The position numbers and the translations under genes are program-made. DNA of 33,968 nt from an uncultured Granulosicoccaceae bacterium. Lineage in GTDB: Bacteria > Pseudomonadota > Gammaproteobacteria > CALCKW01. This document shows positions 1 through 33,968 of the stretch, piece by piece. Location of the stretch: assembly GCA_937925815.1 (NCBI GenBank), contig CALAMQ010000030.1, positions 1-33,968 on the forward strand, in the 5' to 3' direction. The notes beneath the pieces were generated by a model that ran no database searches, had not been told where the DNA came from, and saw only the letters and a list, made by a program, of their open reading frames with translations. Each line of letters opens with the position of its first letter. Positions within the stretch are counted from its first letter, which is position 1.

Positions 1-826
1 GTGGCCACAGTTTAAAACGGTTGTCGAAGCCAGCCAGCGCGCTGTCGTCAAAAAAGGTGTGGTTGAGACTGGTGTCCGCGGTCACGCGCAAGCCTTCGCG
101 CTTGGCGAGTCGCACCAGCTCGATGCCGCGGGCGGATGACAGCTTTGAAAAATGCAAGCGTGTTCCAGACTCGCGAGCGAGCTCGAGCCAAAGTGAGATG
201 GACACGGATTCTGCGCTCACCGGTACGCCTGGAAGACCGAGGCGGTGCGCCATCGGTCCCTCGTGAACGCAGCCTTCGGCGGCGAGCCAGGGATCGTTTG
301 GTTGCACCGTGATACAGAGATCAAAGTTGCTAGCGTAGCTTGCTGCACGCGACAAGATGCGCAGGTCACGCGCGCTGGTGCAGGCTTCGCTAAACGCGAT
401 GCATCCCGCTTGCGACAGCGTTGCGAGCTCGGTGAGTTGCTCGCCCTTGAGCCCGACCGTTAGCGCGCCGATTGGCCTGACGTGACAGCCGCCAGCCGCC
501 TCTGCGAGACGTTGCAGTCGTTCGAGTTCGGCAACGCTGTCGAGTACTGGGTCCGTATCGGGTGGCACACACAATGTGGTCACGCCGTTGCATGAAGCGG
601 CGCGCAATTCTGCGGCGTGTGAGCTTGTGGAGCGGTCCCGCGCCGCCAGCCGACCGTGCACATCGACAAGGCCGGGCAGCACCCAACATCCACTGACGTC
701 GAGTTCGGTGGCATTGGCCTGCGCTGAGTCCTGCAGGCGGCCATCACTGACAAAGACGTCAGCCTGCTCATCACGGCCGGTGGCCGGGTCCAGTACGCGG
801 CCGCCCCGCAAGGTGAGTGCGCTCAC
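1..826 (-). CDS. pyrC': PyrC' dihydroorotase-like protein, partial (C-terminus beyond the left edge)
   Basis: I translated this by hand on the minus strand from a GTG at 826; it stays open to the window edge (275 codons). It starts inside the pyrB stop (GTGA, 4-base overlap) with a GGAG about 8 bases upstream. The protein is a dihydroorotase/amidohydrolase homologue: an N-terminal beta region, then the PGLVD strand and a [12 protein letters not shown] segment matching the family's TT(V)xxMPNTxP. The metal site is degenerate. The family H-x-H-x-R after PGLVD reads V-H-G-R-L-A, so the second zinc His and the substrate Arg are missing, and the later H-x-x-H region reads L-H-F-S-K. In Pseudomonas an inactive PyrC' of this kind assembles with the PyrB catalytic chain into the ATCase dodecamer. 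I infer a structural rather than catalytic role here; a true pyrC would be elsewhere. Confidence 0.9.
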
Positions 827-1824
827 TGTGTGTTCTCCACGTTTTGGCTGTTGCCGACGATGATGGACATCACAGCCATCCGTACCGCGAGCCCATAAGT
901 GACTTGTTGCAAGATCACAGATTGCGATCCGTCGGCCACGCTCGAGGCGATTTCAACCCCGCGGTTAATGGGGCCAGGGTGCATCACAATCGCGTCTGGG
1001 TTCGCAAGCGCTAGCCGTGTTGGGCTCAAGCCGTAGTGAGCGAAATACTCGGCGCTGCTTGGCAGCAAGGCGCCGGCCATGCGTTCGCGCTGCAGGCGCA
1101 ACATCATCACAACGTCCACGCCATCAATGCCTTCGTTCATGTCTCGGTGGATGGTGCCGCCGAAGTCGGCGAGCGAGTCTGGCAACAGGGTCTTGGGGCC
1201 GACCAGGCGCAGCTCTTTGACGCCGAGGGTCTTGAGCGCGTGTATCTGTGACCGAGCAACGCGCGAGTGTGCAATGTCACCGACAATCGCCACCCGCTGT
1301 TGGTCGATCGGTCCTTTTTTGCGCTGGATGGTCAGCATGTCGAGCATCGCTTGGGTTGGGTGTGCATGCCGCCCGTCGCCCGCGTTGATGATGCTGATGC
1401 CAGGGGCCACGTGCTCGGCGATAAAGTGCGCCGCGCCGGACTCAGCGTGTCTGACCACGAACATGTCGCAGAGCATGGCTTGTAAATTGTGCAGGGTGTC
1501 GAGCAAGGACTCACCCTTGGCCGTTGATGACGTTCGGATATTGATGTTGAGTACGTCGGCTGATAACCGTTTGGCGGCGAGCTCAAAGGTTGTCAGCGTT
1601 CGCGTGCTGTTTTCAAAGAAGAGATTGGCAACCGTCTTGCCGCGCAGTAACGGTGCTTTTTTGATGGCGACATCGTTCTCATCAATAAACCCGGCTGCGG
1701 TATCGAGAATCGATGTCAGGATGTCTTTGGGCAATCCTTCGGTACTCAAAAAATGTCGGAGGCGGCCAGCGCTGTCGAGTTGGCGCGCGGCGATGGGAAG
1801 GCTTGCCGGATGCATTGCTGTCAT
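823..1824 (-). CDS. pyrB: Aspartate carbamoyltransferase catalytic subunit
   Basis: PyrB condenses carbamoyl phosphate and L-aspartate to N-carbamoyl-aspartate, the committed step of pyrimidine synthesis in the cytoplasm. The 333-residue length fits the Pseudomonas-type catalytic chain. The carbamoyl-phosphate loop reads FFENSTRT near residues 70-77, and the [10 protein letters not shown] segment with the catalytic His is present. The residue after STRT is Leu, where E. coli and many homologues have Arg. The start ATG overlaps the pyrR stop (ATGA), and a second ATG lies three codons in. Its own stop overlaps the pyrC' start, so pyrR, pyrB and pyrC' are translationally coupled. No pyrI regulatory-chain gene is adjacent, as expected for a PyrB-PyrC' holoenzyme. 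Confidence 0.96.
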
Positions 1825-2330
1825 GAAGATGTGCCCAATCGCCGCAGTTCGAGCGGATCTGAGGTGAGTTTGATTTGTTGGTTGTGCGGTAACTCGATGT
1901 GATGTCCGGTCACGTCCGCCTGGATTGGCAGCTCGCGACCATTGCGCGTGACCAAGGTTGCAAGGAGCACTGCAGAGGGCCGGCCAAAATCGAATATTTC
2001 ATTGAGTGCGGCGCGTATGGTGCGGCCACTGAATAGCACGTCATCGACCAACAACACCGTTTGCCCGTCGATACTCGACGGCAGTGAAGACGGTCCGACA
2101 CTCGGGTTCATGCCTGTACGGCTGAAGTCATCACGGTAAAAATTGATGTTGAGTTCGCCCACAGGTGCTGAACACTGAAGGCGCTCGTGCAGTGCGTTGG
2201 CGACGGTCACGCCGCCAGAGCGGATGCCGACGACACGTGTTTGTTCGAGGTTGTCGCCCAGGCGAGACGCGATGTCGGTAGCCATCGTGTCAAACCACAA
2301 AGCGATCTGTGCACTGTCTGCTTCAAGCAC
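1821..2330 (-). CDS. pyrR: Bifunctional pyr regulator / uracil phosphoribosyltransferase PyrR
   Basis: The 169 residues have a type I phosphoribosyltransferase fold. The PRPP loop [13 protein letters not shown] lies near residues 91-103 and the PyrR-like R-S-G-G-V near residues 37-41. In Gram-positive bacteria PyrR binds pyr mRNA attenuators; in gammaproteobacteria it is a conserved neighbour of pyrB whose regulatory role is less certain. The start is GTG at 2330, with GGAG seven bases upstream. The start overlaps the end of ruvX by 8 bases and the stop overlaps pyrB by 4, so the gene sits in the middle of a coupled operon. No leader attenuator can be placed directly before pyrB because there is no intergenic space; any control must act further upstream or in trans. 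Confidence 0.93.
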
Positions 2331-2757
2331 GGTGTTGCTCCATCCAGTGTTGCAATATCAAGGCGGCGGCGATTTTGTCTGTGTCGCCTTTGCTGGCGCG
2401 CCGGCGGCCCTGTTTTCGGTTGTTGGCAATGATGTGTTCCGCGTCGCGCGAGCTGGCGCGTTCGTCAGCGCCGTGCGCTGGCAGTTGGCTGCGCGCGGCG
2501 AGTGCGTCTTTGAAAGCGGTGGCGCGCTTGGTCATCTCGGTCTCTTTGCCGTCCATGTGGGTCGGTATGCCAACGACCAATGCATCCGGGCGCCATTCTT
2601 CAATCAGCGTCAAGAGCGCCGTCCAATTGGTTTGGTTGCCTTGATTGACCACGGTGGTCAAGGGGTTGCTCAGGCCAGTGTGGCGGTGACCGACCGCGAC
2701 GCCGATGCGCCGCTCGCCGTAGTCAAATCCCAGCAAGGTGTTAGCGCGATCAGGCAT
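2323..2757 (-). CDS. ruvX: Putative Holliday junction resolvase / pre-16S rRNA nuclease YqgF
   Basis: This RNase H-fold nuclease is linked to 5' maturation of 16S rRNA and, more loosely, to recombination. I start it at ATG 2757, giving 144 residues, the normal family size. The frame is open further upstream, but that part lies inside yqgE and is not YqgF-like. Family motifs in order: L-G-F-D-Y-G-E-R-R-I-G-V-A-V-G at the N-terminus with the first acidic residue, L-V-V-G-I-P in the middle, then D-E-R-A-S-S and, near the end, G-D-T-D-K-I-A-A-A-L-I-L-Q. The second motif is usually DERLTT, so it is slightly divergent here. The start overlaps the yqgE stop by 8 bases (ATGCCTGA) and the stop overlaps the pyrR start by 8 bases. 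Confidence 0.93.
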   Translation of the reverse strand: MPDRANTLLGFDYGERRIGVAVGHRHTGLSNPLTTVVNQGNQTNWTALLTLIEEWRPDALVVGIPTHMDGKETEMTKRATAFKDALAARSQLPAHGADERASSRDAEHIIANNRKQGRRRASKGDTDKIAAALILQHWMEQHRA

Positions 2758-3301
2758 GGCCGGTTTGCGGGTCGATTCGGGTGAGATCGACGCCCAGAAG
2801 CTGTGCGGCGGCGGCGAGCCGGTCGGCTGGCTCAGTCTCAAACACGATACGGTTGTCGGCTGGGCAGGTGAGCCAAGCGTTCTCTGTGATTTCCCGCTCG
2901 AGTTGACCGCTCGACCAACCGGCGTAACCCAGTGCAAGCAGGAAGGACTCTGGGCCCTCGCCCTTGGCCAGTTGTTCGAGTATGTCACGCGAGGTGGTGA
3001 CGGTCAGGTTGTCGTCTACCTGGATGCTCGATTCATACTGCACGCCGTCGCGGTGCAGTACGATGCCGCGCTGCGTTTCCACCGGACCGCCGCGCATGAC
3101 GGGTTGTTCGGTGGCTGGGCCCTGTGGGGTCTCCAGTGACAGGGAGGCGAGGACATCTGCCACAGAGTGCTCAGTCGGTTGGTTGATCACCACACCCATC
3201 GCGCCATCGCTGTCGTGATTGATCACGTAGGTCACCGTGGCGCTGAAGTGGGGGTCAGCGAGCGCGGGCATGGCAATTAAGAAGTGGTTGCTGAAATCCA
3301 T
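2750..3301 (-). CDS. yqgE: UPF0301/DUF179 protein YqgE
   Basis: The 183 residues match the YqgE family from end to end: an N-terminal N-H-F-L-I-A-M-P-x-L and D-P-x-F motif, then G-A-M-G-V-V-I-N-Q-P near residue 33, and V-x-x-G-G-P-V with a following R-G-I-V-L-H in the middle. The molecular function is unknown. It is almost always next to ruvX/yqgF, as here, and the two genes overlap by 8 bases. Upstream, 39 bases separate it from the end of the TonB-like gene, so it is probably cotranscribed from there. No strong Shine-Dalgarno sequence is seen before the ATG at 3301. Confidence 0.94.
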   Translation of the reverse strand: MDFSNHFLIAMPALADPHFSATVTYVINHDSDGAMGVVINQPTEHSVADVLASLSLETPQGPATEQPVMRGGPVETQRGIVLHRDGVQYESSIQVDDNLTVTTSRDILEQLAKGEGPESFLLALGYAGWSSGQLEREITENAWLTCPADNRIVFETEPADRLAAAAQLLGVDLTRIDPQTGHA

Positions 3302-3340
3302 GCCGCATTCTACCAGTTTGGCCGCGCCTGACTGGCGGTA

Positions 3341-4165
3341 TCAGCGTTCGCTGCGCAGCGTGTTGTCGCTCGAGAAATCCCACGTTCTGGTGATGTAGAG
3401 GATGTCGGTCTGGGCTTTTAGGCCATCGTTCAAGGGGTCGAACGGGGCTGCCATGCGCACGATCTCCATCGCGGCGCTGTCGAGCGCCGGCAACCCACTG
3501 CTGCGTCTTATGTCGATGGTCTCGACCGACCCATCGCGGCGGATGCCAACGGTCAACAGCAGTTGTCCAGACAAGCTCTTGGCGCGCAAGGCGGCGGGGT
3601 AGTTGAGGTTGCCGATGCGTTCAACCCGTTTGACCCACTCGTGCATGTAGGTTGCGGCATCAGATTGACGCGTGCGCGCGGAAATAAAGGATTTGCGTGG
3701 TCGTTTGGCGTAGCGACTGAGCAGTTCGTCGAGTTCAGCGCTGAGTCGTGCCATTTCGAGGTCGCGTTCAATCTGCTCGATGTCCTGTCGCGGCTGCTCG
3801 GTCACTTGCGGGGTGCTCAGCTCAACAGAAGGTGCGGTGTAGTCCGAAAAGAGCTGCGTGAGCAGCACGTCGTTTGCCGGCGCCGGTTCGGCAGGGCTGC
3901 TCGCCCGCTGTGGGCTCGGTGCGACGCCCGGGGTGTCGAGCGGTTCGACACCCTTGAACGGGCTGGTTGGCCGAACCAAGTCTGCCTTTGTACCGCCGCC
4001 AGCTTGGTTTTGCGTCGAGAGGTAGTCGGCTTCGTCGGGCGTGTCGTCGTCGCTTGAGTGCACCAGAATCACGTCTAGATCGGCCGGCGGCGGTGCCGCG
4101 CGCGTGAGCGAGACAAAGCCCACGCTCAAAATCACCGCTGCGTGCACAGCGGCGGCGGCGATCAA
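3341..4165 (-). CDS. Energy transducer TonB family protein (TonB3-like)
   Basis: The protein has one N-terminal hydrophobic segment (about residues 1-22), a long polar linker with acidic and charged stretches, and a C-terminal TonB-type domain of about 80 residues. That domain includes N-Y-P-A-A-L-R and G-Q-L-L-L-T-V-x-I-x-x-D-G-S-V followed by S-S-G-L-P-A-L-D. TonB proteins couple the proton-motive force to outer-membrane partners. Here the linker is not strongly Pro-Lys rich and no exbB/exbD is nearby. In P. aeruginosa the gene at this place, between yqgE and gshB, is tonB3, which is needed for normal twitching motility; by position this is the likely counterpart. The start is uncertain. 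TTG at 4165 opens the frame used here; upstream the frame continues only to a TGA near 4210, with no ATG or GTG. A CTG ten codons before the TTG would give a more usual cytoplasmic N-terminus. Confidence 0.82.
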   Translation of the reverse strand: MIAAAAVHAAVILSVGFVSLTRAAPPPADLDVILVHSSDDDTPDEADYLSTQNQAGGGTKADLVRPTSPFKGVEPLDTPGVAPSPQRASSPAEPAPANDVLLTQLFSDYTAPSVELSTPQVTEQPRQDIEQIERDLEMARLSAELDELLSRYAKRPRKSFISARTRQSDAATYMHEWVKRVERIGNLNYPAALRAKSLSGQLLLTVGIRRDGSVETIDIRRSSGLPALDSAAMEIVRMAAPFDPLNDGLKAQTDILYITRTWDFSSDNTLRSER

Positions 4166-4255
4166 TGCGACAGCGATGGGTTCAGGCTGTTTCAGGACAG
4201 TACGATTCCGAAGCGGGGTTCAAGCGTGACCGCCGAGTATAGGGCGCGCAGGCGT

Positions 4256-5209
4256 TTATCGCGCCTCGAGCTTGCTCTCGATCACCGCCATCAGGTCGCC
4301 GGCGATATCGAGGCCGAAAGCAGCGTCGAGCTCGCGGATGCAGGTTGGGCTTGTGACGTTGATTTCGGTCAAGCGGTCGCCGATCACATCCAGGCCAACA
4401 AAAAGCAGCCCGCGCGCGCGCAGTGGTTCGGCCACGGCCTCGGCAATAGACCGGTCGCTGTCTGACAGCGGCACCGGCACCCCGCGCCCACCTGCGGCGA
4501 GATTTCCGCGGGTCTCGCCTGCGCTTGGGATGCGCGCCAGAGCGTATGGCGCCGGTTTGCCGTCGACCAATAAGATGCGTTTGTCGCCGTCGCGAATTTC
4601 CGGCAAGAAGGCCTGGATCATGCACTGGCGCCGGCCCCGACGAGTCATATGCTCAAGAACGACATTGAGGTTGGGGTCATTCGCACTCAATCGGAATATT
4701 GACTCACCGCCCATGCCGTCCAGCGGTTTGATCACGGTGTCTTCTAATTCTTGTACGAATGATTTCAGCCTGGCCTGGGACGCGCTCACCAGCGACGCTG
4801 GGCAGAGTTCGGGAAACCAGGCAGTAAACAGTTTTTCGTTGGCATCGCGCAGCGTTTGCGGGCGGTTGACCACGAGCACGCCTTCGGCTTCCGCCAGCTC
4901 AAGCTGGTACGTCGTGTAGATGTAGTCCATGTCGAACGGTGGATCGACCCGCATCAATATCGCGTCGAGCTCGGCCAACGGACCATCGCGTACCGCGCCG
5001 AGTGCGTGCCAGTCGGTGTCACTGTCTGTGACCCTGAGCTCGCGACGCTGCGCGCAGGCTCGTCCGTTTGCGAGGTAGAGGTCGTTGGCGAGCATGTATT
5101 CGATCTGCCAGCCGCGGCGTTGCGCCGCGAGCAGCATCGCCAGCGTGCTGTCCTTTTCGGGTTTGATGGCGTCGATGGGGTCCATCACCACGCCGATTCG
5201 ATATGTCAT
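4256..5209 (-). CDS. gshB: Glutathione synthetase
   Basis: GshB ligates glycine to gamma-glutamylcysteine with ATP, the last step of glutathione synthesis in the cytoplasm. The 317 residues are typical (316 in E. coli). The N-terminus carries the family hallmark V-V-M-D-P-I with D-S-T-L-A-M-L-L-A-A-Q-R-R-G. Mid-protein there is R-x-D-P-P-F-D-M-D-Y-I, then V-I-K-P-L-D-G-M-G-G-E-S-I-F (ATP-grasp loop), and N-V-T-S-P-T near the end. The ATG at 5209 has AAGGA eight bases upstream. The gene leads the minus-strand run toward pyrC' and diverges from pilG. The gshB-pilG adjacency matches Pseudomonas. Confidence 0.97.
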   Translation of the reverse strand: MTYRIGVVMDPIDAIKPEKDSTLAMLLAAQRRGWQIEYMLANDLYLANGRACAQRRELRVTDSDTDWHALGAVRDGPLAELDAILMRVDPPFDMDYIYTTYQLELAEAEGVLVVNRPQTLRDANEKLFTAWFPELCPASLVSASQARLKSFVQELEDTVIKPLDGMGGESIFRLSANDPNLNVVLEHMTRRGRRQCMIQAFLPEIRDGDKRILLVDGKPAPYALARIPSAGETRGNLAAGGRGVPVPLSDSDRSIAEAVAEPLRARGLLFVGLDVIGDRLTEINVTSPTCIRELDAAFGLDIAGDLMAVIESKLEAR

Positions 5210-5417
5210 GACAAACGTCCTTGGGGCGTGTCGGGGCGAGTCAGTGTCGCGTCAGTAACAGGGCCTTAAAAGCGTGTTTCACGTGCCCAAACCCATTAGA
5301 CTACTGATCGGCGGTGAAACGCCATAGCGTGATCCCACATTGCACCGCGCAGTGGACTCGCACTGGCCGCACCAAGGTGCTGTCACCACCACTAAACACC
5401 CGTGAATGGAGGCCTTC
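5210..5417. promoter_or_regulatory. Divergent gshB/pilG intergenic region
   Basis: These 208 bases separate two divergent operons and must hold both promoters. I could not assign a convincing -35/-10 pair for either gene; a TAGACT at 5297-5302 is a weak -10 candidate for pilG with no good -35. A small inverted repeat (CAGTG at 5350-5354, CACTG at 5361-5365) is the only palindrome I noted. No open reading frame here resembles a known protein. Confidence 0.5.
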
Positions 5418-5831
5418 GTGTCCACTCAAGCCGTGCTGCCGCCAAACGTGAAGGTCATGGTTATCGACGACAGCAAGACGATCCGGCGCACTGCCGAGAG
5501 TTTGCTGGCCGAAGCTGGCGCACACGTGGTCACCGCGAGCGACGGCTTTGAAGCGCTTGCGCGTGTTGCCGAACACAACCCCGACATCATCTTCGTCGAC
5601 GTGATGATGCCCCGCCTCGATGGCTACCAGGTCTGCGCGCTGATAAAGCACAACGTCAACTACCGCCACATACCGGTGATCGTGCTGTCGAGCAAAGACA
5701 GCATTTTTGATAAGGCGCGTGGCAAATTGGTCGGCGCTGACAGTTACTTGACCAAGCCGTTTCAGCGCGACGATCTGCTTGGCGCTATCGCTCAGCACCT
5801 CGACAAACGCGCCGCGGCCGAGCCGGCCTGA
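5418..5831 (+). CDS. pilG: Twitching motility response regulator PilG
   Basis: PilG is a single-domain CheY-like receiver that takes phosphate from ChpA and promotes pilus extension in the Pseudomonas Chp system. All receiver residues are present: the acidic pair in V-I-D-D-S, the phospho-acceptor Asp61 in F-V-D-V-M-M-P, the Ser in V-L-S-S-K-D and the Lys in L-T-K-P-F. I start it at GTG 5418 (137 residues), because GGAGG at 5408-5412 sits five bases upstream. The ATG at 5406 shares its last base with that ribosome-binding site and so is an unlikely start. It is the first gene of the operon; pilI follows after 22 bases. The usual next gene, pilH, is absent. Confidence 0.95.
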   Translation: MSTQAVLPPNVKVMVIDDSKTIRRTAESLLAEAGAHVVTASDGFEALARVAEHNPDIIFVDVMMPRLDGYQVCALIKHNVNYRHIPVIVLSSKDSIFDKARGKLVGADSYLTKPFQRDDLLGAIAQHLDKRAAAEPA

Positions 5832-5853
5832 TCGCTGTGGGAAGGAGCGACTG

Positions 5854-6381
5854 ATGCCCGGCGATGACTTTGATATCGCTCAGCCCTCGCCGCTGTCGTT
5901 ACTGAGCGATTACGCGCGCCGTGCCGATGCGCAGCCTGCGGCTGAGACCCCTGAGCCTTCGTTGGCGCAATGGTCCGGCATGCTGTGTCGACTCGGCTCG
6001 CGGCGTGGATTTGTGCCCGTGGACGCGGTGTCGGAAGTGATCGACATGCCGCGGTTAACCGCAGTGCCCGGCACGGTCAGTTGGTACCTTGGCCTGGGCA
6101 GCTTGCGAGGCCGGGTTTTGCCGGTGTGTGATCTCGGTGGTTTCCTCTTTGGGCACCGCAGCAACCAACGCGCGCTGCGCCGCGTGCTGGTGCACGGTCG
6201 CGAAACCGACGCGGTGGGCTTGGCAGTCGACGACTTGCTCGGTGTTCACACCGTGGAATGTGAGTCCGGGGAGCTCGTGTCGGACACAGTCAGCCACCAA
6301 GGTGACGCGCTCACCGTGCTCCAACTTGATGACATTGTCAGCCAATCGAGATTTCTGCATGTCAGTCTCGACTCTGTCTGA
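5854..6381 (+). CDS. pilI: CheW-like coupling protein PilI
   Basis: This 175-residue protein has one CheW domain, from about residue 35 to the end, and should couple the receptor PilJ to the kinase ChpA at the cell pole. Recognisable pieces are F-V-P-V-D-A-V-S-E-V-I-D-M-P, then W-Y-L-G-L-G-S-L-R-G-R-V-L-P-V-C-D-L, which is the conserved CheW strand (G-x-x-x-x-R-G-x-x-x-P-V-x-D-L). The ATG at 5854 has AAGGAG at 5842-5847, six bases upstream. Its last 23 bases overlap the start of pilJ in another frame, implying coupled translation. Identification as PilI rather than a general CheW rests on position between pilG and pilJ. Confidence 0.92.
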   Translation: MPGDDFDIAQPSPLSLLSDYARRADAQPAAETPEPSLAQWSGMLCRLGSRRGFVPVDAVSEVIDMPRLTAVPGTVSWYLGLGSLRGRVLPVCDLGGFLFGHRSNQRALRRVLVHGRETDAVGLAVDDLLGVHTVECESGELVSDTVSHQGDALTVLQLDDIVSQSRFLHVSLDSV

Positions 6382-8176
6382 TCGGTTTACACGGCGTGAA
6401 GCGTTGATCGCACTGTCGGTTTGCTGTGCGGTAGTCAGCCTTGTGCTGGCATTGAGCGCATTTATATTTGCGCGTCCGCTCGAGGGTGCACAGCATCAGG
6501 TGTCGGCCTTGCAGTTGCGTGTTAGGCAGGTTCGCGCCGACAGCCTAGCTCTACGCGAAGCGCTCATGTCAATTGAGTTGATTCAGCGACTTGGGAACCA
6601 GCAAGACCTTGCCAATGCGGCGTTTGCGTCGTTGCGCGAGTCGGTGAATACCGATTCAGGTCCGCTCGACATGACCGTGGTGGCACCGGCTTGGGACGCG
6701 GCAATGTCGGCCTGGCAAAACCAACTGACAGGCGCTCGGTCTGCGGTCGATGACGCCAACCAACGAGCCGCGCTCGCGGACCAGCTCGATGAAGCGCATG
6801 CTATCGGTCTGAGTCTCGCGCGCACAGTTTTCGGTGGCACAACACTCGGTCCGGCCCAGCGGGTTGCATGGCTACAATGGCCGCTGACACTCGCAGAGCT
6901 GCGCGTTCGCGTGGCCGCCGCAGGGGGCTATCTTGCGTCTGAAATGGCGGCACCAATCTCGGCGGCGCATGACGACACACGCGCACTGATTGACAGTTCT
7001 GCAAGTGATATCAGCGACCGTGCCAGAGAGGGGCTCGAAGTTGTGCAAGCGCTGCTTGCAAACGCGGAGTCCCAATTTGCAAGCCCAAGTGCCGCGCCGC
7101 CCGCAGTCGCCACGGCCGACAGCGCGGCGCGTGAACTTGAAGCCGCGCTCATGGGGGCTGGCGATGCACTTGCGGTTGCCTTATCGCGTTGGAGCACCGC
7201 CAAGTGGGTCGCTGTCATCGCTGGCGTGTTCAGCATGCTCGGTTTCTCGCTGGCGCACGCGATGAGCGTGTCCGGCACCTCAGTCCTCAATGCCCGACGC
7301 AGTGGCCGCCAGCAAGCGTTGCTAACCGCCGCGCGACGGCTGGTATCAGACAGCAAGCGTGACTACCAATTCGCGCGCGCCTTAAACGGGGCGAGCGCTA
7401 AACGCCATGATCGCCTTGAGCAACTGTCGTCTGACGCGCATGCCTTGGCCGCGAGCGCCTCGCGGCTAAGCAAGCCACGCGAGCTGGTGTTGAATCTCGG
7501 ACGTCAGCATGCAAATTCACAGCGGACGCTTGGAAAACAGATGGCCAGCACCGGCCTTGCATTGCAAGAGACCAAGCAGCATGCGCAAAGATGGGCGCAA
7601 CGTTGCGAGGCGTCCAAAGACCTGCACCGCAGCACGCGAGAGCTCGGCGAGCGCGCGGCATTGCTGCAAGTCAATGCACGCATTCGCATGGGTTGGTCAG
7701 AGACAGAGCTCTCAGAGGATTTTCAACGGCTCAATGACAGTATGAGACGCGTGATGACGCAGACCGAATCCCTCGTGCGGCATCAAGGAGACGCGGCGCA
7801 GCGCACGCTCGCCAGCTTGGTGAAGAGCATCGACTTGCACGCGGACTCTGATTCAACGGTTGCACACGCAGCCCGGCAACTGCAGGCTTACGTGAACGGA
7901 CAGAGTGACCTCAGTGGGCGTTATGACAAGCTCGACACAGAGCTCAGTTCTTATGAAGTCAAACTGCAGGAATTGCAAGAGCAAGCGGCGAGTGACCAAG
8001 AGCTCGAAGCCCGCGCTCTCAAGGCGCGCCGTGCCACGGCGAAGTTTGCCGAGCAGGTCAACCGCCTGATTTTGTTCGAGCCAGCTGATGAAGCCAAAGC
8101 GCCACCGCCAGCGCGTTCGGCGCCGCAGCGCGCGCGTGCAACCAGGGCGGTTGACAGTGCGGAGGTAGAAGTCTGA
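6359..8176 (+). CDS. pilJ: PilJ-like chemoreceptor with a degenerate signalling tip
   Basis: By position, topology and coiled-coil composition this is the PilJ receptor of the twitching chemosensory pathway. The 605 residues hold a first membrane helix at about 15-38, a periplasmic region of about 240 residues, a second membrane helix at about 283-302 and a long cytoplasmic helical region. I cannot recognise a HAMP domain after the second helix. The most conserved part of chemoreceptors, the hairpin tip with N-A-A-I-E-A-A-R-A-G-E-x-G-x-G-F, is replaced around residues 435-457 by L-L-Q-V-N-A-R-I-R-M-G-W-S-E-T-E-L-S-E-D-F. Only the L-x-x-N-A part remains. The start ATG at 6359 lies 23 bases inside pilI. 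The stop shares one base with the chpA start (TGATG). No frameshift is needed to read it, so it looks like an intact but diverged gene. Confidence 0.82.
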   Translation: MSVSTLSDRFTRREALIALSVCCAVVSLVLALSAFIFARPLEGAQHQVSALQLRVRQVRADSLALREALMSIELIQRLGNQQDLANAAFASLRESVNTDSGPLDMTVVAPAWDAAMSAWQNQLTGARSAVDDANQRAALADQLDEAHAIGLSLARTVFGGTTLGPAQRVAWLQWPLTLAELRVRVAAAGGYLASEMAAPISAAHDDTRALIDSSASDISDRAREGLEVVQALLANAESQFASPSAAPPAVATADSAARELEAALMGAGDALAVALSRWSTAKWVAVIAGVFSMLGFSLAHAMSVSGTSVLNARRSGRQQALLTAARRLVSDSKRDYQFARALNGASAKRHDRLEQLSSDAHALAASASRLSKPRELVLNLGRQHANSQRTLGKQMASTGLALQETKQHAQRWAQRCEASKDLHRSTRELGERAALLQVNARIRMGWSETELSEDFQRLNDSMRRVMTQTESLVRHQGDAAQRTLASLVKSIDLHADSDSTVAHAARQLQAYVNGQSDLSGRYDKLDTELSSYEVKLQELQEQAASDQELEARALKARRATAKFAEQVNRLILFEPADEAKAPPPARSAPQRARATRAVDSAEVEV

Positions 8177-11100
8177 TGTCGCTGCCCGCCGCGCCTGCCC
8201 GCTACTTTCCAAAGCCCATGCACAGTTTGCTCGGTGAGCTTGCCAGCACGCTCGACACGCTTGAAACACGCATGGCAGCGGTGGCTGACAACGGCACCAA
8301 CGCGCACGAGTTGGCAGTGGTGTTGCCGGTGTTGATTCAAGCACGTGACGTCTGCGCGCTCACCGGTCTCAACGGACCGCATTTGTTGCTCGTTGAGATG
8401 GTGCGCGTCGTCGAAGCGGTGATTGAAGGTGAATTTGAGCAGCCGCTGGAGGCCAATACCGCACTGATGTTTGCCGCGGCGCGCTTGCCTGGCTACATCC
8501 ACAGACTGGCGATTGGTGGTCGAGATATTCCGCTGGCGCTGTTGCCGGCATTGAATGACCTGCGCGCGGTGCGCGGCGCGCCCTTGTTGTCGGATGCGGT
8601 CATGCGGCTGCCTCTGTTTCGTCTGCCACCCGATGACCTCGGCGTGTCTCACTCCGATGACACGCTCGCTGCGGCTGCGCGCCAAGTGCGCCCTCACTAC
8701 ATGCGTGCGTTGTTGAGCTTGATCCGTGGCGAAGGTGTCGATGACGCGCTCGGTCAGATTGCCGGGTGTCTCAAGACGCTGCGCGAGCATTCTCACCGGC
8801 GCTCTGTGCGCATGCTCTGGCTGATTGCGCGCGGTGTTGTCGACGGCCTCAGAGGGGGCGCACTCGAACTCAAGCCGGCGGTCAAAACCCTGCTTGGCCA
8901 AATGGATCAATGCATCAAGCTCGCGGTTGAGCACGGTGAGCGCGATTTGGTTGTATCGCTGCCACCGGAGCTGCTGCGCAGTTTGTTGTTCTACTGCGCG
9001 CACGCGGGTGACACCAGTGATGTGTTGACAGTGGTGCGCCAGCGCTACCAGCTCGATGACCTCGGGCGACTGGCAACCGCTGACGACACCGTTGCCACGC
9101 AAGTCAATACAGCCCCTGCACCGGGCTTGCTGTTCGCCGCACGCGATCAAGTCCAAGACGAATTGGACCGGGTGCGCGATGCAGTGTTGGCCTTTGCCCA
9201 CAGCGACGTGGATCCCGCTGAGACCCTGCAACCAGCTGGGCTGTTGCTTGAGCGCGTATGTGAAACGCTCGGGGTGCTCGGCCTGAACAGCGCGCGCACC
9301 ACCTTGCACACATCGATTCCGATGTTCCACGGCATCCGCAACCGCCACACCAGCGCGCGCGCACTCGGCACGCTCGCCGAAGTACTGTTGCAGGGCAGTC
9401 GATTGCTTGACGCAGAGTTGGATCGCCAGAGTGGCGCCGACGATGACCTCGACTGCAGTCAGGAACTCGACATCGAGCAATCGGCACTCACGCGCATGCC
9501 GCGCGAAGAGCGCCGCCGCCTGTTGAGCGCGGTGCTCGAGCAGCTGCGCGCTGCGCTCGAGGCATTTGAATCGGCGGTGGTCGCGTTGCGCGCCGGTGGC
9601 GATGTGTCCTCTGGCATCGACAGCGCGGCAGAAGTGCTGCGCGACGCGAGCCGCGCGTTGGATGTTGTGCCACTGCGCGCCGCGCATGACGCCTTTCAGC
9701 GGCTTGTTGACCTCGTCGACAGACTGCGAACATCAGACTTTGACTTTGCGGGTCTAGACCACAGCTCAGCACTGGTCGAAGCGGTGGCCGCACTTGATCT
9801 GTACCTTCGCGCGATGGCCGAGAACGACCTCAATGGCCGCGGCTACTTGCGGGCGTGCTTCACCGGTCTGACGTCGCTCGAACAGGAGCTTGCCGCACGG
9901 CAGGTTGTCGAGGCCGTGCCGGCTGCCAGCGCGCCGCCCGCTGCAAGTTTGGCGCAGCCCGACGTGCCACCTGATCCACCTGAGTTACCGCAGCCAACTG
10001 AAGACGCTGCGCCTGCGGTTGCAGCGCACGCGCTGGATCGCACTGATGATACGCCACGGTACTGCAACGACCCTGCGTTGCGCGCGCTGTTCGTCGCCGA
10101 GGCGCACGAGCGCATGGAGTTGCTTCGGCAACATTTGGAGACCCGCACTGACGCCAGTGGCGGTGTGTCGGTTGATGACCGTGCGCGTCACTTGGTCTCG
10201 GCAGCTGCGCAACAGGCCCGGCCCGCTGAAGTCAACGCGGTCGCCTGCTTACTAGAACAGATTGGGCGCCTCTTTGCGCACTACCAGCGCAGCAGCGCAA
10301 GTGCGTCGCGCATGGAAATGGACTTGGTGACGCGCGCATTTGCAAGCGTGGACCTGAGTTTGGATAACCTCAGTATTCACGAACCTTGCGATCCAGATGC
10401 GCTGGGGTTGTTTGAAGAGTTGAGTAGCCTCGCATCAGTGCTCGGTGTGGCGGACGATGCCGAGGACCAGGACGCCGCTGACGAATTGCGCGCCGTGTTT
10501 CTGGAAGAGGCAGATGAGCTGTTGGCGGTTGCAGGTGTGGCACTTGCGGACTGGCAGGAGCAACCGGCAGATCACACCAGTGCGCAACGCCTTATGCGCA
10601 GCCTTCACACCCTAAAAGGCAGTGCGCGCGTTGCCGGGTGCGTTGATATCGCCGATATCGCGCACGTGATTGAGAGTGATGTCACCCGACTCGCTGTCGA
10701 GCCCAAGGCTTTTCGATCAGAACATGCGATGCAGTTGCAACAAGGACTCGATCGTATCGCCGAGGTGGTGTGCAACGGCGCAGCGACCTCGGCCGACAGC
10801 AGCCTGGTCGCGCCTGCCGCATCCGATCTCGACGATGCCAAAGACGATCTGCAAACGAGTGTTGTCAGTGCGGGCCAGAGCGTTGAGAACGTTGAGAGCG
10901 TCAATGAAAGCGTGCCTTCGGTGCAACCCGACGCGGTCACGGACAACGCCGATGACATGTTGCGCGTGAGCAGTCAGGAGGTCGGCGATCTCGCAGCCCT
11001 CGCCAATGATGTAACGCTTCACCGGTTGGCTCTGCACGACAGTATGTTCGAGGCGCAATCGCAGATTGATGACATGACGCGTACCGTGCGGCGACTCGAG

Positions 11101-12678
11101 GAACTCTACCGCGGCACTGCCGACGGCGACGACGGTGTTTTGCCGCCCGCTGTTCAGGAAACATTGCGTGACTTTGACACCATTTCGCAAGGCGTGCGGG
11201 ATCACATGCGCATGTCGCGCGCGGCGCTCGATGCCCAACGGCAATCTGGTGCCTCGTTGCAAGACGGCTTGCTGAAACTGCGGCTGCTGAGCTTTGAGTC
11301 ACTGGTGCCGCGCTTGCAACGTGTGGTTCGCCAGACCGCGCAGGCATTTTCAAAGCAAGTAACGCTCAGCGTCGTCGGCGGCGACCTCTCGCTTGACCGG
11401 GGCTTGTTGGCACGCCTCGCGGGCCCACTCGAACACGTGGTTCGAAACGCTGTGGTGCACGGCATTGAGTCCCAGGCTGATCGGGTGACTGCTGGCAAGG
11501 ACCCGTGTGGCCGCATAGTGATGCACGCCTATCAACAACAGGGCAGTCTGCATGTTCGCGTGGCGGACGACGGCCGTGGAATCGATTTGGCCGGTGTGCG
11601 CTCGGCGGCGCAGGCGCGTGGCGTGGCGCTCGACGCCAGTGATGACGCGTTGATCAACCTGATTCTGACGCCGGGCTTTAGCACGGTTGAAGCGGTTGGT
11701 GACCACGCTGGTCGAGGCGTCGGCCTGGACGTTGTCAACCGCGAGGTGCGAGCAGCGGGGGGCAATCTCAGCATTCAGACTCAGCCCGGTGCTGGCGCCG
11801 TGTTTGGGCTGCGTCTGCCGCAGGCTTTGACCATTGAGAAGGCTGTGCTGTTGCGCGCCGGTGACAGCCGGTTTGCCGTGCCGCTGAATCAAGTGGTGAG
11901 CATCGAGCACGTGCCCGCAGCGGTGGTGCGCGACATCTACCTCAAAGAATCGGGGACTTTCGGTTACGACGGCGACAGCTTTCCAGTACACCACCTCGGT
12001 GAATTAATTGGTGTGTCTGCTTGGCAGCCGGAGGCAGCCAGTGAGCGTGAGGCCTTGGTGTTGCTCGATCTCGGCGAACGCCGCATGGCATTACATGTGG
12101 ACAGCGTTGTCGGGCAACGGGAGTTACCGGTGCGAAACGGTGGCAAGCAACTGCAACAGCTTCGTGGCTTCAGCGGTGCAAGCGTGATGGCCGATGGCGA
12201 AGTGGTGTTGGTGCTCGATGTCGCGGGTTTGTTGTTGGAGCGCGCCGGGCACGAGGCCTTGGTGGACGTCGGCGACGAGACCCGGGTTTTGGCAACGGCG
12301 GTGGCGAGCACGGTCATGGTGGTCGACGACTCGGTCACCATGCGACGCGCCAACAGCCAGGCCCTGAGCAAAGGCGGTTACCGCGTTTTACAAGCCCGCA
12401 ATGGCCTCGATGCGCTGCAACAGATGCAAGACGAGTGGGTGGACGCGCTGGTGCTCGATCTCGACATGCCCGGCATGGATGGCTACCAACTGCTAGAGCG
12501 CCTGCGGGCGGATGAAAACACGCAAAAATTGCCTGTTGTCGTGGTGTCTTCGCGCTCGGAAGAGGAGAGCCGTGCGCGGGTGAAATCGCTCGGTGTTGCC
12601 CACTTTCTTGAAAAGCCCTGCCGGGGGCGATGGCTGTTGGACACCGTTGACCAACTGCTCGGCGCGACGGTCAGCTGA
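8176..12678 (+). CDS. chpA: ChpA-type hybrid chemotaxis histidine kinase (short form)
   Basis: This is the central CheA-like kinase of the Chp system. The N-terminal ~600 residues are a helical, Hpt-like region without phosphotransfer motifs. A degenerate Hpt surrounds His672 (R-H-L-V-S-A-A, missing the K-G). One canonical Hpt follows, with His811 in L-H-T-L-K-G-S-A-R-V-A-G. A P3-like dimerisation part (about 960-1070) leads to the HATPase domain (about 1075-1215). Its N box is E-H-V-V-R-N-A-V-V-H-G at 1086-1096, with Val where CheA has Asp; D-D-G-R-G-I-D and G-R-G-V-G-L-D-V-V are intact. A CheW domain (about 1218-1355) and a C-terminal receiver (1379-1497, phospho-acceptor Asp1428) complete it. 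The 1500 residues are far shorter than Pseudomonas ChpA (about 2470, with eight phosphotransfer-like domains). The start overlaps the pilJ stop by one base, with GGAGG ten bases upstream. Confidence 0.93.
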   Translation: MSLPAAPARYFPKPMHSLLGELASTLDTLETRMAAVADNGTNAHELAVVLPVLIQARDVCALTGLNGPHLLLVEMVRVVEAVIEGEFEQPLEANTALMFAAARLPGYIHRLAIGGRDIPLALLPALNDLRAVRGAPLLSDAVMRLPLFRLPPDDLGVSHSDDTLAAAARQVRPHYMRALLSLIRGEGVDDALGQIAGCLKTLREHSHRRSVRMLWLIARGVVDGLRGGALELKPAVKTLLGQMDQCIKLAVEHGERDLVVSLPPELLRSLLFYCAHAGDTSDVLTVVRQRYQLDDLGRLATADDTVATQVNTAPAPGLLFAARDQVQDELDRVRDAVLAFAHSDVDPAETLQPAGLLLERVCETLGVLGLNSARTTLHTSIPMFHGIRNRHTSARALGTLAEVLLQGSRLLDAELDRQSGADDDLDCSQELDIEQSALTRMPREERRRLLSAVLEQLRAALEAFESAVVALRAGGDVSSGIDSAAEVLRDASRALDVVPLRAAHDAFQRLVDLVDRLRTSDFDFAGLDHSSALVEAVAALDLYLRAMAENDLNGRGYLRACFTGLTSLEQELAARQVVEAVPAASAPPAASLAQPDVPPDPPELPQPTEDAAPAVAAHALDRTDDTPRYCNDPALRALFVAEAHERMELLRQHLETRTDASGGVSVDDRARHLVSAAAQQARPAEVNAVACLLEQIGRLFAHYQRSSASASRMEMDLVTRAFASVDLSLDNLSIHEPCDPDALGLFEELSSLASVLGVADDAEDQDAADELRAVFLEEADELLAVAGVALADWQEQPADHTSAQRLMRSLHTLKGSARVAGCVDIADIAHVIESDVTRLAVEPKAFRSEHAMQLQQGLDRIAEVVCNGAATSADSSLVAPAASDLDDAKDDLQTSVVSAGQSVENVESVNESVPSVQPDAVTDNADDMLRVSSQEVGDLAALANDVTLHRLALHDSMFEAQSQIDDMTRTVRRLEELYRGTADGDDGVLPPAVQETLRDFDTISQGVRDHMRMSRAALDAQRQSGASLQDGLLKLRLLSFESLVPRLQRVVRQTAQAFSKQVTLSVVGGDLSLDRGLLARLAGPLEHVVRNAVVHGIESQADRVTAGKDPCGRIVMHAYQQQGSLHVRVADDGRGIDLAGVRSAAQARGVALDASDDALINLILTPGFSTVEAVGDHAGRGVGLDVVNREVRAAGGNLSIQTQPGAGAVFGLRLPQALTIEKAVLLRAGDSRFAVPLNQVVSIEHVPAAVVRDIYLKESGTFGYDGDSFPVHHLGELIGVSAWQPEAASEREALVLLDLGERRMALHVDSVVGQRELPVRNGGKQLQQLRGFSGASVMADGEVVLVLDVAGLLLERAGHEALVDVGDETRVLATAVASTVMVVDDSVTMRRANSQALSKGGYRVLQARNGLDALQQMQDEWVDALVLDLDMPGMDGYQLLERLRADENTQKLPVVVVSSRSEEESRARVKSLGVAHFLEKPCRGRWLLDTVDQLLGATVS

Positions 12679-12679
12679 C

Positions 12680-13177
12680 ATGAAGGCGTCCACGCGTGGC
12701 TCAGTTGACCAAGTAGCTGGACTGCGCTGCCTCGTGATGCCGCTTACCAAAGGCTTTGCGCTCTTGCCAAATGACGTTGTGCAGGCGCTTATTTACAACG
12801 AACAATTAGACCCGCCGGACTTCGATGCGCCAGGTTGGTTGCTGGGCTCAGTGCACCGTGAAGCGCTTGGTCGAGTGCCCTTGATTTCGTTAGAGGCGCT
12901 GTGTGGCTGGACAACGCCGCCTGCAGGCGGCGGCCATATTGCCTTACTGAGGCATCTGGGGCACAGCGATCTGCCGCCCTATTTTGCTATGAGGCTGGCA
13001 GGTGCACCGTGGGTGGTGGAGCTGAACGCGACCAGCCGCTTGCACGCCATACAACCCGACTCCAAGCTGTTTTGTGTTGTCAGTGAAATCAGTTTGGATG
13101 GCCAGTTGGGTGTCATACCGGACCTCGATGCGCTCGGTGAGGTGCTGAGCACGGTGGAACAGCCCCACACGCGCTGA
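12680..13177 (+). CDS. chpC: CheW-like protein ChpC
   Basis: The 165 residues resemble a divergent CheW domain: an N-terminal strand with L-R-C-L-V-M-P-L and F-A-L-L-P-N-D-V-V, then W-L-L-G-S-V with the ensuing R-V-P-L-I-S-L-E in place of the usual R-G-x-x-x-P-V-x-D-L. It follows chpA after one base and is the last gene of the operon, so by position it is ChpC, an accessory coupler that may link other receptors to ChpA. No Shine-Dalgarno sequence is clear, so it may rely on coupling to chpA translation. The gene expected between chpA and chpC, the methylesterase chpB, is absent. A hairpin overlaps its stop codon. Confidence 0.8.
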   Translation: MKASTRGSVDQVAGLRCLVMPLTKGFALLPNDVVQALIYNEQLDPPDFDAPGWLLGSVHREALGRVPLISLEALCGWTTPPAGGGHIALLRHLGHSDLPPYFAMRLAGAPWVVELNATSRLHAIQPDSKLFCVVSEISLDGQLGVIPDLDALGEVLSTVEQPHTR

Positions 13178-13194
13178 CTGCTGTCAGAGCAGTC
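13176..13194. terminator. Hairpin between convergent chpC and rsmE
   Basis: GACTGCT (13176-13182) and AGCAGTC (13188-13194) form a perfect 7-bp stem with a 5-base loop. It overlaps the chpC stop and the rsmE stop, which are only six bases apart. No U tract follows on either strand, so it may be a weak or Rho-assisted bidirectional end rather than a classic intrinsic terminator. Confidence 0.45.
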
Positions 13195-13900
13195 CCTGGC
13201 GCTGGCGCATGAGCGTGAGCGCAACGGACGCCGCGGTCTCAGTGCGCAGCACCAGTGGGCCGAGTGAAGCCCGCTCCCAACCCGCGGCCTCTGCCTGTGC
13301 AATTTCGGTATCGCTCAATCCCGATTCGGGGCCTATCAGCACAGAGTGCATCGGCGTTGCCGGGTGGGTGCTGAGCAGGCGCGCGGCCGCCGGTGCGAGC
13401 ACAAAGCCCGGCGCGCTCTGGGCGAGCCATGTCGGCAGGCTTGCGACCTCGGCCAGAGCGGGCAGATCACAGCGTCCGCATTGTTCGCTCGCGCTGACGA
13501 TGATGTTGTGCCAGTGTTGTCTTTTCTTGGCCAGCCGGTCAGCCGGGAGTTTCACACTGCAGCGCTCTGTCATCAGCGGTTGGATGCAGGCAACGCCGAG
13601 CTCAGTGGATTTTTGCAAGGCGTAATCCATGCGGTCGCCACGCGAAATACCCAGTGCGAGCGTGATCGCGGCACCTGTGTCTGGGCCCGCACGCACCGCA
13701 GTGATCGACGCGTTTGCGTGTTTTTTTTCGGCGATCAATGACGCCGCGTAGGCGTTGCCGTCGCCGTTGAAGAGCTCCAATGGATCACCTGTTCGCAAGC
13801 GCAACACACTGATCACATGCTTGGTTGCGCTTGCAGGCAGCGACAGCGTGTCACCGACGGTGAGGGTTGAGTCAACGTAGAGTCGCGGCGTGTGCGCCAT
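13184..13900 (-). CDS. rsmE: 16S rRNA (uracil-1498-N3)-methyltransferase RsmE
   Basis: RsmE methylates U1498 of 16S rRNA with S-adenosylmethionine. The 238 residues fit the family (243 in E. coli). An N-terminal PUA-like part contains H-V-x-x-V-L-R-L-R-x-G-D-x-L-x-L-F-N-G-D-G. The C-terminal SPOUT knot shows L-I-G-P-E-S-G-L-S-D-T-E followed by L-G-P-L-V-L-R-T-E-T-A, the cofactor-binding motifs. The ATG shares one base with the dnaG stop (TGATG), so the two are translationally coupled. In E. coli rsmE lies next to gshB; here the chemosensory operon separates the two. Confidence 0.95.
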   Translation of the reverse strand: MAHTPRLYVDSTLTVGDTLSLPASATKHVISVLRLRTGDPLELFNGDGNAYAASLIAEKKHANASITAVRAGPDTGAAITLALGISRGDRMDYALQKSTELGVACIQPLMTERCSVKLPADRLAKKRQHWHNIIVSASEQCGRCDLPALAEVASLPTWLAQSAPGFVLAPAAARLLSTHPATPMHSVLIGPESGLSDTEIAQAEAAGWERASLGPLVLRTETAASVALTLMRQRQGLL

Positions 13901-15609
13901 CAGCCCTTGCTCTCTTGCAGCAGTTGGCGGTAGCGGTCGCGTTCGGCTTGGCTGAGCTCGCTGAGGCTGCGGTTGTGAAGCAGCGCCTCGGCTTCGTCGG
14001 CGCGTGCCGACTGGCGCAGGCGACGCAAGCTTTCTTCGAGCAGCTCGCGGGCCTGCTCACGGTCGTAGTCTTCGCCGTCCGGTTGCTGCCAGGTCGCAAG
14101 CCTGGCCAGAGCCTGCTGGGCTGGAGCGGGGTCGTTGCGGAAATGCTCGAGCATGCTGGCGGTGGTCGGGCGGTTTAGGGATGCTGCGAGACCCACCAAC
14201 TTGTAGAACATCGGGCTTGCCGGGTCGTGCTCGCTGCACTCGAAGATTTCCGGGTCCAGCTCGGCAACCAAAGTCGGCCACTGCAATATCATTGCGAGCG
14301 CAGCTCGCATCGGGTTCAAGCGTTTTTTGTCGGGTTTGACCGGCAGCCGTGGTGGCAGGTTGGGCGGTGGTGCGGCAGCCACACCCGTGCCAACTGCACT
14401 CTCTAGGCGCTGACTCAACAGATCGCGGTAGATGCCGTGTGGCAACTTCGCAATAAGTGGCGCGGCTTGTTCGGCGAGACGTGCGCGCTCACCGATACTC
14501 GCACGCTCGGTGGCACCGAGTTGGGTGAGCATGAAGTCAGCCAGTGGGGTCGCGTCACTGAGCAAGTCCTCAAAACCCGCTTGGCCGTGGGTGTTGATGT
14601 AACTGTCTGGGTCCTCGCCGTCGGGCAGAAACAAAAAGCGAGCCTCGCGCCCGTCGCGCAGCGCCGGCAGGGTGTTCTCCAATGCCCGCCACGCGGCCTC
14701 GCGCCCGGCGCGGTCGCCATCAAAGCAAAACACCACCTCACGCGTGAGCTTAAACAAGGCGTCGACGTGGTGGGTGGTGGTGGCGGTGCCGAGCGTTGCC
14801 ACGGCGTAGTTGACGCCGCGATTGGCCAGGGCAACCACGTCCATATAGCCCTCGACGACGAGGATGCATTGCGGCTTGCGAACGGCTTGTTGGAGTTCAA
14901 AGATGCCGTACAGCGACTGCCCCTTGTGAAACAACGGGGTCTCTGGTGAATTGAGGTACTTCGGTTCGCCCTGGTCGAGCACGCGTGCGCCAAAGCCGAT
15001 CACCCGACCGCGGCGGTCGCGGATCGGGAAGGTGATGCGGTCGCGAAATCGGTCGTAGCGCCGGCCTTCGCCGGCGAGCATACCGGCGGTATCGAGTGCG
15101 TTGGCGTCGGCCACGTCGCTCAACGTCTGCCAGCCCTCTGGTGCGTAACCCAAACCAAACCGTTTGGCGGTCTCGCCGCTCAATTGTCGGCCCTTGAGGT
15201 AGTCGATTGCGCGCGGGGTGGTGCGCAGTTGTTGTTGGTAGAAGGCGTCTGCTGCGGCCAATGCGGCGTACAAGGGGCCGTGGTCGCGCTGGGGTGCGGC
15301 GTTGCCGCCCTCGCGCTGCACTTCCAATCCCTGGTCGGCCGCGAGCAGTTCAATCGCCTCGACGAAACCCAGGCGGTCAAATTCCATCAGAAAGCCGATT
15401 GCCGAGCCGTGCGCACCGCAACCAAAGCAGTGGTAGAACTGCTTACTTTGGCTAACTGTGAACGAGGGCGTCTTTTCGCCATGGAAGGGGCAACAGGCGT
15501 GGTGGTTTGCGCCCTTTTTCTTGAGCGGCACCCGCGCCTCGACCACGTCGACGATGTCGACGCGAGTCAGTAGGTCATCGATAAACGACTGTGGGATCAG
15601 GCCTGCCAT
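13900..15609 (-). CDS. dnaG: DNA primase
   Basis: DnaG makes RNA primers at the replication fork. The 569 residues begin with the family's M-A-G-x-I-P-Q-S-F-I-D-D-L-L. The CHC2 zinc site is complete at Cys40, His43, Cys61 and Cys64. The RNA polymerase core and TOPRIM follow, with V-V-E-G-Y-M-D-V and F-C-F-D-G-D-R-A-G as the metal-binding acidic motifs. The C-terminal ~150 residues form the helical DnaB-binding domain. The context is unusual. Gammaproteobacterial dnaG normally sits between rpsU and rpoD; here it lies between dgt (53 bases upstream) and rsmE (overlapping). No strong ribosome-binding site is seen before the ATG. Confidence 0.97.
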   Translation of the reverse strand: MAGLIPQSFIDDLLTRVDIVDVVEARVPLKKKGANHHACCPFHGEKTPSFTVSQSKQFYHCFGCGAHGSAIGFLMEFDRLGFVEAIELLAADQGLEVQREGGNAAPQRDHGPLYAALAAADAFYQQQLRTTPRAIDYLKGRQLSGETAKRFGLGYAPEGWQTLSDVADANALDTAGMLAGEGRRYDRFRDRITFPIRDRRGRVIGFGARVLDQGEPKYLNSPETPLFHKGQSLYGIFELQQAVRKPQCILVVEGYMDVVALANRGVNYAVATLGTATTTHHVDALFKLTREVVFCFDGDRAGREAAWRALENTLPALRDGREARFLFLPDGEDPDSYINTHGQAGFEDLLSDATPLADFMLTQLGATERASIGERARLAEQAAPLIAKLPHGIYRDLLSQRLESAVGTGVAAAPPPNLPPRLPVKPDKKRLNPMRAALAMILQWPTLVAELDPEIFECSEHDPASPMFYKLVGLAASLNRPTTASMLEHFRNDPAPAQQALARLATWQQPDGEDYDREQARELLEESLRRLRQSARADEAEALLHNRSLSELSQAERDRYRQLLQESKG

Positions 15610-15662
15610 GGCGTCAGTGTACCGGGGCCTTGGCGTGGAATCCTGTCCGAGTGCTGTTCAAC

Positions 15663-17000
15663 CTAGATCAGGTCAAAAACGGAGCCGCTGCCGGGCAGGG
15701 TGAGACGGCGGTGGAGCTTTACGGCCGACACATCCGTGAGGCTTGAGAGGTAGTCGCACAACACTCGCGGTGGATTGTCAGCGGCCTCGTAGCGTGTGAG
15801 CACGGACCGTGGCAGCAAGTCTTGTGGGTTGGCCGACAGTACCGCGAACATGTGCAAAATAAGCTGCTGTCCACGGTGGCGGTGGATCAACACCTCGGGG
15901 CGTTTGATCACTTTGTCGAATACAAATTGTTTGCAGAGATCCAGCAGCGCGGCGCCGCTTTCGCTGATCACTGCGCGGCTGGCGAGCAGCGGGTGCTCAA
16001 AGCCCTCGACGCTTTGCAGGTCGACAGCGGTGATTAGATAGTGCACCAGTCGACTGATAGCGTGTTTGCGCTTGTAGGGTTCCACACTCAATAACTTCTC
16101 GGTGTAGAAATCGAACTCGGTGTTGAGCGGATTCTCTGGCAGCGCGCGCACGGCCGGAGCGAATTCCCCGTGCCAGCTTTCAGGCGTGATTAGCCTCAGG
16201 GCCAACGCGTCCTCGAGGTCGTGAATTCCATAGGCGATGTCATCGGCAATCTCCATCACGCTGGTGTCGAGCGCGAGGTGGCGGGTGCGCCTATGGCCTT
16301 GTGCCGGTGAGCTTGTGGCTTGCAGGGCGTCGCGGTCTGATGCTGAGAACGGGTCGAATACCCAATCGAGCACGTCGGCCTCGTCATCGTAAACGCATTT
16401 TGGCGGGTGCCATGCATGCAGATTGAGTGGCGGTTCTGCCGGCGGGGCTTCCCGATACTGCGCGACCTGACTGTAGGTGGTTGGGTACTTGAGCACCCCG
16501 AGCAAGGTGCGGCGGGTGACATCGATGCCGCAGTGTTCTGAGAATTCGCCGAGCTTGCTCAAAATGCGCAGTGTCTGGCCATTGCCCTCAAAACCGCCGT
16601 GTTCGAGCATGGCAAAATTTAACGAAACCTCTCCGCCGTGGCCAAACGGTGGGTGCCCGAGGTCATGCGCGAGGCAGATAGCCTCGATCAGTCCCGTGCT
16701 TGGCAACCAGTCTGCACGCGCGCTGTCACGGTTGACGGTTTGCAGGTGCTCGACAATCCCCGAACCGATTTGCGCGACTTCGAGCGAGTGGGTCAAGCGC
16801 GTGCGGTAGAAGTCGTTTTCACCCAAACCGAGCACTTGGGTTTTTGATTGCAGCGCACGAAAGGACGCTGAGTGCACCACGCGCGCGCGGTCGCGCTGGT
16901 ATTGTGCATCGCTGTTGCCGGCATTGAAATGGGGCCGGTGGTCTGCCTGCTCGAGTCGGCTGCGGCGGTGCAGCCACCGTTGTGCGTTGTGGTCAGTCAT
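15663..17000 (-). CDS. dgt: Deoxyguanosinetriphosphate triphosphohydrolase-like protein
   Basis: This HD-domain enzyme hydrolyses dNTPs, typically dGTP to deoxyguanosine and triphosphate, and affects nucleotide pools and mutation rate. The 445 residues carry the family's Y-Q-R-D-R-A-R-V-V-H-S-A-S-F-R-A-L-Q near the N-terminus, then T-H-S-L-E-V-A-Q and A-H-D-L-G-H-P-P-F-G-H-G-G-E, which holds the HD metal site. A later D-D-I-A-Y-G-I-H-D-L-E-D supplies the last metal ligand. The start is ATG 17000; the TTG one codon earlier is less likely. The gene sits just downstream of gltB, where gltD is usually found, 106 bases from the gltB stop. Dgt and dnaG are both DNA-synthesis genes and may be cotranscribed. 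Confidence 0.93.
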   Translation of the reverse strand: MTDHNAQRWLHRRSRLEQADHRPHFNAGNSDAQYQRDRARVVHSASFRALQSKTQVLGLGENDFYRTRLTHSLEVAQIGSGIVEHLQTVNRDSARADWLPSTGLIEAICLAHDLGHPPFGHGGEVSLNFAMLEHGGFEGNGQTLRILSKLGEFSEHCGIDVTRRTLLGVLKYPTTYSQVAQYREAPPAEPPLNLHAWHPPKCVYDDEADVLDWVFDPFSASDRDALQATSSPAQGHRRTRHLALDTSVMEIADDIAYGIHDLEDALALRLITPESWHGEFAPAVRALPENPLNTEFDFYTEKLLSVEPYKRKHAISRLVHYLITAVDLQSVEGFEHPLLASRAVISESGAALLDLCKQFVFDKVIKRPEVLIHRHRGQQLILHMFAVLSANPQDLLPRSVLTRYEAADNPPRVLCDYLSSLTDVSAVKLHRRLTLPGSGSVFDLI

Positions 17001-17058
17001 CAAAACACGCCCTGCGTAGCCGCGACATTATCGCGCCCGCCGATGCACTTACAAGCGG

Positions 17059-17079
17059 CCGGCGGCAATGGGCCGCCGG
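17059..17079 (-). terminator. GC-rich hairpin downstream of gltB
   Basis: CCGGCGGC (17059-17066) and GCCGCCGG (17072-17079) form a perfect 8-bp stem with a 5-base loop, in the gap between the gltB stop and the dgt start. No U tract follows on the minus strand, so termination is likely partial or factor-dependent. It may separate gltB transcription from dgt. Confidence 0.45.
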
Positions 17080-17106
17080 GATATGGCTCTGTTGGAATGC
17101 AGTCTG

Positions 17107-20100
17107 TCAGGCCGCGCGCCGCAGTGTCGAGAACAACTGTTCCAACTCGAGTGCTTTGGGCTTGACCAACCAGAACTGATTTTGAAACGCGTAGAAATTC
17201 TCGAGAATCTCTTGGCCCCATTCACTGTGGGTTGCGTCCACGTAGCGCTGCAACACGTCCAACAGGTGGTGGCGGTAGGCCTCGGTCTGCTCGGTGTGGA
17301 TGCGCGCAATCTCAACCAGTTCGTGGTTGTAGCGGTCGACAAAGTGCCGCTCTTGGTCGAGCACGAACGCGAAACCGCCGGTCATGCCTGCACCAAAGTT
17401 GACGCCGGTTGGTCCAAGCGACACAACACAGCCGCCGGTCATGTATTCGCAACCGTGGTCCCCGATGCCTTCGACAACCGCGACAGCGCCCGAATTGCGC
17501 ACCGCGAACCTCTCGCCTGCCAGTCCGGCTGCGAAGAGCTCCCCGCCGGTCGCACCGTAGAGGCAGGTGTTGCCGACAATCGGTGTCTCGCGCGAGACAA
17601 ACGCCGAACCGAGCGGCGGGCGAATCACAATGCGGCCGCCAGCCATGCCCTTGCCGACGTAGTCGTTGGCGTCGCCTACGAGTTCAAGGTTGAGTCCAGC
17701 GGCGTTCCACACCCCAAAGCTCTGTCCGGCGGTACCGGAGAATTGCACATCGATGGGGGCGTCAGCCATGCCGTAGTTGCCGTGGCGGCGTGCAATCTCA
17801 CCCGACAGCCGCGCACCGATTGAACGGTCCACATTCTTGAGCTCGTAGCTGAAGTGACCGCCGAGTTTGCCCTCAATCGCGGGCAGGCAATCGGCGACAA
17901 TCGTCTCAGCGAGCTCGCCTTTGTCAAAGGGATCGTTGCGGTCCGTGGTGCAAAACCGTGGTTCCTCTGGACTGATACCGCCGTCGCTGAGCACTGGGGA
18001 CAAATCGATTTTGGCCTGGCGAGGCGTGATGCCCGCTTGCTGCGCGAGAAACTGTGGCTTGCCAATGATGTCGTCGAGACTCTTGAGGCCAAGCGCTGCG
18101 AGCTGGTGGCGCACGTCTTCGGCGATAAACCGCATGTAGTTCATCACTTTCTCAACGTTGCCGTTGAAGTGACGCATGCGCAGAACTTTGTGTTGCGTCG
18201 CAACGCCCGTTGCGCAATTGTTGAGGTGGCAAATTCGCAAGAATTTGCAGCCCATGGCAATCATCGGGCCTGTGCCAAAACCGAAACTCTCAGCGCCGAG
18301 AGCCGCTGCCTTGAGAACATCTTGTCCGGTTTTCAAACCGCCATCGCATTGCACACGCACTTTGTCGCGCAGCTTGTTGGCGCGAAGAACCTGGTGTGTC
18401 TCCGACATGCCAAGCTCCCACGGGCTGCCCGCGTACTTGACTGATGTCAGTGGGGACGCACCGGTGCCGCCGTCGTAGCCCGAAATGGTGATGAGGTCGG
18501 CATAGCATTTTGCAACCCCGGCCGCGACTGTGCCGACACCCGGTTCAGCCACCAGCTTCACTGACACCAGCGCGTCGGGATTGACCTGCTTGAGGTCAAA
18601 AATGAGCTGCGCCAAATCTTCAATGGAGTAGATGTCGTGGTGCGGTGGTGGTGAGATCAGCGCGACGCCCGGCATTGAATGGCGCAGCTTGGCAATCATG
18701 CGGTTGACCTTGTGGCCCGGCAGCTGACCGCCCTCGCCAGGCTTGGCACCTTGTGCGACTTTGATCTGCAGCACTTCGGCGTTGACGAGGTAGTGTGGCG
18801 TGACGCCAAAACGACCCGATGCAATCTGCTTGATCTTGGATACTTTCTCGGTCCCGTAGCGCGCAGGGTCTTCACCGCCTTCACCGGAGTTGGAGCGGCC
18901 GCCGAGTTGGTTCATTGCTTCGGCGAGGGTCTCGTGCGCCTCTGGCGACAGTGCTCCAAGGGACATGCCTGCAGAATCGAAACGCTTGAGTATGGCTTTA
19001 ACAGGCTCGACCTCATCAAGTGGGATCGGGTTGTTGCTGCTCTCGAGCTTGAGCAAGTCTCGCAGCAATACCGGTGGCCGATTGTCGACGGTGTCGCGGT
19101 AGGTTTCGTAGTCAGACCATTCGCCGCTGCTCACAGCTGATTGCAGTGTGTTGACCACGTCCGGGTTGTAGACGTGGTACTCACCGCCGTGGATGAATTT
19201 CAGCAGCCCGCCCTGGCTTGGCTCGACGTTCGAGTCTTCGGATGCCGCCGCCCAGAGCGCGCTGTCGGCTTGCAAATCGTCGAAGTCCGCACCCTTGATG
19301 CGGCTGGTGGTGCCGGTAAAACAGGTCTTCACCACCTCTTCTGACAAGCCGACAATCTCAAACAGCTGTGCACCGCGGTAACTGGTGATGCCCGAAATGC
19401 CCATTTTGGACAAAATTTTCAGCAACCCTTTGTTGATGCCTTTGCGGTAGTTCTGTTCGAGGTCGCGAACCTCGGTGTTCTCCTCGTCTATCTGCCCTGA
19501 TTCGACCATGCCATTGATGCTCTCGTAGGCGAGGTAGGGGTAGACGCAGGTCGCACCGTAGCCGATCAAGCAAGCCATGTGGTGCGGGTCGCGGGCCGTG
19601 CCGGTGGCGACAATAATGTTGGCGTCGCAGCGCAAGCCCACTTCAATCAACGCATGGTGCACGGCGCCCGTGGCCAGAAGCGCATGTGCGGGCAGGAAGC
19701 CGGCTTTGAGCCTTCTGTCGTTCAGGATGATGATTGAATCGCCGGCGCGCACGCGGGCAATAGACTCTTTGCAGACCGAGTCGATCTTTTCTTGAAGGGT
19801 CTCGGTCTCGGGGTTGTAATTGAGGTCGATGACGGCGTGGCGGTATTCGCGCTCATCTGCCATGGCGCGCAGGGTTTCGAACTTTGCGCGAGACAAAATT
19901 GGGCTACGCACAACAAGCCTCTTGGCGCCGCGCTCGCCAGCGTCAAATAAATTGACTTCGGCGCCGAGACAGGTTTCAAGCGACATCACGATCGATTCCC
20001 GCAGCGGGTCGATCGGTGGGTTGGTCACCTGCGCGAATTGCTGTCGGAAATTGTCGTAGAGCGAGCGCGGCAACTGCGACATCACAGGATAAGGGGTGTC

Positions 20101-21588
20101 ATCCCCCATAGAGCCAATCGCTTCTTGGCCGTCTTCAGCGAGCACGCGCAGGATTTGGTCACGTTCTTCGAAGGTGAGGCCAAACATTTTCTCGTGCGCT
20201 TGCAGGTCTTCTTTGTCGAGCGGTGGCCGGTTCAGCACGTCGTCGCGCAGGCGCGAACGCAGTTGGCGAGAATGGTCTTTGAGCCAGCGTGCCCAGGGTT
20301 GTGCTTGTGCGAGCTTCTCGTCGATCTCACGAGGTAGCAGCAGCTCGCCAGTCTGGGTGTCGGCGGCGAACATCTGACCCGGGCGCAGGCGTCCCTTGGA
20401 GACGACGTCTTCAGGCTGGTAGTCGAACACACCGATTTCGGAAGCGAGCGTGATGTGGCGGTCGCGCGTGATCACGTAGCGCGCCGGCCGCAAGCCGTTT
20501 CGGTCCATTGAACAGGCCGCATAGCGGCCGTCGGTCAACACGATGCCGGCTGGCCCGTCCCACGGCTCCATGTGCATGGAGTTGTATTGCAGGAAGGCAC
20601 GCATGTCCGGTGGCAGGTCGTCGTTGTTTTGCCACGCCGGCGGAATCAACAGGCGCATCGCGTTGAAGATGTCCATGCCGCCGTTGATCAGCACTTCGAG
20701 CATATTGTCTAACGAGGAGCTGTCGGAGCCGGTCATGCCGACGACGGGCGTCAGTTCAGGCAGTTCAGGCAGCAATGAAGACGTGAGCTTCTGCGTGCGT
20801 GCACGCGCCCAGTTGCGGTTGCCGCGAATGGTATTGATCTCGCCGTTGTGCGCGAGGTAGCGAAACGGTTGCGCGAGGTGCCACTGCGGCAGGGTGTTGG
20901 TGGAGAAGCGCTGGTGGAAGACCGCGATGCTCGAGGCGAGATCATCACGCTGCAAGTCTTGGTAGAAAACCGGCAGGTTCTCTGGCATCACCATGCCTTT
21001 ATAGAGCACCACATCAGCGGTCATGGACGGCACGTACAGTACGGGGTCGTCTGCGTGCGCGACTTCTGTGCGGCGGCGCGCGACGAAGAGATGCCGGTTG
21101 AAAGTTGCGCTGTCCATGTCATCTGGCGCGCCGACAAAAATTTGCTCGATGCGCGGTTGGGATGCGATGGCGTGCTCACCGAGAGCGGCGGTGTCTGTCG
21201 GCGGTGTGCGCCAGCCGATCACGTCTAGGCCGCGCGCGCTCAATGCGCTGTTTAGAGTGGCTTTGGCCGCGTCGCCAGCTGCGGCGTCGGGGTTGAGAAA
21301 GACGATGGCTGTCGCGTAGTTGGCGGGCAAGGTCAGACCGCACTCTGCGGCGGCGTTTCGCAGAAAAGTGTCAGGTTTTTTGAGCAACAGGCCGCAGCCG
21401 TCACCGGATTTGCCATCTGCTGCAACGGCCCCGCGGTGCGTGAGTCGGGCGAGCGCGGTAATAGCGGTATCGACAACCCAATGGCTGGGGGTGCCGTCCA
21501 TGTGAGCGATCAGGCCAAAGCCGCAGTTGTCGCGCTCAAAAGATGTGTCGTACAAGCCGTGCGAAGCGAGCCTTTCTAAGCTATTCAT
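17107..21588 (-). CDS. gltB: Glutamate synthase (NADPH) large subunit
   Basis: GltB transfers the amide nitrogen of glutamine to 2-oxoglutarate to give two glutamates. I start at ATG 21588, giving 1493 residues and placing the Ntn nucleophile Cys22 (D-N-C-G-F-G-L) after a 21-residue propeptide. An ATG seven codons earlier (21609) is also possible; neither has a clear ribosome-binding site. Domains in order are the class II glutamine amidotransferase (about 22-430), the central domain, the FMN/synthase barrel with E-G-G-E-D-P-A-R-Y and G-Y-D-G-G-T-G-A-S-P, the 3Fe-4S cysteines in C-K-F-L-R-I-C-H-L-N-N-C, and the C-terminal GXGXG beta-helix repeats. The length is normal. The small subunit gltD is not adjacent on either side; it must be encoded elsewhere, or another electron donor is used. 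Confidence 0.97.
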   Translation of the reverse strand: MNSLERLASHGLYDTSFERDNCGFGLIAHMDGTPSHWVVDTAITALARLTHRGAVAADGKSGDGCGLLLKKPDTFLRNAAAECGLTLPANYATAIVFLNPDAAAGDAAKATLNSALSARGLDVIGWRTPPTDTAALGEHAIASQPRIEQIFVGAPDDMDSATFNRHLFVARRRTEVAHADDPVLYVPSMTADVVLYKGMVMPENLPVFYQDLQRDDLASSIAVFHQRFSTNTLPQWHLAQPFRYLAHNGEINTIRGNRNWARARTQKLTSSLLPELPELTPVVGMTGSDSSSLDNMLEVLINGGMDIFNAMRLLIPPAWQNNDDLPPDMRAFLQYNSMHMEPWDGPAGIVLTDGRYAACSMDRNGLRPARYVITRDRHITLASEIGVFDYQPEDVVSKGRLRPGQMFAADTQTGELLLPREIDEKLAQAQPWARWLKDHSRQLRSRLRDDVLNRPPLDKEDLQAHEKMFGLTFEERDQILRVLAEDGQEAIGSMGDDTPYPVMSQLPRSLYDNFRQQFAQVTNPPIDPLRESIVMSLETCLGAEVNLFDAGERGAKRLVVRSPILSRAKFETLRAMADEREYRHAVIDLNYNPETETLQEKIDSVCKESIARVRAGDSIIILNDRRLKAGFLPAHALLATGAVHHALIEVGLRCDANIIVATGTARDPHHMACLIGYGATCVYPYLAYESINGMVESGQIDEENTEVRDLEQNYRKGINKGLLKILSKMGISGITSYRGAQLFEIVGLSEEVVKTCFTGTTSRIKGADFDDLQADSALWAAASEDSNVEPSQGGLLKFIHGGEYHVYNPDVVNTLQSAVSSGEWSDYETYRDTVDNRPPVLLRDLLKLESSNNPIPLDEVEPVKAILKRFDSAGMSLGALSPEAHETLAEAMNQLGGRSNSGEGGEDPARYGTEKVSKIKQIASGRFGVTPHYLVNAEVLQIKVAQGAKPGEGGQLPGHKVNRMIAKLRHSMPGVALISPPPHHDIYSIEDLAQLIFDLKQVNPDALVSVKLVAEPGVGTVAAGVAKCYADLITISGYDGGTGASPLTSVKYAGSPWELGMSETHQVLRANKLRDKVRVQCDGGLKTGQDVLKAAALGAESFGFGTGPMIAMGCKFLRICHLNNCATGVATQHKVLRMRHFNGNVEKVMNYMRFIAEDVRHQLAALGLKSLDDIIGKPQFLAQQAGITPRQAKIDLSPVLSDGGISPEEPRFCTTDRNDPFDKGELAETIVADCLPAIEGKLGGHFSYELKNVDRSIGARLSGEIARRHGNYGMADAPIDVQFSGTAGQSFGVWNAAGLNLELVGDANDYVGKGMAGGRIVIRPPLGSAFVSRETPIVGNTCLYGATGGELFAAGLAGERFAVRNSGAVAVVEGIGDHGCEYMTGGCVVSLGPTGVNFGAGMTGGFAFVLDQERHFVDRYNHELVEIARIHTEQTEAYRHHLLDVLQRYVDATHSEWGQEILENFYAFQNQFWLVKPKALELEQLFSTLRRAA

Positions 21589-21952
21589 ATGACCACGTCC
21601 ATCCGGCATTTGGCGGGACAGTACTCACGCCAAATGCAATTAAAATGCAAATCATTGCCGGCCTCCGGCAACCTATTTTCTCGCGCTTGACCAATTGAGC
21701 CGTGTGCCAATTGGCTCTCAAGTGATCGTTTTATGCGCGTCAAATTTCTAAGACCGGGTGAAGGCGGCGGCCTTAGTAGGGGAGTTTTCGTGAAATTTAC
21801 GGCAAATGACCCCAGCCGCTAAGCGACTGCAAGCAGCCGGTGCGGCCGGCCAGTATAGCGATTCATGGGGCACACGGCAAAGCGTGTGATTTGCGGGAAA
21901 TTTGCGCAGATGTGCGCTGATGTCATTCAGCCACGGCCGAAGTCGACCGTGA
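21589..21952. promoter_or_regulatory. gltB upstream region with several inverted repeats
   Basis: This is a 364-base gap between the end of the DamX-like gene and the start of gltB. I see no credible gene in it. It holds several hairpins. TTGCCGG/CCGGCAA (21655-21661 and 21665-21671) has a 3-base loop. CACACG/CGTGTG lies at 21871-21876 and 21883-21888. GCGCA/TGCGC lies at 21904-21908 and 21913-21917. An 8-bp stem with one G-U pair (21932-21951) sits just after the DamX-like stop and may end that transcript. Two copies of CCAATTG, at 21691-21697 and 21707-21713, are spaced 16 bases apart. The gltB promoter must lie here, but I could not assign a good -35/-10 pair. Confidence 0.5.
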
Positions 21953-23824
21953 TCAATTGATGACTTTCTGCACGTCGTCGAATTTGCGAATCCAAGGTGA
22001 GTTTTGTTGCCAGACCTCAGGCAAGGTTGCAACGGCCGTGCGGGCGTCTGCGGCACTGGCGAAATCACCGTGTACCAAGGCGAACCAAGGCTGGCCATTG
22101 CGCAGCGTGCGGTAGATTGCGCTCATGCTGGTCATGCCGTTGCGGCGCGCGTACAGCCGCAGGGCGGCTTCGTCTGCGCCAGCGAGCAATTGCACGGTGA
22201 AACGGTTGGGGTCGCGTCGCGCAATCCACTTCTCACCGCTGATGACGCCACTGAGGACGTCGTTAATTGGCGGTTCAGGATTCGTGGTGGATTGGGTGGC
22301 GGCGTCTGCCACGGTTGCGGAGTCCGTGCTCGCCGCGGTTTGTTGATCTGTGTTGGATTCAGTCGCTGCCGGCTCGGTTGACGCGGCAGTGTTTGCGGCG
22401 TCTGCCGCAACTGTTTCGACTGGGCTTGAATCCACTGCGGCCGTTTCCACGGCGGCAGTATCCACTGTGGCAGTATCCACTGAGGCCGTCTCCACGGCGG
22501 CAGTATCCACTGCGGCATCTAACTGCAATTGGGTGTTTGTATCGGCGTCGGTGATGACTGTTGCGTCCACTGTCTCTGTGGTGTCTGCCGTAGTCGCTGT
22601 GTTGGCTTGGGCTGTCTCAACTACCGCTTCGGATGCTGGTGTAATCGGCTCGCTTGTGGCGGTGGGTTCTGCGACAGGTACCGGTTCTGGAACCGGTTCA
22701 ACGCGTGTCTCAGCGGTTCTGATTGTTGATTCAGATGCTGTGTTGGCGTCTGCGATGGGCTCTACTGGTGAGTCAGTAGGCAGCGACAGAGGTTTGATCA
22801 CGGTGTCGCTTTGAATTGCACTTGGCTCGGCATTCCAAGAGCCGATAGCCAGGCCAAGTGTCAGCATTGTCAGGCCAATGACGACCCAGCGCAGGTGTTG
22901 GCGGGTCGCGCGCCACCACTGGGCGGGCGCGAGTATGGCCTGAAAACGCTGGCGGTTGATACGCTGATTGAGCACGCGGGCGGCGTTGCGGTCGACGTAG
23001 CCAGGCAGGCCGTTGCTGTTCTGGCTGAGCACTTGGAGCTCGCGCTCGTCCAGCGGCAGGTCACCTTCGTGTCCGGCGGCTGCAAGGCGGGTGGCGATGT
23101 AGCTCGCGGTCTCGTTGGCGTCGAGTCGGGGCAGCGTGAACGCGTCCACGCGGCCGCTTTGTGTGTGTTCGCTGCGCACACCAGATAGCAGGTTTTCTGC
23201 GGTGTCGGTGCTGCTCAGCAAAACGCTGATCGGTTCGCTGGTGTGGCTGTTGAGTTTGTCGATCTCAGTCAGCAGTTGCTGCAACTCGGTGCTTGCCATG
23301 CGTTCGGCGTCTTCGACGACCAATATCACTGTCGCGCCGAGATCGGCGTGGGATGCAATGTGATCGACAAGCTGATCAGTGCATTCGGAGAGTGTCTGTG
23401 GGGTCGTGGCGCGGTAGGCGCTGAGCATGCTCCGAATGATTGATTCGGCGCTGATGGCAGGACCACCTCGACTCAAAAAGACGTGGCCGCCGTCGTAAAA
23501 GCGTTCAAGCAGCTGGGCGACCGTGCAGGTCTTGCCAGATTCCGGTGCGCCCTCGAGGACAACCAATGTCTCCGCTGCGCCGACGCAGGTTTCAAGCTCA
23601 TCGAGCAGGGCTTCGAGCTGATCGTTGTAGAAGTAGGGGACCGAGCCGCCGGGCGGGCGGAAGGGTTGATCGGTGAGGTTGAGCGCGTCGATGACGCTGT
23701 CGGTCAGGCGGCCGTCGGGCGCTTGAGTCGAGTCAGTGCCGAATTGGGAATAGCTTTGTAAGCGACTGAACAACGTGTGCAGTGGACCCGTCTCATTTCG
23801 CCGTGTGGCGCCAGTGCGTGCCAT
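21953..23824 (-). CDS. AAA ATPase with C-terminal SPOR domain (DamX-like)
   Basis: The 623 residues combine a cytoplasmic P-loop ATPase of the ExeA type, one membrane helix and a periplasmic SPOR domain. The Walker A motif is G-A-P-E-S-G-K-T at 92-99, Walker B is V-I-L-V-V-E-D-A-E, and the membrane helix reads W-V-V-I-G-L-T-M-L-T-L-G near residues 315-333. A long Thr/Ala/Val/Glu/Asp-rich linker contains short tandem repeats. The SPOR domain takes up the last ~80 residues (F-T-V-Q-L-L-A-G to the end); SPOR domains bind denuded septal peptidoglycan. The gene between aroB and gltB in Pseudomonas has the same architecture. ATG 23824 has AGGGG about six bases upstream. It follows aroB after 46 bases and is probably in the aroKB operon. 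A role in cell division is inferred from DamX. Confidence 0.86.
   Translation of the reverse strand: MARTGATRRNETGPLHTLFSRLQSYSQFGTDSTQAPDGRLTDSVIDALNLTDQPFRPPGGSVPYFYNDQLEALLDELETCVGAAETLVVLEGAPESGKTCTVAQLLERFYDGGHVFLSRGGPAISAESIIRSMLSAYRATTPQTLSECTDQLVDHIASHADLGATVILVVEDAERMASTELQQLLTEIDKLNSHTSEPISVLLSSTDTAENLLSGVRSEHTQSGRVDAFTLPRLDANETASYIATRLAAAGHEGDLPLDERELQVLSQNSNGLPGYVDRNAARVLNQRINRQRFQAILAPAQWWRATRQHLRWVVIGLTMLTLGLAIGSWNAEPSAIQSDTVIKPLSLPTDSPVEPIADANTASESTIRTAETRVEPVPEPVPVAEPTATSEPITPASEAVVETAQANTATTADTTETVDATVITDADTNTQLQLDAAVDTAAVETASVDTATVDTAAVETAAVDSSPVETVAADAANTAASTEPAATESNTDQQTAASTDSATVADAATQSTTNPEPPINDVLSGVISGEKWIARRDPNRFTVQLLAGADEAALRLYARRNGMTSMSAIYRTLRNGQPWFALVHGDFASAADARTAVATLPEVWQQNSPWIRKFDDVQKVIN
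22431..22520. repeat. Six-unit 15-bp tandem repeat in the DamX-like linker
   Basis: Six consecutive 15-base units begin at 22431, 22446, 22461, 22476, 22491 and 22506. All six start TCCAC and share most of the following GGC-rich bases; units 2 and 5 are identical. Being a multiple of three, each unit encodes five residues, giving an alternating V-[DE]-T-A-[AST] pattern in the periplasmic linker. Unit gain or loss would keep the reading frame. Confidence 0.88.
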
Positions 23825-23870
23825 CGCCCGCCCCTTGATCGGTGCATGTCAAAACATTGTCTCGCACATC

Positions 23871-24956
23871 TTATGTTTTATCAATAAGTTGCACCATATT
23901 CCTCTGAGAGTAGTCAGATGTTGTAACAGATTTGCCTGGTCCCACCGGCAACACCAGTCGAATCTCGCCTGACCTGGCCTTTTTGTCCCGTGCCATGAGC
24001 GCGATAAACGTGTCCGAGTCGAGGTTGTGCGGTGGCTCTGTGGGTAAGCCGGTGCGGGTGAAAAGGTCTTCAGTGCGCCGCCGCAATGCGCTGTCGATCA
24101 AGCCCTCAGTCTCGGCCAACCGGGCTGCGAGGCACATGCCGGCAGAGATCGCCTCACCGTGAAGCCAGCTGCTGTAACCGGTGTGGGTTTCGATCGCGTG
24201 CCCGAAGGTGTGACCGAGGTTCAACAATGCGCGTTGGCCGGCTTCGCGCTCGTCGGCGGCGACCACGTCCGCCTTGATACGACAGCTGGTTGCCACGGCC
24301 TTGGCCAGGGCCGATTGATCACGCCTGAGCAGGGCATCGAGATTCGTGTCGATCCAATCGAGGAACTCGGCGTCTAACGCCAGCCCGTATTTGATTACCT
24401 CTGCCATGCCGGCGCGAAACTCGCGGTCCGACAGCGAGTTGAGCGTGTCGAGGTCAACCAGCACGCTCTCTGGTTGATGAAACGCGCCAATCATGTTTTT
24501 TCCGCGCTCGTGATTAACGCCAGTCTTGCCGCCGACCGAGGAGTCAACTTGCGCAAGCAATGTCGTTGGCACTTGCACGAACTTAACGCCGCGTTGGTAG
24601 CTCGCGGCGGCAAAGCCCGTGATGTCACCGACCACGCCGCCACCGAGTGCAACCAAGCAGCAGGTGCGGTCAAACGCGCGTTCGATCAGTTGATCGACAA
24701 TGGTGTCGATCGCGCCGAGCGTTTTGTGTTGTTCGCCCTCCGGTAACAATGTGAGCAAGGTGTCCCGCTCTGATAGGGCGTTGAGCAAGGGCTCGGCATA
24801 CAGGGCGGCGACCTGTTCGTTGCTCACGATGCACACTTGTTGGCTGGTGATCGCGGACAGAATCAGATCAGTGTGTGACAACAGGCCACAGCCTATGTGG
24901 ATTGGGTAGCTGCGTTCATCGAGATCGACGGTCACTGCGGGTTCGTTAGGGGTCAC
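23871..24956 (-). CDS. aroB: 3-Dehydroquinate synthase
   Basis: AroB converts DAHP to 3-dehydroquinate, the second step of the shikimate pathway, using NAD and a divalent metal. The 361 residues are of normal length. Motifs include L-P-E-G-E-Q-H-K-T, A-L-G-G-G-V-V-G-D-I-T-G-F-A-A-A and V-P-T-T-L-L-A-Q-V-D-S-S-V-G-G-K-T-G-V-N. The metal-binding N-L-G-H-T-F-G-H-A-I-E and a second H-G-E-A follow. The start is a GTG that overlaps the aroK stop (GTGA), so aroK and aroB are coupled. The last residues lie 46 bases before the DamX-like gene. Confidence 0.97.
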   Translation of the reverse strand: MTPNEPAVTVDLDERSYPIHIGCGLLSHTDLILSAITSQQVCIVSNEQVAALYAEPLLNALSERDTLLTLLPEGEQHKTLGAIDTIVDQLIERAFDRTCCLVALGGGVVGDITGFAAASYQRGVKFVQVPTTLLAQVDSSVGGKTGVNHERGKNMIGAFHQPESVLVDLDTLNSLSDREFRAGMAEVIKYGLALDAEFLDWIDTNLDALLRRDQSALAKAVATSCRIKADVVAADEREAGQRALLNLGHTFGHAIETHTGYSSWLHGEAISAGMCLAARLAETEGLIDSALRRRTEDLFTRTGLPTEPPHNLDSDTFIALMARDKKARSGEIRLVLPVGPGKSVTTSDYSQRNMVQLIDKT

Positions 24957-25468
24957 GGTTGGGTTCTCTGCACGATCAGCTTCGCAACGGCACGGGCGAC
25001 ATGTTGCGGCGGTTTGTCGGAGGTATCTATAACGTGGTCGGCGACGACGCTGTAGAGCGGTTCGCGCTCGGCGCGCAGCTTCTCCAAAATTTTGCGGGGA
25101 TCGGTGCCCTGCAACAGCGGCCGGTTGCGGTCACCTGAGGTGCGTTTAAGCTGCTGGTCAAGGGTCACCCGCAGGTAGATCACGAGGCCGCGTTCAACCA
25201 GCATTTTGCGGTTTTGTTCGCTCAGTATCACGCCACCGCCCGTTGCAATGACGGTGTTGTGCTGTTGCGATAGCTCGTCGAGCAGTTGCGTTTCGCGCTG
25301 GCGGAAGCCAGCCTCGCCCTCGTATTCGAAGATGGTCGGCACATCCACGCCACAGCGGTCGGTGAGCTCGATATCGCAGTCAAAAAAATCTCGCTTGAGG
25401 CGTTTAGCGAGGTGGCGACCTATGGTGGATTTGCCGGCTCCCATCGGTCCGACGAGGAAAATGTTCAT
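24953..25468 (-). CDS. aroK: Shikimate kinase
   Basis: AroK phosphorylates shikimate with ATP. I start at ATG 25468, giving 171 residues that open with M-N-I-F-L-V-G-P-M-G-A-G-K-S-T, the Walker A loop at residues 7-15, as in the family. The frame is open upstream to 25546, but that extension runs into the pilQ terminator and is not AroK-like. Other motifs are F-x-D-C-D-I-E (substrate Asp), E-x-G-F-R-x-R-E and A-T-G-G-G-V-I-L. The D-R-N-R-P-L-L lid follows. The gene lies directly after the terminator of the pil operon, so it probably has its own promoter in the 78 bases between; I could not define it. Confidence 0.96.
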   Translation of the reverse strand: MNIFLVGPMGAGKSTIGRHLAKRLKRDFFDCDIELTDRCGVDVPTIFEYEGEAGFRQRETQLLDELSQQHNTVIATGGGVILSEQNRKMLVERGLVIYLRVTLDQQLKRTSGDRNRPLLQGTDPRKILEKLRAEREPLYSVVADHVIDTSDKPPQHVARAVAKLIVQRTQP

Positions 25469-25546
25469 GTGGCGCGCGAGGCCCCAGCGTTTTGGTGGCA
25501 ATAGTGTAACGTGGCGCGTCGGGTCTTGGCGTGTGGCATTGGGCAT

Positions 25547-25575
25547 AAAAAAAGGGGCAGCGTGTGCTGCCCCTT
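25547..25575 (-). terminator. Rho-independent terminator of the pilMNOPQ operon
   Basis: On the minus strand AAGGGGCAGC (25575-25566) pairs perfectly with GCTGCCCCTT (25561-25552) around the loop ACAC. The run of seven T residues at 25553-25547 follows directly. It begins 21 bases after the pilQ stop. This is the clearest intrinsic terminator in the window. Confidence 0.94.
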
Positions 25576-25596
25576 GGTCCGCCAGCGCTCAGTGGA

Positions 25597-27756
25597 TTAG
25601 AGCGTGGTGTCACCGCTGATGATTTTCGGTGTGACGAAGATCAACAGTTCGTTCTTCTCGTCAGTTGACGAGTCGTAGCGGAACAGGCGGCCGACCACTG
25701 GCAAGCTGCCGAGCAGCGGTACGCGCCGCTGGCTGCTGCTTGTGATCTGCTCGTAGATGCCACCCAACACGACGGTTTCGCCGTTCTCAACCAACACCTG
25801 CGTGTTGACCTCTCGCGTGTCGATACTCGGCACGCTCGACGCGCCTGTGCCAAAGAATTGGCCGACGCTGTCTTTGGTCACGGTCAAATCCATGATGATG
25901 CGGTCATCAGGCGTGATTTGAGGTGTGACCCGCATGCCCAGTGTGGCTTCCTTGAACGCTATCGATGCCGCACCGGAAGATGACGCTTCGAGATAAGGCA
26001 CTTCAACACCTTGTTGGATATGCGCTTCTTTTTGGTTGGCTGTGATCACGCGGGGTGATGACACGATCTCTCCACGGCCCTCGGCTTCCATCGCCGAGAG
26101 TTCGAGTTCGAGAAAACCGCCGAAGGGCAGTTTGCCGATTTCAAAGCCGATTGAACCGGTTGGGTTGGTCGCGGGCAGATTGACGTTCCAGCGGCCAGGG
26201 GCTTCAATCGGGTCGTCTTCACCGGCGATGGTCGCGTTGAACACATCCTCAGTTGCTGCGAGGCTGCCAGACGTGATGCCGAAGTAACCGTCCGCGGTGT
26301 TCTGCGGAAAGGTTGTCAGGCCGAGACGGGCGCCGATCTCTTTGTTGAAGTCGTCAGATGCGACTACCACGCGAGATTCGATCAACACCTGCCGCACGGG
26401 GATGTCGAGTTGGGTGACCAGGTTGCGAATTTCCGTCAAGTGCTCGGCAGTGTCGTTGACGAGCAGCGTATTGGTGCGCTCATCGATCGAGACCGTGCCA
26501 CGGTCGCTCAGAATTGTTGCGTCTTCGCTTTGCAACATTTCAGATACTTCAAGCGCTTTGGCGTAGTTGATCTGGATGATTTCTGTGCGCAGCGCAGCCA
26601 GTTCGTGTTTTTTGCTAGCCGCTTCGAGCTCGAGTTGCTCGCGCGCAGCAATTTCAGCAGCCGGTGCAACCATCACAACGTTGCCGTTTGCACGCATGTC
26701 CAAGCCCTTGGACTTAAGAATGATGTCCAGTGCTTGATCCCATGGCACGTTCTTCAAGCGCAGCGTGACGTTGCCTTCAACTGAGTCGCTGACAACGACG
26801 TTGCGGTCAGTGAAGTCTGCGAGCAACTGCAGTACAGAGCGAACTTCGATGTCTTGGAAGTTCAGAGACAGGCGTTCACCCTCGAAAGCCTTAGGCTTGT
26901 TTGGGTCTTCTTCTTTCTCGAGGTCAATCGGGCGCAGTTCAAGTGTGAAGATGCGGTCTGATTGATAGGCGAGTTGCTCGTAGACAGCGTTTTCGTGCGG
27001 GATGATCTCCACGCGCACGTTGCCGCCACGGCGGTAGGTGTCGACGAATTGCACCGGGGTTGCAAAATCAACGACGTCCATGCGCTTGAGCTCATCATCT
27101 GAGATCGCGACGTCTTTGAGATCAATGATGACCTTGTTGCCTTGTTGCTTGATATCAACAGGGGTGTTGGGGTCAGTCAAATTGAATGTGAGGCGACCTT
27201 CACCCTCGGCTCCGCGTCGGAAATCGAGGTTTTCGAGTTCGCGGCCGCCCTGGCTTGCGCCGAGCTGTTGGCGAAGGCTCGCTGTGGCACCAGCAGGCTG
27301 CGCGGTCGCTGCGGCCTGTGAGATCACAAGTGAAACGGTATTGCCGTTGACTGCGGTGGTGTAGGGCGCAAGCTGCGTCATACTCACAACCAAACGAGTA
27401 CGGCCCTGGAATTCCAGCGCCTTGATGGTGCGGACTTGGCCAGAGTCGATCGCCATGATGCGTTCAGCGAGGTCGTTCTCTGTGTCTTGGAAATCCAGTG
27501 CGATACGCGCCGGGTTTTCCACAGTAAAACCACGAGGTGATTCCGCTGGACCGTCAAAGGTCAACAAGACTTCAGTGCGGTTGCCTGAAAGCTGGTTGAC
27601 CGACAGATCCTTCAATGCGTTCGGTGCCGCAAGCAGCTCCGCTGAGAAAACAGCTGAACCGGCGAGCACAATGGCTGCTGCGATGGAATTGACACGAATG
27701 CCGAGAATGTCGCTATCGCGCGTTTCGTTGGATTTTAAATTTTTCATGTATGACAT
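25597..27756 (-). CDS. pilQ: Type IV pilus secretin PilQ
   Basis: PilQ forms the outer-membrane channel through which the pilus passes. I start at ATG 27756, which shares one base with the pilP stop and has AGGTG seven bases upstream (719 residues); an ATG three codons later is also possible. A signal peptide ends near A-E-L-L-A-A. Two AMIN-type domains that bind peptidoglycan lie at about 45-145 and 170-275. A secretin/STN short domain follows (L-N-F-Q-D-I-E-V-R-S-V-L-Q-L-L-A-D-F), then an N1-type KH domain. The secretin barrel ends near V-P-L-L-G-S-L-P-V-V-G-R-L-F, the family signature. It is the last gene of the operon, before the intrinsic terminator. Confidence 0.97.
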   Translation of the reverse strand: MSYMKNLKSNETRDSDILGIRVNSIAAAIVLAGSAVFSAELLAAPNALKDLSVNQLSGNRTEVLLTFDGPAESPRGFTVENPARIALDFQDTENDLAERIMAIDSGQVRTIKALEFQGRTRLVVSMTQLAPYTTAVNGNTVSLVISQAAATAQPAGATASLRQQLGASQGGRELENLDFRRGAEGEGRLTFNLTDPNTPVDIKQQGNKVIIDLKDVAISDDELKRMDVVDFATPVQFVDTYRRGGNVRVEIIPHENAVYEQLAYQSDRIFTLELRPIDLEKEEDPNKPKAFEGERLSLNFQDIEVRSVLQLLADFTDRNVVVSDSVEGNVTLRLKNVPWDQALDIILKSKGLDMRANGNVVMVAPAAEIAAREQLELEAASKKHELAALRTEIIQINYAKALEVSEMLQSEDATILSDRGTVSIDERTNTLLVNDTAEHLTEIRNLVTQLDIPVRQVLIESRVVVASDDFNKEIGARLGLTTFPQNTADGYFGITSGSLAATEDVFNATIAGEDDPIEAPGRWNVNLPATNPTGSIGFEIGKLPFGGFLELELSAMEAEGRGEIVSSPRVITANQKEAHIQQGVEVPYLEASSSGAASIAFKEATLGMRVTPQITPDDRIIMDLTVTKDSVGQFFGTGASSVPSIDTREVNTQVLVENGETVVLGGIYEQITSSSQRRVPLLGSLPVVGRLFRYDSSTDEKNELLIFVTPKIISGDTTL

Positions 27757-28310
27757 CACTCGTCACCTAGTGTCAGTTTCGCTTGGCGGGTGATCCAGTT
27801 GCCCGCGCCATCTCGTACAGTTTCTTCGATTTCAATGTGCGCTTCTGCTATCGCAAGAATCCGACCGAAATTCTTGCCCGCGTAATTTCCAGGCTTGACC
27901 CTGTGGATGACACCCTCGGCGTCGCGCACCAATCCCCAGCGGTTTTCTGATTGTGTCAGTTCGCCAACCATGGCGAGTGCATCCAGGGAGTAATTCTCAA
28001 GCGCTTCACGCGTTCGACTGAAGTCGGGCGAGTTGGCGCCACCTTGATCGACCCCAGATAACGTGTCGTAGCGTTCGGGTCTGAGGAACGGGTCGCGAAG
28101 GCCCGCTGGCTCGTAGATAAAGCCCAAGCTGAGTTCGAATTCTGGCAGCGGCTCAACGTAGCCAGCGTGTGCCTGCCTGCGCTCTTTCACATAGAGCTCC
28201 AGATCGCTCATGCTGCGGTTGCCGCAACCCGCAAGCAGCGAGACGGCGACCAAAGCCAAACAGGTTTTGATGTTCTTGTCGAACGTGTTTGTGGCGACGT
28301 GCCGTGTCAT
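27756..28310 (-). CDS. pilP: Type IV pilus assembly lipoprotein PilP
   Basis: PilP is an inner-membrane lipoprotein that joins the PilNO pair to PilQ in the periplasm. The 184 residues begin with a lipoprotein signal, with lipobox L-L-A-G-C at about residues 25-29. A flexible stretch follows, then the HR domain in the second half, containing V-K-P-G-N-Y-A-G-K-N-F-G-R-I. The G-L-R-D-P-F motif before the domain is typical. The ATG overlaps the pilO stop (ATGA) and has GGAGG seven bases upstream; its stop overlaps the pilQ start. Confidence 0.95.
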   Translation of the reverse strand: MTRHVATNTFDKNIKTCLALVAVSLLAGCGNRSMSDLELYVKERRQAHAGYVEPLPEFELSLGFIYEPAGLRDPFLRPERYDTLSGVDQGGANSPDFSRTREALENYSLDALAMVGELTQSENRWGLVRDAEGVIHRVKPGNYAGKNFGRILAIAEAHIEIEETVRDGAGNWITRQAKLTLGDE

Positions 28311-28918
28311 GATTCGTCCTCCGCAAGGTAGCGATAGGTTGTCGCAGTCAAGTCCATTGTCAGTACGCCGGTGCCCTCGATATCGCCCTGAATATCGATG
28401 TTGCTCAGGGTGACGATGCGGGGCAGGGTCGAGAGACCGCTGACAAAATTGCCAAATTCGTGATAGGTGCCGGCAACGCGTAGCTGGATTGGGTACTCAG
28501 CGTAGAATTCTTGTTGCACTTCGCCCTGTGGCCTGAAGTACTCAACGTTGAGGCCTGCCGCCACACTGGTCTGTGATAAATCGACAAGCAGACTTTCGAT
28601 GTCGATGTTGTCAGGAAGCTGGCGGAGCATGACGGCGAAGTCATGGCGCATTTCTTCGAGTTGCATTTTGTAGGCGTCGAGGTTGGCAGCTTTCGCCGCC
28701 GCGTCGTCGTAGTCGCCGCGCAGAGTTGACTCTTGACGCACGAGGCCTTCGATACGCTCGTTGTTTGGCTTGACCATGAAATACCAGTAGCCGATAACCA
28801 AGACGATCGACGCCACCACAATGGCGATAATGCGCACGACCAGCGGAGCAGAAGGCAGCTCCTTGAGGTCTTCCGGGCTGAAATCGTTCAGCGATCCGAA
28901 TGTGTCAGAAATATTCAT
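28307..28918 (-). CDS. pilO: Type IV pilus inner membrane component PilO
   Basis: PilO pairs with PilN to form the periplasmic alignment ring under PilQ. The 203 residues have a short cytoplasmic N-terminus, one membrane helix (about 27-48, I-I-A-I-V-V-A-S-I-V-L-V-I-G-Y-W) and a coiled coil. A ferredoxin-like periplasmic domain (about 115-200) completes it. The Y-P-I-Q-L-R-V-x-G-x-Y-H-E segment is typical of PilO. The ATG has GGAGGG about six bases upstream and comes three bases after the pilN stop. Confidence 0.95.
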   Translation of the reverse strand: MNISDTFGSLNDFSPEDLKELPSAPLVVRIIAIVVASIVLVIGYWYFMVKPNNERIEGLVRQESTLRGDYDDAAAKAANLDAYKMQLEEMRHDFAVMLRQLPDNIDIESLLVDLSQTSVAAGLNVEYFRPQGEVQQEFYAEYPIQLRVAGTYHEFGNFVSGLSTLPRIVTLSNIDIQGDIEGTGVLTMDLTATTYRYLAEDES

Positions 28919-28921
28919 GTC

Positions 28922-29530
28922 TTAACCCTCCAGACCCAAGAGGTCTTGGTATTCCGCGGATGCCGTGGGGTCAAAGGTGTCTTTTTCTTTGTCCGGGCTC
29001 GTCTGCTTCAGGTTCAGCTCAAACTTACGCAGGTCGTCTAGTGACTGCGCGGTTTCAATCACCTGGACAGCTGGCTGCGAGAGCCAGTTAGATGAATCGA
29101 GCTTGCGCATGAATTCCGAAACGCCACCGTTCGATTCCGCCTGTCCGGTTATGTGGAGCTTCTGACCGTTCTGGCGAATGCTCTGGAGATACATACCGTC
29201 TGGCAGGGACACCGCAAGTTCCTTAAAGGTGTGGACGATCTGCGGACGCTGAGTCTGCAAGTTCTGAATGATCTCCATGCGATCAAGCAGCTGACTCTTT
29301 GTCGTCTCCAGCTCGGAGATCTCGGTGAGTTCGCTCTGCAGCTTGGTGATCTCGTCATTCAAGTAGCTGTTGCGAGCCTTTTGATGATTCAGGTCGGCAG
29401 TGATTTGACTCTGGTAAAACGCGCAGAGCAGCACCGTTATGGCAATACCGCCAGCCATCTGCGCACCAAACATTTGAATCTGGCGCTTTTTGGCTTCTTC
29501 TCGCCACGGTAAGAGATTGATCTTTGCCAT
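28922..29530 (-). CDS. pilN: Type IV pilus inner membrane component PilN
   Basis: PilN carries the short cytoplasmic tail that binds PilM. The tail motif I-N-L-L-P-W-R-E-E is at residues 4-12. A membrane helix follows (about 22-40), then a coiled coil and a ferredoxin-like periplasmic domain with L-P-D-G-M-Y-L and L-H-I-T-G-Q-A. The 202 residues fit the family. Its ATG shares one base with the pilM stop (TAATG), so the two proteins are likely made together in equal amounts. Confidence 0.96.
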   Translation of the reverse strand: MAKINLLPWREEAKKRQIQMFGAQMAGGIAITVLLCAFYQSQITADLNHQKARNSYLNDEITKLQSELTEISELETTKSQLLDRMEIIQNLQTQRPQIVHTFKELAVSLPDGMYLQSIRQNGQKLHITGQAESNGGVSEFMRKLDSSNWLSQPAVQVIETAQSLDDLRKFELNLKQTSPDKEKDTFDPTASAEYQDLLGLEG

Positions 29531-30588
29531 TAGTCAATGCCTCGCAAAGCAAGACCGCATGCAATCATCATTGCAGGGCCATCCTGTATCAGTCGTTCGC
29601 GATCGATGCCGGCGCGGCATTCAATACGCTCGAATGGATTTACCAATGAAGATGGCGTGCCAATGTGATCGGTAATGTACGAATCGATCCCTTCAATGCT
29701 CGAGCTGCCGCCAGCGAGAAGGATCTCGTCGACTTCCACGTCTTGGCTACTTGAGTAGTAGAACTGCAAATAGCGGTTGATGTGCTGGGCAATACTCTGT
29801 TTGAAAGGTTCCAGAACTTCGGGCACGTAGTCTTCGGGTAGGCCGCCGACGCGCTTGGCGCGACCGGCATCCTGATATGACAAGCCGTAGCGACGCATAA
29901 TTTCTTCGGTCAGCAGCTTGCCGCCAAACGGTTGTTCGCGGGTGTAGATAAGTTGACGGTCTTGAATGACATTGAGGCTTGTCATGGTCGCGCCGACATC
30001 GATCACAGCGATAGTCTTCTCGGCGCGCGATTCGTCGCTGCCTATGATCAAGTCCATCGCGTGTTCAATGGTGTAGGGCTCAACGTCGACGATCGCGGCT
30101 TTTAAGCCCGCGAGTTTCAACACCAACTCACGGTCATCAATATTTTCGGTTTTGGTCGCCGCGAGCAGCACGTCGACCTGCTTGCCGTCGTCGGCCGCTG
30201 GGCCGAGCACTTGGAAGTCGATGTTGACTTCGTTCAGCGCGTAGGGGATGTGCTGGTCTGCCGCCAGCATGACCTGGGTCTCAAGTTCACCGTCGCGCAG
30301 CCCTGCGGGTGCGGAGATCACTTTGGTGATGACCGCTGACCCCGAGACGGCGACTGCCGCGCGGTTGGCCTTGGTGCCACTTTTCTTGACCACGCGACGT
30401 ACGGCTTCACCAACGGCTTCGGGATCTTGAATGGTTTTCTCGTTGACGGAGTTCACCGGCAGCGGTTCAACCGCGTATGACTCCACCTGCAGGCCGAGTT
30501 TGCCGCGGGATATCTCCAACAGCTTTACCGAAGTTGAGCTGATGTCGAGCCCAATGATCTGCGAGCGTTTCGAAAATAGTTCCAGCAC
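29530..30588 (-). CDS. pilM: Type IV pilus assembly protein PilM
   Basis: PilM is a cytoplasmic actin-like (FtsA-like) protein that binds ATP and the PilN tail and links the alignment complex to the pilus motors. The 352 residues start with the phosphate-1 region I-G-L-D-I-S-S-T-S-V-K-L-L-E. Further motifs are V-I-D-V-G-A-T-M-T-S-L-N (phosphate 2) and L-L-A-G-G-S-S-S-I-E-G (adenosine). The start is GTG at 30588, with GAGGGA a few bases upstream. It leads the pilMNOPQ operon and diverges from mrcA, as in Pseudomonas. Confidence 0.97.
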   Translation of the reverse strand: MLELFSKRSQIIGLDISSTSVKLLEISRGKLGLQVESYAVEPLPVNSVNEKTIQDPEAVGEAVRRVVKKSGTKANRAAVAVSGSAVITKVISAPAGLRDGELETQVMLAADQHIPYALNEVNIDFQVLGPAADDGKQVDVLLAATKTENIDDRELVLKLAGLKAAIVDVEPYTIEHAMDLIIGSDESRAEKTIAVIDVGATMTSLNVIQDRQLIYTREQPFGGKLLTEEIMRRYGLSYQDAGRAKRVGGLPEDYVPEVLEPFKQSIAQHINRYLQFYYSSSQDVEVDEILLAGGSSSIEGIDSYITDHIGTPSSLVNPFERIECRAGIDRERLIQDGPAMMIACGLALRGID

Positions 30589-30891
30589 GTTGTTCCCTCA
30601 CCTGAGGCCGTTTCGCTTAAATCGCTTGTCGGCTTCAACTGCATGGCATGTGCCATCGTCGAGCGCGACCCGTTACAGGACGTTGCCAAAGTGCGCGCGG
30701 AGTCAGACTCGAGCAGGTGCGCAGCAGGTCAAAACCCGTGCTGTTGAGCAGCCTTACTCTTCTGTACGACGCGAGTCGTGGCACATCGAGTACAATTCGG
30801 GGGTGCAGAAACCATTCCGGCTTTGCGCAATATCTGAAAAGTTGTCGTTATTACGCTTTACTAGCGAACGGATCGAGACCGTTAAACCACT
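30589..30891. promoter_or_regulatory. Divergent pilM/mrcA intergenic region
   Basis: These 303 bases separate the pilMNOPQ operon from mrcA and should contain both promoters. I see no gene in it. A perfect inverted repeat ATGGCA-TG-TGCCAT lies at 30643-30656 and could be an operator. An imperfect stem with AACGG and CCGTT arms lies at about 30867-30884, just before the mrcA start, where a ribosome-binding site would be. No -35/-10 pair close to consensus was found for either gene. Confidence 0.5.
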
Positions 30892-33378
30892 GTGAAAACT
30901 TTCATTAAGTACACCCTCGCGCTGTGTTGTCTGGGCGTTTTGTGTGGCGTCATCGGTGCAATTGGGATTTGGGCGTACTTCTCGCCGCAGCTGCCGACAA
31001 CCGAAGAAATCAGTCGGATACAACTGCATCAGCCGATGCAGGTTCTGTCCAAAGACGGTGTACTGATAGCTGAGTACGGTCAAAAGCGACGCATGCCTGT
31101 GACCATCGACGAAGTGCCGTTGCAAATGCAGCAGGCCTTTGTCGCAGCCGAAGATGATCGCTTTTATCAGCACCCCGGTGTGGACTGGCAGGGTATTGCT
31201 CGTGCGCTCTATGTCGTTGTAACGACTGGAGAAAAGTCCCAAGGCGGCAGCACGATTACGATGCAGGTCGCGCGCAACCTCTTTCTCGACAACAGCAAGC
31301 GTTACAGCCGCAAGATCAAGGAAATCCTGCTCTCGTTCCGGCTTGAGAGTGAGCTCGATAAGGATAAAATCCTCGAGCTCTACATGAACACCATATTTTT
31401 CGGCAACCGTGCTTGGGGCGTGTCTTCTGCAGCGCAGATCTACTACAACAAGCCTCTCAGTGAGCTGACCCTGCCGGAGATCGCCATGATTGCGGGTCTG
31501 CCAAAGGCGCCGTCAGCCTACAACCCGATCGCCAATCCTGAGCGCGCGTTGCAACGTCGAAACTATGTGCTCCGGCGGATGCTCGAAGTTGGAAAGATTG
31601 ATTCCTCAACGTATGAATCGGCTAAGTTGGCGTCCCTTTCCGCGGGGTTGTACTTCGCCAACAGCGAACTTGACGCCGGTTATTTGGCGGAAATGGTCAG
31701 ATCGACGCTGCACGACCAATACGGTGACGCGATCTACAACGACGGTTGGAAGGTCTACACCACCGTATCCAGCCGTATGCAGTCGACCGCCAACCGCAGC
31801 CTTCGCGACACCTTGCACGCCTACGAAGAGCGCCATGGCTACCGCGGGCCGCTGCGCGCCCTTGACCCAGAGACACTCGAAGACCCCGACGCCGTGAAAG
31901 CCGCACTCGATAGCGTGCCGCTCTACGGTGACCTCGATGCCGCGGTGGTCACCGCGGTGACCGCAGAAGGCGCTGACCTTGAACTCAAGCGCGGTGGGAC
32001 AGCGACACTCGATCTTGAAGGCGTCGCGTGGGCACGGGCGTTTGTAGACATCAATGAACTCGGGCCGGAAGTCGAGTCGGTTGATCAGGTGCTGTCTGTA
32101 GGAGACATTGTCTACGTGCGCCCCGGTGAAGGCGTCAGGCTCACGCTCGCGCAACTGCCCGGGCCAGAGGGGGCCTTCGTCGCACTCGACCCGAACGACG
32201 GCGCCGTACTTGCGCTGGTCGGTGGCTACGCCTTCGACCGCAGCAAGTTCAATCGAGCGAGTCAGGCAGCGCGCCAACCGGGTTCCAATTTCAAACCCTT
32301 TGTGTACGCCGCCGCGCTTGAAAACGGGCTCACACTCGCCTCAGTATTTAATGACGCGCCAGTGGTGTTTGCTGACGACAAGCTCGAGAGCGTCTGGCGC
32401 CCAGAGAATTACTCTGGCCGCGTCTACGGGCCGACCCGTCTGCGCGAGGCCTTGGTCGCCTCACGCAACTTGGTGTCGATCCGGGTGCTGCGCAAGATCG
32501 GTGTGCCTTACACCGTTGAATACGCACGCCGTTTTGGCTTTCAAGAGGAGTCCCTGCCACGGGACTTGTCACTGTCGCTCGGTTCAGGCGTGGTCAAGCC
32601 GCTCGAACTGGTCAACGCCTACGCGGTGTTTGCCAACGGCGGCTACGCGGTTGAGCCGTGGTTCATTGACCGGATCGAAGACAACGAAGGCCGTGTGATC
32701 TACCGCGCTGACCCGGTCGTCGCGTGCGATGGAGAGGACTGCATCGAGTCCGAGTGGCACCAGGGACTCGACGGCCGCTACGTCAGCGAGCTGCGCTCCC
32801 GTCGGGTTGCGCCACGCGTGCTCGACGGCGAGATCGCCTGGCTGATGGATTCGGTACTTGGCGACGTGGTCAAACGCGGCACCGCACGGCGCGCTGGCAC
32901 TGAGCTCGGCCGCACCGACCTCGCGGGCAAAACTGGCACCACCAACGAACAAATGGACGCTTGGTTCACGGGCTACCACCGCTCAGTGGTCGCCACGGCC
33001 TGGGTGGGTTTTGATCAAGTGCGCACGCTCGGTGCCAAAGAGACCGGTGGGCGCGCCGCGCTGCCAATGTGGATCGACTTCATGCGCGAAGCGCTCGAGG
33101 GTGTGCCAACAACAGACAACGCGCAGCCCGACAGCGTGGTGCGTATTCGCATTGACCGCGACACCGGCAAACTGGCACGCGCGGGCAGTGACAACAGTGT
33201 GTTTGAAGTGTTTCGCGACCAGTCTCTGGCCCAAGTCGAGCCGGTTGATCCGGGCGCAGTGCTGCCTGCGGCCAATGACGTGGCGGCTGGTGAGGAAAAT
33301 GTGGTGACAACGCCGACCTGGTCGAGTCTGCCGGACGAAGAGACCGACGACGCCGATATCCGCGAACAACTCTTCTGA
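30892..33378 (+). CDS. mrcA: Penicillin-binding protein 1A
   Basis: PBP1A polymerises and cross-links peptidoglycan. The 828 residues have an N-terminal membrane helix (about 7-29). The GT51 transglycosylase domain contains E-D-D-R-F-Y-Q-H-P-G with catalytic Glu87, then G-G-S-T-I-T-M-Q and R-K-I-K-E. An OB-like domain follows. The transpeptidase domain has Ser465 in G-S-N-F-K, S-R-N at 524-526 and K-T-G-T-T at 680-684. All catalytic motifs are intact. The start is GTG at 30892, with no clear Shine-Dalgarno sequence. It diverges from pilM, the usual ponA/mrcA-pilM arrangement. Its C-terminal tail is acidic. Confidence 0.96.
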   Translation: MKTFIKYTLALCCLGVLCGVIGAIGIWAYFSPQLPTTEEISRIQLHQPMQVLSKDGVLIAEYGQKRRMPVTIDEVPLQMQQAFVAAEDDRFYQHPGVDWQGIARALYVVVTTGEKSQGGSTITMQVARNLFLDNSKRYSRKIKEILLSFRLESELDKDKILELYMNTIFFGNRAWGVSSAAQIYYNKPLSELTLPEIAMIAGLPKAPSAYNPIANPERALQRRNYVLRRMLEVGKIDSSTYESAKLASLSAGLYFANSELDAGYLAEMVRSTLHDQYGDAIYNDGWKVYTTVSSRMQSTANRSLRDTLHAYEERHGYRGPLRALDPETLEDPDAVKAALDSVPLYGDLDAAVVTAVTAEGADLELKRGGTATLDLEGVAWARAFVDINELGPEVESVDQVLSVGDIVYVRPGEGVRLTLAQLPGPEGAFVALDPNDGAVLALVGGYAFDRSKFNRASQAARQPGSNFKPFVYAAALENGLTLASVFNDAPVVFADDKLESVWRPENYSGRVYGPTRLREALVASRNLVSIRVLRKIGVPYTVEYARRFGFQEESLPRDLSLSLGSGVVKPLELVNAYAVFANGGYAVEPWFIDRIEDNEGRVIYRADPVVACDGEDCIESEWHQGLDGRYVSELRSRRVAPRVLDGEIAWLMDSVLGDVVKRGTARRAGTELGRTDLAGKTGTTNEQMDAWFTGYHRSVVATAWVGFDQVRTLGAKETGGRAALPMWIDFMREALEGVPTTDNAQPDSVVRIRIDRDTGKLARAGSDNSVFEVFRDQSLAQVEPVDPGAVLPAANDVAAGEENVVTTPTWSSLPDEETDDADIREQLF

Positions 33379-33388
33379 TATCACAGCG

Positions 33389-33408
33389 CGCCACGGCGAG
33401 CCGTGGCG
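33389..33408. terminator. Hairpin between convergent mrcA and hemE
   Basis: CGCCACGG (33389-33396) and CCGTGGCG (33401-33408) form a perfect 8-bp stem around the loop CGAG, between the mrcA stop (33378) and the hemE stop (33416). Being symmetrical it could end transcripts from both sides. The downstream U tract is poor (GTGTCATTT on the plus strand). Confidence 0.55.
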
Positions 33409-33415
33409 GTGTCAT

Positions 33416-33925
33416 TTAGCTTGCGTGAAATTGCGGGCTGTACTGAATCACTTCATCGACTGCGGCGGCCACGCAATCTGGGTCGATATCCGGCGTGACG
33501 CCGTGCCCGAGGTTGAACACGTGTCCCTCGCCCTGACCAAAGCTCTCTAAAACGCGGCGCACTTCGGCGCGCACGGTGTCTGGGCTTGCGTAGAGCGCAG
33601 CCGGGTCGAGATTGCCTTGCAGCGCAACCTTATCTCCTGTCAATTGCCGTGCGTCGGCGAGGTCGGTTGTCCAGTCGACGCCGAGCGCGTCTGCGCCGGT
33701 GTTGGCCATGTCGGATAAGCGCACGCCCGCGCCCTTAGTGAACAGCACCACTGGCACGGTGCGGCCGTCGGCCTCGCGGGTGAGCTGATCGACGATGCGT
33801 TGCATGTAGTCGAGTGAGAAGGCCCGGTACATCGCGGGGTTCAACACGCCACCCCACGTGTCGAAAATCATCAATCCTGAGCTTTGCGCTGCTGTTTTTT
33901 GTTGTCGGGGCGCTGGTCGCGACAA
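33416..33925 (-). pseudogene. hemE: Uroporphyrinogen decarboxylase, C-terminal part; frame broken upstream
   Basis: HemE removes the four acetate carboxyl groups of uroporphyrinogen III in heme synthesis. The readable part matches the second half of the enzyme: M-I-F-D-T-W-G-G-V-L, then F-S-L-D-Y-M, V-P-V-V-L-F-T-K-G-A-G, A-L-G-V-D-W-T-T-D, K-V-A-L-Q-G-N-L-D-P and H-V-F-N-L-G-H-G-V. About 150 residues are clearly HemE; the whole enzyme is about 350. The match stops at about 33875. In the same frame a TAA lies at 33932-33934, and none of the three minus-strand frames over the last ~90 bases looks like the HemE middle region. Either the gene is frameshifted or interrupted, or the sequence is unreliable at this edge. 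The TTG at 33925 is only the formal frame opening, not a real start. I call it a pseudogene only provisionally. Confidence 0.7.
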
Positions 33926-33968
33926 CCGTTTTTACGCGTGCACGCAGCTACCAAACGGCGATTGAGCT

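Follow-up and report, generated by a model that had tools for sequence, protein, structure and literature searches.

The PilJ receptor encoded in the window, by which we mean the whole 33,968-nucleotide stretch of DNA analysed here (from an uncultured Granulosicoccaceae bacterium), descends, as judged from its sequence relationships, from normal PilJs and is their orthologue, yet it does not pass the sequence tests by which a canonical chemoreceptor is defined. The tip of a chemoreceptor contacts CheA and CheW and forms receptor trimers; it is among the most conserved stretches in bacterial signalling, and chemosensory arrays of every kind are regarded as sharing it as an unchanging core. In the PilJ of the window this tip has been remade, and the protein probably serves as a membrane hairpin that docks PilI and ChpA through an altered interface, with a basal flow from ChpA to PilG and without standard arrays.

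The pilJ gene, its tip and its operon

The features of the operon are as follows.

4256..5209, - strand: gshB, a conserved flanking gene on which the synteny comparison and the tree draw (Pfam)
5406..5831, + strand: pilG, a single response regulator, with no pilH between pilG and pilI (Pfam, operon survey)
5854..6381, + strand: pilI, a CheW-like coupling protein with a shortened segment before its last strands (Pfam, alignment)
6359..8176, + strand: pilJ-like receptor gene, 605 aa (ORF, Pfam, synteny)
7643..7741, + strand: remade hairpin tip, residues 429-461, LGERAALLQVNARIRMGWSETELSEDFQRLNDS (trio alignment)
8176..12678, + strand: chpA, a CheA-type kinase with Hpt, HATPase, CheW-like and receiver domains (Pfam)
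12680..13177, + strand: chpC-like gene for a second coupling protein, which diverges too far to pass the Pfam CheW cut-off (comparison)

The pilJ reading frame is open across all 605 codons, which agrees with an earlier sequence-only reading that had claimed the absence of any stop or frameshift. The same reading had described pilJ as coupled to pilI and chpA, and indeed 23 nt are shared by pilI and pilJ, and the final base of the pilJ stop codon is the first base of chpA. The unusual tip letters that it had reported were also recovered: at the place of the canonical chemoreceptor tip, residues 435-455 read LLQVNARIRMGWSETELSEDF. The canonical LxLNAxxxAxxAGExGRGFxVVA tip is missing from the protein, and the AxxAGExGRGFAVVA turn within it is replaced by a hairpin that is six residues shorter. 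A Pfam search of the whole protein at E<=10 matched neither MCPsignal (PF00015), at any position, nor HAMP, nor the PilJ domain, and a search of NCBIfam gave nothing significant; for comparison, PilJs from other families score 140-151 bits against PF00015. The PilJ-type periplasmic domain PF13675 had no match in the window PilJ and none in that of G003, the fourth of the genomes analysed from the window's order.

The sequence-only reading had proposed checking whether sister species conserve the altered tip, and two of these (G001 and G002, which together with the window's own genome, G000, we call the trio) were found to carry the same altered tip, in PilJs that are respectively 34% and 46% identical to that of the window. 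PF00015 was not matched in these two proteins either (Pfam, E<=1). The pattern LGE[RH]AALLQVNARIR[MV]...L..DFQRLNDS is common to the trio, and the HAMP segment that follows the second membrane helix in all other aligned PilJs is missing from all three.

The operon itself is reduced. The adaptation genes pilK and chpB are missing from it, pilJ abuts chpA, and pilK is absent from all sampled Chp operons of the clade formed by the window's order and its sister order (the order of G147). The window also encodes pilM and a secretin with AMIN domains, and PilT and PilU are present in all four genomes of the order; the occurrence of these genes alongside the chp genes identifies the system as the Pil-Chp system of a type IV pilus.

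Descent and predicted structure of the receptor

The gene order gshB/pilG/(pilH)/pilI/pilJ/chpA is common to the four analysed genomes of the order (G000-G003) and to most of the sampled Chp operons. Profile-profile comparison (hhalign) of the trio PilJs with six normal PilJs gave a match at 95.9% probability (E 5e-9, 429 columns), in which the two profiles remain in register through the tip and are separated there by a gap of about six residues. This indicates that the canonical tip gave rise to that of the trio by shortening and alteration, and that neither an insertion nor an unrelated protein is involved. We also asked whether the genome encodes a further PilJ with a normal tip outside this operon; this was rejected, as the top-scoring proteins of G000, G001 and G002 are other MCPs, which align through the signalling domain only. 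Recent transfer of the trio PilJ was likewise rejected, since a search of 369 genomes of the class with the trio profile matched no relative from beyond the order, and it is further disfavoured by the finding that gshB, pilG, pilI, pilJ and chpA all place G002 nearest.

An AlphaFold2 model of the window PilJ was built from an alignment of four rows and has a mean pLDDT of 71.8, which falls to about 59 at the turn (block 441-450). The predicted features are as follows.

6398..6466, + strand: predicted first transmembrane segment, about residues 14-36 (sequence and model helix 7-66)
7199..7267, + strand: predicted second transmembrane segment, about residues 281-303 (sequence, alignment, model)
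7691..7699, + strand: predicted hairpin turn, residues 445-447 (AlphaFold2, between helices 317-444 and 448-571)

The two predicted transmembrane segments agree with the two membrane helices that had been read from the sequence, and in the model they flank a helical periplasmic part. Helices 317-444 and 448-571 are predicted to form an antiparallel cytoplasmic hairpin, and a low-confidence linker (residues 305-320) stands where other PilJs have HAMP. In a normal PilJ modelled identically as a control, the turn falls at the homologous position and has a similar confidence. According to the model, the window PilJ retains the helical hairpin and it is the tip of this hairpin that is altered; the original description of a lost hairpin tip is thus apt for the tip signature and for the six missing residues, but not for the hairpin itself, which is predicted to be kept, and it had overlooked that HAMP is gone as well. 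When the model was searched with Foldseek, the chemoreceptors 8c5v and 2ch7 and the PilJ periplasmic domains 8wdf and 7zjr ranked high, at E>0.02 and hence as supportive matches only; a sequence search of the PDB with the trio PilJs returned nothing significant.

Stepwise erosion of the tip across the clade

We sampled 55 Chp operons across the class, one per genome, which were fetched by ChpA similarity and thus independently of PilJ. PilJ adjoins PilI in 54 of these, and its tip is canonical in 53; the sole non-canonical tip among the 54 is that of G147 (L133), which reads NAAIQAGGGGGQNRYSAVADEVQRLAE. The genome G028 was considered as a case of a Chp operon without PilJ and was rejected because its canonical PilJ is encoded about 11 kb from the operon; at C2:352304-368608 (L144, L150) it has pilG-pilI-chpA with neither pilH nor pilJ between them.

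Outside the clade, the canonical tip was present in 59/59 PilJs (those of the 53 operons, that of G028 and five further normal PilJs), compared to 0/27 within it (23 from the sister order, including G147, and those of the window's four genomes), a contrast well beyond what chance would give. The search of the sister order left 25 genomes without a match at E 1e-50. All 20 sister-order loci that were re-fetched with their flanks have gshB/pilG/pilI/pilJ in this order, followed by chpA wherever the contig extends that far. In a gshB tree with a canonical outgroup, G147 is sister to the window's four genomes (support 95/85).

Compared to the canonical length, the tip is one residue shorter in G147, two residues shorter in G003 and six residues shorter in the trio, while most of the sister-order tips are lengthened by insertions rather than shortened. 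PF00015 scores in the sister order are down to 44-112 bits (nine tested), and HAMP has been lost in the clade only in the trio. On these comparisons, the PilJ tip is one that has eroded stepwise, and the window PilJ represents the extreme of a clade-wide trend, which could not be seen from the sequence alone.

The coupling protein was analyzed at the positions equivalent to E38 and R62 of E. coli CheW, which were mapped onto PilI through the equal-length range of 2ho9; the salt bridge between these residues is said to align the receptor and kinase sites (PMC3828127). Both equivalents are present in 55/58 normal PilIs and in 10/25 clade PilIs, and the window's genus keeps both whereas the sister order often loses the pair. 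The trio lacks pilH, as do six of the sampled sister-order operons. In several sister-order operons (L186, L188, L190, L191, L193 and L194), pilH is gone from between pilG and pilI and the PilI also lacks E38/R62. Together, the sequences suggest a repeated simplification of the Chp pathway in the sister order. We also observed that the pilH of G048 (L102:3380-3840) appears frameshifted, reflecting either a pseudogene or a sequencing error.

Constraint on the remade tip and its possible role

No stretch of PilJ is better conserved across the three species of the trio than residues 429-461. The arms of the tip (429-443 and 454-461) are nearly invariant and the turn (444-450) varies; in normal chemoreceptors it is the turn that is the conserved part. 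The best 30-residue segment of PilJ is 67% invariant, compared to a mean of 24%, and 3/20,000 permutations of the columns of the entire protein reached this level. With permutation confined to the cytoplasmic part, the conservation of the tip was reached in 92/20,000 cases, which makes the tip less exceptional against that background. Codon differences at invariant residues were synonymous in 122/144 cases (whole PilJ). The conserved arms, the synonymous codons and the variable turn together argue that the remade tip is under a constraint of its own, and from these alignments we conclude that the new tip is neither an error nor simple decay.

The rate at which PilJ evolves in this genus nevertheless requires that passive decay be weighed, in which PilJ is dispensable and its tip drifts toward loss under relaxed selection. 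Between the window and G002, identity is 46% for PilJ, 63% for PilI, 85% for gshB and 88% for PilG (across the sisters, 63-71% for ChpA and 87-88% for PilG), whereas normal same-genus pairs with gshB at 83-87% have PilJs that are 92-93% identical and PilIs that are 88-90% identical. Divergence so far beyond that of normal PilJ pairs at equal gshB distance also fits relaxed constraint, as do the wide scatter of turn lengths in the sister order and the frequent loss of E38/R62 from PilI there. Against decay, no other part of PilJ in the window's genus is conserved as well as the tip arms, where most codon changes are synonymous, and the pilJ frames are open in all three species with gene order and overlaps kept, while the PilI of the window's genus retains E38/R62. 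We consider decay unlikely.

We give a similarly low weight to the possibility that ChpA receives its input from MCPs with normal tips, via the triple-CheW protein, CheV or PilI, with PilJ acting as an anchor or binding another partner. The three other full-length MCPs of the window's genome have ordinary tips, indicating that the loss of the tip is specific to PilJ. In a census of CheW domains in these draft assemblies, ChpA was the only CheA in G000 and G002; no further kinase accompanies their canonical MCPs, CheR, CheV or CheV-like protein and triple-CheW protein. Such a gene complement would favour input from elsewhere. On the other hand, both G001 and G003 have a separate CheA/CheW besides ChpA, and G001 combines these with the altered tip, so that the changes are not tied to the sharing of ChpA. 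The draft state of the G000 and G002 assemblies also weighs against this possibility, and the conservation of the PilJ tip suggests a specific contact at the tip itself.

Contigs C57 (L090) and C120 (L093) of G000 carry chemotaxis genes outside the window. At L090:3181-9152, a four-PAS MCP, CheR and the triple-CheW protein occur together without a kinase, and the copy of this cluster in G002 (L094) additionally has a CheD-like gene. The window's genome has one CheR, which adjoins another MCP and is not in the pilJ operon.

It is very improbable that an unrelated coiled-coil membrane protein has taken the place of pilJ in the operon. The absence of any Pfam or PDB family match and the identity of only 22-24% to the G003 PilJ might be read in this way, but the profile match is in register, a profile made from the trio alone recovers the N-terminal half of the G003 PilJ at E 8.9e-16, and G147 and G003 provide stepwise intermediates in tree order. 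An artefact of sequencing, assembly or binning is hardly credible, draft assemblies notwithstanding, since the same tip occurs in three independent genomes at 34-46% PilJ identity, with open frames and conserved neighbours, and a one-contig genome of 7.78 Mb in the sister order also has a non-canonical PilJ tip.

We therefore return to the reading that we favour, in which PilJ is an orthologue with a remade tip. Since its partners are intact and the arms of its tip are constrained, the hairpin probably still docks the PilI and ChpA of its own system, and perhaps also ChpC, by means of the altered tip, which would hold the kinase at the pilus-bearing membrane. As a membrane scaffold, PilJ could then set the basal phosphoflow from ChpA to PilG. 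It would build none of the standard hexagonal arrays of trimers of dimers, in which ligand binding is relayed and methylation provides adaptation; the lack of HAMP, of pilK, chpB and pilH in the operon and of a canonical tip makes ordinary adapting array signalling unlikely. A scaffold that sets basal flow is thus more likely than a relay with adaptation in a standard hexagonal array, and the classic chemoreceptor contact appears to be rewired rather than broken. The sequence-only reading had offered either a changed interface or a scaffold or constitutive input. The conservation of the tip and the retention of E38/R62 in PilI favour the former, as an interface that is changed and selected; with HAMP, pilK, chpB, pilH and the canonical tip missing, the latter is plausible too, and the reading is partly supported. 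More tentatively, and with somewhat less than even confidence, we propose that the near-universal contact of the receptor tip with CheA and CheW has been replaced in small steps together with the coupling protein, giving a receptor-kinase complex other than the standard hexagonal array.

Compared to the PilJ of the P. aeruginosa-type Pil-Chp system (PMC12632253), the window PilJ has the same place between pilI and chpA, near gshB and pilG, and is predicted to share its two membrane segments, helical periplasmic part and long cytoplasmic hairpin. It differs in having no PF00015, HAMP or PilJ-domain match and a tip that is six residues shorter and without AGExGRGF, in an operon that lacks pilK and pilH. 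The sister-order PilJs (G147, G388 and others; L152-L174) resemble it in the loss of the canonical turn, the absence of pilK and the operon itself, but they keep HAMP and a weakened PF00015 match, of which the window PilJ has neither; their turns are mostly lengthened and their PilIs often without E38/R62, whereas the turn of the window PilJ is shortened. With MCPs such as E. coli Tsr (PF00015) the window PilJ shares the predicted antiparallel helical hairpin and an N-x-x-I remnant at the tip, but the part of the tip that binds CheA and CheW and makes trimers is replaced, and HAMP is absent. The F2 arrays of Treponema denticola are likewise a natural departure from the standard array; there, the kinase and the coupling proteins diverge and receptor trimers of dimers are kept (PMC7666581), whereas in the window it is the receptor tip itself that is replaced. 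We found no report of tip-altered PilJs in the literature searched, the coverage of which was limited.

The role of the receptor in the surface-sensing pilus system is still debated. With its ordered tip intermediates (canonical and one, two and six residues shorter), a coupling protein that often degenerates in parallel and the loss of PilK and PilH, the clade offers a comparison set up by nature that could show which functions depend on the tip, on HAMP, on adaptation and on array geometry. It could also be used to ask whether the retention and regulation of a CheA-type kinase are possible in the absence of standard arrays.

We also noted a 232-aa protein encoded on contig C4 of G000 (L004:1513-2208, - strand), which combines a weak match to a PilJ-type sensor with half of an MCP signalling domain, and whose tip reads LNAAVEAARLGQNGAAFAV. 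The other three genomes of the genus likewise have short MCP-domain matches of about this size.
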